The position numbers were made by a program, and so were the translations under genes. A stretch of 64,000 nucleotides of DNA, taken from Deltaproteobacteria bacterium. Its GTDB lineage: Bacteria; Myxococcota_A; Polyangia; Polyangiales; JADJMO01. This document shows positions 1 to 64,000 of this stretch, one piece after another; the first letter of the stretch is position 1; each line of letters begins with the position of its first letter. The stretch is from assembly GCA_025363655.1 (NCBI GenBank), contig JANYDK010000073.1, forward strand, positions 62,001-126,000, in the 5' to 3' direction. The notes beneath the pieces are model-generated. The model made no database searches and had not been told where the DNA came from. It worked only from the letters and a program-made list of their open reading frames with translations.

Positions 1-2
1 GG

Positions 3-395
3 CCGGGCCTGAGTTGGTTGTCCGACAAGATCGATCTGACGGCCGGAGGCGGACGGGTCGCAGGGAAGTACATCAAGGCGCGGAGGGTCCGGCCGGCGAC
101 TTTCGAAACGAAGGTCGTCGAGTTCGTGGGGCCGGTTCCGCGCGACGTCGCCGAACGGCTCTTCCATGCTGTCTTCTCCGTGAAGGTCTTCGAGCGGACC
201 TTTCCCTCGGAGGAGCTCAAGGTCGGTGGGGCCATGGCGCAGACCTTCGAAATGAGTGCTGCTGGTGCGCGCGCGACGAAGACCTTGGTCGACGCAAGGA
301 AGGACGGGATCGACGCGCTGTGGTCGGCATGCGAGGCGGTGAGGGCCCATCTCGAGCAGACGGGTGAACCCCACGATGTGCCGAAGCAACCGTAG
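3..395 (+). CDS. Hypothetical protein, probably 5'-truncated by the window edge
   Basis: The frame is open from the first bases of the window, so the gene may begin upstream. If it starts inside, a TTG at 18 gives 125 residues, but no convincing ribosome site precedes it. The protein is soluble, without signal peptide or membrane segment, rich in Ala, Val and charged residues, and ends with a short hydrophilic Pro/Lys tail. I do not recognise a family. It lies 57 bp upstream of the three-module protein and the TagH-like FHA gene on the same strand, so a role in that locus is possible but is only inferred from position. Confidence 0.55.
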   Translation, partial: PGLSWLSDKIDLTAGGGRVAGKYIKARRVRPATFETKVVEFVGPVPRDVAERLFHAVFSVKVFERTFPSEELKVGGAMAQTFEMSAAGARATKTLVDARKDGIDALWSACEAVRAHLEQTGEPHDVPKQP

Positions 396-452
396 ATTCG
401 AGTAGCAAGACGACGAGGCGGCTGACGCCTCTTCAGAATTTGGACGAGCTGG

Positions 453-2144
453 ATGGCCGACCGATCGCTCACCGAGGAAGAACAGGTCCGCATCAAGAAG
501 GCGGGCGAAGAGATCGTCGCGAAGCTCAGTCCCCCGCGCGCCGCTGCTGAGCTCGGGGTAGCTCCGATGGAGCTTCTCCTGGTGCTGCAAGGTACGAAGC
601 CCGTCACGCCCGAGCTTGCTGAGAAAATCGCCAAAGCGAAGGGCGTGTCCCTCGAACAGCTCGCCGCGGGGCCGGTGGTCGAACGCTTTCCCAACCGTGT
701 CGAGGCGATCGCGATCGCGCGCAAAGAAGGCTACGCAGAGGAGGCGATTCGCGAGATCCACACGCGCGCCGTGGACAAGGACCTCTCGCTGGTCGACTGG
801 ATCCTCGCACTTCGCAAAGCACAGGACCGGCACGGCACGACGTCACCCGCGGCCTCGACCAACGTCGTCGCGACGTCGACGCCTGCGTCATCCGCCGCTT
901 CGCTCGGCACCGACACGGCCGTTGGTGCCTTGCCATCACCGACCTCCGCAGCAGCTTCGCACGGAGGGGTTGCTCAGCCAGGCATGCTCGCCGAGCTCGC
1001 GCCCGTCGAGGTCGCGGTCGCACGCGCTCCAGAACCGGCGATGCAGACGATCGGAAGCGGTTCGGGCATCCCCGGGATCCAGGGCGAGCAGACCGGCATC
1101 CTGATGGCGATAGCGACCAACCAGGCCGCGCTGTCGTTGAACGAATATGCGTCGCTCTCGATGGGGCTCGAGCTCTTGCCACATCGGCGCGACGATGTGT
1201 TCAACCACTTCGGTCTGCGCAGCGAGGTCGCCCGCGAGAACGAACTACATGCCTGGTCCGCGCACTTCGAAGCTCATCCGCGCGAGAAGCGCGAGTGGGA
1301 GACCGCACGGCAACACTCTCGACACTTCTGGTACCGCTTCGACAAACCGGAAACTGCGGGACAACTCCCACCGCTGCCTCCCGTGGTACCGCCGGCCGTC
1401 TCGCAACCAGCTCCGCCGCCGCCCGGACACTTCGACTCGCGCATATCGTTCGCCGCGTCACCGACGTCGGAACCTGGCACGCCTCTGCCGGTCACTTTGC
1501 CGAGTGCCGTGCCGCGCCGCGACCTGGCCAACCCGACGGAGGTCTACGAACCGATCGTCGTCCCGGCAGTCGTCGGCGGAGGCGGTACGGACATCTACGA
1601 GCCGATCATCGCGGCGCCACCGAACGCGGCCGCGCACACGCAGCTACCAGCTCTCTCGCTCGAGGCGTATGCAAGGATCAGCGCCGAAGTGCACTTCGCA
1701 CCTCAGCGCGCAGAAGAGGTCTTCGCGCGACATGGTCTGGGCCACGCGCCGACGCGACAGGCGGTGAACGACGCATGGCAAGAGCGACTGAGGACCAACC
1801 CTGGCGACCAATGGGAATGGCAGCGCCTCTACACCCTGCGCCTCACGGCGCTCGAGCAGGCGGCCCGTCCCGCAGCGCCGCCGCCGTCGTCTGGGCTGAG
1901 CAGTCCCTACACGCGCATCGCCACGCCGCCACCGATGGCGCTGAAGGTCTATGCGCAGATGACCGTCGAGCTCGAGAAGAAGCCCCAGGACCGACAGAAG
2001 ATCCTCGCGCGCTTCGGCTTGCTCGATGCCGAGAAGCGGCGCGTCGTCGACGAGTATTGGCACACTCATCTGAGCGATCCGACGCTTCGCGTGGAATGGC
2101 AGAAGACGATCGATCGCATCCGCAAGACCTGGATGGACTTGTAG
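453..2144 (+). CDS. Protein with N-terminal XRE-like helix-turn-helix and three copies of a ~68-residue module
   Basis: The 563-residue product has no signal peptide. Residues about 25-72 read like a small Cro/C1-type helix-turn-helix (AAELGVAPMELL, then a VTPELAEKIAKAKG recognition-like helix), followed by a helical stretch and long Ala/Pro/Ser linkers. Three related modules then occur near residues 226-295, 397-465 and 495-563. Each has the pattern L-x-x-YA, an acidic L-x-x-x-P, a (V/I)-x-x-(H/R)-(F/H)-GL segment and an EW near the end. The module family is not one I can name. The TagH-like FHA gene follows 34 bp downstream on the same strand, suggesting an operon and a scaffold or regulator role in a secretion-type machine. 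Function is inferred from context only. Confidence 0.8.
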   Translation: MADRSLTEEEQVRIKKAGEEIVAKLSPPRAAAELGVAPMELLLVLQGTKPVTPELAEKIAKAKGVSLEQLAAGPVVERFPNRVEAIAIARKEGYAEEAIREIHTRAVDKDLSLVDWILALRKAQDRHGTTSPAASTNVVATSTPASSAASLGTDTAVGALPSPTSAAASHGGVAQPGMLAELAPVEVAVARAPEPAMQTIGSGSGIPGIQGEQTGILMAIATNQAALSLNEYASLSMGLELLPHRRDDVFNHFGLRSEVARENELHAWSAHFEAHPREKREWETARQHSRHFWYRFDKPETAGQLPPLPPVVPPAVSQPAPPPPGHFDSRISFAASPTSEPGTPLPVTLPSAVPRRDLANPTEVYEPIVVPAVVGGGGTDIYEPIIAAPPNAAAHTQLPALSLEAYARISAEVHFAPQRAEEVFARHGLGHAPTRQAVNDAWQERLRTNPGDQWEWQRLYTLRLTALEQAARPAAPPPSSGLSSPYTRIATPPPMALKVYAQMTVELEKKPQDRQKILARFGLLDAEKRRVVDEYWHTHLSDPTLRVEWQKTIDRIRKTWMDL

Positions 2145-2178
2145 CGCGCAAGGAGTCGCCGCAGATCTCGCGTGCGCC

Positions 2179-3174
2179 ATGAACCCCAGCACGACGCTCA
2201 CCCTTTCGCTCCACGTCACCGACACGCGCAGCGGCGCCGCGCTGCAACGGCAGTTTCGGCGATTTCCCGTGCGCCTCGGGCGCAACGCCTTGAACGACTT
2301 ACCGCTGGATTTCGGCTTCGTCTCGCAGTTCCACGTCGTGCTCGAAAAGAGCGAGCAGAGCGTGATGCTGCGTGATCTCGGCAGCCGCAACGGCGCGACG
2401 GTGAACGGCCAACGTATCGTCGCGCACGAGCGACATGACCTGGCGGCGAGCGGTTACGTGTTCGAGATCGGGCCGCTCCGATTCCAAGCGTCACTGTCGA
2501 TGATGGCGAAGCAGGGGGGCGACGATCGCACGGCGATGTTGGTGGCCGTCTCCGAGAACCCGGCCGCACAAGATGCAACGCAGGCTTGGCAGGCGTTCGT
2601 CGAGACGCCGGCTGCAAGCGGCCGCGACCCTCGCGACGTCGCGCTACAAGGCCTCCAACATCTCGCAACCACCTTTGCGAGCTCGGCGCCGACACCGGAG
2701 GATCCCGAAAGCGTGTTGCAATTCCTGCGGCGGGTGAAGTTCGCGCTCGACTTGCTCTTCGAGACTTTCATTCCGACGCGTGACGCCGTCGAGCAGACGC
2801 GGGCGCTCGTCGACCTCACGCCGCCAGCGTTTCGCGACGCCACGGCGGCGACGACCGCTGCCAATGCCGGCGAGCTCGCGCTCAATGCGCTCGATTGGCA
2901 GGATCCGAACAACGAGACGTTGCGCGCGGTGCAGAGCATCTTTGCCGATGCCGTGATCGAGCATCTGGCCGTGCCCGAAGGGGCGAAGCGGATCTTCGAC
3001 GCGCTGGCACCGAAGAGCATCGAGGGCGAGTACGCGCGAGGCGGCGCGTCGATGCGATTCGGGCCGTTCAAGGAGGCAGCGCTCTGGCGTTTGTACGAGG
3101 CCCGGCATCGCCAGCTCGAACCGCAGGCCGTCGCGATGCTGTTCGGAACGGCGCGGCCGGTCACCAAGCCATAG
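2179..3174 (+). CDS. FHA-domain protein with TagH-like (type VI secretion) C-terminal region
   Basis: Residues about 12-100 form a forkhead-associated phosphothreonine-binding domain, with the diagnostic strand motif GSRNGATVNG. A variable linker follows, and the last ~150 residues are helical, ending in LWRLYEARHRQLEP and a LFG motif, which resembles the C-terminal domain of T6SS FHA proteins (TagH/ImpI family). In that family the protein binds phosphorylated partners and post-translationally switches assembly of the secretion apparatus. No signal peptide is present, so it should be cytoplasmic. It follows the three-module protein and faces a convergent FHA/sigma-54 activator. No other T6SS core gene is visible, so the assignment to T6SS is an inference; FHA itself is clear. 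Confidence 0.8.
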   Translation: MNPSTTLTLSLHVTDTRSGAALQRQFRRFPVRLGRNALNDLPLDFGFVSQFHVVLEKSEQSVMLRDLGSRNGATVNGQRIVAHERHDLAASGYVFEIGPLRFQASLSMMAKQGGDDRTAMLVAVSENPAAQDATQAWQAFVETPAASGRDPRDVALQGLQHLATTFASSAPTPEDPESVLQFLRRVKFALDLLFETFIPTRDAVEQTRALVDLTPPAFRDATAATTAANAGELALNALDWQDPNNETLRAVQSIFADAVIEHLAVPEGAKRIFDALAPKSIEGEYARGGASMRFGPFKEAALWRLYEARHRQLEPQAVAMLFGTARPVTKP

Positions 3175-3237
3175 GTGATGGTTGCGACGGCTGTCGGATC
3201 GATCCGACATCGTCGGTCGCCCGCCCCGGTCAGCCGG

Positions 3238-4545
3238 TCACTCCGTCGCGCGCTTCAGTCCGTTCTTTTCGAGGTAGCGGTACACCGTGCGTGGATCGAT
3301 TCCGAGCCGGAGCGCGACCTCGTTCGGGTGCGTGCCAGGTTGCCGGCGAAAGATGTCCACCACTGCACGCTCTCGGTCGGCAGGTGTCACGGGTCGACCA
3401 TCCGGCTGCGCGGAACCCATCGGGTGCCCAGCGGTCGGCGCGAGTCGGCTGGCAGTGACCGATTTCGACCCGTTCCGTACGCCTTCGATGGCCGCTCGCC
3501 GCACTGCGCCGAGCAACTCACGCACGTTCCCCGGCCAGGGGCGAAGGACGCAAGCCTCCACGAGCGTCGCGTCGATGGGTAGGCCGAACTCGGCGACGCC
3601 GAGGGCGATCAGAAACGCGATGTCTTCGCAGCGATCGCGAAGCGGCGGAACACCCGCGACGTTCTGGCCAAGCCGGTAGTAGAGATCCTCGCGGAACTGC
3701 CCCGCGCCCACCGCCTTGTGGAGATCCTTGTTCGTGGCCGCGACGACCCGAACGTCTACCCGGCGGGGTACGGCGTCACCGACGCGGCGAATCTCTCCCT
3801 CCTGAAGGACGCGGAGCAGCTTCGGCTGCACGTCGATCGGCAGCTCGCCGATCTCGTCGAGGAAGAGCGTGCCGCCGTGCGTCGCCTCGAAGAGCCCGAG
3901 CTGGTCGGCGTGCGCGCCGGTGAAGGCGCCCTTTCGGTGACCGAACAGCGTGCTTTCCCACAGCTCCTTGCTCACCTCCGCCGTGTTCACCGCGCGAAAC
4001 GGACCGGTCGGGCAGGGGCCACGATCGTGGAAGACCCGTGCCGCGAACTCCTTGCCCGCGCCCGTTTCGCCGAGGATGAGGAGATGGCGCGTGTGTTTCG
4101 CATAGTCGGCGATGAGGTCGAAGGTGTCCTGCAGTGTCGGGCCCGTGACGATGCGCGGGTCGGTGATCGCGTGCGGTCCGCCGAGTCGCGCGACGTCCGG
4201 ATGAACGAGCAGGACCGATTGCCCGAGACGAATCGTCTGCGTCGCCACGCGCCCATCGCTGCCTGCAGGCTCGCCATCGGCGAACGTGCCGTTCCGGCTG
4301 CCGAGATCGCGCACGAAGACGCCCTCGTCGGTCCGACGAATCTCGGCATGCTCGCGTGAACAATGCTCATCGTCGAGCTCGGTCGAGCTGCGCCCACCAC
4401 GGCCGACCAGGACGACCTCGGTCCCAATCGGCGAGACGCGAAAGGCAGGCTTTCCGCCGATGAGCGAGAGCACGATGCCGGGCTGCGGGATGCCCGCGCT
4501 GCGGATGCTCAGCGCTTGTTCCTTCGTCGTGTCGTCGCGACCCAC
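3238..4545 (-). CDS. FHA-domain sigma-54-dependent transcriptional activator
   Basis: The protein has an N-terminal FHA domain (SREHAEIRR and GSRNGTF, residues ~45-115), then an AAA+ sigma-54 interaction domain with Walker A GETGAGKE, the GAFTGA loop that touches sigma-54, and the LFLDEIGELP Walker B segment. It ends with a Fis/HTH-like DNA-binding helix pair (EVALRLGIDPRTVYRY). It should couple Ser/Thr phosphorylation to sigma-54 promoter opening, as known for myxobacterial FHA activators. I chose the GTG that yields 435 residues because the long upstream extension is low-complexity, Arg/Ser-rich and antisense to the receiver gene. It is convergent with the TagH-like gene and divergent from the receiver gene. 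Confidence 0.9.
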   Translation of the reverse strand: MGRDDTTKEQALSIRSAGIPQPGIVLSLIGGKPAFRVSPIGTEVVLVGRGGRSSTELDDEHCSREHAEIRRTDEGVFVRDLGSRNGTFADGEPAGSDGRVATQTIRLGQSVLLVHPDVARLGGPHAITDPRIVTGPTLQDTFDLIADYAKHTRHLLILGETGAGKEFAARVFHDRGPCPTGPFRAVNTAEVSKELWESTLFGHRKGAFTGAHADQLGLFEATHGGTLFLDEIGELPIDVQPKLLRVLQEGEIRRVGDAVPRRVDVRVVAATNKDLHKAVGAGQFREDLYYRLGQNVAGVPPLRDRCEDIAFLIALGVAEFGLPIDATLVEACVLRPWPGNVRELLGAVRRAAIEGVRNGSKSVTASRLAPTAGHPMGSAQPDGRPVTPADRERAVVDIFRRQPGTHPNEVALRLGIDPRTVYRYLEKNGLKRATE

Positions 4546-4714
4546 GGCGAGACGATAGCGCACGAAGCAGGCCGCTTCGAGGGAACGACGAAAAACGAAC
4601 GGGGCACGACGAGTGCTGACGGCGGCGCGCGCGTCGCGCAGGCCGACATCGCCATGTCCACGCCTCGAGTCCTCATCGTGCACATCTGGCACGCCCGGTG
4701 AAAGGGCAGGCCGC

Positions 4715-5248
4715 ATGAGGTTGCAACCTTCGGGATCGAGGACGGACGAGTCGCCGCGTGCAGACGAGGAGCGGATTGCCATCGTGGTCACGGCAGATAC
4801 GGCCGAGGACGACCGCACGGTCGACATGGCGCCCGTTCGTGCACCGGTGTCGCGACCGCCGAGCTCGCGAAGGAAGCGCATTCTCGTCGTCGAGCCGAAC
4901 GACCATCGGCGGTTTGCTCGTGCCGAGGCGCTTCGCGAGCGGCACAGCGTGGCGACGGCGCCGGGGATGGGGGGTGCGCTTCGGCTGCTTTCGAGCGAGA
5001 CGTTCGACATCGTCCTCGTGGCGGAAGACCTTGGCGCTGACGCGTTCGCGCTTCTCGAAGCCGTCGCGATCATGTGGCCCGAAACCCGGCGCTGCGTGCT
5101 CGCGTCAGTGGCGCCGACGCGCCCAGCTGATGCGCTCGCGATGCAGCGTGCGCAGCGTGTCTACACGAGCCCCTTCGACGTCGAAGCCTTCCTCCACGAT
5201 CTAGCGCGGCGGTTCGCGCCCACGCTGGACTTGTTCCGGGATGACTGA
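4715..5248 (+). CDS. Degenerate response-regulator receiver-domain protein
   Basis: The ATG is preceded by a purine-rich site (AAAGGGCAGG) at good spacing. About 55 acidic, disordered residues lead into a ~115-residue receiver fold starting at RRKRILVVEPND. The usual acidic pair after the first strand is reduced to E-P-N-D and the phosphoacceptor strand reads DIVLVAED, with Ala where the conserved Asp should sit. It is therefore probably a pseudo-receiver that works by protein contact rather than phosphorylation. There is no output domain. It diverges from the FHA/sigma-54 activator with about 170 bp between starts, so the two may share regulation. Its stop overlaps a short repeat-bearing reading frame (ATGACTGA). 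Confidence 0.75.
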   Translation: MRLQPSGSRTDESPRADEERIAIVVTADTAEDDRTVDMAPVRAPVSRPPSSRRKRILVVEPNDHRRFARAEALRERHSVATAPGMGGALRLLSSETFDIVLVAEDLGADAFALLEAVAIMWPETRRCVLASVAPTRPADALAMQRAQRVYTSPFDVEAFLHDLARRFAPTLDLFRDD

Positions 5249-5480
5249 GACGTCGACCGCGCCGATCGACATCAGGGACGTTGCGCGATCGCCGACTCTG
5301 TCGCCGATCGACACGACTCACTCGGCCGGCTCGACCACTCACCTCGCGACCGAGTCCGCTATCTCCGGAAGGTCCACGACTGAGCTCGCGACGGACTCGG
5401 CTATCTCTGGAGGGTCCACGAGTCACCTCGCGACTGATTCCGCTATCTCCGAAAGGTCCTCGGCGATCTCGGCGACGTAG
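5241..5480 (+). CDS. Possible small Ser/Thr-rich repeat peptide, translationally coupled
   Basis: An ATG overlaps the stop of the receiver gene by eight bases and opens a 79-residue frame rich in Ser, Thr, Ala and Ile. From residue 29 it consists of three 14-residue repeats of the form G-x-S-T-T-x-L-A-T-(D/E)-S-A-I-S plus a partial fourth. No signal peptide, membrane segment or family is apparent. The coupling geometry favours translation, but the frame sits exactly on a 42-bp DNA tandem repeat, and 42 is a multiple of three, so the periodic peptide could simply mirror the DNA repeat. Treat as doubtful. Confidence 0.3.
   Translation: MTETSTAPIDIRDVARSPTLSPIDTTHSAGSTTHLATESAISGRSTTELATDSAISGGSTSHLATDSAISERSSAISAT
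5325..5477. repeat. 42-bp tandem repeat, three full copies and a partial fourth
   Basis: Units begin at 5325, 5367 and 5409, with a degenerate partial unit from 5451. Shared segments include GGTCCACGA, CTCGCGAC and GCTATCTC. Copies diverge mainly at third codon positions when read in the frame of the small overlapping peptide. The rest of the 5249-5716 gap holds no other gene that I can support; its last part is the leader of the next gene. Confidence 0.8.
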
Positions 5481-5716
5481 AACGTGTATCTCTTGGACTA
5501 CATCCTGTCCGGATTCTCCGACACGGCGATGCCCGCGGCACGTCGGGCTCGGGATGCGACCTCGACGACGACTCGCTGCGGTTCGACCTCGTGCGATCGA
5601 CCTGCGCTGGCACGAAAATAAATCGACATGCCGATCGTACGGAGGCCCGTCTCGTTACCTTAACCAAGGGAAGGCGCACTGACACGCCCTCGACCAGCAA
5701 CGTCAAGGAGACAGCC

Positions 5717-6382
5717 ATGTCCTCTTCCCTCCAGAACAAGAAGAAGAACCTTCGCAGCTCGACCCTCCACACCCTCCGTCCTGTGGGCGGCGCGGCTCCG
5801 CTCCCGACGGCGATGGTGCCGACGCCGCCCGAGGAAGTCGGCGCTGCAAGCAAGGCGCGGAGCCTCTCGCCGGTGACGCGCGTTCACCTCGACGTGGCAC
5901 CCGAGGCCGCGCGTGAGCTGCGGGCATCGACGTCGTTCTCTGCGGTGGTGGGGTCGCGCGTTGCGCACGCCGGCATGCTTGCCGACGCGATCGACTTCGC
6001 CTTCGCGTGGAGCCGGCACGCGAAGGCGGCCGAGGCGTGGCAGGCTTACGCCACGCAGCAATCGCGCTTCGCGTGGGACTACGTGATCGCGCAGCTCGAC
6101 GTCGTGCGATCGCCGCTGCTCGCCGCGGAGGCGACGGATCCGACGATTGGCCAGGAGCTGGGCGCCTTCATGCGGCTCGTTTCGGCGCGAGCCGATGCGT
6201 CTCGCCGGGCGGTCGCGACCCGTCGGACTCGGAAGCGTCTGAAAGCGCCGGCTCCGCAGCCGGGGGCATCGTCGTCGACGTCGCCTTCTGCGACGGCCTC
6301 TCCGAGTCCGAGTCCGAGTCCGAGTCCGAGTGCGACGTTGCCGACGACGACTGCGCCGCGGCCGTCGTCACTCCCGTCATGA
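5717..6382 (+). CDS. Hypothetical protein with Ser/Pro low-complexity tail
   Basis: The ATG follows an AAGGAG ribosome site seven bases upstream. The 221-residue protein starts with a basic Ser/Lys/Asn segment, then has a helical middle (about residues 60-150) containing WSRHAKAAEAWQAYA and WDYVIAQLDVV, and closes with an Arg-rich stretch and a Ser-Pro tail encoded by a TCCGAG hexamer repeated about five times near 6301-6331. No membrane segment or signal peptide is evident and I do not recognise a family. The hexamer tract could vary in copy number, changing tail length by two residues per unit without frameshift. It sits about 100 bp before the sigma-like gene. Confidence 0.7.
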   Translation: MSSSLQNKKKNLRSSTLHTLRPVGGAAPLPTAMVPTPPEEVGAASKARSLSPVTRVHLDVAPEAARELRASTSFSAVVGSRVAHAGMLADAIDFAFAWSRHAKAAEAWQAYATQQSRFAWDYVIAQLDVVRSPLLAAEATDPTIGQELGAFMRLVSARADASRRAVATRRTRKRLKAPAPQPGASSSTSPSATASPSPSPSPSPSATLPTTTAPRPSSLPS

Positions 6383-6483
6383 ATGGAGTCGTCGCCTCGT
6401 ATCCCGGTCGTGCAGCTGCACGGCCGGGGCACGGCTTTTTGCTTGATGAGCGAAGCGCGCCGAATAGATTCTCGGTCGTGCCG

Positions 6484-7059
6484 ATGGAGACACGCGCCGC
6501 CAATCCCGTCCCATCGCCAGGTGAGGTCGAATGGCACGCTCTCAGCGTTCGGCTCACGCACTACACCTGGCGCTGTCTTCGGCGCCGCTCGCTGGATCTG
6601 GCCGAGCAGTTTGCCCAGGATGCCATCGCACAGCATTTCGATCCTGCGTACCAACGTTGGGATCCGAGCGCCGAGCCCGACCTCTTTCTGCACCTCGTCA
6701 AGATCGTTCGTGGCCTCGTCTCCAATCATTGGCGCGGACGCGCCACGCGGCGAGAAACGAGCTGGGGATACGAAGATCTCGTGCGCCTCGCGGAGTCGAT
6801 CGAGCCTCCGCAAGAGGCGCTGGTCGAGGAGCAACGACGACGAACGATCACGACGCTCGCACGAAGGCGTGCCGAAAACGATCCGATCGTGCTGACGGTG
6901 CTCGACCTTTTGGACGACGGCGTCGAGTCGCAAGCGGCGCAGGTCGAAGTGAGCGGACGCACGCCGCTCGAGATTCGCAATGCGCGCCGCCGACTCTCCA
7001 CGCACGTCGCGGCCGCGATACGAATCGTCGACGAAGAGGTGCAGCATGGCCAAGCGTAA
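6484..7059 (+). CDS. Sigma-70-like (ECF-type) RNA polymerase sigma factor
   Basis: About 190 residues with the layout of a two-domain sigma factor. Residues ~25-95 resemble region 2: DLAEQFAQDAIAQHF matches the DAEDLVQDAF-type core helix and IVRGLVSNHWRGRATRRE the -10-recognising helix. The C-terminal part resembles region 4, with a helix-turn-helix ending LEIRNARRRLSTHV. The ATG was chosen because the longer frame upstream is antisense-like and overlaps the previous gene; a GTG six bases earlier is an alternative. The next gene starts inside its last codons, so the two are translationally coupled. It probably directs RNA polymerase to a small regulon, perhaps its own operon; divergence from classical ECF sequences leaves some doubt. 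Confidence 0.7.
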   Translation: METRAANPVPSPGEVEWHALSVRLTHYTWRCLRRRSLDLAEQFAQDAIAQHFDPAYQRWDPSAEPDLFLHLVKIVRGLVSNHWRGRATRRETSWGYEDLVRLAESIEPPQEALVEEQRRRTITTLARRRAENDPIVLTVLDLLDDGVESQAAQVEVSGRTPLEIRNARRRLSTHVAAAIRIVDEEVQHGQA

Positions 7060-7525
7060 GAAGGGCGATGTGCTGCCGGCGGTCGAGGCCATGGAGATGG
7101 ACGACGCGCTCGACGATGTGCTCGCGATGAGCGATGAGGAGATCGCGGCCGAGTTGCGCGCGGCTGGGGCCGATCCCGATGCGATCGGTCGAGCAGGCGC
7201 GTCGCACGCGGCGAAGCACGAGGCACGACTCGGTCGGCTCGGGTGGCAAGCGGCTGCGCGGACGCGACTCGAGACGGCGCGTGCTGCGGCGGCAGGCGTA
7301 CCGAAGACGCCGAAGTTGCCGCGCGTCGAGCTGCTCGCGCGCCTCGATGCCGCGCGTCGTGATGGACGGTTTGCGGCGCCGCTGGCAGCGGCGTTTCGGA
7401 AGCGCGATGCGGAGCAAAGCAGTGATGAGGAGCTGTGTGCTCTGCTCGACGAGATCGCGGCGCTCGATGCGATTGCGTCGGCAGAGGGGAAGGGCACGAA
7501 AGGCGAGGGCGGCGGCAAACGATGA
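7046..7525 (+). CDS. Acidic/Ala-rich hypothetical protein, possible anti-sigma or repressor partner
   Basis: The ATG lies 14 nt inside the sigma-like gene and follows GAAGAGG. The 159-residue product opens with a Lys/Arg patch (MAKRKKG), then a strongly acidic helix (EMDDALDDVLAMSDEEI), followed by Ala/Arg-rich helices and a Gly/Lys tail. There is no membrane segment. I do not recognise a family. Position between a sigma-like factor and a metallopeptidase makes it a plausible soluble anti-sigma factor or repressor that the peptidase cleaves, by analogy with ImmR-ImmA and IrrE-DdrO; this is inference only. Confidence 0.65.
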   Translation: MAKRKKGDVLPAVEAMEMDDALDDVLAMSDEEIAAELRAAGADPDAIGRAGASHAAKHEARLGRLGWQAAARTRLETARAAAAGVPKTPKLPRVELLARLDAARRDGRFAAPLAAAFRKRDAEQSSDEELCALLDEIAALDAIASAEGKGTKGEGGGKR

Positions 7526-7553
7526 GAGATCGCGCGGGGACGAGGGACCTGTC

Positions 7554-8258
7554 GTGAGCGTCATACGGAAGCCCGCGCCGGCGGCGGTCGAGGCGGCGAC
7601 GGCACTGATCGACGAGCTGGCGATCGAGGCGCCGGAGGACATCGATGTTTCGCTGATCGCGGCGCACTGCGGCCTGTTCACGTTTCCTGGTCGGTTGATG
7701 AATGAAGAGGGGCACTTGCTGCGCGCCGGGTCGCACGGGCTCGCGATGATCGCGGAGGATGCGCTGCATACGCGAAAGTGGCGGTTCGTGTTGGCGCACG
7801 AGCTCGGACACTTCCTGCTGCATCAGGGCCACGACGACTTCGCGCGGTGCACTGCCGTGAAGGGGCGGCCGGCGCGACGGCGGGTTGAATCGGAGGCGAG
7901 TGATTTTGCGAGCGAGTTGCTGTTTCCGCGGCGGATGCTCGAGCCGATGTGCCGAGGTGCCGAGGCGCTGACGCTCGCGGAAGTGCAGGCGATAGCGGAC
8001 GTCTTCGGGGCTTCGTTGCCGGCGACGGCGTTGCGGGTGTTGACGGTGACGGAGGCCGCGTGTGCGGCGGTGCATGCGACGCGGGGTATCGTTGATTGGT
8101 GGGCTGCGAGTTCGGCCTTTCGAGGGAAGGTTCGGCGCGGGAGCACGGTGCCGGCAGCGTGGAACGACTACGAATCCAGCGCTTCGCTGCGGGCTGGGTC
8201 GGCCGCGCTTGGGGTCGCGAATGCCGAGGTCATCTGGCTGGCCCACGATTCACGATGA
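7554..8258 (+). CDS. ImmA/IrrE-family (M78) metallo-endopeptidase
   Basis: The frame contains the zinc-metallopeptidase signature HELGH at residues 82-86 after a hydrophobic strand, and the downstream SEASDFASELLFP segment, which in the ImmA/IrrE family supplies the third zinc ligand (the first Glu). Such enzymes cleave a partner repressor or anti-sigma-like protein to switch on stress, mobile-element or DNA-damage genes. I start at GTG just 28 bases after the previous stop, since the larger frame upstream is out of phase with the preceding gene. The C-terminal ~90 residues are a less conserved helical region. It completes a three-gene unit with the sigma-like factor and the acidic protein. 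Confidence 0.85.
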   Translation: MSVIRKPAPAAVEAATALIDELAIEAPEDIDVSLIAAHCGLFTFPGRLMNEEGHLLRAGSHGLAMIAEDALHTRKWRFVLAHELGHFLLHQGHDDFARCTAVKGRPARRRVESEASDFASELLFPRRMLEPMCRGAEALTLAEVQAIADVFGASLPATALRVLTVTEAACAAVHATRGIVDWWAASSAFRGKVRRGSTVPAAWNDYESSASLRAGSAALGVANAEVIWLAHDSR

Positions 8259-8385
8259 CGATCAAGTGCCTCTCAACGCGCGTTGGGCATGCGCGGTGGA
8301 TGCGTTCGACGTCCGGTGCGAGCCCTTAGGCGTCGTACAGCAGGCCCGTGACAAGTGACCAGGCGCGCTTGCCGGCCGTTGGGTG

Positions 8386-8440
8386 ACGTTCGCCTGACGA
8401 CGCTATCGTCAAGTCCGACGCGAAGAGCGCAAGCGAACGT
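8386..8440. promoter_or_regulatory. Nested inverted repeats upstream of the HEPN/ATPase operon
   Basis: ACGTTCGC (8386-8393) is matched by GCGAACGT (8433-8440). Inside it TGACGA (8395-8400) and TCGTCA (8406-8411) form a perfect dyad around five bases. The element ends 48 bp before the HEPN gene start, in the 230-bp gap after the peptidase gene, and could be an operator or an RNA hairpin. No regulator is known. Confidence 0.35.
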
Positions 8441-8488
8441 GACGTCCGCGCAAATCCGGGTGTGCATCGAGTATGCTCGACCCCTCAA

Positions 8489-8929
8489 ATGGAGCCTCGG
8501 TCGCACGACTTGCTTTCGGCCGCACTACGTCATGTTCGTGACGCAGAGCACCTGGTCAGTGTTGGCCCGACCACATCCGTCGATCAAGCGTACCACCTGG
8601 CAGGTTTCGCTCCCGAGTGCGCGCGCAAAGCAACCTTGTCGAAGAGGACGTACGACAGAGCGATTGGGCATGGCATCGGTGCCGCCAGTGAGGTCGCCCT
8701 TCAGACCGCGATCGCGATCGACCCGGGCGCTCGTCGATACGACCTGGAGGGCTGGCAGGCTCGTTTTCCTGCGCTCGCCAACTGGAGCGAGAGCGCCCGC
8801 TACGAACGCACGGGACAGCGAGCCGCCTCCGAGGTTGCCGTTGTCGTAGCGGAGGCTCGTGAGATCGTCGATCGAATCGTCCTCACGCTATGGATGGACG
8901 GCGCAATTCCTCAGGATTTCTCATGGTGA
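8489..8929 (+). CDS. HEPN-domain-like protein
   Basis: A 146-residue helical protein. Its first helix (DLLSAALRHVRDAEHLV) and the following YHLAGFAPECARKA motif (residues 35-48) match the first two helices of HEPN proteins that nucleate around an 'A-x-E-C-A-x-K-A' core; a later RYERTGQRA segment fits the fourth helix. The canonical RNase motif R-x4-6-H is not clearly present (the closest is RTYDRAIGH, with different spacing), so catalysis is uncertain. The gene starts a tightly overlapping trio: its stop lies inside the start of the KGGVGR ATPase. HEPN proteins in such settings are often toxins or effector subunits controlled by ATPases; here that is inference. Confidence 0.7.
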   Translation: MEPRSHDLLSAALRHVRDAEHLVSVGPTTSVDQAYHLAGFAPECARKATLSKRTYDRAIGHGIGAASEVALQTAIAIDPGARRYDLEGWQARFPALANWSESARYERTGQRAASEVAVVVAEAREIVDRIVLTLWMDGAIPQDFSW

Positions 8930-10251
8930 GCTTCGACGACGTCCTGGAGATTCTCCTGCGTACCTGCGAAAACTTCCCGGGCTTCGGCGGCGTCGAGAGG
9001 GCGACGGTCGTGCGCGACATTCGCGGGCATGTTCGCATCGCGCTGAAAGTCCCGACGGGCCCGCTGGACATCGCATCGCTCGAAGCTGTGCTCGGAACGG
9101 CCCTCGGTAGCTGGTTTGCGCGCCCGATCCTCGGTCCCGAAACTTCGGGCGAGCTTTCTCGCCTTCGCGGCATGGTGCTTGGCGAGATGGCTCCGTGGAA
9201 TGGCGCGCGCTGGACGGATCCTGCCACGGGAAGTCCGCATGTGCCGCCGCCTGGTCGTTGGCATCGCATCGAGCGCCACGTGTCGAAGCTCGATTGGGTG
9301 GGCAGCGAGAAGACGAAACCTCCGTGGCCCTTGGTCCGACAGAGGCCAGCGATCGTGACCTTCTATTCGTTCAAGGGCGGCGTCGGTCGGACCACGTTGC
9401 TTGCGTCGACGGCCTGGCAGCTCGCGGCCGAGGGAAAACGCGTCGTCGCGATCGACCTCGACGTTGAAGCGCCAGGCCTTGGAGCGCTCCTGGGGGCCGA
9501 CACGCGGCGTGGCGTGCTCGATTTCCTCGTCGATCACGCGGCCACCGCTTCCACGTCGCTGGATGATCTGGCCGCCCCGGCCCATGAGCTCGGCGATCTC
9601 GCATCTCTCGTCGACGTCATCCCGGCTGGGGTCATCGACGCGCGCTACTTCGAGAAGCTTGCCCGGCTCGACTTCGTGGGTTCACTCCTGGATCCCGAGG
9701 AGAAGCGGCCGGTTCGCGACGGGCTGCGTGCGTTGCTGAGGGCGGTCGCTAGTCGCGCTCCGGCACCAGACTACATTCTCCTCGACTCACGCGCCGGTCT
9801 GCATGACGTCGCTGGCCTCTCACTTCACGATCTCGCTCACGTTGACGTGCTCGTCGGTCGCGACTCCGACCAAGGATATCGCGGGCTCGAACTGACGGTC
9901 GAAGCGATCGGACGCCGGCGGCGCTTCGAGGACCTGCGCTGCGTCGTCGCTCAAACGATGGCCCCGGACGACTCGCAGTCGGCGGAGTATGCGCGCGTGA
10001 CCGGGGAATATCGCCGGAGGAGTCATGACGCATTCCTTGCGCACGTATACTCAAACGATCCCGATGCGGACAGTGATGACCCGACGGTCGAGGACGACGA
10101 TGCGCATCACTTTCCGAGTGTCGTCCTTTTTCAAAACCGTTTGGTCACGTTCACCTCGCTGTCGTCGCGTCGACAGGAGCTATTCGCCGACGACTATAAG
10201 CGCGCGAAGGATCGCATCGTCGAGCTGTGCGTCCCCGAGGTCGGCCAGTGA
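8923..10251 (+). CDS. KGGVGR-variant ParA/MinD-like ATPase with N-terminal associated domain
   Basis: Residues ~1-140 form an N-terminal domain of unknown fold that ends in a basic RHVSKLDW stretch and a Pro-rich PPWPL linker. A SIMIBI-type NTPase follows: deviant Walker A KGGVGRTT at residues 151-158, in which the usual P-loop Lys is Arg, then DLDVEAPG and a Walker B-like DYILLDSRAGLHD. These features define the KGGVGR-motif variant ATPases, a ParA relative often found beside effector-type genes in multicellular bacteria. The gene overlaps the HEPN gene by seven bases and the next P-loop gene by four (GTGA), so the three are one translational unit. It likely acts as a nucleotide-dependent switch rather than in plasmid partition, because no ParB partner is present. 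Confidence 0.85.
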   Translation: MVSFDDVLEILLRTCENFPGFGGVERATVVRDIRGHVRIALKVPTGPLDIASLEAVLGTALGSWFARPILGPETSGELSRLRGMVLGEMAPWNGARWTDPATGSPHVPPPGRWHRIERHVSKLDWVGSEKTKPPWPLVRQRPAIVTFYSFKGGVGRTTLLASTAWQLAAEGKRVVAIDLDVEAPGLGALLGADTRRGVLDFLVDHAATASTSLDDLAAPAHELGDLASLVDVIPAGVIDARYFEKLARLDFVGSLLDPEEKRPVRDGLRALLRAVASRAPAPDYILLDSRAGLHDVAGLSLHDLAHVDVLVGRDSDQGYRGLELTVEAIGRRRRFEDLRCVVAQTMAPDDSQSAEYARVTGEYRRRSHDAFLAHVYSNDPDADSDDPTVEDDDAHHFPSVVLFQNRLVTFTSLSSRRQELFADDYKRAKDRIVELCVPEVGQ

Positions 10252-11714
10252 GCGCGCGAGCCGTCGTCAAGCCCGTGGAGCGCAAGGAGCTCCTCGAGCA
10301 CATCGGTTCGCTGGCGACGGACGCCGACGCTGTGATCGGCGAGGCACGCCGGGTCTTCCTTCCGCTGGCCCAGCATCGGCTCGCGTTGCGACCGGAGATC
10401 GTCATCATCGCCGGCACTCGCGGCGCCGGGAAAACGGCGTTCTTCCGCCTCGTCAACGAGCTTGGCAAACGAGTCCCGGCCTTCTTCGAGGACCCCTCGA
10501 TTCCCTCCGCCACCTGGGTCGATGCCTTCAGCGAAGAGCGACATCACCCGCCCCCCGCCGCGCTCGATCAGCTGGTCCGAGAGCTCGATCCTAACCGCGA
10601 CGCCGCGCTTCGTGCGTTCTGGATTGCACATCTCCTCACGCGCCTCGTCGATGCGCGCGTGCCGGGTGCCATCGTACCTGAAGTGATCGTACGCGCGAGG
10701 GCCGTACACGCGCATGACCTCGGCGCATGGGTGGCCATCGCGGAGCAAAACATCGGTATCGCAATGTCCGCCCTGGATGCGGTGGACGCGGCGCTTGCCG
10801 CAAAGAAGCAGTTCGTCTTCGCTTCGTACGACTACCTCGATCGCCTCGGTCTCCTCGAGGGCAGCCGCAATACACGGCAGCGCCTGGTTCGATCGCTCGT
10901 TGCACTTTGGCTCTCCAATTCGACGCGCTTTCGTCACCTCCGCGGCAAGATCTTTCTGCGTCCCGATCTCTTCGAGGAAGCCGAGAGGAGCTTTCCCGAC
11001 GCAAGCAAGCTCCGTCCCCGATCGGTGTCGCTCGAGTGGGACGTCGAGTCTCTGTACCGTCTCACGATCCGACACCTTGCGAACGGCGGACCGCACGTTG
11101 CGGAGATGCGCGCTTGGCTCATCGCGGCCGGGCTCGGGCTCGATGCTCACGAAGGCGGCACCGATTTCGGAGTCGTCCCGGGTGACATGCCTGAGGGCAA
11201 ACAACGTCAGTTCGCGGCGCGCCTCGCGGGCGAGGTGATGGGCAAAGGCGCTCGGAAGGGGTACACGCATCGGTGGATACCGGCGCGTCTCAAGGACGCC
11301 GGCGGAATGATCGTCCCACGCTCGTTTCTTCGGCTCATCGGTTACGCGGGCAAGTCCGCGAGGCAGTCGGTCCCTCTGACAGGCCCACTGATGGAACCGA
11401 CGCGTCTCGTAGGTGCCCTCCAGCAGACGTCTCGCGATCGCGTCAACGAGCTCAAGGAGGAGTATCGCTTTGTCGAGCGGCTCTCGAACCTCACCGGCGC
11501 CACGATGCTGATGGATCGACGGAAGGTGATCGACAGCCTTTCTCGTGGTGCAGATGCGGACGACGGCTTTGGAAAGAATGGTGCTTCTGTCCTCGACGAG
11601 CTCCTTCGCATCGGCGTGGTCGAGGTTCGTGATGACGGTCGTATCGACGTGCCTGACATCTATCGCTATGGCTATGGCATCAAACGCAAGGGCGGCGCCA
11701 AGGCTCCTAGGTAG
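10248..11714 (+). CDS. P-loop ATPase of a putative conflict system
   Basis: A GTG start overlaps the previous stop. The 488-residue protein has Walker A GTRGAGKT at about residues 56-63 after the hydrophobic strand EIVIIAG. A likely Walker B follows, FVFASYDYLDRL near residues 190-200. Helical regions come next, and the C-terminus has a winged-helix look (RKVIDSL, then LLRIGVVEV and a beta hairpin), ending in a basic tail. This resembles the Sll1717-type group of STAND/AAA-like ATPases. Its partner upstream is the KGGVGR ATPase; together with the HEPN-like protein they resemble sensor-switch-effector conflict systems. The substrate or trigger cannot be read from sequence. Confidence 0.75.
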   Translation: MSARAVVKPVERKELLEHIGSLATDADAVIGEARRVFLPLAQHRLALRPEIVIIAGTRGAGKTAFFRLVNELGKRVPAFFEDPSIPSATWVDAFSEERHHPPPAALDQLVRELDPNRDAALRAFWIAHLLTRLVDARVPGAIVPEVIVRARAVHAHDLGAWVAIAEQNIGIAMSALDAVDAALAAKKQFVFASYDYLDRLGLLEGSRNTRQRLVRSLVALWLSNSTRFRHLRGKIFLRPDLFEEAERSFPDASKLRPRSVSLEWDVESLYRLTIRHLANGGPHVAEMRAWLIAAGLGLDAHEGGTDFGVVPGDMPEGKQRQFAARLAGEVMGKGARKGYTHRWIPARLKDAGGMIVPRSFLRLIGYAGKSARQSVPLTGPLMEPTRLVGALQQTSRDRVNELKEEYRFVERLSNLTGATMLMDRRKVIDSLSRGADADDGFGKNGASVLDELLRIGVVEVRDDGRIDVPDIYRYGYGIKRKGGAKAPR

Positions 11715-11933
11715 GTCGCTACGCCCCGGCATTCCTCTGCGGCGTCCTTCGACTGTCTCGGATCGATGCGACGAGCGGGAAGAGGACGGTCTCGACCCGA
11801 TAGGCGCGGTCGGCTTCGGGATGACGGCCTCCGTGACGAGCACGAGCGCGGTTTCAACACAGCAACGTGTGGTACCGCGTGCACCTGTTGTCTTCCACCG
11901 CGTTCTCCGACGCGCCGGTGAGATCTCGCCGCC

Positions 11934-13310
11934 TCAAGACGTCGAGCGGACCGTCTGCACCAGCGAGCGAATCGCCGTATTCGAAAGGAGCGCCTGGCCC
12001 TTGGCGACCACGGCGCTGCGCTCGTCGGACGGGGCGAGTCTGCCGAGGCGCTCCATCATCTCGTCGAGCTTGCGCCTCCACGCGGCGACCGGCGGCGCGC
12101 TCCACCAGAATCGAAGAACCTCGGCGCCGCGTGGCACCGCGTGCCATAGATCCGACTGAGCCTCGACGACGTCGCTCGCCCATTCCGGCTCTGCCATACT
12201 CGACGCGTGAAAGCCGGCGACGCGCTCCCAGCGCTCGCCGAGGAGCATCGGCGCGACGTACCGGTTCGCGGCGAAGCCCACGAGCAACGGCTCGCCGACT
12301 TCGGCCGACGGTCCGAGCGCGCGAAGGCGGGCGAGCGCTAGACCGAACGCGCACCCAACCTCCTCGTACATGTGCTTGGTGAACGCCCCGATGGCTCCAG
12401 CGTCGTCGCCGACCTGCAAGTGCTCCACACCGATCAACCATCGAACGCCCTGATTGTCGTTCGGGTTGAGCCGCAGCATCTGCTGATGGATTGCGAGCGC
12501 CTCGGGCCACCGTCGCTGTGCCGCGAGTGCGAGCGCGAGGTTACCGAGTCCGCGGAGGTAAGGCCGGTTCTCGATGGCCGCCCATGGAATGTGCGCACCA
12601 TCGCGCTCGAGAGCGCGCGCGCCGCCGTCGACCGCGGCGCGGAAGTGGCGCTCCGCGACCTTCGCCTTCTTCGCGTCGAGAGCAGCGATTCCGAGGTGGT
12701 TGTGGGCGTCGGCGTGACGCGGATCGACCTCGAGCACGCGCCGGAACACGGTGAGTGCGCGGCGTCGGTCTCCGGCCCACCAGTGCTCCATGCCCTCATC
12801 GAACAGGTCGTCGGCGGAATCGCTGCGCAGGGGATCGAGGTGAGGCACTTGGGTTTCCTTGGCTGCGGGCGCTTCGTTCCCGCGGCGGGTTGGGGTGAGC
12901 AGGCGTGAGAGCGAGTCGCGGAGCGCGAGGAGAGATGGGCGCACGCGATCAACGAGGGCGCCGTCGGCGGCGTTCGCGACGGACAGCGGCGCGAGCTCGA
13001 CGACGAGCTCGGCGGCGAGTCGTTCGAGCTTGCCGTCGCGGCGATGCGTCGCTCCGCCCGGTGCCGCACGCCACGCCGCGAGCTCTTCGCGGAGCCGTTC
13101 CCGGATGGCGGGCCAGTCGAAGTCGATCGCGTCCTCGCGCCACGCGACTGCGCGCGTCCACTTGGTCCACTCTCCGTGGGTGAGCGCCGCCTCGAGGTCC
13201 GCGGGCGAAGCGAACCGATGGAGCTCCCGCTGTTGGACACGCGACGAGCCGGCGACGCGCTCGTTGTGAACCAAGAGGACCTGACCTCGCTTCCTTCGGA
13301 CGAACGACAT
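11934..13310 (-). CDS. Tetratricopeptide-repeat protein
   Basis: 458 residues from an ATG just downstream of a palindromic promoter region. The basic N-terminus (SFVRRKRGQVLLVHNER) and a charged middle lead to TPR-type helices near residues 180-310 (DEGMEHWWAGDRRRALTVF, VLEVDPRHADAHNHLG, then ALAIHQQMLRLNPND). The C-terminal third is helical with several Trp residues and no named domain. No signal peptide or membrane segment is present. TPR arrays mediate protein contacts; no partner can be named. The gene is convergent with the HEPN/ATPase trio, with about 220 bp between stops that hold no gene I can see. Confidence 0.75.
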   Translation of the reverse strand: MSFVRRKRGQVLLVHNERVAGSSRVQQRELHRFASPADLEAALTHGEWTKWTRAVAWREDAIDFDWPAIRERLREELAAWRAAPGGATHRRDGKLERLAAELVVELAPLSVANAADGALVDRVRPSLLALRDSLSRLLTPTRRGNEAPAAKETQVPHLDPLRSDSADDLFDEGMEHWWAGDRRRALTVFRRVLEVDPRHADAHNHLGIAALDAKKAKVAERHFRAAVDGGARALERDGAHIPWAAIENRPYLRGLGNLALALAAQRRWPEALAIHQQMLRLNPNDNQGVRWLIGVEHLQVGDDAGAIGAFTKHMYEEVGCAFGLALARLRALGPSAEVGEPLLVGFAANRYVAPMLLGERWERVAGFHASSMAEPEWASDVVEAQSDLWHAVPRGAEVLRFWWSAPPVAAWRRKLDEMMERLGRLAPSDERSAVVAKGQALLSNTAIRSLVQTVRSTS

Positions 13311-13312
13311 CT

Positions 13313-13343
13313 GTAGTGCCCAATATATCACACTAGGCACTAC
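13313..13343. promoter_or_regulatory. Palindromic element at the start of the TPR gene
   Basis: GTAGTGCC (13313-13320) and GGCACTAC (13336-13343) are perfect inverted repeats around a 15-base A/T-rich spacer containing ATATAT. A second CACTA lies just inside the right arm. The element begins three bases upstream of the TPR start codon, so it could act as an operator over the promoter or leader. Confidence 0.4.
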
Positions 13344-13502
13344 GCGCAAGCCGCTCGGCGTGTCGCTTCGCGGTGCGCCGCGCTTTGCCTCCGCGTGGGC
13401 CGGTCGAGCCGCAAAGGAGGCCCCATGGCGATCAGGAGAAGACGGGTGTCAGCTCGATGAGTCGGGCACCCGACCACGGCCGACGACGAGCGAGGTCGGG
13501 CG

Positions 13503-13763
13503 CTACGGCAAGCGCTCGGCGAAGTCCATCGAGTCGTGCAGCACACGGATGACCTCGACGACGCCTGCCGCGCCGATTTGATAGAAGACGATGTGGCGGG
13601 CCGCTCTGCCGGGCTGGCGGATGTGATGAGCAAGAACGCCCGGTCGAACGCCGTCGCGAGGTCGTACACATCGTGGATCCGCCGCGATGGCGGAGAGAGC
13701 TTCGCGGATCAACTCGCCATACTCGCGCTCTTTGGCATCGCCCCAGCGCTCTAGCGAACGATG
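13503..13763 (-). pseudogene. ParE/RelE-family toxin remnant without start
   Basis: The frame reads HRSLERWGDAKEREYGELI, then GVRPGVLAHHI, ARHIVFYQI, VVEVIRVLHDSMDFAERLP, a clear match to the C-terminal three quarters of RelE/ParE toxins (usual length ~95-100). The first strand and helix are missing: upstream the frame is only Pro/Arg-rich filler back to a TGA, with no ATG or GTG. A TTG at 13712 would give only 69 residues. Together with the antitoxin frame, which runs on without a stop, this indicates a deletion or frameshift across the antitoxin-toxin junction. The toxin is probably inactive. Confidence 0.65.
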
Positions 13764-13777
13764 CCAGCGGCGGCGAG

Positions 13778-14001
13778 GCCTCGGCCATCTCGTCGGGAGA
13801 GGTCACGACGCGACGGCCAGCGTCGAGCTCCGCGATGCCAGCGTCGAGGGCCTCGCGCAAGTCGGTTCGCTTCTGCTCCTCGAGCGCTTCACGCACGACC
13901 TCGGCGACGCTCGAGCTCTTACCCGAGCGAACGCGCTCTTCGGCGAAGGCCTGGAGGTCGTGCGGTAGCTCGATGAGCTTGGCGGCGTTGGACCTGACGG
14001 A
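13778..14001 (-). pseudogene. ParD/CopG-type antitoxin remnant
   Basis: The sequence contains AKLIELPHDLQAF, EERVRSGKSSSVAEVVREAL and an acidic LREALDAGIAELDAG segment, typical of ribbon-helix-helix ParD antitoxins. No ATG, GTG or TTG lies at the expected start just upstream of AKLIEL, and the frame does not stop after the SPDEMAEA tail but continues out of phase through the toxin. The unit sits immediately downstream of the Bax1-like nuclease gene on the same strand and is best read as a decaying toxin-antitoxin pair. Confidence 0.6.
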
Positions 14002-14017
14002 GCTTCGGTGGTGTACG

Positions 14018-15208
14018 TCACGGGAGTCGCGCGGTCGAGGAACGGAGCTGTTCTGCCACCGCGAGCAAGGCAGCCGCGTCGACGCGCTTCTTGAAGCGAA
14101 GCACGGCACCCGCCACGTCGCCGTCCTCGCATGCCAACGATTGGTCGATGCACACGATCAGTGGCCGGTACGCCGCCGCCCGCAGGGCCTCGAGCTTTCC
14201 GTGCAGGTACTCGGGCGTGTAGAACCCGACCACTTCGACCAAGGCGACGAAGCCGTCGACGTGCCGGATGGTGAAGTCGGGAAAGAAAGGCCGGCCGCCG
14301 ACGTTCACGGCATCGGCCTCGCGGACGAGCGACCAAGGCCCGCCAATGCGCCGAACGTCGCGCGCCAGCGCCCGTTCGACGGCGCTGTCGGCGTCTTTGG
14401 GAAGCTTGTGCGTACGGGCGATGCGATCCGCGGCGCCGACGTGGACGACGACGGGCTCATCGCGCAGCACGCACCTCGCCTCGAGACGGAATCCGGTGGT
14501 GGCGACGACCGCGGGAAAGAACGACGCCAGCGCGAACCCGTACTTGGTCGTGTGTCGCAAGATCGAGAGCGGGCCGGAGACCTCGAGCCGCGTGCCGTTC
14601 TCGCCGACGGCATACGTGCAAAGGAGACCGGCGAGCTTGGCAAAGCGAACCACGGCGCGGACGTGTTCGCGCACGTCCACGGTCACGCGCTCGCTTCGAA
14701 GGAGGAGCCCTTGCACGAGCGCGAGGTTGTAGGCGTCCACGACGACGGCCGGAGACGGCGGCGCCGCGGGGGCGACGATGCGACGCGCGGGGGGACGATC
14801 TGCGAAGAGGGCGCGAACGATCTCGGAAGCTGGCACACCGAGGCGAGACTCCGCCCGGGAAAGGGCGAGGGCGCGATCGTAGTGCGCATCCCGTCCGGCC
14901 TCCTCGAAGACGGCCGCTCGCACGGCGACGGGGTCGAGCGGAGTATCGACCTTGGTCTTGAACCGGCGCGACAGGACATGAACCACGCCATCCGCGGCCC
15001 GCGTCGAGACGCCGTGGTCCCGCGCGATCGAGCGGACGCGATCGACGAGCTCGGCGTCGCGCTCGCGGACCGTGCGCCCGACGTAACCGTCGAACCGATC
15101 GATGACCGCGCGCACCCACACCTCGTCGCGCCCCGTGAGGTAGCGCGGCGACGCGCCGGCGAGGTGGCCTTCACGCGCGTTGAGGAGAAGAAGATCGGCC
15201 GGCAGCAA
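14018..15208 (-). CDS. DUF790 family nuclease, Bax1-like partner of XPB helicase
   Basis: The 396-residue product matches the DUF790/Bax1 layout: an N-terminal helical part beginning LLLLNAREGHLAGASPRYL, a central region with VVVDAYNLALVQGLLLRSE and LLCTYAVGENGTRLEVSGP, and a PD-(D/E)xK-like nuclease core with FFPDFTIRH (~residue 308) and VEVVGFYTPEYL (~324-335). In archaea Bax1 binds XPB and cuts DNA at bubble structures. The start overlaps the helicase gene upstream by 38 nt, so the two proteins are co-expressed. It should act in nucleotide-excision-like repair or in defence. Confidence 0.85.
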   Translation of the reverse strand: MLPADLLLLNAREGHLAGASPRYLTGRDEVWVRAVIDRFDGYVGRTVRERDAELVDRVRSIARDHGVSTRAADGVVHVLSRRFKTKVDTPLDPVAVRAAVFEEAGRDAHYDRALALSRAESRLGVPASEIVRALFADRPPARRIVAPAAPPSPAVVVDAYNLALVQGLLLRSERVTVDVREHVRAVVRFAKLAGLLCTYAVGENGTRLEVSGPLSILRHTTKYGFALASFFPAVVATTGFRLEARCVLRDEPVVVHVGAADRIARTHKLPKDADSAVERALARDVRRIGGPWSLVREADAVNVGGRPFFPDFTIRHVDGFVALVEVVGFYTPEYLHGKLEALRAAAYRPLIVCIDQSLACEDGDVAGAVLRFKKRVDAAALLAVAEQLRSSTARLP

Positions 15209-16556
15209 AACGCCTCCCTCGCGCGCGGGTGCGCGCCTCGTCGACGGTGTCCATGGTCATGAGCTCGTAGGCGATCGCCCTCTTGCCCGGCTCGGGGCGG
15301 AGAACGCGACCGATTCTCTGGACGTGCTCGCGGACGCCGAGCGCGCCGGCGACGATGACCGCGACGTTGGCCTCCGGCACGTCGACCCCCTCGTTCAAGA
15401 CGCGCGCGCTGCAAATCGCGGGGACGCGCCGCTGACGAAACGCCGTGAGAATCGTCTGCCGCTCGGCCCGTCCCACGTCTGCGGTGATCACCGGAATCAG
15501 CGCCTCCTCGGCGAGGGCGTAAGCGTCGTCGGCCGTCGCGGTGAAGAGCAGCGTGCGGTCACTGCGGTGCCGCGCCAGAAGCTCGCGGACGGCGGCTCGC
15601 TTGGCCGAGGGAAAGGCGGCGAGCGCGCCCGCTCGGTGCATGGCTGCGAGCACGTCGCTTCCCTGCGGCGTGCGGGCGATGGCCTTGACGCAAGTGAGCC
15701 AGTCGGCGTCGGGATTCAGACGCAAGACGTCGCGACGAAGGGCTGCGAATCGCTCGATGTCGCGCCCGTACGCGAGCCGTTCGTCCGCTGTCAGCGCGAC
15801 GCAAACCTGCACGACCTCGAGCGGCGCGAGATCGCGACCGGCGAGGTCGGCGATTTCGAGCTCGAAGACCACCGGTCCGACGAGATCGCGGAGGCGTTCG
15901 GCGCCCAGCGATCCGGGGAAGGGCGGCGTCGCCGTCAGACCGAGCCGAATGGGCGCGGCACACATCTCCAAGGCCTCGGCTCGTCCGCCGCCGGAGAAGT
16001 GATGAACCTCGTCGACGACGAGCATCCCGAAGCGATCGCCGTATCGATCGAGGCAGCGATAGGCGCTCTCGAAGGTCATGACCGTGATCGGCTCGAGCTG
16101 CTTCACTCCGTCGCCGACGATGCCGATGGGACCGCCGAACTGCGCGCGCAGCACCGACGACCACTGCTCGAGGAGCACGCGCGTCGGCACGAGGACGAGC
16201 GTGCGCTCCCCCGCCCGTGCGATCGCGGCACATGCCACGCGGGTTTTTCCGCTTCCCGTCGGGAGGGCGACGACTCCGCGTCGGCCGAACGAGTGAAACG
16301 CGAAGAGCGCCTGCTCCTGATACGGCCGAAGCGAAGGCGGTGGCTCCTGCGTCCGCGTGGAGCGGAGGGTGGGCTCGAGGCGATTCTCGACGTCGAGGGC
16401 ACGACGGCGACAGGCATCGAGGACGGTTGCGTAGTGGTGAGCAGGCGCGCGATGGAACCCGGTGCGGTCGTCGCGACGAACGAGCTCGGAAATCGACTCG
16501 ACCGCACCATCGACACGGAGGGTGCCTCGATCGAAGGAGAGCCGAATCGGCGACAT
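15171..16556 (-). CDS. XPB-like superfamily 2 DNA helicase
   Basis: Motifs of an SF2 helicase appear in order: a Q-like LRPYQEQAL, Walker A LPTGSGKT (~98-105), DEVHH box (182-186), LGLTATP motif III, and in the second RecA fold RVLNEGVDVPEAN and REHVQRIGRVLRP (motif VI). Length (461 residues) and the DEVHH box fit bacterial/archaeal XPB. The first ~70 residues (LSFDRGTLRVDG) resemble the N-terminal damage-recognition-type domain. It is encoded with the Bax1-like nuclease and diverges from a SWIM-SNF2 helicase with 265 bp between starts. XPB unwinds DNA around lesions; no UvrABC gene is nearby. Confidence 0.87.
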   Translation of the reverse strand: MSPIRLSFDRGTLRVDGAVESISELVRRDDRTGFHRAPAHHYATVLDACRRRALDVENRLEPTLRSTRTQEPPPSLRPYQEQALFAFHSFGRRGVVALPTGSGKTRVACAAIARAGERTLVLVPTRVLLEQWSSVLRAQFGGPIGIVGDGVKQLEPITVMTFESAYRCLDRYGDRFGMLVVDEVHHFSGGGRAEALEMCAAPIRLGLTATPPFPGSLGAERLRDLVGPVVFELEIADLAGRDLAPLEVVQVCVALTADERLAYGRDIERFAALRRDVLRLNPDADWLTCVKAIARTPQGSDVLAAMHRAGALAAFPSAKRAAVRELLARHRSDRTLLFTATADDAYALAEEALIPVITADVGRAERQTILTAFRQRRVPAICSARVLNEGVDVPEANVAVIVAGALGVREHVQRIGRVLRPEPGKRAIAYELMTMDTVDEARTRARGRRFAAGRSSSPQRA

Positions 16557-16821
16557 GCTGACTGCTATCAGCAGGAAGTGGGCCGGGAGAGTTCTTCGAG
16601 GATCGTGCCTCCGCGGCTGGCGGGTGGCGGCGATTCGCCGGCGGGCGCCGGCGGCGATGCCTCACGGACATGATTCGACTCTTCGCCGCGCCAGTACATG
16701 CGCGCCTTGGTCGATCGCCTCGAGCAGTCGAGGTGGAGTCGCCGGGTGCATTGATCGGGTCGAGTCGGTGGGCTCGTCGGAGCCTCTTGCCGCCGCGCGT
16801 GCTCCCGTCGAAGGAAGCTCC

Positions 16822-19452
16822 GTGCCTACGCTAACGCTCAAGCCCGTCCGCCACACGGCCCCGATCTGCCTCGACTACGAGGATCACGCCTCCGTCGTCC
16901 GTTTCGAGCGCGAAATGCGCGTCCACCGCGCGCACACCGAGCCCTTCCTCCTCGAGGTCCCCTTGGCGATCGACGGCACGTTCTTCGTCCACGGCGAGCG
17001 TGGCTCGCGATGGCTCGTGGACATCGTCGACGGATCCCGGGGCAACGACTGCTGCAATTGTCCCGACTATCTCACCAACGAGCTCGGGACCTGCAAGCAC
17101 CTGCAAGCGGTCCATCGCGCCATCGAGTCGAGCACGCGGCTCACGGCAGCGCACCGTCGGCTGCCGGCTGTGCCGGAGACGCCGACGCTGACCGTCGACG
17201 GGCGTGGCATCGCGCGGATCCTCGCCGTCGGCCGTTGGACCGAAGCCTCGGTCGCGCGGCTTGGCCTGCGAATGGGACCGCGTGGCGTCGAGCCGATCGA
17301 GAGCGTCGACGCGCTCGCGGCGCCTCCAGGCAACGTCCGCATCGTTCACGCCGCACTCCCGGTCGCCCAGCGGTGGCAGCTGCGCAAGGCCAGCTCGAAG
17401 CGTACCGCCGCCGTGACCCGCGCGTTCTCGAAGCAGGGCGTGGCCCTCGACGTCCTCCGCGCGCCGCTCTTTCCCTATCAACTCGACGGCGTCACGCACC
17501 TCGCCAAGCAGGGTCGTGCGCTCCTCGCCGACGACATGGGCCTCGGAAAGACCGTGCAGGCGGTCGCTGCGTGCGAGCTGCTCCGTCGCCGCGGCGAGGC
17601 GAGCCGCGTGCTCGTCGTCACCCCCGCATCGCTCAAGGATCAGTGGGCGCGCGAGATTTCTCGCTACACCGGTGAACGCGCGATCATCGTCGGCGGAGAT
17701 GGCGAGTCGCGGGCCCGCGCGTTCGAGAGCGACGCGCCCTATCGCATCGTCAACTACGAGCTGACCTGGCGCGAGCTCGAGCGGATTCAGGCGCTCGACG
17801 CAGATATCCTCGTGCTCGACGAGGCGCAGCGAGCGAAGAATTTCCGCAGCAAGACGGCGACGACGCTCCGCGAGCTGCCGTCGCGCTTTCTCTTCGTGCT
17901 CACCGGAACGCCGGTGGAGAATCGGCTCGACGATCTCTACGCACTGATGCAGCTGGTCGATCCGTCGCTCCTCGGGCCGCTCTGGCGCTTCAACCACGAG
18001 TTTCACGTGCAGGCGAAGAAGGGGCGCGTCACGAGCACCAAGAACCTCGGCGAGCTGCGCACACGGCTCGCGCCGGTGCTGCTGCGGCGTCGCAAGGAAG
18101 AGGTGCTTTCGCAGCTCCCCGCGCTCACCGAGCAGACGCGCTACACCGCGATGACCGAGCTGCAGGTGCGCCTCGAAGGCGAGCACCGCGCCGAGGCGGC
18201 GAAGCTCATGAGTCTCGCCGAGAAGCGAGCGCTGCGCCCCGAGGAGCTGCAGCGCCTCATGGGGCACCTGCTCAAGGCGAGGCAAGCGTGCGACGCCGTC
18301 GAGCTTTGCGACGCCCGCCGAGGAAAGGGCTCGCCGAAGCTCGACGAGCTCGAGCAGCTCGTCTCCGAGATCGTCGAGCAAGGGACGGCGAAGATTCTCG
18401 TCTTCTCGGAGTGGGTCGAGATGCTCGCGCTCGCCAGCGCGCGGCTCGATGCGCTGGGTATTCGTCACGAGATGCTCCACGGCAGCATTCCCACCGACAA
18501 GCGACCGGAGCTCTTGCGACGGTTTCGCGAGGATGCCGACGTGCGCGTGCTGCTCTCGACCGATGCGGGCGGGGTCGGGCTCAACCTCCAGGAAGCGAGC
18601 TACGTCGTACATCTGGATTTGCCGTGGAATCCCGCGAAGCTCGACCAGCGAACGTCGCGCGCCCATAGGCTCGGGCAGACGCGCGGCGTGTCGGTGACGT
18701 GCCTTTGTGCGGAGTCGGGGATCGAGCGGGGCATCGAGGGCACGCTGGGGGCCAAGCGCGCCCTGCGCAGCGCCGCGCTCGATGCCGAGAGCGACGTCGA
18801 CGGCGTGACGGCGGTCGGGTTCAGCGTCTTCCTGGCGCAACTGAACGAGGCGATGGAGAAGCTCGAGCGCGCGCGGGCCGAGGCACCCCCTGCGGCCGAA
18901 GCGGTCGAGGTCGAGGTCCAGGCCGAGGAAATCAGCGTGGCGACGGAGAGTGCCGCAGCGATCGCGGCCACGCCGACTTCGGAGACGTCGGCTGGGCAAT
19001 CTCCGGCGGCGCCGGGAGTCGACCACGTCGCGTCCGGCGTGACCCGTTCGCCCGCGCGCGAGCGTTTGCGATTCGCGCGTGTGGTCCTCGATGCAGGCTT
19101 CCCTGCAGATGCGGCATCGGCAGCCTACGAGGCGCTCGCGTCGTCACTGTCCGCGATCGCACTTGCCGACGAGGCGTCGGGCACACGGCGAGCGATGGAT
19201 CACGGCGCACTCGTCGCGATGCTCTATCGCGATCTGGTTCCGCGCGGGCTCGTGCCGGCTTCGGTCGGGAGCGTCCTTGCTCGGCTCCGGGATCTCACGT
19301 TGCTAAGGGCGGAAGGCGTCGCGCTCGAGGCGTCGATGGCCGCGGAGGCCGTCGCGGAGGCGGAGGAGTGGGTAGGCAGGATGTCGACGCATCCAGCGAT
19401 GACGACATCCTCTGGACCCGCTCCAGCGGCTTCAACAGCAGTGCTTGCATGA
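16822..19452 (+). CDS. SWIM zinc-finger SNF2-family helicase/ATPase
   Basis: A GTG start is preceded by AAGGAAG. Residues 75-96 hold a SWIM finger (CNCPDY then GTCKH). The SNF2 motor follows: DDMGLGKT (~237), VVTPASLKDQW, the DEAQ box (~333), LTGTPVENRLDDL, and in lobe 2 ILVFSEWVEM, STDAGGVGLNLQ and RAHRLGQTR. A Glu/Ala linker separates a C-terminal ~110-residue helical domain (RFARVVLDAGFPADAA...) that looks HEPN-like. Such proteins translocate on DNA and remodel bound proteins; SWIM fingers contact DNA or protein. Its 876 residues are complete. Divergence from the XPB/Bax1 pair suggests a shared role in DNA transactions. Confidence 0.88.
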   Translation: MPTLTLKPVRHTAPICLDYEDHASVVRFEREMRVHRAHTEPFLLEVPLAIDGTFFVHGERGSRWLVDIVDGSRGNDCCNCPDYLTNELGTCKHLQAVHRAIESSTRLTAAHRRLPAVPETPTLTVDGRGIARILAVGRWTEASVARLGLRMGPRGVEPIESVDALAAPPGNVRIVHAALPVAQRWQLRKASSKRTAAVTRAFSKQGVALDVLRAPLFPYQLDGVTHLAKQGRALLADDMGLGKTVQAVAACELLRRRGEASRVLVVTPASLKDQWAREISRYTGERAIIVGGDGESRARAFESDAPYRIVNYELTWRELERIQALDADILVLDEAQRAKNFRSKTATTLRELPSRFLFVLTGTPVENRLDDLYALMQLVDPSLLGPLWRFNHEFHVQAKKGRVTSTKNLGELRTRLAPVLLRRRKEEVLSQLPALTEQTRYTAMTELQVRLEGEHRAEAAKLMSLAEKRALRPEELQRLMGHLLKARQACDAVELCDARRGKGSPKLDELEQLVSEIVEQGTAKILVFSEWVEMLALASARLDALGIRHEMLHGSIPTDKRPELLRRFREDADVRVLLSTDAGGVGLNLQEASYVVHLDLPWNPAKLDQRTSRAHRLGQTRGVSVTCLCAESGIERGIEGTLGAKRALRSAALDAESDVDGVTAVGFSVFLAQLNEAMEKLERARAEAPPAAEAVEVEVQAEEISVATESAAAIAATPTSETSAGQSPAAPGVDHVASGVTRSPARERLRFARVVLDAGFPADAASAAYEALASSLSAIALADEASGTRRAMDHGALVAMLYRDLVPRGLVPASVGSVLARLRDLTLLRAEGVALEASMAAEAVAEAEEWVGRMSTHPAMTTSSGPAPAASTAVLA

Positions 19453-19458
19453 GGAGCG

Positions 19459-19656
19459 CTACGGTTCTCCGAGAGCATGGCTGAGTTGCCGAAATTGCTC
19501 GCTCACGTGAGGAGCGCCCCAGTTCAAAATGGAGCCGACCACGCGGCCGTTCTTGATCCCGCTGTCGACCGACGTGAGCGAAGCGTCCGCCTCGAGAAGC
19601 TCGATCGACTGTCGGGGGAGCCTCGAATACTTGGCGAGTGCGTCTTCGAGACTCAT
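19459..19656 (-). CDS. Small hypothetical protein
   Basis: A 65-residue frame (MSLEDALAKYSRLPRQSIE...) with balanced composition and predicted helices; a TTG two codons earlier is an alternative start. It ends seven bases from the convergent SNF2 gene. The start of a degradation-prone or antitoxin-like protein is one reading, but I recognise no family. The rest of the 19453-19867 gap shows nothing else I can support. Confidence 0.4.
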   Translation of the reverse strand: MSLEDALAKYSRLPRQSIELLEADASLTSVDSGIKNGRVVGSILNWGAPHVSEQFRQLSHALGEP

Positions 19657-19867
19657 GTCCAAATTCTAGTTGTCGATGGAGCGAAGTCCACGCGCGGCGC
19701 AGAGTCGTATCTGCTGGAGAACGGAGCGCCTCCGGCATCGAGGTCGATGGCGCGGGACGCGCGCGGAGGTTCGGTGCGTCCGGGCAGGCGCCCGCGCGGT
19801 TCGTCACTCGTCCGGCCTCCCCGGCCTCGAAGAAGACTACCCCGCGCCCGGCACCTACGCTGGCCGC

Positions 19868-20971
19868 ATGAACGTCGACGACTTCCTCGCGCGGGTCGCA
19901 TCCGAAGAATCGTTCAGCGAGGAGCGCGTGGTGAAGGTGCCCGGACCCGCGCTCGAAGCAGAGCTGGCGACGCGGAGAGGGATGCCGCTTCTGGAGTTCT
20001 TGGGGCACCGCGATCTGCACCCGGAGCGCCGGATGCTTCGTTGGGGTCACCGACTTGGACCGGGTGTCGGGGCGTCGGGCCTCGCGGCATGGCTCGCCGA
20101 CGGCCGCCAACGGCGCTTGCCCGACGACCTCGCCGCCCTCGTGCGCCGCGTCGACGGAATCCACCTCTGGGCGAACCTCGACGAAGGGCGCGCGTACTGG
20201 GGGCTCGCGCCGCTGGCGGAGTGGATGGAGGCCAGCGCGTCGCAGTGGTGTGGCGTCCTCATCGAGGGGCATGCAGGATCGATCGTGATCTCGTACCACG
20301 CGAACTCAGATTACCTCGTACTGCTCGAGCCCAAAGGTTCGGTCTATCGCCACGTGGACACGCAGAACTTCGGTGACGCAGGCAAGCTCGTCGCGAGCTC
20401 CGTGCCCGAGCTGCTCGACTGGTTGTGGGCGAGCGTCTTGTTCGAGCCGATGGTGACGTCGCCGGTGATCGTGCCGCTGATTTGGAGGATGCGCGCGTCG
20501 GTGCCGCCGGCGTTCTTCGTCAGGTCGGCGCCCCCAGCGCCTCCGGTCGTGGTCGCGACGGTGACTCCGCCGAGGGTGCCCGACACCGCAGCCCAGCCGA
20601 CCAGCGCGCTCGAGGGAGGTGGCGTCGTGCACCCGCCATCGATGGGCGGCGTCGAGTCGAGGTCGCTCGCATCGGTGGGGTGCGTGTCGGTACCACTCGT
20701 GTCGAAGGTCGCGACGTCGTGCGCGGCGTCCTCGACGTTCGAGTCGGTAGCGCTCGTGTCGGAGTCTCGTGGCGCCTCCGCCTCGCCGGAAGGTCCACTG
20801 CATGCCACCGCGCCGGAGACCAGCAGCCAGCGACCGAAACGGTGGATGGATGGGGAGTGCAGGTCCATGGAGAAGCAGTCGTTTGCGCAACGCGGCTGGG
20901 CTCAGGTTTCGCCACCGCCGAGCGGCGCTTCGCCGCTTTGTCTCGCTTGCTCATGCGGTCGACTCGCGTGA
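19868..20971 (+). CDS. SUKH (SMI1/KNR4) family protein with read-through tail
   Basis: Residues 1-~190 match the SUKH fold: a helical start (MNVDDFLARV), RLPDDLAALVRRVDGIHLW, a GLAPLAEW segment, and the closing VYRHVDTQNF...VPELLDWLW. SUKH proteins commonly serve as immunity proteins to contact-dependent or polymorphic toxins, though no toxin is visible beside it. After about residue 190 the frame no longer looks like SUKH: it is Val/Pro/Ser-rich and runs exactly antisense to a truncated pectate lyase gene, for another ~180 residues. The natural stop has apparently been lost at a recombination junction near 20430, so the true functional part ends there. Confidence 0.7.
   Translation: MNVDDFLARVASEESFSEERVVKVPGPALEAELATRRGMPLLEFLGHRDLHPERRMLRWGHRLGPGVGASGLAAWLADGRQRRLPDDLAALVRRVDGIHLWANLDEGRAYWGLAPLAEWMEASASQWCGVLIEGHAGSIVISYHANSDYLVLLEPKGSVYRHVDTQNFGDAGKLVASSVPELLDWLWASVLFEPMVTSPVIVPLIWRMRASVPPAFFVRSAPPAPPVVVATVTPPRVPDTAAQPTSALEGGGVVHPPSMGGVESRSLASVGCVSVPLVSKVATSCAASSTFESVALVSESRGASASPEGPLHATAPETSSQRPKRWMDGECRSMEKQSFAQRGWAQVSPPPSGASPLCLACSCGRLA
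20344..20868 (-). pseudogene. Truncated pectate lyase (PL1) lipoprotein gene
   Basis: The first ~145 codons encode a lipoprotein signal peptide with lipobox-like GAVAC, a Ser/Asp/Thr-rich linker, and then the N-terminal strand region of polysaccharide lyase family 1 (GWAAVSGTLGG, TTGGAGG, ILQISGTITGDVTIGSNKTL). A full PL1 lyase needs another ~250 residues with Ca-binding Asp and catalytic Arg; none follows. Homology ends near 20430, exactly where the opposite-strand SUKH gene should end, and the remaining ~29 codons are junk. It was cut by a rearrangement and cannot be active. Confidence 0.65.
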
Positions 20972-21191
20972 TCACGGTCGACGTGCGCGTCGTGTGGCGG
21001 CTTCGAGCGAAGCTGACGGCGACGACGACGGTGGCTGCCGGGGTGCAACCCGATGCCTCGAGCGCTGCCCTGTCCCACCGGATCGCGCTTTGACCCTCGG
21101 GGAGCGAACGAAGCTGGGCGCGCGCAAGCAGCGGTCGTCTTTTCGGCGCCGCGCGGTTGTCGACGAGCAGACGCTCCGATACGCAAGTTCG
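20869..21191. other. Intergenic region between divergent genes, no gene seen
   Basis: The 323 bp separate the truncated pectate lyase from the DUF6438 lipoprotein gene. Several short Arg-rich frames occur on both strands but none has a credible start or composition. It should hold the promoters of both neighbours. Confidence 0.5.
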
Positions 21192-21755
21192 ATGGGGGTC
21201 GACGTCGGGGCACGTGCGTTCGCATTCGCGGGGAGCTTGGCCATGCTCCTCGGCATCTTCGGCGGCGCCTGCTCGCGCAAGTCGAGCGACGCGTCGGGCA
21301 CGCCCGCCGAGGCGGGAACGTCGAAGGTCGACGAGCCGACCAAGGTCCCCGACGACACCAAAATCGTCCTCGAGCGCGGGCGCACCATGGGTGCCGACGT
21401 CGGCTATCGCGTGACGGTGACGGCCGACGGTTACGCCCGATTCGAGGGCCTCGGTGAGGCCCTGGCCGCCGACGCCGGGAGCACGATGGTCGCGCGCGAG
21501 AAGCTCCTCGCCCTCGTCCAGCACCTCCGCGCCGCCCACTTCTTCGACATGAAGGACGACTACCCAGTGCCGACCACGGACCAATCGTCGACGATCGTCA
21601 CGGTGACGATGGGCGGCAAGACGAAGACGATCCGCGACGGCGTCCGCGTCGATCTGGACGTCACCGCCCCCCCCGAGCTGCGCGACCTCGAAGAAGAGAT
21701 CGACAAGGTGGCCGGGACGGCACGTTGGACGAAACCGCAAGGAGTGCCCCAATGA
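21192..21755 (+). CDS. DUF6438-like lipoprotein
   Basis: The 187-residue product begins with a hydrophobic signal segment and lipobox-like GGAC (~residue 25-28), followed by a Ser/Lys/Thr spacer. The mature part has the DUF6438 pattern: a strand with ERGRTMGADVGYRVTVTADGYARFEG, where the glycine-rich turn and the 'YRVTV..DG..RFEG' beta hairpin are typical, then an LLALVQHLRAAHFFDMKDDY helix. Function of the family is unknown; it should sit in the outer or inner membrane by its lipid anchor. The next short gene overlaps its stop (ATGA). Confidence 0.7.
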   Translation: MGVDVGARAFAFAGSLAMLLGIFGGACSRKSSDASGTPAEAGTSKVDEPTKVPDDTKIVLERGRTMGADVGYRVTVTADGYARFEGLGEALAADAGSTMVAREKLLALVQHLRAAHFFDMKDDYPVPTTDQSSTIVTVTMGGKTKTIRDGVRVDLDVTAPPELRDLEEEIDKVAGTARWTKPQGVPQ

Positions 21756-21904
21756 ATCTCCGTCGTTCGAGCGCCACTGTCGTCCGAGCTCTCGCGTTCG
21801 GCGTGCGCGGCGTGCGCGGATGCAAGGAGCGGGCGTCCTCGGGAGGCGAAGCCACACCGACGGCGCTCACCGTGGTGGCGAAGCGCGACGTCGACGCGTC
21901 CTGA
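21752..21904 (+). CDS. Very short putative lipoprotein, possibly truncated
   Basis: An ATG overlaps the previous stop by four bases and follows AAGGAG at seven bases, the best ribosome site in this neighbourhood. The 50-residue product has a basic start, a weakly hydrophobic stretch (VVRALAFGV) and a Cys at residue 24, then a Ser/Thr/Ala spacer and an abrupt stop. It reads like the start of a second lipoprotein whose remainder was lost. No family is recognised. Confidence 0.45.
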   Translation: MNLRRSSATVVRALAFGVRGVRGCKERASSGGEATPTALTVVAKRDVDAS

Positions 21905-22012
21905 CGATGAGCAACCGTTGCCATCGATCGTCGCCAGGACGATCGCGCGACGACGTGCGTGTGACACCCCGTTAATTGCCGCGTGCCTGGCATGACCGTT
22001 TAGCGTTGAGGG

Positions 22013-22423
22013 ATGACCGGTTCAGACGATCACGATCCCTGGAACGACCCCGAGCAGCGCCACCCACGCGCAAGGGAGCTCCTCGCAGACGAGCTGTGGG
22101 ATTGCGTCGACGAGGACGCTCCGTTCGGGAGCGACGAGGGCGCGGACGCCTACGCCGAGTACCGCGCATGGCGTGGACAGAACCCCGACGCTCCGCTCAT
22201 CGATTGCATCAGTTGGATCGGCGACGAGTCCGACTACGCCGACCACTTCACCCATGATGCCACGATCATCGCGATCGTCCTCGGGCAGCTTGTCGACGAG
22301 GGTCGTATCGATGTCGACGTGAAGCCGATTGCGCAGAAGGCGATCCGCAGGCAGCAAGCGGGCGCTGAACCGTCACGCGTCGCGATTCTGAACCTGGTCG
22401 AAGCGGCAATCGAGGCGGGCTGA
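22013..22423 (+). CDS. Conserved-looking acidic hypothetical protein
   Basis: The 136-residue protein is soluble and acidic. It opens with DDHDPWNDPEQRHPRARELL and continues with FGSDEGADAYAEYRAWRGQNPDAPLIDCISW, a pattern I associate with uncharacterised myxobacterial proteins, then a helical C-terminus (IVLGQLVDEGRIDVDVKPIAQ). No catalytic motif, signal or membrane segment is visible. It is convergent with the next gene. Function unknown. Confidence 0.65.
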   Translation: MTGSDDHDPWNDPEQRHPRARELLADELWDCVDEDAPFGSDEGADAYAEYRAWRGQNPDAPLIDCISWIGDESDYADHFTHDATIIAIVLGQLVDEGRIDVDVKPIAQKAIRRQQAGAEPSRVAILNLVEAAIEAG

Positions 22424-22451
22424 CGGTGGCCCACGGGAGAACGACCTCCCG

Positions 22452-22919
22452 TCAAAGGTACCAGGCGAACACGACGCTGCTCGAACGCTGCTCCGCGATG
22501 CGGCACACCTCGATGAGATCGCTGAGCGCCTTCTCGACGTCCGCGCTGCTTCCGATCGTGGGGTCGCCGACGTCCTCGGCGACCACCGCCATCCAGTTCT
22601 TTGCGATTGTCGCGACGAGCTCGGTGGGGACCGCCGCCATCATGCCGACCCACCGTGGGGAAATGACGTCGGCGCCGCGCTCTCCCTCGGTGCCGCCCAC
22701 AGTGCGCTCGAGTGAATCGAGTAGGAGGACCGGTGTCCGCTTCAGTGCAGCGCCGGCCTGCTCCGAAAGGGAATCGAAATGCTCGGGCGACAAGTGGAGC
22801 GAGAGGTCCGCATAGCCGTGAGCTACCGACCCATCGCGCAGTCCATCGAACCCTACATTCGTGAAGACCCGACCGATCTCGTCGGGGTCACCGGCGTAAA
22901 ACTCGATCGATAGACCCAT
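22452..22919 (-). CDS. Hypothetical protein
   Basis: 155 residues from an ATG preceded by GGGAGC. The protein (MGLSIEFYAGDPDEIGRVF...) is globular with alternating strands and helices and contains SVAHGYADLSLHLSPEHFD and WVGMMAAVPTELV segments. A loose similarity in its opening to DUF1877-type proteins is too weak to rely on. No signal peptide or membrane segment. Its promoter must lie in the repeat-bearing region upstream. Confidence 0.6.
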   Translation of the reverse strand: MGLSIEFYAGDPDEIGRVFTNVGFDGLRDGSVAHGYADLSLHLSPEHFDSLSEQAGAALKRTPVLLLDSLERTVGGTEGERGADVISPRWVGMMAAVPTELVATIAKNWMAVVAEDVGDPTIGSSADVEKALSDLIEVCRIAEQRSSSVVFAWYL

Positions 22920-23021
22920 GAAAGCTCCCGAGTATCGCCCGATCTCGAGCGCAGCGGATCGCGGCGAGGCAGATACCGGGTGGTTTGCACCTATTTCACC
23001 GTTCGACGTCATCCCAAAACC

Positions 23022-23228
23022 CTCCGACGCGCTCCGGAGACCTTCCGACGTCTTCCTGAAGCTTCCGACACGACGCCGAAAGGCCCAAAAACAAGGCCCC
23101 TCGGCCTTGCGCCCGCGCCGGACGTTTTCGGGAAGCCGGCAGATGGGTCAAATTTCGGCGGCAAACCGCTCAGGAAGACGCCGGACGCCCTTCGGAACGC
23201 GTCGGAAGCTCCAGGACGACGTCGGAAG
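23022..23228. repeat. Two head-to-head motif arrays with 20-bp phasing
   Basis: CTCCGAC at 23022 and CTTCCGAC at 23042 and 23062 are spaced exactly 20 bp apart. The inverse motif GTCGGAAG occurs at 23201 and 23221, again 20 bp apart. Between them CAAGGCC (23092-23098) and GGCCTTG (23103-23109) form a tight hairpin. The 356-bp gap 22920-23275 between divergent genes holds no coding sequence I can support. Confidence 0.6.
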
Positions 23229-23275
23229 CCTTTCTTCCTTCAGCGTCGCGACCTCACCACCTAATCTTGCCCTCG

Positions 23276-23647
23276 ATGGGCCTCCTCCTCTGGCTGGTCA
23301 AGCCGCTGTTCTACGTCGCGCTCCTCTGGATCTTCGCTGCGCGCTTCCGCAAGCAATTCCCCGGCAAGATCGCCGCCCCGCCGCTCGTCGGAATCCTCGG
23401 TGCGATCGCGCGCACGGGGATCGGTGCGGTGATGGCTTACGGGCTCGTGCTCCTCGCCGACAAGCCCGCGATCTTCTATCCGGTCTTCTTCCTCGCCGGC
23501 TTCGTGGCGTGGATCGTCGTCACCGCGATTGCTTATCGCGGCGTGCCGTTCGGACGCGTGCTCGTTGTCGCGGTGATCGGAGAGGCCATCAGCGGTTCGA
23601 TCGACTACTGGGCGTGGCACGACGCGCAGAACATCCGTTTCTGCTGA
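23276..23647 (+). CDS. Small integral membrane protein
   Basis: The 123-residue product has four strongly hydrophobic stretches (LLLWLVKPLFYVALLWIF, a Gly/Ala-rich second helix with IGAVMAYGLVLLA, a FYPVFFLAGFVAWIVVTAIAY helix and a weaker VLVVAVIGEAISG one), with positive charges between the first two. It fits an inner-membrane protein with four segments; no transport or catalytic motif is visible. The motif arrays lie directly upstream. It is convergent with the monooxygenase gene. Confidence 0.65.
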   Translation: MGLLLWLVKPLFYVALLWIFAARFRKQFPGKIAAPPLVGILGAIARTGIGAVMAYGLVLLADKPAIFYPVFFLAGFVAWIVVTAIAYRGVPFGRVLVVAVIGEAISGSIDYWAWHDAQNIRFC

Positions 23648-23659
23648 CGTGATCGTCGC

Positions 23660-24001
23660 TCACGCGTCGTCGCCGAACGAGTACGCACGCTCGACGCGGC
23701 CGATGCGCATCTCGAAGGCTCGGTACCATTTTTCTTTGCCGTGCCTCTGCGCAGTCTGATGATCAGCGACCGCCTTCCACGCGCGGATCGCCTCTTCGCT
23801 CTCCCAATACGACGCAGTGATACCGACACCACTCGCATCACGCACGCTGTCGACGCCGAGATACCCAGGCTGCTCAGCCGCGAGGCGCACCATCTCGTCG
23901 GCTGTCTGCGCGTACCCCTCGTCATCCTCCGGAGATCGAATCGACGTGAAGACGACGACCCAATACGGAGGCTTTGGCGTGCGGGCGAGGGAAGGGGGCA
24001 T
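23660..24001 (-). CDS. Antibiotic biosynthesis monooxygenase-like (ABM) protein
   Basis: The 113-residue protein has the dimeric ferredoxin-like ABM pattern: YWVVVFTSIRSPEDDEGY, the AAEQPGYLGVDSVRDASG turn, and ITASYWESEEAIRAWKAVADH. Members are cofactor-free oxygenases or haem-binding proteins; catalytic residues differ between groups and cannot be fixed here. The C-terminal YRAFEMRIGRVERAYSF is typical of a myxobacterial subgroup. It lies convergent to the membrane protein gene. Confidence 0.85.
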   Translation of the reverse strand: MPPSLARTPKPPYWVVVFTSIRSPEDDEGYAQTADEMVRLAAEQPGYLGVDSVRDASGVGITASYWESEEAIRAWKAVADHQTAQRHGKEKWYRAFEMRIGRVERAYSFGDDA

Positions 24002-24116
24002 CGGGGTCTCGTGTCGAAAATCGCCGGATGGCGAGGTGCGTCACTGCATGAATCGGCACGAAGAATAGTTTGCGCGCTGGGCTCGTCTATCGGGCTTCAG
24101 GTAGAGTGCGCCCTTC

Positions 24117-24731
24117 ATGCAGAGCCAGAGCCCGAGCCCGAGCCTCATCCTTCGCCCGCCGGTGTCTCGCCTTCGGTTCGGTCCGTTGGCGGTGCTACTC
24201 ATCGGGGGCCTCGGCGTGGTGACGAGCGTCGCCTGCCAGCCGCGCAAGGGAAAGGGCGCCGCAGCGCCGACGGCGACGACGACCGTGGCCGCAGCTCCGA
24301 CGCCGACCCCGACCCCGACGGCCACCGCGACCGCAGCGCCGACGACGCCCAACACTGGAATCATCGGTATTCCGGGTCTTCCGTTCGGACTTCCGGTCTC
24401 GCCTCGTGCGGCGATCGTCGGCAAGTGGACGGTCACCTCGATGGACGGCAAGCCGATCGGCGCCGCGGGCGGCGGTAGCGATCCGATGGATCCGGCGACC
24501 TACGCGGCCGGCTCGGGCGTCGTCTTCACCGCAACCAACGTCTCGCTCACGCGCGGAGGTGCACCCTGGTTCTCCCGCGACTACAAGGTCATCAGCGAGC
24601 AGCCGCCGATTCGCGTCACCATCGATGCCGGCTATGGCCCTTCGAACATCGACTTCGCGCCCGATGGAACGGCAATTTGGTCGCTCCCGTCGACGCCTCC
24701 ACACGCGCTGACGCTGACGCGCGCGCCCTGA
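24117..24731 (+). CDS. Secreted lipoprotein with Thr/Pro-rich linker
   Basis: The signal peptide contains the hydrophobic LAVLLIGGLGVV and a lipobox SVAC at about residue 40. A low-complexity Ala/Thr/Pro linker follows, encoded by an ACCCCGACG-type run, and then a ~100-residue beta domain starting IVGKWTVTSMDGKPIG, which resembles lipocalin-like or META-type domains that open with a 'GKW' strand. No enzymatic motif is visible. It should be anchored in the envelope. Upstream is the convergent ABM gene; downstream follow other exported proteins. Confidence 0.75.
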   Translation: MQSQSPSPSLILRPPVSRLRFGPLAVLLIGGLGVVTSVACQPRKGKGAAAPTATTTVAAAPTPTPTPTATATAAPTTPNTGIIGIPGLPFGLPVSPRAAIVGKWTVTSMDGKPIGAAGGGSDPMDPATYAAGSGVVFTATNVSLTRGGAPWFSRDYKVISEQPPIRVTIDAGYGPSNIDFAPDGTAIWSLPSTPPHALTLTRAP

Positions 24732-24838
24732 TCGCTGTCACACGCGCGTGACCTTCGGCGTGCTCGTCTCGAGCGGCTGATCGAGATATCGCACGAGAAA
24801 GCGGCCCTTGGCGGCTGTCTTGCTAACATCGGTAGGCG

Positions 24839-25267
24839 ATGTCGGGCGGTTCACGAGGAAGCTCACGAGTGCGTCGAGTGCGTCTAGCGCGTCGAGCAAG
24901 CTCGAGCGTGAGCGCGGCCATGATGGTCGGCTTCCTCGCGGTCGCCATCGCGCGCGTCGCCCTTGGCTGCGGTCCTCCTCCCGAGAGCAGCTCTGGCTCT
25001 CCGCATCGCTGCACCAAAGACGCCGATTGCAGCACGCAGCAGTACTGCACCGACGCCAAGATCTGCCGCACCGACTGCTTCGCCGATGAAGACTGCGTGC
25101 GCGCGACGTCGATCTCCGATCAATGCAACGCGCACGGCCGTTGCGTCGGGGCAGCGTTCGAAGCAGGGGGCATCGATCCCGAAACCGACGCCGGCCCGAG
25201 TGACGCGCCGATCCCAGGCAAAGACGTCGGTCCGCCGCCGGACGTCGAGGACGCCGGGCCTTCATGA
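24839..25267 (+). CDS. Cys-rich secreted lipoprotein
   Basis: After a basic N-terminus a hydrophobic segment (MMVGFLAVAIARVALGC) ends at a lipobox-like ALGC. The mature protein carries about nine Cys with the spacing CTKDADCSTQQYCTDAKICRTDC and a second group ending CNAHGRC, a pattern common in disulfide-stabilised myxobacterial surface proteins. An Asp/Pro/Gly-rich tail follows. Its stop overlaps the start of the subtilase gene (ATGA), so the pair is co-translated; the Cys-rich protein may be a partner or inhibitor of the protease, which is inference. Confidence 0.75.
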   Translation: MSGGSRGSSRVRRVRLARRASSSVSAAMMVGFLAVAIARVALGCGPPPESSSGSPHRCTKDADCSTQQYCTDAKICRTDCFADEDCVRATSISDQCNAHGRCVGAAFEAGGIDPETDAGPSDAPIPGKDVGPPPDVEDAGPS

Positions 25268-27123
25268 GACTTTCTCCGAACTCGTTCGCTACCGCAATCG
25301 CGGCTTTCGCGGCCACGGCGTCGCTCTTCGTCGCCGACGTGGTGAGCTCGGCGCCGACGACGTCGACGGCCGCGCGGACGATCGCCCTCCCGCAGGCCGA
25401 AGTGGTGGTGCCGGGCACGGTCTTGGTTCGTCGCGGTCCCGATCTCTGGGAGCGTTGGGAGATGGACAGCGGCGTCGCGCTGACGGCCGAGGCCACGATC
25501 GATCACGTCGCTGCGCTGCGTGCGGCTTCGATCGATGCCCACGTCGACGTCGTTCGTCGCGCGCAAATCGTCCCCGACGACTACGACATCCGCAAGCAGT
25601 GGCCGCTCGTGCAGATGCACGCAGAGGCAGCGTGGGACGTGATCACCGGCGATCCCGATCTCGTCGTCGCCGTCGTCGACACCGGGGTCATCCTCGATCA
25701 CCCCGACTTGAAGGCGCGGCTCGTTGCTGGCTACGACTTCATCACCGATCCCGAAAACGCCGGTGATGGCAGCGGGCGCGACGCCAACCCGACCGACGAA
25801 GGCGACGAGTCCGAGTCGTCGACGGGCTTCCACGGCACGCACATCGCGGGCATCCTCGGCGCCTCGACGGGCAACGGCTTCGGCATGGCCGGCGTCGATT
25901 GGCGCTGCAGAATCCAGCCTGTTCGCGCGCTCGGCGTCCATCGCGCGACCGGCAAGGACAGCGACATCGCCGACGCCATCCGTTGGGCCGCGGGTATCAA
26001 CGTGCCGGGCGTGCCGCAGAACCAAACGCCGGCGAAGGTGATCAACCTCAGCTTCGGTAGCTCCGGATACTCGCAAATTCTCCAGGACGCGGTGCTCGCC
26101 GCCGTCGCCCGCGGAGCAGTGATCGTCGCCTCGGCGGGCAACTCGTCGCGCGAAGCGATCGACAACGTGCCCGGCGCGCTCGAAGGCGTCATCTCGGTCG
26201 CCGCCAGCGGTCCCGACGGGCTCCTCGCCTCGTACAGCAACTTCGGCGATCGCGTCGACGTCATGGCGCCTGGTGGCTCGGTCAGCTTCGAGGCGCCGGT
26301 GATCGATTCTCCGCAAGCGGTCTGGTCGCTCAGTTACGTGCGCTCGTCGAAGCAGCCGGTGCTCGCATATCTCGCGGGCACTTCGCAAGCAGCGGCCCAT
26401 GCGAGCGGCGTCGCGGCTTTGGTGCGTGCGGCGGCACCGAGCCTTCGTCCGGAGGTCGTCGCTGCGGTCCTTCGTCGCGCGAGCGTGCTCCCTCCCGGCG
26501 GCTGCGATCCCGGCTGCGGCGCGGGCATCCTCGATGCCTCGAAGGCAGTGGCCGATGCGCGCGCGATGGCCGTCGCGACGTGCGGCGACCTCGGCTGCGG
26601 CAACAAGAAGCTCGAGCCAGCGCCGCTACGGCCCGAGGAAGGATGCGCGGTGTCTTCGAACGCGATCGGTCGTGATGCTTCTTCGTTCACCCTCTTCATG
26701 CTTGCCGGCGCGATCGGTCTCTTGCGTCGCCGCGCACGATCGACCTCGTTTTTGGCCTTCTGCGCCCTCCTCGGTCTCGCGGCGTGCAGCGGCGGCAACG
26801 GCGAGCGCACGGCACAATTCGTCCCCGGACCGCCGCACGTCCGCGTCCTCACTCCCATCCCCACCAACAACGGCGGCGACCTCGAAATCGCAGTCGGCGA
26901 CGGCGCCTCGCTGACACTCGAGATGACCCCCATCGATCAACTCGATCGCCTCGAGCTCCGCGCCCTCGATCCCGAAGAGCTGGTCGGTCGCCTCGGCCAC
27001 GCCCCGCTCACGTTCGCGCTCACACCAACGCTCCTCGGAAAATCCGGCCGAAGGCAGCTCTGCGCCGACGTCTACGACGCCTCCGGCGCCAGCGCGGAGA
27101 CGTGTTTCTTCCTCGTGAAGTGA
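25264..27123 (+). CDS. Subtilisin-family (S8) serine protease with unusual double C-terminal tail
   Basis: A signal peptide and propeptide-like region precede the S8 catalytic domain with Asp in VVDTGVILDHPDL (~139), His in HGTHIAG (~190) and Ser in GTSQAAAHASG (~374), so the triad is intact. Beyond ~residue 455 comes a Cys-containing motif (GCAVSS) and a hydrophobic FTLFMLAGAIGLL helix ended by RRRARS, the form of a MYXO-CTERM sorting tail. The frame then continues without a stop into SFLAFCALLGLAAC (Cys ~508), a perfect lipoprotein signal, and a further ~110-residue beta domain. It is thus a fusion or overlapping pair. The product should be exported. Confidence 0.88.
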   Translation: MRLSPNSFATAIAAFAATASLFVADVVSSAPTTSTAARTIALPQAEVVVPGTVLVRRGPDLWERWEMDSGVALTAEATIDHVAALRAASIDAHVDVVRRAQIVPDDYDIRKQWPLVQMHAEAAWDVITGDPDLVVAVVDTGVILDHPDLKARLVAGYDFITDPENAGDGSGRDANPTDEGDESESSTGFHGTHIAGILGASTGNGFGMAGVDWRCRIQPVRALGVHRATGKDSDIADAIRWAAGINVPGVPQNQTPAKVINLSFGSSGYSQILQDAVLAAVARGAVIVASAGNSSREAIDNVPGALEGVISVAASGPDGLLASYSNFGDRVDVMAPGGSVSFEAPVIDSPQAVWSLSYVRSSKQPVLAYLAGTSQAAAHASGVAALVRAAAPSLRPEVVAAVLRRASVLPPGGCDPGCGAGILDASKAVADARAMAVATCGDLGCGNKKLEPAPLRPEEGCAVSSNAIGRDASSFTLFMLAGAIGLLRRRARSTSFLAFCALLGLAACSGGNGERTAQFVPGPPHVRVLTPIPTNNGGDLEIAVGDGASLTLEMTPIDQLDRLELRALDPEELVGRLGHAPLTFALTPTLLGKSGRRQLCADVYDASGASAETCFFLVK

Positions 27124-27124
27124 T

Positions 27125-28189
27125 TCAAAAATCGGTCAGCGCTTCGAGCAGCCTCGGCCCAAAATAAAGCCACCCTCTAAAATCGGTGCGCGCATCGCTC
27201 GTGAACGTATGCCCGACGCCGACGCCGATGCCGACCCAGCCCGAGGCGTCGAAAAGCAGCCCGCCGCCCGCCGCCTTGTAGTTGATGCGCACCTGCGTGC
27301 CGTTGCTCAACGTCTGCGTGTCGTTGGGAACCACGAGGTTCCAAGCGCCGAACGCGCTGAGGCCGACGTAGGCCGATGACGTCGGTGAGGGGAAGAACTT
27401 GGCACCGACCGCGAGCGCGAAGGGCGAGACGCCGAGGCGATATCCAGAGGTGTTTTGCCCCGAAAACGTGAAGTCGGTGGTCAACATCGGGAGCGGCAGC
27501 CAGACGTAGAGACCGTGTCCGTAGCCTTCGACCGACGTGCGATAGACGAGCGTCAGGCGATCTTGCGCGTCGCCTTTGGTGAGCGTGAGCGTGAGGACGA
27601 CGCCGTTGCTCGGCGTGAGCGCCTTGGCGAGCCGCGGAGCTTTGATCGAGAGCGCGAGATCACCGTCGCCCGAGAGCCGCGCGCTGGCGTTGCCCTCGGC
27701 GTCGTCTTCCCCACGCGCGATCGTGCCTTTGACGCCGCACGAAGCGATCTCGTCGACGTCGGTCGGCTTCTCGTCTCCGTCACTTCCGTCACTTCCGCCG
27801 CCGGGTACGCAGACGACGACGATGCGCTCGTCACCGTCGATCGTCGTCGCTTCTTTCTTGCGCCCGATGGGGTGGCACTTCTTGCTCAAGAAGGTGAGGA
27901 ACGTCTTTGGCTCGAGCACGTCGATGCTGGTGCCGTCTGGGCAGACGTACGCGCGCACGCCGCCGATCGGCCCGCTCTTTCCCGACTTCTCGGATTTCGC
28001 CGGCTTCTCGGTTTTTTCGGGCTTCTCGGCCTTCTCGGCCTTCTCGGTCTTCTCGTCCGGCTTCTCGCTCGGCGGCGGGTCGGGCGTCGCGGCCGGCTTC
28101 GGCGGTTTCTTCTTCGGCGCAGCGTCGGCCGGCGTGGAGAGGCTCGCCGCCGCGAGGAACACCACGCACGTCACCGTCGTTCGCCGCAT
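27125..28189 (-). CDS. Exported protein with Lys/Glu/Pro-rich linker and predicted outer-membrane barrel
   Basis: A signal peptide with an AlaAspAla-type cleavage region (TPADAAP) is followed by a linker of Pro/Lys/Glu repeats with the alternating EKTEKAEK type. The ~120-residue N-terminal domain contains VCPDGTSIDVLEP and repeated Cys. The final ~150 residues alternate hydrophobic and polar residues and end in GWLYFGPRLLEALTDF, with a C-terminal Phe as usual for outer-membrane beta-barrels. It ends one base from the convergent subtilase gene. Role unknown; a surface porin or adhesin-like barrel is plausible. Confidence 0.7.
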   Translation of the reverse strand: MRRTTVTCVVFLAAASLSTPADAAPKKKPPKPAATPDPPPSEKPDEKTEKAEKAEKPEKTEKPAKSEKSGKSGPIGGVRAYVCPDGTSIDVLEPKTFLTFLSKKCHPIGRKKEATTIDGDERIVVVCVPGGGSDGSDGDEKPTDVDEIASCGVKGTIARGEDDAEGNASARLSGDGDLALSIKAPRLAKALTPSNGVVLTLTLTKGDAQDRLTLVYRTSVEGYGHGLYVWLPLPMLTTDFTFSGQNTSGYRLGVSPFALAVGAKFFPSPTSSAYVGLSAFGAWNLVVPNDTQTLSNGTQVRINYKAAGGGLLFDASGWVGIGVGVGHTFTSDARTDFRGWLYFGPRLLEALTDF

Positions 28190-28366
28190 CGAGCTGCGAT
28201 GGTAGCAAGGCTGGCGGTCTCGCGCCGTTCGCGACTCGCGTTGCGTGGTCTTGCGTCGTTGCGCACCGCTCCGCAGCCGATAACCGGCTTATATATCTGC
28301 ATGCACAAGCGACGTTGCAAGCTTTGCGGTGGCGGCTCGTTCGCCTAGGCTCCGAAGAGGTACCTC

Positions 28367-30118
28367 ATGTCGGCGTCGATTCGAGAGAGCGGCAGCGGAA
28401 AGAACGCGGACACGGTCCGTGATCCGCATGCGCCGTCGTCGAACGCGCCTCCGACGATCGTCGACGAGACGCCGGTGCCGATGGCGGTGACGCCGCAGCC
28501 GCCTCCCACGGTGGGCCCGTCGATTTCGAGCTCGCTTTCGAGCTCGCTTTCGAAATCGCAATCGGACGCCTCTGACGCCGTGCAGGCGAGCGATGCGCCG
28601 CCCGAAGCACGCCGCTTCGGTGCGCTCTCGGGTCGCTTCGCGCCGCTGCGAAGCAAGCCGATCCAAGCGATGGCCTGGTTCCTCGTGCTCGCGGCGATTC
28701 CTTACGTGCACCCGAAGCTGAAGCGCTTCCGGCTCGTGCATGCGCCGTGGGATCACAGCCTCGACATGGCCGATGGTGGTCCGACCGGCATCGCGCCGGA
28801 GTGGGGCGACACGCTCGCCGAGAAGGGCGACGACGAGATCCCCACCGACGAGCAGCACGCGCCCGTCGAGGTCCAGGTCGCGCCCGCTGCGTCGGCCGCC
28901 GATCCGAAGATCCCGCTCATCGACATCGCCAAAGAGGTCGGCGCCGCGCATCGCTCCGTCGAAGATCCGAGCGGTCACGCGCTCGAGTCGTTCTATGCGG
29001 CCCTCGCGAAGACAGCCTCCGGCGTGCCGAACAGCGCGGTCCGCGTCGCCCACTACGGCGACTCGCTGATCGTCTCCGACTTCATGAGCTCGACGTTGCG
29101 GCGCCGTTTCCAAGCGCGCTTCGGCGACGCTGGCCACGGCTTCATCCTCATCGCCAAAGCCTGGAAGTGGTACCTGCACTACGACGTCTCGCACACGTCG
29201 AGCGAAGGTTGGACGGTCAATCGCATCGTCAACCCGCGCATCGCCGACGAGCTCTATGGCTACGGCGGCATCTCCTTCCGCTCGTCGGAAATGGGCGTGA
29301 AGGCAACGTTCGGCACCTCGAAGCCTCCTCCCGGTGGCCTCCCCGACGAGGGCTTCGGCCGTCGCGTCCACAGCTGGCAGGTGCACTACCTCGAGCAGCC
29401 GAAGGGCGGGAAATTCGACCTCTCGATCGACGGCAAGAAAGTGCAGACCGTCGACACCGACGGCAAGGACAAGCTCCTGAAGACGGTCACCGTCGCGGCC
29501 GACGACGACGGCGAGCACACCCTCGAGGTCAAGGTCGGCGGCGGCGCCGAGGCTCGTCTCTTCGGCGTCGCGATGGAGCGTGAGGTGCCGGGCGTGGTCT
29601 GGGATGCGCTCGGCGTCCTCGGCGGTCGCGCGCGCATGCTCGACATCAACGACGACGCGCACTGGGCCGCGTCGCTGCGTGCGCGCGATCCGGCCTTGAT
29701 CGTCTTTCAGTACGGCACCAACGAGAGCACCGACACCGGCTATCCGATGGACCAGTACGAGCAGACGCTCGAGGCCGTCCTCCGACAAGCCCGCGCCGCG
29801 CTCCCCAATGCGTCGTGCCTCGTCGTCGGTCCGATGGATCGCGCGGGGAAGGGCGGCACCGAGACGCTGCCGATCATCATCCGGCTCGAAGAAGCGCAAC
29901 GGAAGGTCGCCTTCAAGGTCGGCTGCGCGTTCTGGGACACCTTCCTCGCCATGGGCGGCAACGGTGCGATGGGCCGTTGGGTCAAGGCCAAGACCCAGCT
30001 CGGCGGCGGCGACTACACCCACCCGACCTACGCCGGCGCTTCGATCCTCGGCGATCTGCTCTACAGCGCGCTGATGGAAGGCTACGTGTCGTCGCCGCAG
30101 GCGATGAAGAAACCCTGA
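28367..30118 (+). CDS. Membrane-anchored SGNH/GDSL hydrolase-type protein (acyl-transfer partner)
   Basis: A Ser/Pro-rich cytoplasmic-looking N-terminus of ~95 residues precedes a single membrane segment (AMAWFLVLAAIPYV). The exterior part has the SGNH blocks: Ser in HYGDSLIVSDF (~230), the oxyanion Asn in YGTNES (~450), and the catalytic DxxH in DYTHPTYAG (~548). A carbohydrate-binding-like beta region lies between. The adjacent MBOAT gene points to an AlgJ/AlgX-like role: accepting acyl groups exported by the MBOAT protein and transferring them to a polysaccharide. The polymer is unknown. It is preceded by 177 bp that include the promoter. Confidence 0.82.
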   Translation: MSASIRESGSGKNADTVRDPHAPSSNAPPTIVDETPVPMAVTPQPPPTVGPSISSSLSSSLSKSQSDASDAVQASDAPPEARRFGALSGRFAPLRSKPIQAMAWFLVLAAIPYVHPKLKRFRLVHAPWDHSLDMADGGPTGIAPEWGDTLAEKGDDEIPTDEQHAPVEVQVAPAASAADPKIPLIDIAKEVGAAHRSVEDPSGHALESFYAALAKTASGVPNSAVRVAHYGDSLIVSDFMSSTLRRRFQARFGDAGHGFILIAKAWKWYLHYDVSHTSSEGWTVNRIVNPRIADELYGYGGISFRSSEMGVKATFGTSKPPPGGLPDEGFGRRVHSWQVHYLEQPKGGKFDLSIDGKKVQTVDTDGKDKLLKTVTVAADDDGEHTLEVKVGGGAEARLFGVAMEREVPGVVWDALGVLGGRARMLDINDDAHWAASLRARDPALIVFQYGTNESTDTGYPMDQYEQTLEAVLRQARAALPNASCLVVGPMDRAGKGGTETLPIIIRLEEAQRKVAFKVGCAFWDTFLAMGGNGAMGRWVKAKTQLGGGDYTHPTYAGASILGDLLYSALMEGYVSSPQAMKKP

Positions 30119-30166
30119 CGGTTTTCTCGCCCGCGCATTTCGCGTAGACCACGCGCGCTTCCGCGC

Positions 30167-31696
30167 ATGGCGTTCAACAGCCTCGAATACGCGATTTTCT
30201 TCGCGATCACCTACGCGGCCTTCTGGGCGCTGCGTCGCCGTCACGTGGTGCGGACGCTCTTGCTCGTCCTCGGGTCGGCCTTCTTCTACACGCGCTTCGA
30301 CTACGGAAACGGGCACCCGCGCCTCGGCTACGTCTATCTCGCGATCCTCTTCGGGTCGGCGGTCATCGACTACTTCCTCGCGCAGGCCATCCATCACGTC
30401 GACGACGATCCGCGCGCCAAAGCGGTCGGGACAGGCAGAGCCGACGAGAGCACGGGCGCCGAGTGGGCGAAGCGCCGCCGCTTCCGGCTGATGATCCTCT
30501 CGGTCGTCTACAACCTCGGGGTCCTCGTCTACTTCAAGTACACGAACTTCGGCATCGACACCGTTCGGCAGGTCCTCGGCGCCGCCGGCCTCGTCGTGCA
30601 CCCCCGCACGTTGAGCGTGGTGCTCCCGATCGGCATCAGCTTCTTCACGTTCGAGACGATGAGCTACACGATCGACGTCTATCGACGCGAGCTCGTGCCG
30701 ACGAAGAGCTTCCTCGAGTACATGCTCTTCATCAGCTTCTTTCCGCACCTGGTGGCGGGGCCGATCATCCGGCCGAAGGACATGTTGCCGCAGCTGCGGG
30801 CCGATCCGAAGTTCGATCCGGAGCAGGCCTCGCGCGGCATCTTCCTCGTCGTCTGCGGCCTCCTCAAGAAGGTGGTGATCGCCGACTACCTGGCGCTCAA
30901 CATGGTCGACCGCGTCTTCGACCGCGCCGACTGGTTCTCGTCTCCAGAGGTTCTCGCAGGGATCTACTCCTATGCCCTGCAAATCTATTGTGATTTCTCT
31001 GGCTACACCGACATCGCGATCGGCTCGGCGCTCCTCCTCGGGTATGTGCTCCCGAAGAACTTCGACTCTCCTTATCAGTCGACCAGCCTCCAGGAGTTCT
31101 GGCGCCGCTGGCACATCTCGCTCTCGAGCTGGCTCCGCGACTACCTCTACGTCCCGCTCGGCGGCTCGCGCGGCGGACCGACCGGCACCTATCGCAACCT
31201 CCTCGTGACGATGCTCCTCGGCGGGCTCTGGCACGGAGCCTCCTGGAATTTCGTCCTCTGGGGCGCGATGCACGGCGGCGCGCTGGCGGTGACGAGGATG
31301 TGGCAGCGCTTCCGAGCGGCCCGCGCCGGCGTTCGTGAAGATCAGCTCCCCGCCGATTCGCGCGTCGTGAGCATCCTCAAAGGCGTCCTCACCTTCCACT
31401 ACGTCTGCCTCGCCTGGGTCTTCTTCCGCGCGCAGAACTTCCGTCAGGCGATGACGGTCCTGAAACAGCTCGCGGTCGGCGGCTTCCACACGCAGAACCT
31501 CTCGCGCACCATCCTCCTCTGCCTCCTCGCCGGCTTCGCGACCCACCTCCTTCCAGAGCGGGAGTTCGATCGCCTCCGCGACCGCTTCGTTCGTCTCCCC
31601 GCCGTCGCCCAAGGCGTAGTGCTGTTCGCGGTCGCGCTCGTGCTCCGCGAGGTCTCGAGCACCGCGGTGGTGCCGTTCGTGTACTTCCAGTTCTGA
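30167..31696 (+). CDS. MBOAT-family O-acyltransferase (AlgI-like)
   Basis: The 509-residue product is strongly hydrophobic with about ten membrane helices. It has the AlgI-type core: a LPIGISFFTFETMSYTIDVYR segment, the SFFPHLVAGPI motif, YALQIYCDFSGYTDIAIG, SLSSWLRDYLYVPLGG, and the catalytic His in GLWHGASWNFVLWGAMHG (~residue 355). MBOAT proteins move acyl groups from acyl-CoA across the inner membrane for polysaccharide O-acetylation. It follows the SGNH protein by 48 bp, and the two surely form an operon. Hence they acylate an exported polysaccharide. Confidence 0.93.
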   Translation: MAFNSLEYAIFFAITYAAFWALRRRHVVRTLLLVLGSAFFYTRFDYGNGHPRLGYVYLAILFGSAVIDYFLAQAIHHVDDDPRAKAVGTGRADESTGAEWAKRRRFRLMILSVVYNLGVLVYFKYTNFGIDTVRQVLGAAGLVVHPRTLSVVLPIGISFFTFETMSYTIDVYRRELVPTKSFLEYMLFISFFPHLVAGPIIRPKDMLPQLRADPKFDPEQASRGIFLVVCGLLKKVVIADYLALNMVDRVFDRADWFSSPEVLAGIYSYALQIYCDFSGYTDIAIGSALLLGYVLPKNFDSPYQSTSLQEFWRRWHISLSSWLRDYLYVPLGGSRGGPTGTYRNLLVTMLLGGLWHGASWNFVLWGAMHGGALAVTRMWQRFRAARAGVREDQLPADSRVVSILKGVLTFHYVCLAWVFFRAQNFRQAMTVLKQLAVGGFHTQNLSRTILLCLLAGFATHLLPEREFDRLRDRFVRLPAVAQGVVLFAVALVLREVSSTAVVPFVYFQF

Positions 31697-31768
31697 CTCC
31701 GACGATCCCACCGAGGAAGGCTCGCAGCGAATTCCTGTCGCTCGTCGACCTCGTGCTACCAACCCGGG

Positions 31769-32479
31769 ATGGCGCGTTCGAGCTCTCTCTTGGTTGGGTT
31801 GGCCTCGGTCTTCGGAAGCTTCGCCCTCTACGGCGTCCACCTCGCCTGCGGCCCCTCGCTGGGGTTGCCCTCGCCCGTTGCGAGCGGTCACGCCGACGGT
31901 CCGAGCGCGTCGAGCAGCGTCGCGGGAGCCGGCAGCACGAGCGCCACGAATGGCGTTTCGAGCACGAATTCAGGCTCGAGCGGCGCTGGCAGCTGCGGGT
32001 GCAACGGCGGGACGACGACCGCTTCGTTCGCCGTCGGCGGCGACGAGAAGATGACCTTCGACCCGCTCGACGCCTCCGCCGATCTCTCCGTTGCCTACAT
32101 CCGCGCTCCCGGCGGGAAGAAGGTCGTCGAGGTGACGGCGGTCGTCCGCGCCTACCGGAGCGACCAAGCGGCGGAGCGTCCGACCACGATCTCGGTCCGC
32201 GTCCTCGCGCCCGAGACCGGCGGAGCGGTGGTCGCCAAAGACGTCGAGGCATTCCTCACCAGCTACGGATCGACCACGAATTTGCCTCCAAAAGCGTTCG
32301 CGACGGTGTCGAAGAGCGCGCTCTCCGTCGTCATCGCCGACGGCGCGGTCGAGCTCCGCGGCTCGCTCTCGCTGACCGACGTGCCGACCAAGAAGACCGT
32401 GGTCGTCGACAAGCTGACGGTCCGGAAGTCGGGTGCGTCGGTCCTCCCGGTTCGTAACGGCGCCTTCAAGTCTCCCTGA
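31769..32479 (+). CDS. Lipoprotein with Ser/Gly-rich linker
   Basis: The signal peptide ends in a lipobox-like HLAC at about residue 27. A Ser/Gly/Ala-rich linker with a CGCNGG pair follows, then a ~150-residue domain of mostly beta-strands (EKMTFDPLDASADLSVAYI, VEVTAVVRAYRSD, ELRGSLSLTDV). No enzyme motif is visible. It lies 72 bp after the MBOAT gene on the same strand and may belong to the acyl-transfer operon, but nothing in it shows that. Confidence 0.65.
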   Translation: MARSSSLLVGLASVFGSFALYGVHLACGPSLGLPSPVASGHADGPSASSSVAGAGSTSATNGVSSTNSGSSGAGSCGCNGGTTTASFAVGGDEKMTFDPLDASADLSVAYIRAPGGKKVVEVTAVVRAYRSDQAAERPTTISVRVLAPETGGAVVAKDVEAFLTSYGSTTNLPPKAFATVSKSALSVVIADGAVELRGSLSLTDVPTKKTVVVDKLTVRKSGASVLPVRNGAFKSP

Positions 32480-33026
32480 CGAGACTGGCAACCTTGATGC
32501 CGACCACGTCGTCGGCGAGCCCGAGCGGTCGATCGCGCGCCCTGATGGTGGCGCCGATCGACCGTTTCGCGTTCTTCGATCAGGCGCGATTCACGCTTGT
32601 TTTCAAGGCATTTCACGCCGCCTTCACGTCGTCGTGATCGCCGTCGCGCGGACCGTCCGACGACCGTCGCACGAGCGCACGTCACGCATCGCGACGACGA
32701 CGACGTCGGGTTCGAAGTGTGTGCGGTTCGACACACGATCGCGATGCTCGTCGTCGTCGCGCGTGGTGATCGGGTCGCGATGAAGTGATGGGCCTGTGCA
32801 TCACCGTCGTCATCGACGACACGATTTCGAAAAAAAAATGCAATCGATCATCACATCGAACGTGACGTCGTCGATCTCTTCTGGTTAACATCCAATCCAT
32901 AACGGTCGCGCACACGCGCGACGCGACGCGCGAACCGCCCCTCGACTCCGACATCACCGCGCACTGATGCGCGAGACACGAAGTCGAACCCAGGCGACGC
33001 GCGATGCCGACAACCAGGAGGATCTC
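32480..33026. other. Long leader/intergenic region before the histone-like gene
   Basis: No gene is seen in these 547 bp, which are unusually long for this window. The stretch has GACGACGTCG-type runs, a poly-A tract (TTTCGAAAAAAAAATG) near 32830 and a TTAACATCCAATCCATAA segment near 32885 that is A/T-rich for this genome and could carry the promoter. It ends with a strong AGGAGG ribosome site. Confidence 0.5.
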
Positions 33027-33332
33027 ATGATCGAAAACACCACCATCGAGACGAACGAAGTCGTCACGATGTCCGCTCCCCGCCCCGCCGAGATGGCCGC
33101 TAAGAAGGGCGCCAAGAAGGGCGCCAAGAAGGCCGCGAAGAAGGGCGGCGCCAAGAAGGCCGCGAAGAAGGGCGGCGCCAAGAAGGCCGCGAAGAAGGGC
33201 GGCGCCAAGAAGGCCGCGAAGAAGGGCGGCGCCAAGAAGGCCGCGAAGAAGCCGGCCAAGCGTGGCGGCAAGCGCAGCGCGAAGAAGGCCGCTCCGGCCG
33301 CTGCGGCTGCTGGCAAGAGCGAAGAGGAATGA
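33027..33332 (+). CDS. Histone H1-like Lys/Ala-rich DNA-binding protein (AlgP/Hc1-like)
   Basis: AGGAGG precedes the ATG by four bases. After ~22 ordinary residues the 101-residue protein is built from Ala-Ala-Lys-Lys and Gly-Ala-Lys-Lys units, with five copies of a nine-residue AKKAAKKGG-type block, a KRGGKRSAKK segment, an Ala run and an acidic SEEE end. This is the composition of bacterial histone H1-like and AlgP proteins, which bind and compact DNA through PAKKA-like repeats. It stands alone between a long leader and an intrinsic terminator, consistent with strong, independent expression. The 27-bp repeat may vary in copy number. Confidence 0.8.
   Translation: MIENTTIETNEVVTMSAPRPAEMAAKKGAKKGAKKAAKKGGAKKAAKKGGAKKAAKKGGAKKAAKKGGAKKAAKKPAKRGGKRSAKKAAPAAAAAGKSEEE
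33123..33257. repeat. 27-bp coding tandem repeat in the histone-like gene
   Basis: Four near-identical 27-bp units begin at 33123, 33150, 33177 and 33204, with a fifth partial unit from 33231 that diverges into CCGGCC. Each unit encodes nine residues of the Lys/Ala block. Near-identity at silent positions points to recent duplication. Confidence 0.85.
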
Positions 33333-33392
33333 GCCCCTCACTGGTGACGTCGGCCTAGTCTCACGACCTGGCCAGCGACATCGGTAGCTCTG

Positions 33393-33426
33393 GAGAAGGC
33401 ACCTTCGGGTGCCTTCTCTTTTTTTT
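33393..33426 (+). terminator. Strong rho-independent terminator
   Basis: GAGAAGGCACC and GGTGCCTTCTC form an 11-bp perfect stem with a UUCG tetraloop, followed by eight T. It lies 60 bp downstream of the histone-like gene. Confidence 0.93.
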
Positions 33427-33476
33427 GTCGCACGAGGCGCGTTGCTCCGTCGTCGGCACTCCGCCAGAGTGAAGAG

Positions 33477-34223
33477 ATGCGCTCGTTCTCGTCTTGGTCC
33501 TCTTGCTTCCTTTCGCTGGTCGCGCTCGTCGCCTGCGGTTCGTTCGTCGAGGCTTGCTCGAGCAGCTCGTCGTCTCCCACCGTCGTCGCCGACACGGGTC
33601 CGTCGCTCCTCTCCGACGCGGGCGCATGCGGCGTCACCACGCGGAACTACTCGGTCGAGACCGGCAATCACGTGCCGATCGGCAGCACCATCGCCTACCC
33701 GACCAACCCTCCGTATGGCGGGCCGCATTATCCCATCTGGGCGATTTGGGGCATTCACCAGAAGGCGCTCCCCGCTGGGCATTGGGTGCACAACCTCGAG
33801 CACGGTGGCGTCGTCTTCCTCTATCGATGCGCGAGCCGTGCGGCCTGTCCAGATCTCGCGGCGCAGGTCGAAGCCGTCGCCAAAGCGTTGCCGACCGATC
33901 CCCTCTGCACCGCGGCGGGCGCCGGCGTCTCCGCGCGCGTCCTCGTCCTCCCCGATCCCGACCTCCCCGAGGGCGTGCAAGTCGCCGCCGCGGCGTGGGG
34001 ATGGAACCTCGTCAGTCGATGCCTCGACGCCGAGTCGTTGCGCAATTTCTACCTCGCGCACTACGGCCACTCGTACGAGGACACTTGTTACCAAGGCGAG
34101 ATCGGTGAGGCCCCGCCCGATCTCGACGCGGGAAGCGACGGTGGCAGCGACGCCTCGGAAGTCGGGAGCGACGGTGGAACCGACGGCGGATCGGACGCCG
34201 CCGATGCACGCGATGGCGGATGA
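33477..34223 (+). CDS. DUF3105 lipoprotein-like protein
   Basis: A signal peptide with Cys near residue 27 (SFVEACSSSS) leads to a Ser linker. The DUF3105 core follows: YPTNPPYGGPHYPIWAIWG, then LPAGHWVHNLEHGGVVFLYRC near residue 95-115, with the conserved NLEHGG. A Cys pair may form a disulfide. The last 40 residues are Asp/Gly/Ser-rich. The family is widespread and uncharacterised; the HNLEH core suggests metal binding. Export to the periplasm or surface is likely. Confidence 0.85.
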   Translation: MRSFSSWSSCFLSLVALVACGSFVEACSSSSSSPTVVADTGPSLLSDAGACGVTTRNYSVETGNHVPIGSTIAYPTNPPYGGPHYPIWAIWGIHQKALPAGHWVHNLEHGGVVFLYRCASRAACPDLAAQVEAVAKALPTDPLCTAAGAGVSARVLVLPDPDLPEGVQVAAAAWGWNLVSRCLDAESLRNFYLAHYGHSYEDTCYQGEIGEAPPDLDAGSDGGSDASEVGSDGGTDGGSDAADARDGG

Positions 34224-34337
34224 GGGCGAGAATGTCATGCGTGTCATAGCGGGTGATAACGGCGAGCCCGACTTCGATGGGGCGTTCCTGCGCTGCCGAT
34301 TTGGCAGTGCGGCACGAAGGTTGCGGACGCAGTCGTC

Positions 34338-36236
34338 GTGACCTCCTCCTCCACGCCTCGCCGGCGCCGACGCCGCGAAGGTCTCGGTCTCTTCGCCGCG
34401 CTCTTCTCTTTCGCGTCGGCTCTCACGCCGATCCTCACGCCGATCCTCACGCCGATCGCGCTCCTCGGCGTCTCGCTCGTCAGCCCCCGCACCGCCGAAG
34501 CCTCGGTGGTCGTGGGCAAACCCGATGGCAGTGGCGGCAGCGGACCCTTCGCCAAGGTCGCGCGCGAACGTCTCGCCTTCGCGTCGACCCCTGCGCGCAC
34601 GGTCGTCTGGGAGCAGCTCGTGCTCGACGACTCTCACGGCGAGCTGGCGTGGATTCTCGCGGTCCCGAAGCGGGAAAAAGGCGGCTGGATCGAGAGCGCC
34701 GGCGATCGATTCCTCACCGCCCTCGACGACACCACCGCGCCGACGGTGGCCCCCGCACGGATCCTCGGGTGCTCGGCGGCGACCCCGCGCGAGATCACCG
34801 CCGATGGCGACGGCCCGCCGGTGCGACCGCTCGACAAAGAGCTCTTTCCCCAGGGCTCGGCGCTCGACGCGATCACCAAGCTGCGCGCGCTCGGGTACGT
34901 CGTCGACAAGCCGACCGAGGCTCGCCTCCTCGCCATCGACTCCCTCGGCGAAGACGTCGTCGTCCTCCATCTGCCGGCAGCGAGCGGCGGCGCAACCCCC
35001 GTCGTCCGCGTCCTCGGCCCGCCCGGCCGGCCGTTTCCCCTCGCGCTCTACGAGAACCCGACGAGCCCATCGGCGCGTGCGCATGCGTATCTCTTCGCCG
35101 GAAGCAGCACGCAGATCGCCGGAATCCCGTTGCAGCCGATCCCTTTCGACACGCTCTCGTGGCTCGGTGCCTCCTCGAACTACACGGCTTTGGTCGAGGG
35201 TGCGCTCAGCAAGGGCGGGCAGGTGCTGCCTTTCACGAGCCCCGACGCGCTCTTCGCCGATCAGCCAGCGGGCTCGGTCGGGACCACCATTCCTTCGCTC
35301 GCGCGCGCGTATTTCGGCGCGACCGACAGCGCGACGACCGGTCCTTGGACGTGCGCCAAGCGGGCCGCGTCCTACGGGCTCGGCGGCGCGCTCTCGTCGG
35401 TCGCCGTCAGCTGCCCGACCACGCCGACGTGGAAGCTCGCCGACGGGGAACAGAAGCCGCCGCCCTGCGCCGATCCCCCGAAAGACGCGATCGCGGCGAG
35501 CGAGCTCTCGTGCAACGCCGACGACGATCTCTCGGTGGCCCTCGGCGGCTTCGTCCCTTCGAAGGTCTGGCTCACGCGCCTCGAGCTCGGGAGCGCCGCC
35601 TCCACGATCAACCACGGCCTCGAAGACGCACACAGCGGCTCGGTCCCGGCGTTTCACGAAGCAAAAACGTCTGGCGTCGGCGCCTGCGGCGGTGGCGGTC
35701 TCGAGCCGATCGACTCCGGCATCGATCCGTACGGAGGGGGCGGCGGTGGCGGCGGCGGTGGCGGTGGCGGCAATCCTCCTCCCGACCCGCCGACCACCCA
35801 AGTGATCGTCCACGACGGTTGCAGCGGCACCGCCGTCTTCGATGGCTGCGGACGCTCGAGCACCAACACCAGCACCAGCAACGACGGCTGCAGCAGCAGC
35901 AGCTCCTCGGGCGGAAGCGGGTGCGGCGGAGGCAGCAGCAGCTCGAGCGACAGCGGGTGCGGCGGAAGCAGCAGCAGCTCTAGCGACAGCAGCTGCGGCA
36001 AGGGCTCGAGCTCTTCGTCGAGCGACAACGGTTGCGGTGGCGGCAGCAGCTCGAGCAGCGGAAGCGGAGGCTGCGGCGGTGGGAGCAGCGGCTCCGACAA
36101 AGGATGCGCGATCGCCAAAGGTGGCGTGCCGATTCGCTTTTCGCCGGCCGCGTATCTCGTGGTCGCGGCGCTGACCTTGCTCCGCCGACGGGGTCGCCGA
36201 CGTCGGGTCGCGTCAAGCCAAGGAGCCGATAGCTAG
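34338..36236 (+). CDS. DUF2330-like exported protein with Cys/Ser-rich tail and MYXO-CTERM-type sorting end
   Basis: A twin-Arg-rich start and hydrophobic segments (LTPILTPIALLGVSLV) form the export signal. The ~350-residue body (WEQLVLDD, AWILAVPK, LGYVVDKP) resembles DUF2330-type surface proteins. From ~residue 455 the chain is Gly-rich, then repeats of Cys plus Ser runs with Gly (GCGGGSSSSS-type). The end carries GCAIAKGG, a hydrophobic AAYLVVAALTLL and RRRGRRRR, as in MYXO-CTERM tails that are processed at Cys and lipid-anchored. The Cys-Ser tail is probably a flexible, cross-linked stalk. Confidence 0.8.
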   Translation: MTSSSTPRRRRRREGLGLFAALFSFASALTPILTPILTPIALLGVSLVSPRTAEASVVVGKPDGSGGSGPFAKVARERLAFASTPARTVVWEQLVLDDSHGELAWILAVPKREKGGWIESAGDRFLTALDDTTAPTVAPARILGCSAATPREITADGDGPPVRPLDKELFPQGSALDAITKLRALGYVVDKPTEARLLAIDSLGEDVVVLHLPAASGGATPVVRVLGPPGRPFPLALYENPTSPSARAHAYLFAGSSTQIAGIPLQPIPFDTLSWLGASSNYTALVEGALSKGGQVLPFTSPDALFADQPAGSVGTTIPSLARAYFGATDSATTGPWTCAKRAASYGLGGALSSVAVSCPTTPTWKLADGEQKPPPCADPPKDAIAASELSCNADDDLSVALGGFVPSKVWLTRLELGSAASTINHGLEDAHSGSVPAFHEAKTSGVGACGGGGLEPIDSGIDPYGGGGGGGGGGGGGNPPPDPPTTQVIVHDGCSGTAVFDGCGRSSTNTSTSNDGCSSSSSSGGSGCGGGSSSSSDSGCGGSSSSSSDSSCGKGSSSSSSDNGCGGGSSSSSGSGGCGGGSSGSDKGCAIAKGGVPIRFSPAAYLVVAALTLLRRRGRRRRVASSQGADS

Positions 36237-36395
36237 GCAGGGCTCCGAGTGAAGGAGTGAATGACAGGTGAATAACGGGTCTGCGACGTCGTCTGTACGC
36301 CGCGCGGCCCACCGACCGCGAGCGCCCCCCCGCCGTCCGTAGTATCTTGCCCAGCTTCGGATCCGCGTCATGACAGCGAAGGTCGGCACCACGTG

Positions 36396-38219
36396 ATGGA
36401 CGAGCTCGAACAGCGCGCAGAGGCGCGCATCGGGCGTCTTTTGAACGACAAGTGGCGCCTCGAACGGCTGCTCGGAATCGGGGGCATGGCCTCCGTGTAT
36501 GCGGGCCGTCACCGCAATGGGGCCAAGGCGGCGCTGAAAATCCTCCACCCCGAGCTCGGCGCCGACGCCGACGTGCGGGGGCGTTTCCTCCGTGAGGGCT
36601 ACGCCGCCAACAAGGTCGAGCACCCCGGCGTGGTGCAGGTCCTCGACGACGACGTCGTCACTTCGGGTTCGGCGGGCGACGAGGGCACTGCGTATCTGGT
36701 GATGGAGCTGCTCGAAGGCGAGTCGCTGCTCGCGTACACGCGCCGGATGGGCGCAGCGGTGCCCGAGGGCGAGGTCCTGCAGATGATGGAGCAGGTCCTC
36801 GATGCGCTCGGCGCCGCGCACACGCAGGGCATCGTCCATCGCGATCTGAAGCCGGAAAACCTCTTCCTGGTGAAGTCGACGTCGGGCTCCGATCCGCCGC
36901 CGTCTCGGCTCGTCGAAGGTCCCTCCAAGCTCCGGGTGAAGGTGCTCGATTTCGGCATCGCCCGCATCGCCGACGGCGCCGGCAAGACGCGCGTCGGCAC
37001 CGCCCTCGGGACGCCGACGTACATGGCGCCCGAGCAAGCGCAAGGTCGCCGCAACTCGATCGACGGGCGCACCGACCTCTTCGCCATCGGCGCGACGATG
37101 TGGCGAATGCTCACCGGGCTCCGCGTCCACGACGCGCCGAGCGCCGCCGAGATCCTGGCGAAGATGGCGAGCGAGCCGGCCCGGCCGATTCGCAGCGTTG
37201 CACCGCAGATTTCCCCGGCCGTCGCCGCGATCATCGATCGCGCGCTCCGCTTCCATCAGGACGATCGCTACGTCGACGCGAAGGCGATGCAAGAAGACGT
37301 GCGCGCGGCGCTCGACGGTGCACCTCTTCGCCATGCGGTCGTGAATGTGTCCCCAGCAGCGGTCACCGAGGAGCGAACGGCCGCGGCGGCGCCTCGCGCG
37401 GGTGGCGCGGGTGGATCATTCAAGCCGCGCATCGGCGAGCCCACGGCGGGCGACGTCCCCACGTCGATGGAGCGCCCGGCGGCAGCTCCCATCACTCCCG
37501 AGCTGCCGACGACGGCCAAACACGACGATCTCCCGCCGCTCGCGCCGGTGGCGGCGATCGCCCCGCTTCCGCCGGTCACGGCCGTAGCGACGGTGGCCGG
37601 ATTGCCGAGCGTGGCGGCATCGGCGCCGCTCGCCGACGCCAGCCCTCGGCTCGTCGTCAGCACGGCGCCCCGCGCACGCACGCCGCTCTACGTCGGGGTT
37701 GCCGTCGGTGTGCTCGCGCTCGGCGGGCTCATTCTCTTCCTCGTGCTCCCTTCGTCGTCTGCGGCCAAGGGTGACGCGCCGGTCGAGAAGAGCGCCATCA
37801 GTGCCACCGTCGACGAGGAAGCCGAGAAGCCGAAAGACCCGAAAGAGCCTGAAAAACCGGCCCCTCCGGCGACCGCCGCCGCGGACGACGAGCCCGACGA
37901 GGTGCTCGACCAGCCCACGTCCGAGGCCGTTCCCGCCGCGACCACCGAGGGTCTCCACGGTGCGACGACCGTGAAGAAGCCCGTCGCGCCCGTGACCGCG
38001 AAGCCGAAGCCGACGCCGACGAGCACGAAGGTGCCGCAACCGAAGCTTCCGCCCGGGGCCACCGTCGCGTCCAACATCGGGACGACGATCGGCGCCGCAC
38101 CCGTCGCCACCGGCAACGGTGGCAACAGCATCGACGCCAACGGCAACCCGAACGGGAACGCGAACGCGAACGGGAACGCGAACGGCAAAGACAAGGGCAA
38201 GGGCCCGAAGCCGAAGTAG
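36396..38219 (+). CDS. Membrane Ser/Thr protein kinase (Hanks type)
   Basis: The kinase domain spans residues ~18-300: Gly loop GIGGMASVY, Lys in AALKIL, catalytic IVHRDLKPEN (~146), DFGIAR and the GTPTYMAPEQ activation segment. A Pro/Ala/Thr linker leads to one membrane helix (YVGVAVGVLALGGLILFLVL, ~430-450) and a periplasmic tail of Pro/Lys/Asn repeats with no known domain. A GTG three bases earlier is an alternative start. It likely reads an envelope cue and phosphorylates FHA-bearing regulators, one of which lies 1.2 kb downstream. Confidence 0.92.
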   Translation: MDELEQRAEARIGRLLNDKWRLERLLGIGGMASVYAGRHRNGAKAALKILHPELGADADVRGRFLREGYAANKVEHPGVVQVLDDDVVTSGSAGDEGTAYLVMELLEGESLLAYTRRMGAAVPEGEVLQMMEQVLDALGAAHTQGIVHRDLKPENLFLVKSTSGSDPPPSRLVEGPSKLRVKVLDFGIARIADGAGKTRVGTALGTPTYMAPEQAQGRRNSIDGRTDLFAIGATMWRMLTGLRVHDAPSAAEILAKMASEPARPIRSVAPQISPAVAAIIDRALRFHQDDRYVDAKAMQEDVRAALDGAPLRHAVVNVSPAAVTEERTAAAAPRAGGAGGSFKPRIGEPTAGDVPTSMERPAAAPITPELPTTAKHDDLPPLAPVAAIAPLPPVTAVATVAGLPSVAASAPLADASPRLVVSTAPRARTPLYVGVAVGVLALGGLILFLVLPSSSAAKGDAPVEKSAISATVDEEAEKPKDPKEPEKPAPPATAAADDEPDEVLDQPTSEAVPAATTEGLHGATTVKKPVAPVTAKPKPTPTSTKVPQPKLPPGATVASNIGTTIGAAPVATGNGGNSIDANGNPNGNANANGNANGKDKGKGPKPK

Positions 38220-38230
38220 TCAGCGCGCGA

Positions 38231-39217
38231 TCAGCGCTTGCGCTTGATGCTGCCGCTGCCCGAGCCCTGCGGGATCGGCATCACGGCCGCGGCGAGCGAA
38301 AGTGCGGCGCCAGCTTTGCCGCCGGTGCTGCCGAGGGGGCTGTCGATCAGCTGCGCGAGCCTGGCGAAGAGCGACGACTCTTCATCGCTCGGCGGGGGAG
38401 CGGCCTTCGGCTCTTCTTTCACGGGAGCGGGCGTCGGGGCCGGGGCAGGGGCTTCGATCGAGTCGACGTCGGCGCAGCAGCGGAAGCCGGTCGAGTAGTC
38501 GTAGTACGTGGGCGCGTGCGCGGTCGTGACGTAGTCGCAGCCTTCGCGGTTCTGCTTGGTGTCGAGGTAGTAGCCGCCGTGGAAGGCGCCGTCGTCGACC
38601 CACTCGTGAAGGTTTCCGACCATGTCGTGCACGCCGTACGCGTTGGTGCACGAGGCCGCTTCGCCGGTCTTCGCCACCGTGTTCGGCATCTGGTTGAGGC
38701 GCTCGTCGTTCATCGCCTTGCCGCTGAACATCTCCGCCTTCGAGTAGAGCTTGCCGAGCGGCCCGGTGCGGCCCGTGTCGATGCAGGCGCCCGCGACGTG
38801 CGTCTCGCCGTACGGATACTTGGTCGCGCTCGGTCCCTTGCAGGCGTTCTTCCATTCGTCGGCGCGGCAGAGACGCTTGCCCGCGTGGGTGCACGCGTCC
38901 TTCGCTTGCACCAGCGAGACGTGACCTTGCGGCACGACGTCGGGGCGCGAGACCGCCATCACCTTGGCGCCCGTCTTCTCCGGCGAGACGTAGGGCGAGT
39001 GCATCTCGGCGGCAGCGCCGAGTCCGTCGCCGATCACGACCAGCGAGGCCTCCCACTTGTCGACGCACGAGCTGCCGACCTGGGCCATTTCGGCGGGGCA
39101 GTGCGACGTCTCGGAGGCGACCTTCGCGGCGGCGGGGAGGGCCACGAGCACGATGGCGACCGCGGCGAGCGACGATCCCACCACCGAGACGACCGAGGCG
39201 AAGGACGAACTGCGCAT
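38231..39217 (-). CDS. FGE-sulfatase (SUMF1) domain exported protein
   Basis: A signal peptide (VALPAAAKVA) precedes the SUMF1 fold: MAQVGSSCVDKWEASL, HVSLVQAKDACTHAGKRLCRADEWKNACKG, YGVHDMVGNLHEWVDD and YDYSTGFRCC. The motifs GKRLCRADEWKNACKG and GNLHEW are diagnostic. In true formylglycine-generating enzymes they surround the active site, but many bacterial members, like exported ones, have other roles. The last 100 residues are Pro/Ala/Ser-rich with a hydrophobic AGAALSLAAAVMPI segment. Located convergent with the kinase gene. Confidence 0.85.
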   Translation of the reverse strand: MRSSSFASVVSVVGSSLAAVAIVLVALPAAAKVASETSHCPAEMAQVGSSCVDKWEASLVVIGDGLGAAAEMHSPYVSPEKTGAKVMAVSRPDVVPQGHVSLVQAKDACTHAGKRLCRADEWKNACKGPSATKYPYGETHVAGACIDTGRTGPLGKLYSKAEMFSGKAMNDERLNQMPNTVAKTGEAASCTNAYGVHDMVGNLHEWVDDGAFHGGYYLDTKQNREGCDYVTTAHAPTYYDYSTGFRCCADVDSIEAPAPAPTPAPVKEEPKAAPPPSDEESSLFARLAQLIDSPLGSTGGKAGAALSLAAAVMPIPQGSGSGSIKRKR

Positions 39218-39386
39218 GCAGAGCGTCTCTGCAGCTCCGGTGCCGTGAGATTTTGACTAGCTCAAGTGGCGGAAACCATAGGCATTTGCTGTGTGTAGAC
39301 CGCACCCCGAGAGCTGCGGATAGGAGACCGCAGACGAGCGATCAATGTCGCTGCGGCCTGCACACCTCAGGCGAAAACGAGACGGC

Positions 39387-40826
39387 TCACTTCGCGCGGA
39401 GGCCGTGGCGCTGCACGAGGCGGTGGAGGTACATGCGGTCGATGCCGGCGCGACGCGCAGCGCGACTCATGTTGCCGCCGGCCCACGCGAGGAGCGCGCC
39501 GAGATAGGCACGCTCGAACTCGTCGATGAGACCTTCTTTGGCGATCTTGAAGGGCACGTCGAGGTCGATCGGGCGCGCGCCGACGCCGGCTTCTCCGCTG
39601 GGAAACTCGCCTCCGCGTCCGCTCGGGGGCGGATGCAGCGCCGTCGACTCGAGGACCACCGCGCGCTCGACGTAGTTGCGCAGCTCGCGGACGTTGCCCG
39701 GCCAATCGTGCTCGGCGAGCTCGCGGATGACCTCGGGCGTGAAGAGCTGACGCGACCCCTTGGCGCCGAGCGTCTCGAGGAAATTGTGGATGAGGAGCTC
39801 GATGTCGCCCTTGCGTTCGCGCAGCGAGGGCACGTGCACGGTGACGACCGAGAGTCGGTAGAAGAGGTCTTCGCGGAACCGGCCCTTGTTGACCTCACGC
39901 TCGAGGTCACGATTGGTCGCGGCGATGACGCGGACGTCGACCTTCTTGGTGTTGGTCTCGCCGACGCGCCGCACGTCTCCACTTTCGAGGACGCGCAGGA
40001 GCTTGGGCTGCAGATCGAGCGGGAGCTCGCCGATTTCGTCGAGGAAAATCGAGCCGGTGTGCGCTGCTTCGAAGGCGCCGATGCGATCGCGATCGGCGCC
40101 GGTGAACGAGCCGCGCACGTGGCCGAAGAGCTGCGATTCGACGAGGTTCGGTGAGATGGAGCCGCAGTCGACGACGACGAAGGGGTTGTCCTTGCGGACG
40201 CTGTGCTGGATGATTTCGGCGGCGACCAGCTCCTTGCCGACGCCGCTCTCGCCGAGGACGAGGACGTTGCAGTCGGCGCGCGCGACCCGCTCGAGGAGCG
40301 CAAAGAGACGGCGCATCGAGAGGGACGTGCCGAGGAGCGTGCCGTAGGCGGGCCAGGCCGGGACCTCGTCGTTGTTGGTCGGCGCGAGCGAGCGCACGCG
40401 GAGCACCGAGTTGCCGATGCGCACGCTGGTGTCGGCGGCGACGTCGGCGTCGCGGATGCGCAGACTCTCGAGGTAGGTGCCGTTCGTCGAGCCGAGGTCT
40501 TGCACGCGGCAGACCTCGTTTTCCAGGGTGAAGCGGCAATGGAAGCGGCTGACGGTAGGGTCTTTGAGGACCAGCTCGTTGGAGGGATGGGTGCCGACGC
40601 GGAGCACGCCCCCCTCGAGCTGGACGACGTTGCTGCTGGCGCGTTCGCCCTCGCGTTCGACGACCACTTCGAGGCGCGGGATGGCCACGTGCTCCCGCAT
40701 GTTGGGCACGGTCTCCATCGCCGTCGCCCTCCTTCCCGGGATGGGCAGGGAGGTAACGGGGATCGTCGCCGCAGGGTCTTCGCGCGGCGCGGGGGGGGCA
40801 GGGTGACCAGGCCGGTCGCTCGACAT
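39387..40826 (-). CDS. FHA-domain sigma-54-dependent activator
   Basis: The N-terminal Pro-rich leader is followed by an FHA domain (VGTHPSNELVLKDPTVSRFHCRF, GSTNGTYL), then the AAA+ domain with Walker A GESGVGKE, LFGHVRGSFTGA, and IFLDEIGELPLDLQPKLLRVLESG, and a Fis-like helix-turn-helix (NMSRAARRAGIDRMYLHRL). The sigma-54 loop reads GSFTGA rather than the usual GAFTGA. It is thus another phospho-responsive enhancer-binding protein. It diverges from a gene for an outer-membrane barrel (starts about 106 bp apart), which could be its target. Confidence 0.93.
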   Translation of the reverse strand: MSSDRPGHPAPPAPREDPAATIPVTSLPIPGRRATAMETVPNMREHVAIPRLEVVVEREGERASSNVVQLEGGVLRVGTHPSNELVLKDPTVSRFHCRFTLENEVCRVQDLGSTNGTYLESLRIRDADVAADTSVRIGNSVLRVRSLAPTNNDEVPAWPAYGTLLGTSLSMRRLFALLERVARADCNVLVLGESGVGKELVAAEIIQHSVRKDNPFVVVDCGSISPNLVESQLFGHVRGSFTGADRDRIGAFEAAHTGSIFLDEIGELPLDLQPKLLRVLESGDVRRVGETNTKKVDVRVIAATNRDLEREVNKGRFREDLFYRLSVVTVHVPSLRERKGDIELLIHNFLETLGAKGSRQLFTPEVIRELAEHDWPGNVRELRNYVERAVVLESTALHPPPSGRGGEFPSGEAGVGARPIDLDVPFKIAKEGLIDEFERAYLGALLAWAGGNMSRAARRAGIDRMYLHRLVQRHGLRAK

Positions 40827-40932
40827 GATGGCGGGTCAGTGTCGCACGACCGCTGCGCTCGATCACGCTCGATTACACTTCTTGGTCACTCCCGGCCCGC
40901 CTGCGAAAGGCCGCGTGCTAGGGTCCGCGACC

Positions 40933-41703
40933 ATGCAACGTTGCCCGCGCCTCGGCCGCCTCGGATGGATGCCCGTCGTTCTCGCCTCGATCGCCTCGAT
41001 CGCCCTGGTCACCTCGGCGTTCACCGGTTCGGCTTTCGCCGACGACAAGAAGGTGAAGGGGTTCGAAATCATGATTCGCCCCGGCTACGGCAGCGCCGGA
41101 TCGGGCTCGCCGGTCGGGCTCGAGAGCAACGTCGTGGCGCCGGCCGGAAGCCCGAAGCTCCTCACCGGCGAAGCTTCGCCCTACGGTGGCGGCCTGGTCT
41201 TCGACGGCTACGTCGGCGCCCGCGTGGCCGAGTACATCAGCGTCGGTCTCGGCGCTGGCTTCCGTAACAGCTCGGCGTCGGCCATTCCCGACGGCGACGG
41301 GCTCAAGCGCTCGGCCTTCACCGTCGCTCCCTACGTGCGCGCGTATTTCCCGATGGTGCCGGTCGTCGACCTCTGGGTCCAAGCGGGCGTCGGCTACACG
41401 TTCGATTCGCAGAAATACAACGGCACCGTTCCCACCACCGCGGGCAACCTGCCCGGCACCTGGACCCTCGAGCACCGCGGCGTGGCGTTGCCGCTCGGGT
41501 TCGGCGTCGACTATCCGATTCTCCCGATGATCGCGATGGGGCCGTCGTTCTTCTACACGCCGGTCTTCTCCGCCGGCGGCTGCTTCATCCCCTCGGTCAA
41601 CGGCGTCGAAGCCAAGCAGTGCACCGACGCCAACCCGAAGATCGCGAAGACGAGCAACTACGGCGTCTGGTCGATCGGCCTCGACCTCCGCCTCACGCTC
41701 TGA
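40933..41703 (+). CDS. Outer-membrane beta-barrel protein
   Basis: The 256-residue product has a clear signal peptide with cleavage near AFADDKK. The mature chain alternates hydrophobic/polar strands (FEIMIRPGYGSAG, YISVGLGAGFRNSS, FTVAPYVRAYFPM, VWSIGLDLRLTL) and ends in Leu after an aromatic strand pattern. Two Cys in a loop (GGCF...KQC) may bond. This is the OmpW/OprF-like small barrel type, function unknown. Confidence 0.75.
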   Translation: MQRCPRLGRLGWMPVVLASIASIALVTSAFTGSAFADDKKVKGFEIMIRPGYGSAGSGSPVGLESNVVAPAGSPKLLTGEASPYGGGLVFDGYVGARVAEYISVGLGAGFRNSSASAIPDGDGLKRSAFTVAPYVRAYFPMVPVVDLWVQAGVGYTFDSQKYNGTVPTTAGNLPGTWTLEHRGVALPLGFGVDYPILPMIAMGPSFFYTPVFSAGGCFIPSVNGVEAKQCTDANPKIAKTSNYGVWSIGLDLRLTL

Positions 41704-41718
41704 TTCTACTCGGGAAAA

Positions 41719-42048
41719 CTAGGCGAATTTCAGCTCGACGCCGGCGCTCTGCTTGACGACGTCGGCGATGGTGCCGAAGAGCTCGGCGCCGGTGCCTTTG
41801 TCGTCGAGCCAGCGCGAGCTCGCTTCGTCGAAGTTGAAGTGCCAGGCGCGTGCGCGCGCGGCGAGCCAGATTTGCCGCGTCGGACGCTGCGTGTTCATGA
41901 CGCAACGGATGCCGTCTTTGAGCGTGAGGGTGACGACGTCGCCGGCGGTGTCGAGATCGACGTCGCTCGGGTCGACCTCTTCGAGGGCATCGACGACGCG
42001 CTTGAAGGCGTCTTGGGCCAGGCGGAGATAGCGCGACTCGTCCATCAT
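41719..42048 (-). CDS. cyaY: CyaY frataxin-like iron donor protein
   Basis: The 109-residue product aligns along its length with bacterial frataxin: SRYLRLAQDAFKRVVDALEEVD, the acidic VDLDTAGDVVTLTLKDG ridge and the QIWLAARARAWHFNFD core with the conserved Trp-Leu-Ala. Frataxin binds iron and modulates cysteine desulfurase in Fe-S assembly in the cytoplasm. Start is one of two adjacent ATGs. It is convergent with the barrel gene and lies 40 bp downstream of apaG on the same strand. Confidence 0.92.
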   Translation of the reverse strand: MMDESRYLRLAQDAFKRVVDALEEVDPSDVDLDTAGDVVTLTLKDGIRCVMNTQRPTRQIWLAARARAWHFNFDEASSRWLDDKGTGAELFGTIADVVKQSAGVELKFA

Positions 42049-42089
42049 CGTGCCGCTTCGATGCCAGTGCGCGCCCGGCGTCGCAACCT

Positions 42090-42518
42090 TCAATTCAAGG
42101 TCTGCGGCAGCGCCAAGGCGAAGCTGGCGATTTCGGCGTCGAAGGTGTGACCGTTGTCGCAGTGCATGCGGTAGGTGCCGCGCATCGCCCCGCGAGGCGT
42201 GCGAAGGACGCAGCCGCTCGTGTACTCGAAGTGCTGGCCCGGCTTCAACGTCGGCTGCGCGCCGACCACGCCATCGCCGCGAACCTCTTCGATGCGACCG
42301 TCGCCGTCGGTGATGACCCAGTGGCGCGTACGGAGCTGGGCGGTGAGGGCCCCCTCGTTGGCGATGCGCACCGTATAGGCGAACACGTACCGCTTCGCCC
42401 GTGGCGCCGACTGCTCCGGCACGTAGAAGCTCCGGACGCTGACGCGGATGCCCTCGGTGACGGCCGTGCTCACCGCCGGACCATACTGCAGAAGGACCTT
42501 CGGCGAAACGAGAACCAT
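42090..42518 (-). CDS. apaG: ApaG family protein
   Basis: The product contains the ApaG fibronectin-like beta fold: SFYVPEQSAPRAKRYVFAYTVRIANEG, HWVITDGDGRIEEVRGDGVVGAQP, then the YTSGCVLRTPRGAMRGTY motif. All are family hallmarks. Length (142 aa) is slightly above the usual ~125; a 12-residue upstream ATG extension is possible but would overlap the divergent decarboxylase start. ApaG is linked to cobalt resistance and pyrophosphate-containing nucleotides, exact biochemistry unsettled. It precedes cyaY. Confidence 0.93.
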   Translation of the reverse strand: MVLVSPKVLLQYGPAVSTAVTEGIRVSVRSFYVPEQSAPRAKRYVFAYTVRIANEGALTAQLRTRHWVITDGDGRIEEVRGDGVVGAQPTLKPGQHFEYTSGCVLRTPRGAMRGTYRMHCDNGHTFDAEIASFALALPQTLN

Positions 42519-42552
42519 GCTCGCGAGCTTCGTTTCGTGGCAGCCTCGCGGC

Positions 42553-44070
42553 ATGGGCGCGCTCGACCTCCAGCAAGCGTACGACGTCGAAGGGTTCCGC
42601 GCGCTCGGGAGGCAGCTCGTCGATGCGCTCGCCGATCACCTCGCGAAGACGGGCGCACGGGAAGGGATGCCGGTGCTCCCGACCGGTACGCCGACGGAGC
42701 TGGTGACGCGATTCGCGCCTGTTTTTCCGGCAATTGCGCCCGATCCGATGGCGCTCGTGCGACGCGTCGTCGAGGCCTCCAACCATCTTCATCATCCGCG
42801 CTACGTCGGCCATCAGGTGACCGCGCCCCTGCCGCTCGCGGCGCTCGGTGAGCTCGTCTCGGCGTTCCTCAACAACTCGATGGCGGTGTTCGAGATGGGG
42901 CCGGCGGGGACGGCGATCGAGCGCGCGGTGATCGCCTGGATGGCGAGCGCGCTCGGATTTCACGTTCGTGAGGCTGGCGAAGCAGCGAAAGCTGGGGGCG
43001 CGGGGGAACTCGGCGCCGAGGGCGTGCTCACGTCGGGTGGCTCGCTCGGGAATCTGACGGCGATGCTGGCGGCTCGGAAGGCGATGGCGCGTCTTCACGA
43101 GACCGACGCGCCTGGTGAAAAGCTCGCCGTCATCACCGCTTCGCAGGCGCACTACAGCATCCGGCGGTCCGTCGACATGATGGGCTTCGGCGAGGGAGGG
43201 CTGATCCTCGCCGCGGTCGACGAGCGTTTTCGTCTCGACGTCGGCGCGCTCGAGGCCGCGTTCGCCGAAGCCGAGCGGCGAGGTCGACGGGTCATCGCCG
43301 TCGCCGCCAGTGCGTGCTCGACGGCCACCGGAGCGTTCGATCCGATCGATGAAATCGCTGATTTTCTCGCGGCGCGGCGCGAGCGCACGTGGCTCCACGT
43401 CGATGGCGCGCACGGAGCGGTGGCCTCCCTCTCGCCTCTTCACCGTCACTTGGTGAAGGGCATCGCGCGCGCCGACTCGGTGGTCTGGGACGCGCACAAG
43501 ATGATGCTGATGCCGTCGCTGGTGACGGCGGTCATCTTCCGCGACGGCGATCGTTCGTTCGACGTCTTCGCGCAGCAGGCGTCGTATCTCTTCGAGGGGC
43601 AGACGCCGCGCGACGAGTGGTGGAACACGGCGGTACGCACGGTCGAGTGCACGAAGAAGATGATGGGACTGCCGCTCCATCTCTGTCTCTCGACGTATGG
43701 TCCTGGCATCTTCGTCGAGTACGTCGACCGTACGTTCGCGCTCGCCCGCGACTTCGCGGCGATGCTGACGGAAGCGGGAGACTTCGAAGTCGCGACCGAG
43801 CCGCAGTGCAACATCGTCTGCTTCCGGCTGCTCGTCCCCGGCGTCGACGGCGCGGCGCTCGATCGGCTGCAAAAAGAGGTGCGTGCGCGCATCGTCGCCT
43901 CGGGCGCGTTTTATCTCGTGAGCACCGGATTGCCGCGCGGAACGTACCTTCGCGTCACCATCATCAACCCGCGAACGACGGCAGATGACTTGCGAGCGCT
44001 CGCCGATTCGGTGCGGGAGACGGCGCGGGAAATTGCGCAGGATTCGAAGCGTTCAGACGTCGCGCCGTAG
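42553..44070 (+). CDS. PLP-dependent group II decarboxylase
   Basis: 505 residues in the glutamate/aromatic-amino-acid decarboxylase fold. Visible motifs: HPRYVGHQ near the N-terminus, GVLTSGGSLGNLTAMLAAR for phosphate binding, LHVDGAHGA with the Asp that pairs with the pyridine N, and the Schiff-base Lys in SVVWDAHKMMLMPS. The substrate cannot be set from sequence; related enzymes act on tyrosine, Dopa, DAB or cysteine sulfinate. It starts 35 bp from apaG on the other strand and overlaps the TetR gene tail by 18 nt at its 3' end. Confidence 0.9.
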   Translation: MGALDLQQAYDVEGFRALGRQLVDALADHLAKTGAREGMPVLPTGTPTELVTRFAPVFPAIAPDPMALVRRVVEASNHLHHPRYVGHQVTAPLPLAALGELVSAFLNNSMAVFEMGPAGTAIERAVIAWMASALGFHVREAGEAAKAGGAGELGAEGVLTSGGSLGNLTAMLAARKAMARLHETDAPGEKLAVITASQAHYSIRRSVDMMGFGEGGLILAAVDERFRLDVGALEAAFAEAERRGRRVIAVAASACSTATGAFDPIDEIADFLAARRERTWLHVDGAHGAVASLSPLHRHLVKGIARADSVVWDAHKMMLMPSLVTAVIFRDGDRSFDVFAQQASYLFEGQTPRDEWWNTAVRTVECTKKMMGLPLHLCLSTYGPGIFVEYVDRTFALARDFAAMLTEAGDFEVATEPQCNIVCFRLLVPGVDGAALDRLQKEVRARIVASGAFYLVSTGLPRGTYLRVTIINPRTTADDLRALADSVRETAREIAQDSKRSDVAP

Positions 44071-44673
44071 ATAGCGGAGGATCATGTCGGCGAGCTCGCC
44101 GATGAGCGCATCACCGAGGAGCTCGGGGCTGCGGAGGACGGCGGCGTGGGTCACCGACTCGACGACGTGGACGACGACGAAGGTGGCGAGGTTGAGGTCT
44201 TTCGGGCGCAGCTCGTGGCGGCGTGCTTCGAGGTAGGCGCGAGCGAGGGCGATGGCGTGGGCTTCGAGATCTTGGATGCGCTCGAGGCGACCGACGCGCG
44301 GGACCTGCTCGACGAGGACTTTGTGCAGCTTGGGATCGAGCGCGTGGGCGTCGATCATCATGCGCACCAGCTCGCGCGTCGCCACCTCGAGCTCGGCGTC
44401 GGCGAGGCGGGCCATCGAGTCACGCACGACGGCGCCCATCTCGTCCATGTGGCGTTCGATGAGCGCGGCGACGAGCGCCTCTTTGCTGGGAAAATATTGG
44501 TAGAGCGAGCCGATGCTGACGCCCGCGGCCTCGGCGATGCGGTTGGTGCTGGCGCGATCGTAGCCCTCTTTCACCAGCACCTTGGCGGTGGCGCCGAGGA
44601 TGGCGTCGACCGTCGCCTTGGAGCGCTCTTGCGTCGCCGCCTTGCGGGGGAGGGTCTTCGGCCTGGGTGCCAT
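44053..44673 (-). CDS. TetR/AcrR-family transcriptional regulator
   Basis: 206 residues. The N-terminal helix-turn-helix is obvious: ATVDAILGATAKVLVKEGYDRASTNRIAEAAGVSIGSLYQYFPSKEAL. The C-terminal ligand-binding region is helical. I take the ATG that leaves a 15-residue basic arm before the domain. It diverges from the P450 gene with 133 bp between starts, and a near-perfect palindrome lies there. The regulator thus likely represses the P450 gene and is itself autoregulated, with a small-molecule inducer. Confidence 0.9.
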   Translation of the reverse strand: MAPRPKTLPRKAATQERSKATVDAILGATAKVLVKEGYDRASTNRIAEAAGVSIGSLYQYFPSKEALVAALIERHMDEMGAVVRDSMARLADAELEVATRELVRMMIDAHALDPKLHKVLVEQVPRVGRLERIQDLEAHAIALARAYLEARRHELRPKDLNLATFVVVHVVESVTHAAVLRSPELLGDALIGELADMILRYLRRDV

Positions 44674-44780
44674 CGAGCGCTCGACTATAGCCACGCCTCG
44701 TGAGCCCTGCACGTCGCTGCTTGGTTACGGCTCGGTAAATTCCTGCCTTTTCTGCCGCGGCGGAATGCGAGTGGTGAATG

Positions 44781-44794
44781 TGAGTGATCGCTCA
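44781..44794. promoter_or_regulatory. Near-palindromic operator, likely TetR site
   Basis: TGAGTGATCGCTCA is a 14-bp palindrome with a GATC centre and one mismatched pair. It lies 12 bp upstream of the P450 start and 107 bp from the TetR start, in the shared intergenic region. Confidence 0.5.
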
Positions 44795-44806
44795 TATACC
44801 TGGAAG

Positions 44807-46189
44807 ATGCGCCGCAGTCTCCCGGTCATGCCTCGCGTCCCTGGGCTGCCGATCCTCGGCAACCTCCTGCAGCTGCGGCGCGATCGTGCAGCGGTGGCAA
44901 TCCGCGTCGCCCGCGAGTTCGGTGACATCGCCGAGCTGCGCGCCGGGGTGATGCGCCTGACGATGATCACCTCGCCCGAGCTGGTCCACGAGCTGCTGGT
45001 GGAGAAGGTCGACGACTTCATCAAGGCGCCGGGGCTCTCGTATTTCGCCAAGCCGCTCCTCGGCGAGGGCCTCCTCACGAGCGAGCGCGACTTTCACAAG
45101 AAGCAGCGGCGGATGATGTCGCCGATGTTCCTCCACAAGCGCATCGCCAGCTACGCCGAGGTGATGGTCGAGCGCACGGCCCGCTTCGCCGAGCGACTTC
45201 GTGACGGACAAGAGCTCGACGTCTCTGCCGCGATGATGGCGCTGACCCTGGAAATCGTGGGCAAAACGCTCTTCGACGCCGAGGTCGGCGACGAGGCCGA
45301 GGAGATCGGCGAGGCGGTGACGGCGGTGATGGAGCATCTCATGGGGATGCTCAGCTCGGTGGTGCCGACGCCGAGGTCGTGGCCGACGCCGTCGAACCTT
45401 CGCAATCGACGCGCCATCGCCCGCCTCGACGAGACGATTTTTCGGATGATTCGCGAGCGACGGCGCGAGGGCGTCGACAAGGGCGATCTCCTCTCGATGC
45501 TCCTCCTCGCGCGTGACGAGGCCGAGTCGAGCGCCTCGAGTGACAGGATGGACGATCAGCAGGTGCGCGACGAGGCGATGACGCTCTTCCTCGCGGGCCA
45601 CGAGACGACGGCGAACGCGCTCTCGTGGGCGTTCTATCTCCTCTCGCAGAACCCCGCGGCGCAGGAGCGCATGCACCGCGAGATCGACGCGCTGGAAGGT
45701 GCGACGCCGACGTTGGCGCTCCTCGAACGACTTCCCTACACGCTGGCGGTTTTCAAGGAGGCGATACGCCTCTATCCGCCGGCCTACGTCATCGGTCGCT
45801 TGGCGGTGCGCGATACGACCATTGGTGGCTATCGCGTGCCGAAGCGGAGCGTGGTCGTCGTCGGGATCATCGGCATGCACCGACGTCCGAGCCTCTTCGC
45901 CGATCCCGATCGCTTCGAGCCGGAGCGGTTTCTCCCCGAGCGCGAGAAGACGATCCCGAAGTACGCGTATCTTCCCTTCGGCGCTGGGCCGCGCATCTGC
46001 ATCGGCAATCACTTCGCGCTGATGGAGGGGCACCTGCTTCTCGCGACGCTCGCCCAGCGTGTTCGTTTCGAAGTGCGTCTCGGTCTCCGCGTCGAGGCCG
46101 AGCCGCTGGTGACGTTGCGGCCGAAGGGCGGAATTCCCGTGCAGGTGCGTCGTCGCGACGGCAGGTCCGCCGCGCCCCACGGAGGCTGA
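44807..46189 (+). CDS. Cytochrome P450
   Basis: The 460-residue protein has the P450 signature in order: I-helix AGHETTANALSW (~263), ExxR in KEAIRL (~318), the PERF region FEPERFLPER, and the haem loop FGAGPRICIGNHFA with Cys near 396. Start at MRRSLPVMPRVPGLP gives the usual Pro-rich N-terminal hinge; an upstream ATG would cross the operator. No membrane anchor is present, so it is soluble and needs separate redox partners. Helix sequence resembles the CYP102/110-like fatty-acid or terpenoid hydroxylases, but substrate is unknown. Confidence 0.93.
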   Translation: MRRSLPVMPRVPGLPILGNLLQLRRDRAAVAIRVAREFGDIAELRAGVMRLTMITSPELVHELLVEKVDDFIKAPGLSYFAKPLLGEGLLTSERDFHKKQRRMMSPMFLHKRIASYAEVMVERTARFAERLRDGQELDVSAAMMALTLEIVGKTLFDAEVGDEAEEIGEAVTAVMEHLMGMLSSVVPTPRSWPTPSNLRNRRAIARLDETIFRMIRERRREGVDKGDLLSMLLLARDEAESSASSDRMDDQQVRDEAMTLFLAGHETTANALSWAFYLLSQNPAAQERMHREIDALEGATPTLALLERLPYTLAVFKEAIRLYPPAYVIGRLAVRDTTIGGYRVPKRSVVVVGIIGMHRRPSLFADPDRFEPERFLPEREKTIPKYAYLPFGAGPRICIGNHFALMEGHLLLATLAQRVRFEVRLGLRVEAEPLVTLRPKGGIPVQVRRRDGRSAAPHGG

Positions 46190-46212
46190 TCGCTCTGGTA
46201 GAACCGGAGGTG

Positions 46213-46875
46213 ATGGCTCCACGAAAAGAAGACGCCAGTCGCTTTCTCCCCGTGACGCGCACGCTCGCGACATTGACCGAAGCAGTCACCCACTGCAAAG
46301 GTTGTCCGATCCACGAGACGGCGACGCAGGCCGTCTTCGGCGAAGGGGACGTGCGCGCGCGGCTGATGATGGTCGGCGAGCAACCGGGCGATCACGAAGA
46401 CCTGGCGGGTCGTCCCTTCGTCGGTCCGGCGGGCAAGCTGCTCGACCAAGCGTTGACCGCGGCGGGCATCACGCGCGAGACGGCGTACGTCACCAACGTC
46501 GTCAAACACTTCAAATTCGAGCCTCGCGGCAAACGGCGCATCCACCAGAAGCCGAACGCCGCCGAAATTTTCGCGTGCACGCCGTGGCTGGTGGCGGAGA
46601 TCGAGGCGGTGCAGCCGACGGTGCTCGTCTGTCTCGGCTCGACGGCGGCGCAGGCGATCCTCGGCAAGGCCTTTCGGGTGACGACGCAGCGAGGCGAGAT
46701 CCTGAAATCACCGCTCGTGCCCAAGGTGCCGCACGTGGTGGCGACGATGCATCCGTCGTCCCTCCTCCGCACGCCCGATCCGCAGACCCGTGAGCTCGAG
46801 CTGGCGCGTCTCATCGCCGACCTGCGGGTGGCGGCGGAGATTCTCGGCTCGGCCGCGACGCTCACCCTTCAGTAA
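46213..46875 (+). CDS. udgX: UdgX-type uracil-DNA glycosylase
   Basis: A good GGAGG site precedes the ATG. The 220-residue enzyme is of the family 4/5 Fe-S type: motif A GEQPGDHEDLAGRPFVGPAG (55-74), Fe-S Cys at about 28, 31, 122 and 138, and the C-terminal MHPSSLLR loop. It also has the extra loop KRRIHQKP (107-114) that defines UdgX; in mycobacterial UdgX the His of this loop forms a covalent bond with the abasic sugar after uracil removal. His is kept here at 111. It follows the P450 gene by 23 bp on the same strand. Confidence 0.93.
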   Translation: MAPRKEDASRFLPVTRTLATLTEAVTHCKGCPIHETATQAVFGEGDVRARLMMVGEQPGDHEDLAGRPFVGPAGKLLDQALTAAGITRETAYVTNVVKHFKFEPRGKRRIHQKPNAAEIFACTPWLVAEIEAVQPTVLVCLGSTAAQAILGKAFRVTTQRGEILKSPLVPKVPHVVATMHPSSLLRTPDPQTRELELARLIADLRVAAEILGSAATLTLQ

Positions 46876-46959
46876 CCTTTTGGCACCCTCGAACGTGTCT
46901 CCCTCGAGAGCGCGACGATCGCGCTCGCCCTCGAGAACCCACGAGAACGGAGAGCGGCC

Positions 46960-48345
46960 ATGGAGCACGAAAATCCGAGCAATTCCGGCGATCACGCAGA
47001 GGTCGTCGACGTCGCGGTGGTCGGCGGAGGGCTCTCGGGGCTGGTGACGGCGGCGCTCCTCGCGCGCGGCGGGGCCTCGGTGCGCCTCTTCGAGAAGGCG
47101 AGCACCCTCGGCGGACGGGCCTCGACGCAAAGAGACGCCGGCGTCCGCTTCAACCTCGGACCGCACGCGGTCTATCTCGCGGGGCCGGCGTACGCGATTT
47201 TACGAGGACTCGGCGTCGAGCCGCGCGGGGGCGTGCCGCGCATCGGGGGGAGCTTCGCGCTCCATCGCGGCCAGCTCGAGACCTTGCCGGGCGGCTTCTT
47301 TTCGCTCCTGACGACGGGCCTCCTCGGGCTCTCGGCGAAGATGGAGATCGGTCGTCTCCTCGCGCGGCTCGAAGCGATCGACGTCGGCCCGCTCGCGGAG
47401 ACGCCGCTCTCGGAGTGGATCGACGCTCATCTTCGCGACGACACCGCGAGGCAGCTCGCGCGCGCGCTCTTCCGCGTCTCGACCTATGCCAACGACGACG
47501 AACGGCAGAGCGCCGGTGCGGCGTTCGCGCAGCTGCAGCTCGCCAATGCGCGGGGTGTGCTCTACGTCGATGGAGGGTGGGGGAACATGGTGACCGCCGT
47601 GGCCGAGGTGGCGAAGGCGGCGGGCGTGGTCATCGAGCTTGGCGCGAAGGTCACGCAGGTCGCGCAATCGCAGGGTCTTCATCGCGTGGAGCTCGTCGAG
47701 GGTCGTCGAATCTTCGCCAAGCAGGTCGTCGCCGCCAGCACGCCGATCGCGGCGAGCACTATTTTTCCAGGGAGCGCGACCCTCGTACGGCACGCGGCGG
47801 AGGCTTCTCCGGTGCGCGCCGCGTGTCTCGACGTGGCGCTGACGAAGGTGCCGCGACGAAGCGGATGGTTCGCGCTCGGCATCGACGTGCCGCTCTATGC
47901 CTCGGTACACACGCGCTGGGCGAGGCTGGTGGACCAAGATGGGCCCGACGAGGGAGCGGTCGTCCACCTCGCGAAATATCTCTCGCCCGGAGACGACGGA
48001 CACGGTGCCGAAGCCGAGCTGACGAAGGCGCTCGAGCTGCTGCAACCAGGTGCTTCGGGGCTCATCCACAGGCGTCGATTCCTGCCGCGCATGACGGTGA
48101 CCGGTGCGCTCGTGCAGGCGAGTCAAGGAGGTCTCATGGGAAGGCCTTCGGTTGCCATCCCCGAGATTCCAGGCGCCTTCGTCGTCGGCGATTGGGTGGG
48201 CGCGCGCGGCATGCTCCTCGACGCAGCGCTCGCCAGCGCCGAGATGGCCGCGACGCAAATTCTCGCGGGCCTCGCCGCGCTCGATGGCCACGTCGATCTC
48301 GGCGCACCTCCTCGCAGCGCCTCGCACGCGAACGTCGCTGCGTGA
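46960..48345 (+). CDS. FAD-dependent oxidoreductase (phytoene desaturase/amine oxidase-like)
   Basis: Residues 17-60 form a Rossmann FAD-binding motif (VVGGGLSGLVTAALLARGG, then FEKASTLGGRAST). The middle contains a substrate-binding domain with SEWIDAHL, and the C-terminus the FAD-closing PGAFVVGDWVGARGMLLDAALASAEMAA. These match NAD(P)-binding/phytoene-dehydrogenase-like oxidases of unknown substrate. The gene is 20 bp upstream of the ECF41-type sigma gene, on the same strand, so they are likely one operon; ECF41 sigma genes commonly neighbour oxidoreductases. Confidence 0.88.
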   Translation: MEHENPSNSGDHAEVVDVAVVGGGLSGLVTAALLARGGASVRLFEKASTLGGRASTQRDAGVRFNLGPHAVYLAGPAYAILRGLGVEPRGGVPRIGGSFALHRGQLETLPGGFFSLLTTGLLGLSAKMEIGRLLARLEAIDVGPLAETPLSEWIDAHLRDDTARQLARALFRVSTYANDDERQSAGAAFAQLQLANARGVLYVDGGWGNMVTAVAEVAKAAGVVIELGAKVTQVAQSQGLHRVELVEGRRIFAKQVVAASTPIAASTIFPGSATLVRHAAEASPVRAACLDVALTKVPRRSGWFALGIDVPLYASVHTRWARLVDQDGPDEGAVVHLAKYLSPGDDGHGAEAELTKALELLQPGASGLIHRRRFLPRMTVTGALVQASQGGLMGRPSVAIPEIPGAFVVGDWVGARGMLLDAALASAEMAATQILAGLAALDGHVDLGAPPRSASHANVAA

Positions 48346-48364
48346 GGCTATCGTGGAGACCGAG

Positions 48365-49411
48365 ATGACCGCACCTCTCACGGCGCCTCTCGTCACGGCG
48401 CCTCTCGCCGCAAAGGCACTCGACGCCGTCTTTCGCGCGAACGAGCGGTATCTGTGGGCGATCGGCTATCGGATGACGGGGAGCGCGGCCGACGCCGACG
48501 ACCTCGTGCAGCAGACGTTCGCCCGCGCGATCGAGTCGCCGCCACGGCGTACGGACGAGCCGATGCGACCGTGGCTCGTGCGCGTGACCGTCAACCTGGC
48601 GAAGGACGCGCTCCGCCGACGTCGGCGTCGTGGGTACGACGGGCCATGGCTGCCGACGCCGATCGAAACGCCGATCGAAACGGAAGACGCGGCGCTCCCG
48701 GCCTTCGAGCCCGCAGTTCCTCTCGGAGGGCCGTTCGCAGGGCACGAGGGCGCAGAGCGAGAGGGCGCAGAGGGAGAGGGCACGACCACGGAAGGGCGTT
48801 ACGATCTCCTCGAGAGCGTCTCGTTCGCATTTCTCCTCGCGCTCGAAGCCCTGACGCCGACGCAGCGGGCGGTGCTTCTTTTGCGCGACGTCTTCGACTA
48901 CTCGGTGCGCGAGGTCGCCGAGGCGCTGACGCTCTCGGAGCCGAACGTGAAGACGACGCATCATCGCGCGCGGCACGCGCTGGAGGGCTACGATCGCAGG
49001 CGTCGTCCACCGACGGCGGAGGTGCAGGCAGCCACGCGCGAGGTCTTGCAGAGCTTCCTCCTCGGCCTCGTCCGACAAGACGTGGCCGCGGTCGAGAAGC
49101 TGCTCGCCGATTCGGTGCGCGCGCTCAGCGATGGTGCGGGTCGGTACCTCGCGGCCCGCGTGCCGATCGTCGGCGCTGCCAAGGTGGCGCGCTTCCACGT
49201 CAACATCAGCCGCAATGGAAGACCGCTCCGCGTCGAGCTGCGGATGCTCAACGGTCTGCCAGCGCTCCTCGGGGTCGATCCGCTCGCCGACGTCGACAAG
49301 CGCGAGGCCCCACGCTTCGTCGTGATGTGCGATCTCGACGCCGAGGGTCGCATCGCCGGCCTCTACAGCGTGCTCGCCGACGAGAAGCTGGCGAGGCTGC
49401 AGTTTCCCTGA
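48365..49411 (+). CDS. ECF41-type sigma factor with SnoaL-like C-terminal domain
   Basis: Region 2 is seen in LWAIGYRMTGSAADADDLVQQTFARAI, region 4 in SVREVAEALTLSEPNVKTTHHRARHAL. Between them lies YDGPWLPTPIETP, the WLP-type linker of ECF41 sigma factors, and after region 4 a ~130-residue SnoaL/NTF2-like domain with SDGAGRYLAARVPIVGA, again typical. In ECF41 this domain contacts the core and controls activity in place of an anti-sigma factor. The region-2/4 linker is long and acidic, with a repeated EGAE stretch. Overlaps nothing downstream; a terminator follows. Confidence 0.9.
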   Translation: MTAPLTAPLVTAPLAAKALDAVFRANERYLWAIGYRMTGSAADADDLVQQTFARAIESPPRRTDEPMRPWLVRVTVNLAKDALRRRRRRGYDGPWLPTPIETPIETEDAALPAFEPAVPLGGPFAGHEGAEREGAEGEGTTTEGRYDLLESVSFAFLLALEALTPTQRAVLLLRDVFDYSVREVAEALTLSEPNVKTTHHRARHALEGYDRRRRPPTAEVQAATREVLQSFLLGLVRQDVAAVEKLLADSVRALSDGAGRYLAARVPIVGAAKVARFHVNISRNGRPLRVELRMLNGLPALLGVDPLADVDKREAPRFVVMCDLDAEGRIAGLYSVLADEKLARLQFP

Positions 49412-49420
49412 GAAATACGC

Positions 49421-49448
49421 AAAAAGCGGCGAACTTCAGCGCTTTTTT
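49421..49448. terminator. Bidirectional terminator between convergent genes
   Basis: AAAAAGCG and CGCTTTTT form an 8-bp stem around an 11-base loop, with A tract on one side and T tract on the other. It lies 10 bp after the ECF41 stop and overlaps the last codons of the MarR gene. Confidence 0.6.
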
Positions 49449-49969
49449 GCCGTCGGCCCGTCGTCGGCGAAGAGCATCGTCGCCGGCGTCTCGGTCGGCG
49501 TGAGGGCGAAGCTCAATTTGGCGAGTCCGCTCGTGAGCACGCGCCGCTCGGCCTTGCTCAGGCCTTCGATGGCGCTGATGAGCCGCTCCTGCGCCGCCTC
49601 GGGAGCCTTCTCGAGCGTCGCGCGACCCTTGCGCGTGAGCGAGAGCTGGACGCGACGGCGATCGGCCTCTGAAGGCGCGCGGCTGACGAAGCCACCCTCG
49701 ACGAGACGAGAGACCACCGCCGAGACGGAGCTCTGGTGCGTCAGCGTCCGCTCAGCGAGCGCGTTGACCGAGAGGCCGCGCTCGCTCGCCAACTTGTGGA
49801 GGACGAAGAGCTGCGCCGCCGAGAGACCGAGGCGCTTCTCGGTGTCACGCGACGAGTTGTGAAGACCTTGGACGAGCCGCCGGACGCCATCGAGGACCGC
49901 GCGGATCTCCTGTTGGGGGCCCTTCGGCGCACTCTTCGCCCTGGTTGCCACGCGGCGCCAAGGTAGCAT
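49436..49969 (-). CDS. MarR-family transcriptional regulator
   Basis: 177 residues with the winged helix of MarR: LGLSAAQLFVLHKLASERGLSVNALAERTLTHQSSVSAVVSRLVEGGFVSRAPSEADRRRVQLSLTRKG, with the recognition helix and the DRR wing. The C-terminal helix gives dimerisation. A GTG at 49951 is an alternative start and would fit a shorter N-terminus. It is back to back with fpg, whose start is seven bases away, so both promoters lie inside the opposite genes or overlap; cross-regulation is possible. Confidence 0.85.
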   Translation of the reverse strand: MLPWRRVATRAKSAPKGPQQEIRAVLDGVRRLVQGLHNSSRDTEKRLGLSAAQLFVLHKLASERGLSVNALAERTLTHQSSVSAVVSRLVEGGFVSRAPSEADRRRVQLSLTRKGRATLEKAPEAAQERLISAIEGLSKAERRVLTSGLAKLSFALTPTETPATMLFADDGPTAKKR

Positions 49970-49976
49970 GACGACG

Positions 49977-51071
49977 ATGCCGGAGCTGCCCGACGTCGAG
50001 GTCTATCGCGAGGTCCTCGCGCGTCGTCTCGTCGGCAAGGCGATCACGCGCCTCCGGGTGCGAACGCCCTTCGTGCTCCGAACCTTCGACCCGCCGATCT
50101 CGGCGCTCGCGGGAAAAAAGGTCACCGGCGTGCGGCGCCTCGGCAAGCGCATCGTCTTCGTCCTCGAGGACGATCTCTTCCTCGTCGTCCACTTGATGGT
50201 CGCGGGACGTTTCAAATGGAACGACAAGCCCGACGCAGGAATCCCTGGAAAACTAGGCATCGCCGCGTTCGACTTCACCGGCGCGACGGTGATCCTCACC
50301 GAGGCGAGCATGAAGAAGCGCGCCTCGATTCACCTCGTGCGCGGCGAAGACGCCCTCGTCGCCCTCGCCGCCAAGGGCCTCGAGCCGCTGCAGATCGATC
50401 GCGCCACCTTCGCCGCCGTGCTCGCGCGCGAGAACCACACCATCAAGCGCACGCTCACCGATCCGCGCATGTTCTCCGGCATCGGCAACGCCTACTCGGA
50501 CGAAATTCTCCACCGCGCCAAGGTCTCGCCGGTGAAGTGGACGAGCCGGCTCGACGAGCAGGAGATCGATCGCCTCTACCAGGCGACGCGCACCGTGCTG
50601 CCTGAGTGGACCGAGCGTCTGCGCAAGGAAGCCGGCGACGGTTTTCCCGAGAAGGTGACCGCCTTCCGATCGGAGATGGCGGTGCACGGAAAGTACGGGC
50701 AGCCGTGCCCGGTGTGTGGCTCCAAGGTGCAGCGCATCGTCCACGCCGAGAACGAGACCAACTACTGCGCGGTCTGCCAGACGGAAGGAAAGCTCCTCGC
50801 CGATCGCGCGCTCTCGCGTCTCTTGCGTGACGACTGGCCGCGCAGCCTCGACGATCTCGAAGACTTCAAAGATGCGCGGATGCTTCGGCAACCGAGCGAA
50901 GCGAGATTGACCGAAGCGGCCAAAGTTGCGAAGCAATCTTTGGCGAACGAGAAACTTCCTTCCGAGGCCGCCTCGGAGCGCCTTCAGAGCGGATACGGCA
51001 GCGTCGCGCCCAGCACCGTGACCAAGACCAAGACGACGGGCACGAGGACCAAGAAGACCAAGAACGTGTAG
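49977..51071 (+). CDS. Formamidopyrimidine-DNA glycosylase family protein
   Basis: The start is fixed by MPELPDVE: Pro-2 is the nucleophile and Glu-3 the catalytic acid of Fpg/Nei. Further motifs: LGKRIVFVLEDD, HLMVAGRFKW, EILHRAKVSP, VTAFRSEM, and the zinc finger CPVCGSKVQRIVHAENETNYCAVC (C-x2-C-x16-C-x2-C, ~243-267). The finger lacks the usual Arg-Ser/Thr-x-x-C sequence and has NETNYC instead, as in divergent Fpg-like members, so lesion choice may differ. The last ~70 residues form a Lys/Thr tail that overlaps the convergent transporter by 88 nt. Confidence 0.9.
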   Translation: MPELPDVEVYREVLARRLVGKAITRLRVRTPFVLRTFDPPISALAGKKVTGVRRLGKRIVFVLEDDLFLVVHLMVAGRFKWNDKPDAGIPGKLGIAAFDFTGATVILTEASMKKRASIHLVRGEDALVALAAKGLEPLQIDRATFAAVLARENHTIKRTLTDPRMFSGIGNAYSDEILHRAKVSPVKWTSRLDEQEIDRLYQATRTVLPEWTERLRKEAGDGFPEKVTAFRSEMAVHGKYGQPCPVCGSKVQRIVHAENETNYCAVCQTEGKLLADRALSRLLRDDWPRSLDDLEDFKDARMLRQPSEARLTEAAKVAKQSLANEKLPSEAASERLQSGYGSVAPSTVTKTKTTGTRTKKTKNV

Positions 51072-52444
51072 CCCATCACGTCGCGCGCGCGCAGGCCGAA
51101 GAGCCCGAGAATGGGGAGCATCCAGAAGGGCTGCACCAAGTTGGCGAGCGCTTCGCCGAGATCGTAGACCGCCACCATCCAGCCGACGTGCACCTTCAAG
51201 TCGTGCGCGGCCTGCATGACGTAGGGCGCTTCGATCACCCACTTCGAGCCACCGCTGGGGACGAAGACGCCGAGCACCGCCGAGTAGATGGCGATGACCG
51301 CGGGGAACGAGCGCGGCCCGGCGATTTTGGTGAAGAAATGCGCGATGGCGTCGGAGAGCCCGGAGCCGACCATCACCCCGGCAATGCCTGCGTAGAAGGG
51401 GAATTGGAGGATGACGCCCCACACCCCGGGGGTGGCTTCGCGTACGGCACGCATGAGACGCGCAGGAGTTCCGTGAAGGAGCACGCCGAGCGTGAGGAAC
51501 GCGAGGTTGAGGGTGTCGAGGGTGAGCGCGTTGAGGACCCCGGTGCCGTTCTTCACGTTTTCGAAGAAGTGCCCGGCGAGGTATCCGAGCGAGAGGATGG
51601 CGACGAGCATGTTGAGGTGCGGCTGGTGCTCGAGCCATTCCCCGGGAGTGCCGCGCCTCGGAGGATCGGGAGCGTCGAGTGGCGAGGGGCCGAGCGTGAT
51701 GCCGAGGTCTTCGGCGCTGCGTGCGGAGCGTCTGCTCGGTGCGGCGAGGTACATCACGAGCGTCACCAACATCAGCTCGACGAGCACGCTGAGGAGGCTC
51801 TGCCAAAGAAAGATGGTGCTCGTCAGCGGGATGACGCCGTCGCGCACGAGCCCGTCCGGTCCACGCACGATCATCCTTATTTTCTCGGGCATCGCGCTCT
51901 GCGTGGCCATTTGCAGAGCGGCCGATCCCGAGAGCCCTTGGGCCCAGATGCTGCCGAGGCCGAGGAACGCGCTGGCGGCGAGCGCGCGATAGTCGACCCC
52001 GCGCACGCGACGGGCGACCTCCTTCGCCAACATCGCGCTGAAGATGAGCGAGAATCCCCAGTTGAACCACGAGGAGATCATCGCGAAGGCGGCCACCATC
52101 GCGACGGCGCGTCGTGGATCGCGCGGGACCGATGCGATCGCGGCGATCAGTCGGTACATCGGCTTGGTGGTCGCCAAGACGTAGCCGGTGATGATCACCA
52201 TCGCCATCGAGAGCGTGAACGGCGCGAGCGACCAGAAGCCGCGCCCCCATGCACGGACGACTTCGTGCGTCGCAGTCGCGAATCCGACGCTGCTCTTGCG
52301 CGTCCACACCGCAGCGACGACCACGAGCACGGTGGCCGCGAGCGCGAAGACGAAGGCGTCCGGCACCCAGCGTTCGGCGAAGCGCGTGAACGCCGCCGCT
52401 ATGCGCGAGAGACGTCCTTCCGGCTCATCGAGAGATCGGTTCAC
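50984..52444 (-). CDS. AtoE-like short-chain fatty acid transporter
   Basis: 486 residues with about twelve hydrophobic segments. The sequence shows the AtoE/TIGR00366 hallmarks: FAERWVPDAFVFALAATVLV at the N-terminus, WFNWGFSLIFSAMLAKEVARR, LSGSAALQMA, VPSGGSKWVIEAPYVMQAA, and a final LGLFGLRARDVMGYTFL. AtoE moves acetoacetate or short fatty acids across the inner membrane. A GTG start overlaps the zinc-ribbon stop by four bases, so these two genes are co-translated. The 3' end overlaps fpg antisense. Confidence 0.9.
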   Translation of the reverse strand: MNRSLDEPEGRLSRIAAAFTRFAERWVPDAFVFALAATVLVVVAAVWTRKSSVGFATATHEVVRAWGRGFWSLAPFTLSMAMVIITGYVLATTKPMYRLIAAIASVPRDPRRAVAMVAAFAMISSWFNWGFSLIFSAMLAKEVARRVRGVDYRALAASAFLGLGSIWAQGLSGSAALQMATQSAMPEKIRMIVRGPDGLVRDGVIPLTSTIFLWQSLLSVLVELMLVTLVMYLAAPSRRSARSAEDLGITLGPSPLDAPDPPRRGTPGEWLEHQPHLNMLVAILSLGYLAGHFFENVKNGTGVLNALTLDTLNLAFLTLGVLLHGTPARLMRAVREATPGVWGVILQFPFYAGIAGVMVGSGLSDAIAHFFTKIAGPRSFPAVIAIYSAVLGVFVPSGGSKWVIEAPYVMQAAHDLKVHVGWMVAVYDLGEALANLVQPFWMLPILGLFGLRARDVMGYTFLVFLVLVPVVLVLVTVLGATLPYPL

Positions 52445-52965
52445 TTGTCGTCGGAGGAGCCGAAGCCACCGCCACCGCGCGATCCGCTCGATCCGCCGGT
52501 GGATCCGGAGCTCCCGCCGTCGCCGCCGATAACTTGGTTGAACTCGGAGAGGACGCCGCCGCCGCCATTCGAACCCGAGCTCGAACCCGAAGAAGAGCTG
52601 GACGAGTCACCGCCGAAGAGCGCGCCGAGGATCGGCACCGCCGCGCCGAGGACCGCAGCGCCGGTGGCGAGGAGCTGTTGTTTGCGGACGGCTTCGTCGT
52701 GGGCGGCCTTGCGCTCTTTCATGCCGGCGAAAGCTTCCCCGCACTGCTGGCAATTGGGCGCCACCAGCATCGAGGTGCGCGTGCAGAAGAGGCACTGCGC
52801 GACGTAGTGGCACTTGGTGCAGGCGGAGGCGTCGTGCATGTTGGCGTGGTGGCAAGCAGGGCACATGACCGCGCTCGCGCCATCTTCGCCGGCGGTTCCG
52901 CAGAACTCGCAGACGATCTCTCCGGCCTTGAAGGGTGCGCCACACTTGTCGCAGGCTGCGTCCAT
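52441..52965 (-). CDS. Multi zinc-ribbon protein with Gly/Ser-rich tail
   Basis: The first 100 residues carry five Cys pairs of the C-x2-C type (CDKCG, CEFCG, CPACHH, CTKCHY, CLFC plus CQQCG), forming several zinc ribbons. A hydrophobic segment (LLATGAAVLGAAVPILGALF, ~97-116) could anchor it in the membrane, and a Gly/Ser-rich tail follows. No DNA-binding motif is evident. Co-translation with the transporter suggests a membrane-associated role, otherwise unknown. Confidence 0.8.
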   Translation of the reverse strand: MDAACDKCGAPFKAGEIVCEFCGTAGEDGASAVMCPACHHANMHDASACTKCHYVAQCLFCTRTSMLVAPNCQQCGEAFAGMKERKAAHDEAVRKQQLLATGAAVLGAAVPILGALFGGDSSSSSSGSSSGSNGGGGVLSEFNQVIGGDGGSSGSTGGSSGSRGGGGFGSSDDK

Positions 52966-53108
52966 GGGGAGCCAGCGTAGGCTCGTATCGCCAAAGATGG
53001 CTTCGCAACTTTGGCCGTCTGGTCGATCTCACTTCGCTCGGTCGCCGGACTCCCGCGAATCGGGCGTTTTTGACGACGCACGCGGCCGCAGGTGGTACCC
53101 GGAGGGCG

Positions 53109-54782
53109 ATGTCGAACCGACCTCCGTTGCGCGCGGCGATCGCCGACCCTTCGTTCACGCCAGCGGCCAAAGAGGGCGAGGCGGTGCTCGCCTTGCTCAT
53201 CGATGCCGACGAGGCCGACGAAAAAGTGCGCGAGCACGCCGAACGGGCGCTCGCGCGGATGGGCGCCAGCGGTGCGGCGTTGGTGCAGACGCACCTCGCT
53301 GCTGTCGAGACGCAGCCGGAAGCCCGGGCGGCGATGCTTCGCGTCCTCGGTCGCGTGGCGCAAAGGCGTGACGTCGGCACGGAGACGCAGGCGAGCGTGC
53401 TCCAATCTCTCCTCGGTGGTCTCGACGACGTCGATCCGCGGGGTCAGCGTGCGGCGGCGCAGGCGCTTGGAAAGCTGGGTGAGAGCGAACCGGTGGAGAC
53501 GGCGCTGCTGGCAAAGCTGGGAGGAGCTGCGCCTCCGTTGCGGCGCACGCTCGTCGAGGCACTGGGCAAGGTCGGCGGCGCACGCGCGCTCGAAGCGTTG
53601 CGCGCGATCGACGCAGGCACGGAAAAAGACGCCTCGCAGTCGAAAGTGCTCGCCGACGCGCTGACCAAGTTGTTGCGCGTCCCGGCGCGTGAAGGATCCG
53701 TCGCCTCCGTCACGCCGATCGACCTGCGCGCCCGACTGCCGCGCGACACCGAGGTCGTCTTTCATTGTCGCGGCGGCCTCGAGGCCCTCGTCGAGGACGA
53801 GCTCAACCAACGTTTTCGCGGCGAACGTACGCGCATCGCCCGCGTCGGCGCCGTGATGCTGGTCACCGACCGCCCGCTCGCCGAGCTGCAAGAAGTGCGT
53901 ACGCCTCTCTATTTCGGTTTCCCGCTCCCTGCGCCAGAGGTCGAAAAATCGGGCGAATCGAGCGCCGCGGTGGTCTCGGCGATGACCCACGAGCGCACGC
54001 GCGCGCTCCTCGCCGCCATCACCCGCGGGCCCGTGCGCTATCGACTCGAGTGGGCCGCGGCCGGACACCAGCGCGGGGCGACGTACGAATGCGCGCGAGA
54101 AATCGGCCGTATTTCTCCGATGTTGGTCAACGATCCGCGCGGCAGTGACTGGGAGGCCGTCGTCGCCATCGGGCGCGGTCGGACGTTCGTGGAGCTATGG
54201 CCGCGCGGTCTCGACGATCCGCGCACGCGTTGGCGACGAGGTGACGTCGCCGGAGCCTCGCATCCGACCATCGCCGCGGCGCTGGTGCGCATCGCCGGCA
54301 TCGACGGACGCGACGTGGTGTGGGATCCCTTCGTCGGCTCGGGGCTCGAGCTCGTCGAACGTGGTCTCGCGGGCGACGTGCGCGCGCTCTACGGCAGCGA
54401 CCTCGACGAGAAGGCCCTCGAGGTCGCCCACCGAAACCTGAAGAGCGCCGGCGTGCGCGCCCAACTCTTCGTCGGCGACGCCCGGCGTGCCCGTCCCGAG
54501 CTGGCGCCGACGGTCATCATCACCAACCCTCCGTTCGGCAAGCGCGTACGCATCGACGACGACGTCGGCGAGCTCCTCGACGGCTTCGTCGCCCACGCCG
54601 CCGCCCTGCTCCCTGTCGGAGGCAGCCTCGTCTGGATCTCTCCACGCGCCGATCGAAGCGTCGCCAAGGCCGAGGCCTGCGGCCTCACGGTCGATCTGCG
54701 GATGCCGGTCGACATGGGAGGCTTCACCGCCGAAGCGCAGCGATTCCTCAAGAAATCGAGCGGCGATGGACGAAAAGCATAA
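53109..54782 (+). CDS. HEAT-repeat/RNA methyltransferase-like fusion protein
   Basis: 557 residues. Residues ~15-185 are helical repeats of the HEAT type (AVLALLIDADEADEKVREHAERALARMG, LLGGLDDVDPRGQRAAAQALGKLG). The rest resembles RlmK/RsmL-type THUMP-associated methyltransferases, with SAM-binding DPFVGSGLELVERG (~407) and the NPPF motif (NPPFGKRV, ~472). The NPPF tetrad methylates N in nucleic-acid bases. A classical THUMP domain is only weakly visible. Its stop overlaps the HD-domain gene, forming an operon with YbaK. Confidence 0.8.
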   Translation: MSNRPPLRAAIADPSFTPAAKEGEAVLALLIDADEADEKVREHAERALARMGASGAALVQTHLAAVETQPEARAAMLRVLGRVAQRRDVGTETQASVLQSLLGGLDDVDPRGQRAAAQALGKLGESEPVETALLAKLGGAAPPLRRTLVEALGKVGGARALEALRAIDAGTEKDASQSKVLADALTKLLRVPAREGSVASVTPIDLRARLPRDTEVVFHCRGGLEALVEDELNQRFRGERTRIARVGAVMLVTDRPLAELQEVRTPLYFGFPLPAPEVEKSGESSAAVVSAMTHERTRALLAAITRGPVRYRLEWAAAGHQRGATYECAREIGRISPMLVNDPRGSDWEAVVAIGRGRTFVELWPRGLDDPRTRWRRGDVAGASHPTIAAALVRIAGIDGRDVVWDPFVGSGLELVERGLAGDVRALYGSDLDEKALEVAHRNLKSAGVRAQLFVGDARRARPELAPTVIITNPPFGKRVRIDDDVGELLDGFVAHAAALLPVGGSLVWISPRADRSVAKAEACGLTVDLRMPVDMGGFTAEAQRFLKKSSGDGRKA

Positions 54783-55404
54783 CGCACGAATGCACCTTCG
54801 CGCCGAGGTCGAGAGGCGGATGGAAGGGCGGATGCCCGCGCACGATCTCTCGCACGTCGATCGCGTCGCGTCGCTCGCCGCGCGCATCGCCGAAGCCGAA
54901 GGCGCCGACGTCGACGTCTGCGTCACCGCTGCGCTCCTCCACGAGCTCGTCAACTTGGCGAAAGATCATCCCGACTCCTCACGCTCGGGCGATCTCTGCG
55001 CGATCGAGGCGGCCGTAGTCCTCGGCGTGCGCGGCCATGACGCGATCTTCATCGAGGCCGTCGTCGCCGCCATCCGCGATCACGCGTTCTCCAAAGGCGC
55101 GAGCCCGCCGTCGCTCGAGGCACGCATCCTCCAAGACGCCGATCGCCTCGACGCCATCGGCGCGGTCGGCATCGCGCGCTGCTTCGCCACCACCACCGAG
55201 ATGCGAAGACCGTTCTTCGCGACGAGCGATCCGTTCTGCAAAAATCGCCCGCCCGAGGACAAGCGCTTCGGGCTCGATCACTTCTATCGCAAGCTCTTGC
55301 GCATCGACGCCGGCCTCCACACGGTGGCCGCGCGAAAGCTCGCCGTCTCGCGTGTCTCGGCGATGCGCGCGTTCCTCGCCTCCCTCGAGGACGAGCTCAC
55401 GTGA
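54766..55404 (+). CDS. HD-domain phosphohydrolase
   Basis: 212 residues. The metal-binding residues of an HD hydrolase are present: the first His in HDLSHVDRV, the HE in LLHELVNLAKDH, and the late Asp in ILQDADRLDAIGAVGI. It resembles YedJ/YpgQ-type HD proteins that act on nucleotides. The ATG is 17 nt inside the preceding gene; a Met at residue 9 is another option. A GTGA overlap follows with ybaK. Reaction unknown; nucleotide pyrophosphohydrolase is a fair guess. Confidence 0.85.
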   Translation: MDEKHNARMHLRAEVERRMEGRMPAHDLSHVDRVASLAARIAEAEGADVDVCVTAALLHELVNLAKDHPDSSRSGDLCAIEAAVVLGVRGHDAIFIEAVVAAIRDHAFSKGASPPSLEARILQDADRLDAIGAVGIARCFATTTEMRRPFFATSDPFCKNRPPEDKRFGLDHFYRKLLRIDAGLHTVAARKLAVSRVSAMRAFLASLEDELT

Positions 55405-55889
55405 GCGCGCCGGTGAAGACGAACGCGGTGCGGGTGCTCGACCGGCTCGGCATTCGTTACGAGCTCCGCGGGTACGAGGTCGACGAGGACGACCTCTCCG
55501 CCGAGACGGTGGCGAAGAAGGTCGGGCTCCCCGCGGAGCAGGTGTGGAAGACGTTGGTCGCGCGCGGCGATCGCAGCGGCATCCTCCTCGCGGTGGTCGC
55601 CGGAGACGCCGAGCTCGATCTCAAGGCGCTGGCGAAGGCGAGCGGCGATCGCAAGGTCGAGGTCGTCGGTCTGAAAGAGGTGCAACCGCTCACCGGATAC
55701 ATCCGCGGCGGCGTCACCGTCTTCGCCTGCAAGAAGGACTATCCCGTCTTCGTCGACGAGATGATCGAGCTCTGCGACGTGGTCTCGGTCTCCGCCGGCG
55801 TGCGCGGGACGCAGATCTTCCTCGCCCCTGCCGACTACCTCCGCGCCGCCTCCGCGACGGTGGCGCCGATCGCCAAGTCGAAATCGTGA
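55401..55889 (+). CDS. ybaK: YbaK/EbsC-type aminoacyl-tRNA deacylase
   Basis: A GTG start overlaps the HD gene stop. The 162-residue protein has the YbaK fold: NAVRVLDRLGIRYELRGYEV, AEQVWKTLVARGDRSGILLAVVAGDAELDLKALAK, VGLKEVQPLTGYIRGGVTVFACKKDYPVFVDE, and the SAGVRGTQIFLAPADYL end. It clears Cys-tRNA(Pro) made in error by ProRS in the cytoplasm. The catalytic Lys is in the VWKTL motif. Confidence 0.92.
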   Translation: MSAPVKTNAVRVLDRLGIRYELRGYEVDEDDLSAETVAKKVGLPAEQVWKTLVARGDRSGILLAVVAGDAELDLKALAKASGDRKVEVVGLKEVQPLTGYIRGGVTVFACKKDYPVFVDEMIELCDVVSVSAGVRGTQIFLAPADYLRAASATVAPIAKSKS

Positions 55890-55971
55890 CTCGGCTCCGC
55901 GAAGGCACACCCTCCGCTCGGACGCCCAGCTCGGATCGGCGCCCCGCACCGCCTGCGGTATAGGCTGGCGC

Positions 55972-57159
55972 ATGCGCGATCGAATCGTCGCTCGGCTCTC
56001 CGAGCTCCAGCCCACGCTCGTCGAACGGCGGCGCGATTTCCATCGTCACCCCGAGCTCGCTTTGCACGAGCATCGCACCTCCGAGATCGTCGCCGATTGG
56101 CTCACGCGCCTCGGCCTCGAGGTGCAGACGAAGGTCTTCGGCACTGGCGTGGTCGGGCGTATTCGCGGCAAATCCAAGGGGAAACATCGCACCATCGCGC
56201 TTCGGGCCGACATGGACGCGCTCCCCATCCAAGACGCCAAGGTCGGTCACCGCGACTACGCCAGCACCGTCCCCGGCGTGATGCACGCGTGCGGTCACGA
56301 CGCGCACGTGACGATGCTCCTCGGCGCCGCGACCGTCCTCACGGAGCTTCGAGACGACCTCGCCGGCGACGTCGTTCTACTCTTCCAGCCCGCCGAAGAA
56401 GGCGTCGGCGGCGCCGAGCCGATGATCAAGGCGGGCGTGCTCGAAGGGGTCGACTTCATCCTCGGTCAGCACATGACGCCCTTGCAGCCGGCGGGCGAGG
56501 TCGGCGTCAGCCATGGTCCAGCGATGGCCGCGGCAGACAAGTTTCTCCTCAAAATCCGCGGCAAAGGGGGCCACGGCGCCTATCCGCACCTCACCGTCGA
56601 CGCCGTGCAAATCAGCGCGCAGGTGATCACCGCGCTGCAGGCGATCGTCGCACGTACCGTCGATCCGCTGCAGAGCGCGGTCGTCTCGGTCGGCACCATT
56701 CACGGCGGCTACAACTTCAACGTCATCGCCGACGTCGTCGAGATGAAGGGCACCGTCCGCTCCTTCGACGCGACGCTTCGTCGTGAGCTCCACGCCCGTC
56801 TCGAGAAGATCGTGCGCGGCGTGACCGAAGCCTACGGCGCGAGCTACGAGCTCGACTACGAGTACCACTACCCGCCGACGATCAACCACGCGTCGGGCGT
56901 CGCGCACGTGCTCGCGGTCGCCGACCAGGCGCTCGGGCAAGGCAAGGCGCAGATCGTCGCGCCGTCGATGGGGGCCGAAGATTTCTCCTATTTTCTCGAG
57001 AAAATCCCCGGCTGCTTCTATTGGATCGGCGGACGCGCCAAGGACCCGATCGATCCCGGCTACGGCCTCCACCACCCGGCCTTCGACATCGACGAGACCG
57101 CGCTCTCGGTCGGCGCGCAGATGTTCGTCGAAGGCTCGATGAGCTACCTCGCGGGCTGA
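55972..57159 (+). CDS. M20 family amidohydrolase/deacylase
   Basis: 395 residues. Zinc-ligand motifs: DFHRHPELALHE, ALRADMDALPIQ, VMHACGHDAHVTMLLGAA, FQPAEEGVGGAEPMI, and MGAEDFSYFLEK. These fit the IAA-amino-acid hydrolase/hippuricase group (M20D), which cleaves acyl-amino acids. The dimerisation lid shows GKGGHGAYPHLTVD, as usual. No signal peptide. It lies 82 bp after ybaK. Confidence 0.93.
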   Translation: MRDRIVARLSELQPTLVERRRDFHRHPELALHEHRTSEIVADWLTRLGLEVQTKVFGTGVVGRIRGKSKGKHRTIALRADMDALPIQDAKVGHRDYASTVPGVMHACGHDAHVTMLLGAATVLTELRDDLAGDVVLLFQPAEEGVGGAEPMIKAGVLEGVDFILGQHMTPLQPAGEVGVSHGPAMAAADKFLLKIRGKGGHGAYPHLTVDAVQISAQVITALQAIVARTVDPLQSAVVSVGTIHGGYNFNVIADVVEMKGTVRSFDATLRRELHARLEKIVRGVTEAYGASYELDYEYHYPPTINHASGVAHVLAVADQALGQGKAQIVAPSMGAEDFSYFLEKIPGCFYWIGGRAKDPIDPGYGLHHPAFDIDETALSVGAQMFVEGSMSYLAG

Positions 57160-57168
57160 CGCACGCGC

Positions 57169-58416
57169 TCAGGATTGGGCCGGGGCTGGCGGCTTCCACG
57201 CGATCCAGACGAGCGCGCCGGGAATCAGCCACGCACCGGCGACGAGGACTACGCGCGTGTAGCTATGATCGTGGCCGACGACCGCGCCGAGGAGCGGGCT
57301 GACGGCGATGATCACCAGCGACTGCGCGGCCGCGCTGATGCCGCCCGCCAGCGAGACCGCGTCGCGAGGCACGCGCATCATCAGGTCGGAAGTGAAGATC
57401 GCGAAGAGGCCTCCGCATCCGGCGAGCGACATCGCGGCGATCGCGGCAGCCTGCCAGGGGGAGCGTGCTTCGGGCATCAGGACGAGGGTCGCACCGAGCG
57501 TCGCCGCCACCGCGAGCAAGAGACGCGCAGGTCGCCTGTCGGCGTGGCGCGCGAGGTGACGCGACGCCAAATCGCCGAAGGTGATCGAGCCGACGTCGTA
57601 GAGCAGCGGCGGCAGCCAGAGCACCTTGCCGACCTCGCGCTGGGTCATCGCTTGATGCACGACCAGGTATTTCGCGCCCCAATTGAGGACGAATCCCATC
57701 ACCGGCACGACCGCGACGACGACGACGATGGTGCGCCACATCGCGGCGCTGCGAAGGAGATCGATCGCCCGCGTGCGCCTCTCGGGTACGTCGCCTTGCT
57801 TCACGTGTGGCTCGTCGATGTGCGGTCGAACGTCGCTGGCGAACGCGACGCGCAGCCAAATCGGCACCCACAAGAGCCCGACCAACGCCGTACCGAGGAA
57901 AGCGACGCGATAGCCGAAGCGGGCCTCCAACATCGTCGCCAGCGGCGGCGCCAGCATCGCGCCGAAGGAGCTACCGGTGAAGAGGATGCCGAAGCCACGG
58001 GCCCGCTCGGCGAGGGGCAGGGCGCGGGTCATCACCTGCGCGGCGCCGGGAAACGAGGGACTCTCAGCGGCACCGAGCGCGAGCCGCAGCGTGAAGAGCG
58101 CGGCAAACGAGGGGGCGACAGCGTGGAGCGCGGCGACGAACGACCAGACGAGCACCGCCACGAGGAGCCCACGACGCGCGCCGTAGCGATCGATGAGCCA
58201 CCCCGCGACGGGCGCGCCGACGAGGTAGGCGATCGAGAACGCAGCCGTGAGCCAGCCGTACTGCGTCTCGCTGATGTGCAGCTTCTCGGTCACCGTCGGC
58301 GCGAGGACGGCGAGCGTCTGACGATCGAAGTAGCTGATCGCCATCGTGAAGGTGGCGGCGAGGGCCAACGTCCACGCGCGCTTGCGCGAAAGCGGAGGAG
58401 CAACGAAGGCGTTCAT
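57169..58416 (-). CDS. MFS transporter (hexuronate/anion:cation symporter type)
   Basis: 415 residues with twelve predicted helices. The MFS signature between helices 2 and 3 reads GWLIDRYGARRG, and the first helix has ISYFDRQTLAVLAP, the ACS/ExuT-like pattern. The second half begins with FVLNWGAKYLVVHQ. It likely takes up an organic anion (hexuronate, phthalate or similar) with protons. It is convergent with the M20 gene by ten bases. Confidence 0.87.
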   Translation of the reverse strand: MNAFVAPPLSRKRAWTLALAATFTMAISYFDRQTLAVLAPTVTEKLHISETQYGWLTAAFSIAYLVGAPVAGWLIDRYGARRGLLVAVLVWSFVAALHAVAPSFAALFTLRLALGAAESPSFPGAAQVMTRALPLAERARGFGILFTGSSFGAMLAPPLATMLEARFGYRVAFLGTALVGLLWVPIWLRVAFASDVRPHIDEPHVKQGDVPERRTRAIDLLRSAAMWRTIVVVVAVVPVMGFVLNWGAKYLVVHQAMTQREVGKVLWLPPLLYDVGSITFGDLASRHLARHADRRPARLLLAVAATLGATLVLMPEARSPWQAAAIAAMSLAGCGGLFAIFTSDLMMRVPRDAVSLAGGISAAAQSLVIIAVSPLLGAVVGHDHSYTRVVLVAGAWLIPGALVWIAWKPPAPAQS

Positions 58417-58472
58417 CCCGAGCCGCAGGCTACGCCCTCGACACGCGCGGCTCGCGACTTACCTTCCGACCC

Positions 58473-58799
58473 ATGGCAAACACTGCTGCTGCAGGCACGC
58501 GCATGCGCGGGGCACGTCGCGCCGGCATGTGGACTCTCTTGCGTCGCCCGCGCTCTCTCTACCGTTTCTTGATGGATCCCGCGGCGCCGCGCTTCCCCCA
58601 GCTGCTGGCCATCGCCACGCTCATTTACCTGATTTCGCCGATCGATCTCATCCCCGACGTCATCCCCATCCTCGGCTGGCTCGACGATTTGGGGCTCACC
58701 AGCTTCGCCATCGCCTACGTCGCGGCGGCGGCGGCGCGCTACGAAAACGCGCGTCCCGGGTGCGAACCGTCCTTCGCTGCGACGGCGTCGTCACAGTAG
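58473..58799 (+). CDS. DUF1232 (YkvA-like) membrane protein
   Basis: The 108-residue protein carries the DUF1232 motif: FLMDPAAPRFPQLLAIATLIYLISPIDLIPDVIPILGWLDDLGL with the YLISPIDLIPD core. One hydrophobic helix and a short amphipathic stretch. Such proteins sit in the inner membrane; function is unknown. It is divergent from the MFS gene. Confidence 0.87.
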   Translation: MANTAAAGTRMRGARRAGMWTLLRRPRSLYRFLMDPAAPRFPQLLAIATLIYLISPIDLIPDVIPILGWLDDLGLTSFAIAYVAAAAARYENARPGCEPSFAATASSQ

Positions 58800-58868
58800 A
58801 GCGCCGGTGATTCGCGTGATTGCCTACGCCATTCGACGTCACCTTGGCCGGCATCTTCGCTGCATGAC

Positions 58869-60017
58869 ATGCTTCACGTGCAGTCGATGCAGTCGAAGTC
58901 GAGAGGGAGCTGGCTCCGCAGGGTGACGCGAGGTGGACTCCTCGTCGTGCTCGCTTCGACCCTCGCGCTCAGCTGTCGCGGTGCCGACACCAAGCACGGC
59001 GAGCCTCGCGCGTCGGCGATCGAAACGCCGACGATGCCGGCCGCCAATTCCGCCAATTCCGCCAATGCCGCGACCGCCGTTGCGGGTGCTGCGAACGCTG
59101 CGGGCGACGAAGGCGCGCCATCCGAAGGTCCAGCGCTGCCACCGCCGCGGGCGCCCCTCGCGCTCGCGGCGGTGAAGCAATGCACGCCGTGGCCCAACCC
59201 GGTGCCGACGGAGGTCGGGAGCCTCTACGACGTCGTCTACACGTCCCCGCATGGTCAGCCGCAGCACCTCGATTTGGCGTGGCCGAAGGCTCCCGGCGCG
59301 CACCCGATGGTGGTGATGATTCACGGCGGCGCCTGGGTCGGCGGCGATCGCGAGTACCACCGCAACGACATCCTTCGTCTCGCGGGCGCAGGCTACGTCG
59401 CCGCGACCATCGACTATCGGCTGGCGAAGACGCCCGCGAATGCCTTTCCTGCCGCCCTCGAAGACGTGCGCTGCGCGGTGCGATGGCTCCGCCGTGAGGC
59501 GGGTCGCTTCTCGGGCAATCCCGATCGCATCGCCGCCTTCGGGGATTCGTCGGGCGGTCATCTCGCGGCGCTCCTCGCGGTGGCGCCGGAAATTCCGGGA
59601 GATGGCACCTGCCCGATCGTCGACGAGCCTGCCGACGTGCAGGCCGCGGTGCTCGACTACGCGCCCCTCGATTTGCGCGCGTTTCGCACCTATCCCGAGA
59701 GCATCCAGCAAGCGACCTGGGCCTTCCTCGGCGCTCGCCCGGCGTTGGATCCGCCGCTCGTGGCGTTGGCCTCGCCAATCACCCACCTCGACGCGAACGA
59801 TCCGCCGATGCTCGTGCTCCACGCGACGCCCGATCCGGTCGTGCCGGTCCAACAATCGCGCGAATTTGCCCGTGCGTTGCAGGTGGCTGGTGTGCCGTCG
59901 CTCTTCCTCGAGCTGCCCGACTTGCCGCACGGGTTCCTCGTCCTCGGCTCGGGAGAAATCCTCCGGACGCCGACGTGCACGACGATGGCCTTCCTCGACG
60001 CCACGCTCAAACGCTGA
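58869..60017 (+). CDS. Lipoprotein alpha/beta hydrolase (esterase/HSL-like)
   Basis: A signal peptide with lipobox ALSC (~residue 36) and an Asn/Ala-rich linker is followed by an alpha/beta-hydrolase of the BD-FAE/HSL type: MIHGGAWVGGDREYH oxyanion motif, nucleophile Ser in FGDSSGGHLAA, Asp in LHATPDPVVP, His in PHGFLV. It likely hydrolyses carboxylic esters at the cell surface. The A-N-S repeat in the linker (NSANSANAAT) is encoded by a nine-base repeat. Confidence 0.88.
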   Translation: MLHVQSMQSKSRGSWLRRVTRGGLLVVLASTLALSCRGADTKHGEPRASAIETPTMPAANSANSANAATAVAGAANAAGDEGAPSEGPALPPPRAPLALAAVKQCTPWPNPVPTEVGSLYDVVYTSPHGQPQHLDLAWPKAPGAHPMVVMIHGGAWVGGDREYHRNDILRLAGAGYVAATIDYRLAKTPANAFPAALEDVRCAVRWLRREAGRFSGNPDRIAAFGDSSGGHLAALLAVAPEIPGDGTCPIVDEPADVQAAVLDYAPLDLRAFRTYPESIQQATWAFLGARPALDPPLVALASPITHLDANDPPMLVLHATPDPVVPVQQSREFARALQVAGVPSLFLELPDLPHGFLVLGSGEILRTPTCTTMAFLDATLKR

Positions 60018-60036
60018 ATCGCTTCTCGTGGAGCGC

Positions 60037-60975
60037 TCAGGCGCGCGCGCCGAAGATGGCGATGGCGGCGCCGAAGAGGACGATGCCGCCGCCGATCATC
60101 TCGATTCCGGTCGGCGCGGCGTGCATCGCCACGGCCGCGATGACCAGCCCACCGATGGTTTCGCCCGGTGAAATGAGGGCGACGGTCGACGGCGAGAGCG
60201 TGCGTGAGCCGATTTGCACCAGCGTGTGACCGACGAGGGTCGGGAGGAGCGCGAGCCCGGCGATGGCGAGGAGCGCGTTGCCCGGAAGTGGAAATCGAAC
60301 GCCGGCGGTGGGCACGAAGAGGAGCGCGAGCGCGAGAACGATGCCGGCGGATCCGTAGACCGTGGCGGCGTAGGCGTGCGGTGCCATCACATCCTTTAGC
60401 GTACGCGCCGAGGCGACGTAGAGGCCGTAGACGACGACCGCGGCAACGACGATCAGATCACCGAGCAGCCGATGCTCTCCCGACCCGGCGCCGCGCGCGA
60501 CGACGAAGGCGCCGACCGTCGCGATGAAGACGCCGATCGACTCAAGCCTCGTCGGCACGATGCGGTGAATGACGAAGGCCCAGACGACCACGCTCATCGG
60601 CTCGAGTGAGACCAGCGAGATGCCGGCGGGGAGCGAGGTGAGGTCGAGACCGACGAGAAAAAGCGCAAAATGCAGCGCCAAAAGCGTTCCGGCGCCGAAG
60701 ACGCGGGCGAGGTCGCGGCCGGGAATCGCGCGAATGGCCTTGGTGACGCCGCCGACGTCGAGGAGGAAGAGCAGGAGCGTCGCGACGAGGCACCGACCGA
60801 AGGCGATGATCATCGGATCGGCAGGACGGGCGTAGCGCGCGAAGGGCGAGGCAGTGGCGAAGGCAGCGCTCCCGATGAGGACGAAGAGCGCGCGTCTCGA
60901 CGCCGAAACCGACGCCGTAGCCGTGGAAGGCGGGCTGGAGGCTCGCGGTTCGTTCGGCTCACGGGGCTCGCGCAC
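60037..60975 (-). CDS. EamA/DMT-family transporter
   Basis: 312 residues with ten helices in two EamA repeats: the first with LIGSAAFATASPFARYARPADPMIIAFGRCL and ISLVSLEPMSVVVWAF, the second with VGHTLVQIGSRTLSPSTVALISPGETIGGLVIAAV. These fit the drug/metabolite exporter group. Substrate unknown. It is convergent with the esterase gene, 19 bp apart. Confidence 0.87.
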   Translation of the reverse strand: MREPREPNEPRASSPPSTATASVSASRRALFVLIGSAAFATASPFARYARPADPMIIAFGRCLVATLLLFLLDVGGVTKAIRAIPGRDLARVFGAGTLLALHFALFLVGLDLTSLPAGISLVSLEPMSVVVWAFVIHRIVPTRLESIGVFIATVGAFVVARGAGSGEHRLLGDLIVVAAVVVYGLYVASARTLKDVMAPHAYAATVYGSAGIVLALALLFVPTAGVRFPLPGNALLAIAGLALLPTLVGHTLVQIGSRTLSPSTVALISPGETIGGLVIAAVAMHAAPTGIEMIGGGIVLFGAAIAIFGARA

Positions 60976-61040
60976 GGAAGCTCGGCTCTTAGCGCAAAGC
61001 CACGCGGAGCGACCCTGCCAAGTTGCGATACCCTTCCGGC

Positions 61041-63254
61041 ATGGCGGAGAAGTTCGAGAAGTTGCTGAAGGCCCAGAAGAGCTCGGACACCCTCCCGGAC
61101 GTCGACGGCGTGACCCTCGAACGGGTCAGCGCTGGAACGCAAGCCGATCCGCCGACGTTGGTGCGCGAGCCGAAGCCGGCGCTACGGGATGGCGCCGCCG
61201 ATCCGAGCTCGAAGCCGGCGCCCGTCGACGTCGCCCCCGCACCCCTCGACGAGCGCGGCTTCGGCGAGCGATATCACTCACGCTCGGTGCTCGGCGAAGG
61301 AGGCATGGGCGAGGTCCGTCTCTGCCGCGATCGCCGCATCGGTCGCGACGTGGCGATGAAGATCATCCGCCCCGGCTCCGGCTCGCGATCGGACCTGCGC
61401 CTGCGTTTCGAGCGTGAGGCGCGTGTACAGGGCCAGCTCGAGCACCCGGCGATCGTGCCCGTCTACGATCTCGGCATCGGCGAGGACGGCGCCGCCTTCT
61501 TCACGATGAAGCGCCTGCGCGGAAAGACGTTCGAAGAGATCATCGCCACCGTTCGTGAAGGGCAGGAAGGAGCCTCCGAGGCCGAACAGCACACGCCGCG
61601 CCGCCTCTTGACCGCCTTCGTCCAGCTCTCCCTCGCCGTCGCCTTCGCGCACTCGCGCGGCGTGCTCCACCGCGATTTGAAGCCCGCGAACCTCATGCTC
61701 GGCGACTTCGGCGAGGTCTACGTCCTCGACTGGGGTCTCGCCAAGCTCCTCGGCGACAACACCATCGAGACCGAAGGATCGGTGCCCGAGTCGCTGCGCG
61801 GGGCGAATGGCGTGAACGGCGTGAACGGCGTGAATGGCGCGAGTGAGACGCGTGCTCGCCTCGAGACCGACGAGACGCAGGAGCTGTCGGCGAAGAACCT
61901 CGCCCACGTCGCCCCGCCGACCGCGAGCGGCACGATCATGGGAACGCCGGGGTACATGGCGCCCGAACAAGTGCGGGGCGATCTCCATCTCCTCGATCCG
62001 CGCACCGACATCTATGCGCTGGGGGCGATTCTCTTCGAGCTCCTCACCACCACGCCGCTGCACGGGCGTGACGTCTCGCAAGAGATGGTGCTGGTGAACA
62101 CGCTCGCTGGCGTCGAGGCGCGGCCCTCCCTGCGGACGCCCGAGCGCGCCGTGCCTCCCGAGCTGGAGGAAATTCTCGTCCGCGCCACCGCGCTCGATCC
62201 GGAAGACCGTTTTCCCTCGGTGCGTGCGATGGTCGACGAGCTCGAGCGCTATCTCGATGGCGATCGCGACACCGCGCGTCGTCGTGAGCTCGCCGCCGAG
62301 CACGCTGCGCGCGCGGAAGAAGCCGCCGTTCGCGCGACGACGCTGGCCTCGGAGGGCAAGCAGCTCGTCGGCGCAGGCGTCCAACGCGCACGTGCCGAGG
62401 CGATCGGCGAGGTCAACCGCGCCCTCGCGCTCGATCCGACGCACGCCGGTGCGGTGACGACGATGCTCCGGCTGCTCGTCGAGGTTCCACGTGAGGTGCC
62501 GCCCGAGGTCGAAGAGGAGTTCGAGGCCACGCTCCGTCAGCGTCGCCTCGAGACCGAGCGCGTCGGTTCGCTCGGCTATCTCACCTGGATCGTCTGCGCG
62601 CCGTTCCTTCTCTGGATGGGAATTCGCCACGTTCCCGCGCTGATCGTGCTCGGCGTCGCCATCGCCACCGCCTTCGGCGTCGCGCGTCTCATCGGTCGCG
62701 GCACGCTCGACGATCGCAAGGGCGGCGCGCTCGTCTTCGTCGCCAGCACCATCGCGGCGGGCGTCTCTTCCCTCATCTTCGGACCGCTGGTGATGATCCC
62801 CGGCCTCATCGCCTCCAACACGCTCTTCTTCGCCATGCACGAGCCGCGGCTCCGCACCGTGAAGCTCTTCCTCCTCGGAGGGACCGCCGCGATCGGATTG
62901 CCGCTCATTCTCGAGCTCTGCGGCGTCCTCCCGCCCTCGATGAGCTTCCACGACGGCGTCATCACGCTGCTGCCGCGCATGGCCGATTTCCCCAAGGTGC
63001 CGGCCTTCGCCTTCCTCACCATCGCCAGTCTCGCGATCGTGATCGTGCCCTCGCTGCTCGTCGCGCGCACGAGGCGCGAAGCCCAGCAGTCCGATCGCCG
63101 CGTCTTCCTCCATCTCTGGCACCTACGTCAGTTCATTCCCGATCAGGCGCGCGGGGCCTCGCAGCTCGCGGCCGTCAGTGGGCCAGCCTTCGATCCGCTC
63201 TGTCCGACGAACCATCCGCTCGTCGAAAGGTTCTGGAAGCACGCCAAGTCATGA
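61041..63254 (+). CDS. Ser/Thr protein kinase with C-terminal membrane domain
   Basis: 737 residues. The kinase domain shows GEGGMGEVRLCRD, AMKII, catalytic GVLHRDLKPANLML (~209), VLDWGLAK in place of the DFG motif (~230), and GTPGYMAPEQVRG. An insert between beta strands carries a VNGVNGVNG repeat. A helical linker follows from ~410 to 500. Then come about five or six membrane helices (LGYLTWIVCAPFLLWMGI, LIVLGVAIATAFGVARLI, VFVASTIAAGVSSLIFGPLVMI, LLGGTAAIGLPLILELCGV and FAFLTIASLAIVIVPSLLV) and a short cytoplasmic tail. This layout is common in myxobacteria. Its target cannot be read. Confidence 0.92.
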   Translation: MAEKFEKLLKAQKSSDTLPDVDGVTLERVSAGTQADPPTLVREPKPALRDGAADPSSKPAPVDVAPAPLDERGFGERYHSRSVLGEGGMGEVRLCRDRRIGRDVAMKIIRPGSGSRSDLRLRFEREARVQGQLEHPAIVPVYDLGIGEDGAAFFTMKRLRGKTFEEIIATVREGQEGASEAEQHTPRRLLTAFVQLSLAVAFAHSRGVLHRDLKPANLMLGDFGEVYVLDWGLAKLLGDNTIETEGSVPESLRGANGVNGVNGVNGASETRARLETDETQELSAKNLAHVAPPTASGTIMGTPGYMAPEQVRGDLHLLDPRTDIYALGAILFELLTTTPLHGRDVSQEMVLVNTLAGVEARPSLRTPERAVPPELEEILVRATALDPEDRFPSVRAMVDELERYLDGDRDTARRRELAAEHAARAEEAAVRATTLASEGKQLVGAGVQRARAEAIGEVNRALALDPTHAGAVTTMLRLLVEVPREVPPEVEEEFEATLRQRRLETERVGSLGYLTWIVCAPFLLWMGIRHVPALIVLGVAIATAFGVARLIGRGTLDDRKGGALVFVASTIAAGVSSLIFGPLVMIPGLIASNTLFFAMHEPRLRTVKLFLLGGTAAIGLPLILELCGVLPPSMSFHDGVITLLPRMADFPKVPAFAFLTIASLAIVIVPSLLVARTRREAQQSDRRVFLHLWHLRQFIPDQARGASQLAAVSGPAFDPLCPTNHPLVERFWKHAKS

Positions 63255-63297
63255 TGTGCCGACGGTTGGCATGCATGCTGCTTTTTCCCTGAGCAAC

Positions 63298-64000
63298 ATG
63301 CGCATGGCACACACTGGCCGCCCGCTCCTTGCTCTTCTCTCCGTCCTCTCCCTGGCTGCCTCCGGCGTTCTCGCCGGCTGCGGAGGCAAGACCACCGATG
63401 GAACGACGGTGATCATCGATCCGGGGAAGCAGGTCACCGGCTTCCACTCGTACACGCTCACCATCGACGATGCGTCCATCGACTGGACGGGAGGCGGTGG
63501 CGGCGGCTCGTGGGGGAAGGCCGGCTCGAAGGGCTACCGCACGCGCATCGATCTCGACAACGGGTTCGGCAACGCGACGAAGAAGGCAGGGGCGGCGATC
63601 GTGCCCTCGTTCGGCGAACCCATCGGCATGGGAGGCGTGTTCGCCAACCCGCTCGTGCTCCTCGGCGACACGTCTTCGAGCACCGGCTCCGGCCTCTCGA
63701 TCTCCTCGCGCTCCGACGGCTACAACGTCTCGGAGATCTACGGCAACTTCACCTTCCAGCTCGACGCGCGCGGCGTGCCGACTTCGGGGACGGCCACCGG
63801 CACCGCCAATTCGTTCGCCGGCGACGTCGGCGCGATGGGCAAGGCGAGCATGCACTTCACGATCGCACCCGACGCCGATGCACCGATGGTCGGAGCCTCC
63901 GCAGTCGCCGGCTTCGGCGCGGTCGCGCTGCCATGGGACGAGCGCACGATCTATTTCAGCGAGCCCTACGAAGAGCAGCTGACGCTGGCGACCCTCGGCA
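63298..64000 (+). CDS. Lipoprotein of unknown function, truncated by the window end
   Basis: An ATG (with another ATG six bases on) opens a frame that runs to the window end, so the gene is incomplete at its 3' side. The signal peptide has LLALLSVLSLAASGVLAGC, a clean lipobox LAGC at ~residue 28. The exported part has a Gly run (TGGGGGGSW), YRTRIDLDNGFGNATKKAG and alternating strands, rather like a beta-sandwich. No family is recognised. It is 43 bp after the kinase gene, same strand, perhaps its operon. Confidence 0.75.
   Translation, partial: MRMAHTGRPLLALLSVLSLAASGVLAGCGGKTTDGTTVIIDPGKQVTGFHSYTLTIDDASIDWTGGGGGGSWGKAGSKGYRTRIDLDNGFGNATKKAGAAIVPSFGEPIGMGGVFANPLVLLGDTSSSTGSGLSISSRSDGYNVSEIYGNFTFQLDARGVPTSGTATGTANSFAGDVGAMGKASMHFTIAPDADAPMVGASAVAGFGAVALPWDERTIYFSEPYEEQLTLATLG

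Follow-up and report, generated by a model that had tools for sequence, protein, structure and literature searches.

A bacterial XPB-Bax1 gene pair lacking the helicase RED motif, in a genome that also carries a RED-positive pair

Introduction

Does a helicase-nuclease gene pair of archaeal type, found in a bacterium, serve DNA repair or defence? The question is raised by two overlapping genes of a Deltaproteobacteria bacterium of the order Polyangiales (GCA_025363655.1), located in a stretch of 64,000 nucleotides (contig JANYDK010000073.1, positions 62,001 to 126,000), referred to below as the window. The human XPB gene is a disease gene. In S. tokodaii, XPB and its nuclease partner Bax1 are described as encircling the duplex at a fork, where the XPB thumb wedges the strands apart; the residues of the RED motif contact the fork junction, and RED mutants show lower fork binding and ATPase (available part of PMC7672443).

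A first-pass annotation of the window, made from its letters, had recognised such a pair and asked whether it belongs to repair or to defence. We analysed the two proteins, their relatives in other genomes and their gene neighbourhoods, and found two features that the annotation had missed: the helicase has lost RED, and the same genome holds a second pair.

Results

A complete XPB-Bax1 pair

The pair and its key residues are located as follows.

15171-16556, minus strand: XPB-type SF2 helicase, RED-less (type II) subfamily, 461 aa, ATG start
14018-15208, minus strand: Bax1/DUF790 nuclease, 396 aa, TTG start
15171-15208, minus strand: overlap of the XPB and Bax1 genes, 38 nt
15894-15926, minus strand: XPB residues 211-221 (PPFPGSLGAER), the position of RED in other XPBs, from alignments
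14375-14377, minus strand: Bax1 Glu278 codon, aligned with AfBax1 E274, which adjoins the named E275 (PMC7293015, available part)
14276-14278, minus strand: Bax1 Asp311 codon, aligned exactly with AfBax1 D305
14234-14236, minus strand: Bax1 Glu325 codon, aligned exactly with AfBax1 E318
14195-14197, minus strand: Bax1 Lys338 codon, invariant in type II, Arg in type I

The first-pass annotation had described an SF2 helicase with a DEVHH box overlapping by 38 nt a DUF790 protein with PDF and EVVGFYTPEYL motifs, and the reading frame coordinates and all of these motifs were confirmed. Its identification of the two as XPB and Bax1/DUF790 with an archaeal-like nuclease is likewise borne out, by Pfam and solved-structure matches and by the aligned active-site residues.

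The helicase has the damage-recognition domain and the XPB-type helicase core that characterise XPB (RAD25/ERCC3) helicases: Pfam XPB_DRD (E 8.6e-13) and ERCC3_RAD25_C (E 2.7e-12) both score above their cut-offs, and ResIII and Helicase_C are also matched. Its best solved match is A. fulgidus XPB (2fwr, 6p66; E 3.9e-78, residues 6-451), and its AlphaFold model (pLDDT 90.5) is closest by TM-score to StXPB in the XPB-Bax1-forked DNA complex (6p4f_C; TM 0.84, rmsd 3.0). A thumb (ThM) insertion was found as in archaeal XPB, the protein aligning there unbroken with AfXPB and StXPB and the model placing helices at residues 257-280, 286-294 and 299-314. The score to the NCBIfam equivalog NF045503, 155.7 bits, is below its cut-off of 610.

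The nuclease gene, whose TTG start is preceded by GGGAGG, encodes a full-length DUF790 match (PF05626; E 4.6e-78, profile positions 1-386 of 387, 263.1 bits against a cut-off of 28.8). The NCBIfam Bax1 equivalogs NF053694 and NF053695 match at E 1.1e-48 and 4.7e-46, yet at 157 and 166 bits they stay under the cut-off of 500. Five solved Bax1 sequences match at E 6e-37 to 7e-25, and the AlphaFold model (pLDDT 85.7) has TM-scores of 0.69-0.73 to the Bax1 proteins of S. tokodaii, A. fulgidus and P. furiosus, the closest folds being those of S. tokodaii and P. furiosus (0.72-0.73). The proposed active site of AfBax1 consists of E275, D305 and E318 (PMC7293015, available part); three acidic residues occur at these places in the window Bax1, E278 being offset by one residue from E275. 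Judged on their sequences, the domain and solved-structure matches of both proteins are far beyond chance.

To see how the two genes travel, we used a set of 42 order loci (the window, the second locus of its genome, L003, and 40 fetched stretches) together with 80 loci from other genomes. Under a strict gap rule, XPB lies directly upstream of Bax1 on the same strand at 37 of the 42 order loci and 70 of the 80 others. No XPB was seen at 2 of the former and 6 of the latter; four of these six have less than 500 bases available upstream, and in L161 and L145 4.7 kb and 3.0 kb are available there. The XPB and Bax1 trees have 55 of 93 splits in common, as against at most 3 in 200 label shuffles. 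By these comparisons the window pair is complete, with ATPase motifs and nuclease residues, and co-inherited. The overlap suggests translational coupling, and the two genes are probably read from one overlapping message.

Separated genes were also seen. Certain other genomes, from families f6, f30 and f43, have XPB and Bax1 on different contigs. At L049 and L180 (both f6), L167 and L174 Bax1 stands apart from its XPB, and in G051, G028, G155 and G292 a different contig carries the XPB. The f6 Bax1 proteins have the top Pfam scores in the order.

Two subfamilies that differ in the RED motif

Both proteins of the 42 order loci split into two groups with support 100. Type II XPBs read DExHHF[AGS] ... 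GLTAT and are without RED; type I XPBs read DExHHLP ... TATPERxDG and have it. The ATPase residues GSGKT, DExHH and QRxGR are common to both types, and about 29 columns, RED included, tell the two apart. At the RED site the window XPB reads TATPPFPGSLG, with R213 and D215 both absent.

The 80 other loci were kept from 287 relatives found in a species-genome collection with one type II-like peptide pattern, a scan that undersamples type I-like Bax1. From them 56 XPBs were added to a joint XPB tree, 7 near-copies and 17 missing or short XPBs being left out. Trees were quick maximum-likelihood trees with SH-aLRT support only. Even with the RED columns removed from the joint tree, the 42 type II XPBs formed one clade (SH-aLRT 99), which spans Myxococcota, Acidobacteriota, Rokubacteria, Elusimicrobiota, Eisenbacteria and two records labelled Pseudomonadota; type II Bax1 also formed one clade (support 100). 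R213 and D215 occur together in 1 of the 42 type II XPBs, in 25 of 25 type I XPBs and in 28 of 28 other rows, every archaeal row included, that is, in all 53 RED-positive rows from archaea, other bacteria and type I. Trees and alignments thus place the window XPB in a bacterial type II subfamily that lost the RED motif.

The match between RED state and type is imperfect. A strict absence of RED from type II was rejected, since the one exception, L098, keeps R-D-D: it reads PPRDD, comparable to the RDD of S. tokodaii, and is a possible intermediate. In the other direction, the XPB of L149 (Gemmatimonadota) is RED-less and lies on a long branch outside the type II clade.

Two further loci deserve mention. 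L123 is a type II pair in a metagenome-assembled genome labelled Klebsiella pneumoniae, probably a mislabelled bin. L073 (7625-8863, minus strand, genome G136) is a type II Bax1 for which no XPB was seen within 7.2 kb, in a genome that also has a type I pair.

The nuclease residues were then counted in the same classes. Among type II Bax1 proteins E278 is present in 48 of 49 and D311, E325 and K338 each in 49 of 49; the other non-type I proteins (n=40) have all three acids in 40 and K338 in 35. Type I proteins keep D311 and E325 (25/25) and have Arg for K338 (25/25), and none of the 25 has Glu in the E278 column, where the alignment is unsure. A simple loss of the first glutamate from type I was rejected, as the region aligns ambiguously and most rows have acidic residues one or two places upstream; going by the alignment, the type I site is altered, and we claim no more. 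Taken together, the nuclease and RED counts show that the archaeal-type nuclease signature goes with the RED-less motor in type II, and the reverse holds in type I.

A second, type I pair in the same genome

The 9.0 Mb genome holds DUF790 and XPB_DRD exactly twice each, at the same two places. The second pair (contig C106, locus L003) is type I and RED-positive, and adjoins LPG-synthase and Lon genes. It resembles the window pair in architecture, gene order, overlap and protein families. It differs in that its XPB keeps RED (GLTATPERQDGRE), and its Bax1 reads VPDL and EVMGYWSR and, as in the other type I rows, has Arg at the K338 position and no residue aligned with E278. A recent duplication as the source of the two pairs was rejected, because type I XPB clusters with XPBs from archaea and of the KSB1 type (support 95) and not with type II. 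DUF790 is found in all five genomes of the window's family, in two separate copies in four of them and as one gene in two pieces in G002.

Proposed function

We think it probable that the window pair is an accessory structure-specific helicase-nuclease of DNA repair, an XPB-Bax1 heterodimer with altered fork handling. XPB would translocate on duplex DNA and its thumb would split the strands at a bubble or fork; Bax1 would then cut the strand beside the junction, and this incision would serve DNA repair side by side with UvrABC (UvrC was found in the genome). The complex of the window Bax1 with XPB and its cleavage beside bubbles are predicted by analogy, and the repair role would be carried over from archaea, where in vitro work supports it. 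To our knowledge, no activity is known for any bacterial XPB-Bax1. Since thumb and motor are both retained in type II, translocation and wedging are to be expected, minus the RED contacts. Lacking these contacts from helicase domain 1, the motor may grip the fork more weakly or differently, and type II should then be a cutting-led accessory endonuclease, possibly dealing with lesions or structures outside the range of type I; it is the conservation of motifs that suggests this cutting-led mode.

A more elaborate version, which we put forward as tentative and somewhat doubtful, has two complementary bacterial XPB-Bax1 machines that are often both kept, type I combining a motor that grips the fork through RED with an altered nuclease site, and type II a RED-free motor with a nuclease of archaeal grade. 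They would divide unwinding and cutting between them or act sequentially on one lesion, type II being a translocating structure-specific endonuclease and not a bubble-opening helicase.

Distribution and inheritance

The first-pass annotation had called such pairs scarce in bacteria, which the counts contradict: DUF790 is present in 110 of 144 genomes of the order (62 of 70 genera) and in 153 of 282 sampled genomes of the phylum, apart from the 287 relatives obtained in the one scan mentioned above. The type II copy is much more restricted and occurs in 29 of the 144 order genomes, as judged by a higher score to a type II alignment than to Pfam, with 17 also checked by motif; type II-like fragments in G062, G077 and G139 were left out of this count. 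A non-type II copy accompanies type II in 28 of these 29 genomes and is present in 81 of the remaining 115 (Fisher p 0.003, uncorrected for relatedness). G029 (family f9) is the lone type II genome with no other DUF790 copy; an XPB_DRD search of this genome, which is 94% complete, gave no match.

A single type II clade for host family f12 was rejected (AU p 1.9e-9 with order rows, 4e-42 with other phyla included), whereas a single type I clade for that family was not (p 0.09), and the type II copies of the order were rejected as one clade with respect to other phyla (p 0.0016). The window's own family, f1, forms one clade in both types, with four type II rows at support 100. Several type II lineages within family f3 were considered and dropped, one clade not being rejected there (p 0.13 and 0.26). 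These tests and counts together indicate that type II moved or was lost more often, yet is stable within family f1. The window's type II copy behaves as accessory, and to that extent the accessory character suspected in the annotation has a basis.

Neighbourhood and rival readings

A role in defence or as a selfish element would also fit the patchy spread and the splitting of host families in the tree. The pair might be an anti-phage module that works like other helicase-nuclease systems, the helicase scanning DNA as it enters and Bax1 cutting it; we regard this as unlikely. It would account for the presence of type II in a minority of genomes and for the contrast between the two types in f12, and candidate defence genes lie near the window pair:

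7134-8258, plus strand: CapP-like M78 peptidase, PADLOC E 1e-35
8890-10251, plus strand: PDC-M28B, AAA ATPase with KGGVGR motif, E 1.2e-56
10227-11714, plus strand: PDC-M28C, E 5.5e-68

The PDC-M28 candidate defence system is 2.3 kb from the pair and the CapP-like peptidase as far as 5.8 kb; a TPR gene lies in between. The wider survey of flanks gave no clear sign of such an association. For 86 genes beside 29 type II loci, PADLOC at E 1e-20 showed no family with more than two members among the 25 of 49 families listed, and for 90 genes beside 23 type I loci again no family with more than two members. Among the families listed, PADLOC models are no more frequent beside type II than beside type I pairs, and on these flanks a defence island was set aside as the probable general setting of type II pairs; the defence association suspected at first is not supported by them. 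No PADLOC model matches the window Bax1, and the window XPB has partial helicase matches alone (PbeA and others). A search of 50,697 phage records gave no relative, and the single type II clade of f1 also speaks against this reading. A tblastn search of plasmids returned 40 distant records, most from Deinococcus and haloarchaea, all below 60% identity (27-35% for the 15 listed). Apart from open reading frames that overlap the pair, no gene family recurs at more than 7 of the 49 type II loci, and searches for repeats around the locus, as well as Rfam and tRNA scans of the window, gave nothing informative.

Alternatively, the pair could be the bacterial equivalent of archaeal XPB-Bax1 and nothing more: a housekeeping repair pair that is handed down vertically and has no function of a special kind. 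The breadth of DUF790 across the order, its genera and the phylum agrees with this, as does the single f1 clade. The order's widespread pair, however, is the RED-positive type I, which the window's genome has as well, while type II is found in few genomes, breaks host family f12 and lacks residues kept in every RED-positive XPB. These points make the housekeeping reading quite improbable for the window pair.

The remaining neighbour is a helicase gene that the first-pass annotation had singled out:

16462-19452, plus strand: SNF2 helicase, divergent from the pair, likely start GTG 16822, in frame after GGAAG

The gene is real, and a CxC...CxH SWIM-like zinc finger motif is visible in its protein, in which the Pfam SWIM model finds no match; the protein is related to the SCO1167/SCO6262 family, under that family's cut-off. 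What fails is the link to the pair: within the fetched stretches an SNF2 match occurs at 1 of 42 order loci (the window alone) and 4 of 80 others, and the survey of other genomes that had been suggested found none in the remaining 41 order loci, three type II loci of the same family included. A single three-gene system of XPB, Bax1 and SNF2 is accordingly very improbable and largely refuted, despite the divergent arrangement with about 265 bp between the likely SNF2 start and the XPB start and despite homologues in the stretches of type II loci L087 (189 bits) and L100 (179 bits) and of Planctomycete loci L138 and L141 (390 and 377 bits, the SNF2 gene being separated from Bax1 by about 3 kb).

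Discussion

We favour an accessory repair role for the window pair. XPB-Bax1 pairs can now be placed in many bacteria and, in the genome of the window, beside UvrC. A large RED-less clade with an intact nuclease, together with a RED-positive pair in the same cells, offers a direct test of the role of RED, and the coexistence of type II and type I allows a test of how XPB controls incision. Two versions in one genome are a natural experiment on how the XPB-Bax1 machine works.

Three known groups of systems can be compared with the window pair. PbeA and the Dnd restriction helicases (PADLOC, TIGR04095) share partial SF2 similarity with the window XPB (E 6.8e-44 and 1.5e-34). The PbeA profiles, of 626-722 positions, match it in part alone, TIGR04095 gives 119.8 bits against a cut-off of 600, and no partner genes of PbeA or Dnd systems were seen beside the window pair. 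The XPB of Mycobacterium tuberculosis is, like that of the window, an XPB-family SF2 helicase in a bacterium. It differs, according to the available part of its description (PMC3353954), in an N-terminal domain like that of eukaryotes, in the presence of RED, in a thumb that is slight or missing, and in that no Bax1 partner is known.

The closest relatives are the archaeal XPB-Bax1 complexes of A. fulgidus (6p66) and S. tokodaii (6p4f, 6p4o, 6p4w; PMC7293015, PMC7672443). They share with the window pair the DRD and helicase core, a Bax1 of full DUF790 length with active-site Asp and Glu, matching folds and, in the archaeal loci examined, the same gene order. The window XPB differs in lacking RED, in reading HHFS instead of HHLP and in the remaining class-specific columns, and the window Bax1 has a shorter C-terminus, with 396 aa against chains of 468 and 501 residues. 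The available part of a 2012 paper presents RED as absolutely conserved in XPB and a bacterial XPB-Bax1 complex as not yet identified (PMC3353954); a 2026 review, in the part available, describes XPB-Bax1 for archaea (PMC13024598). Within the open-licence literature searched, neither titles nor abstracts dealt with an XPB without RED or with XPB-Bax1 in bacteria. Against these systems, the window pair is of a kind already known; what looks new is the RED-less subfamily and the presence of two contrasting pairs side by side.
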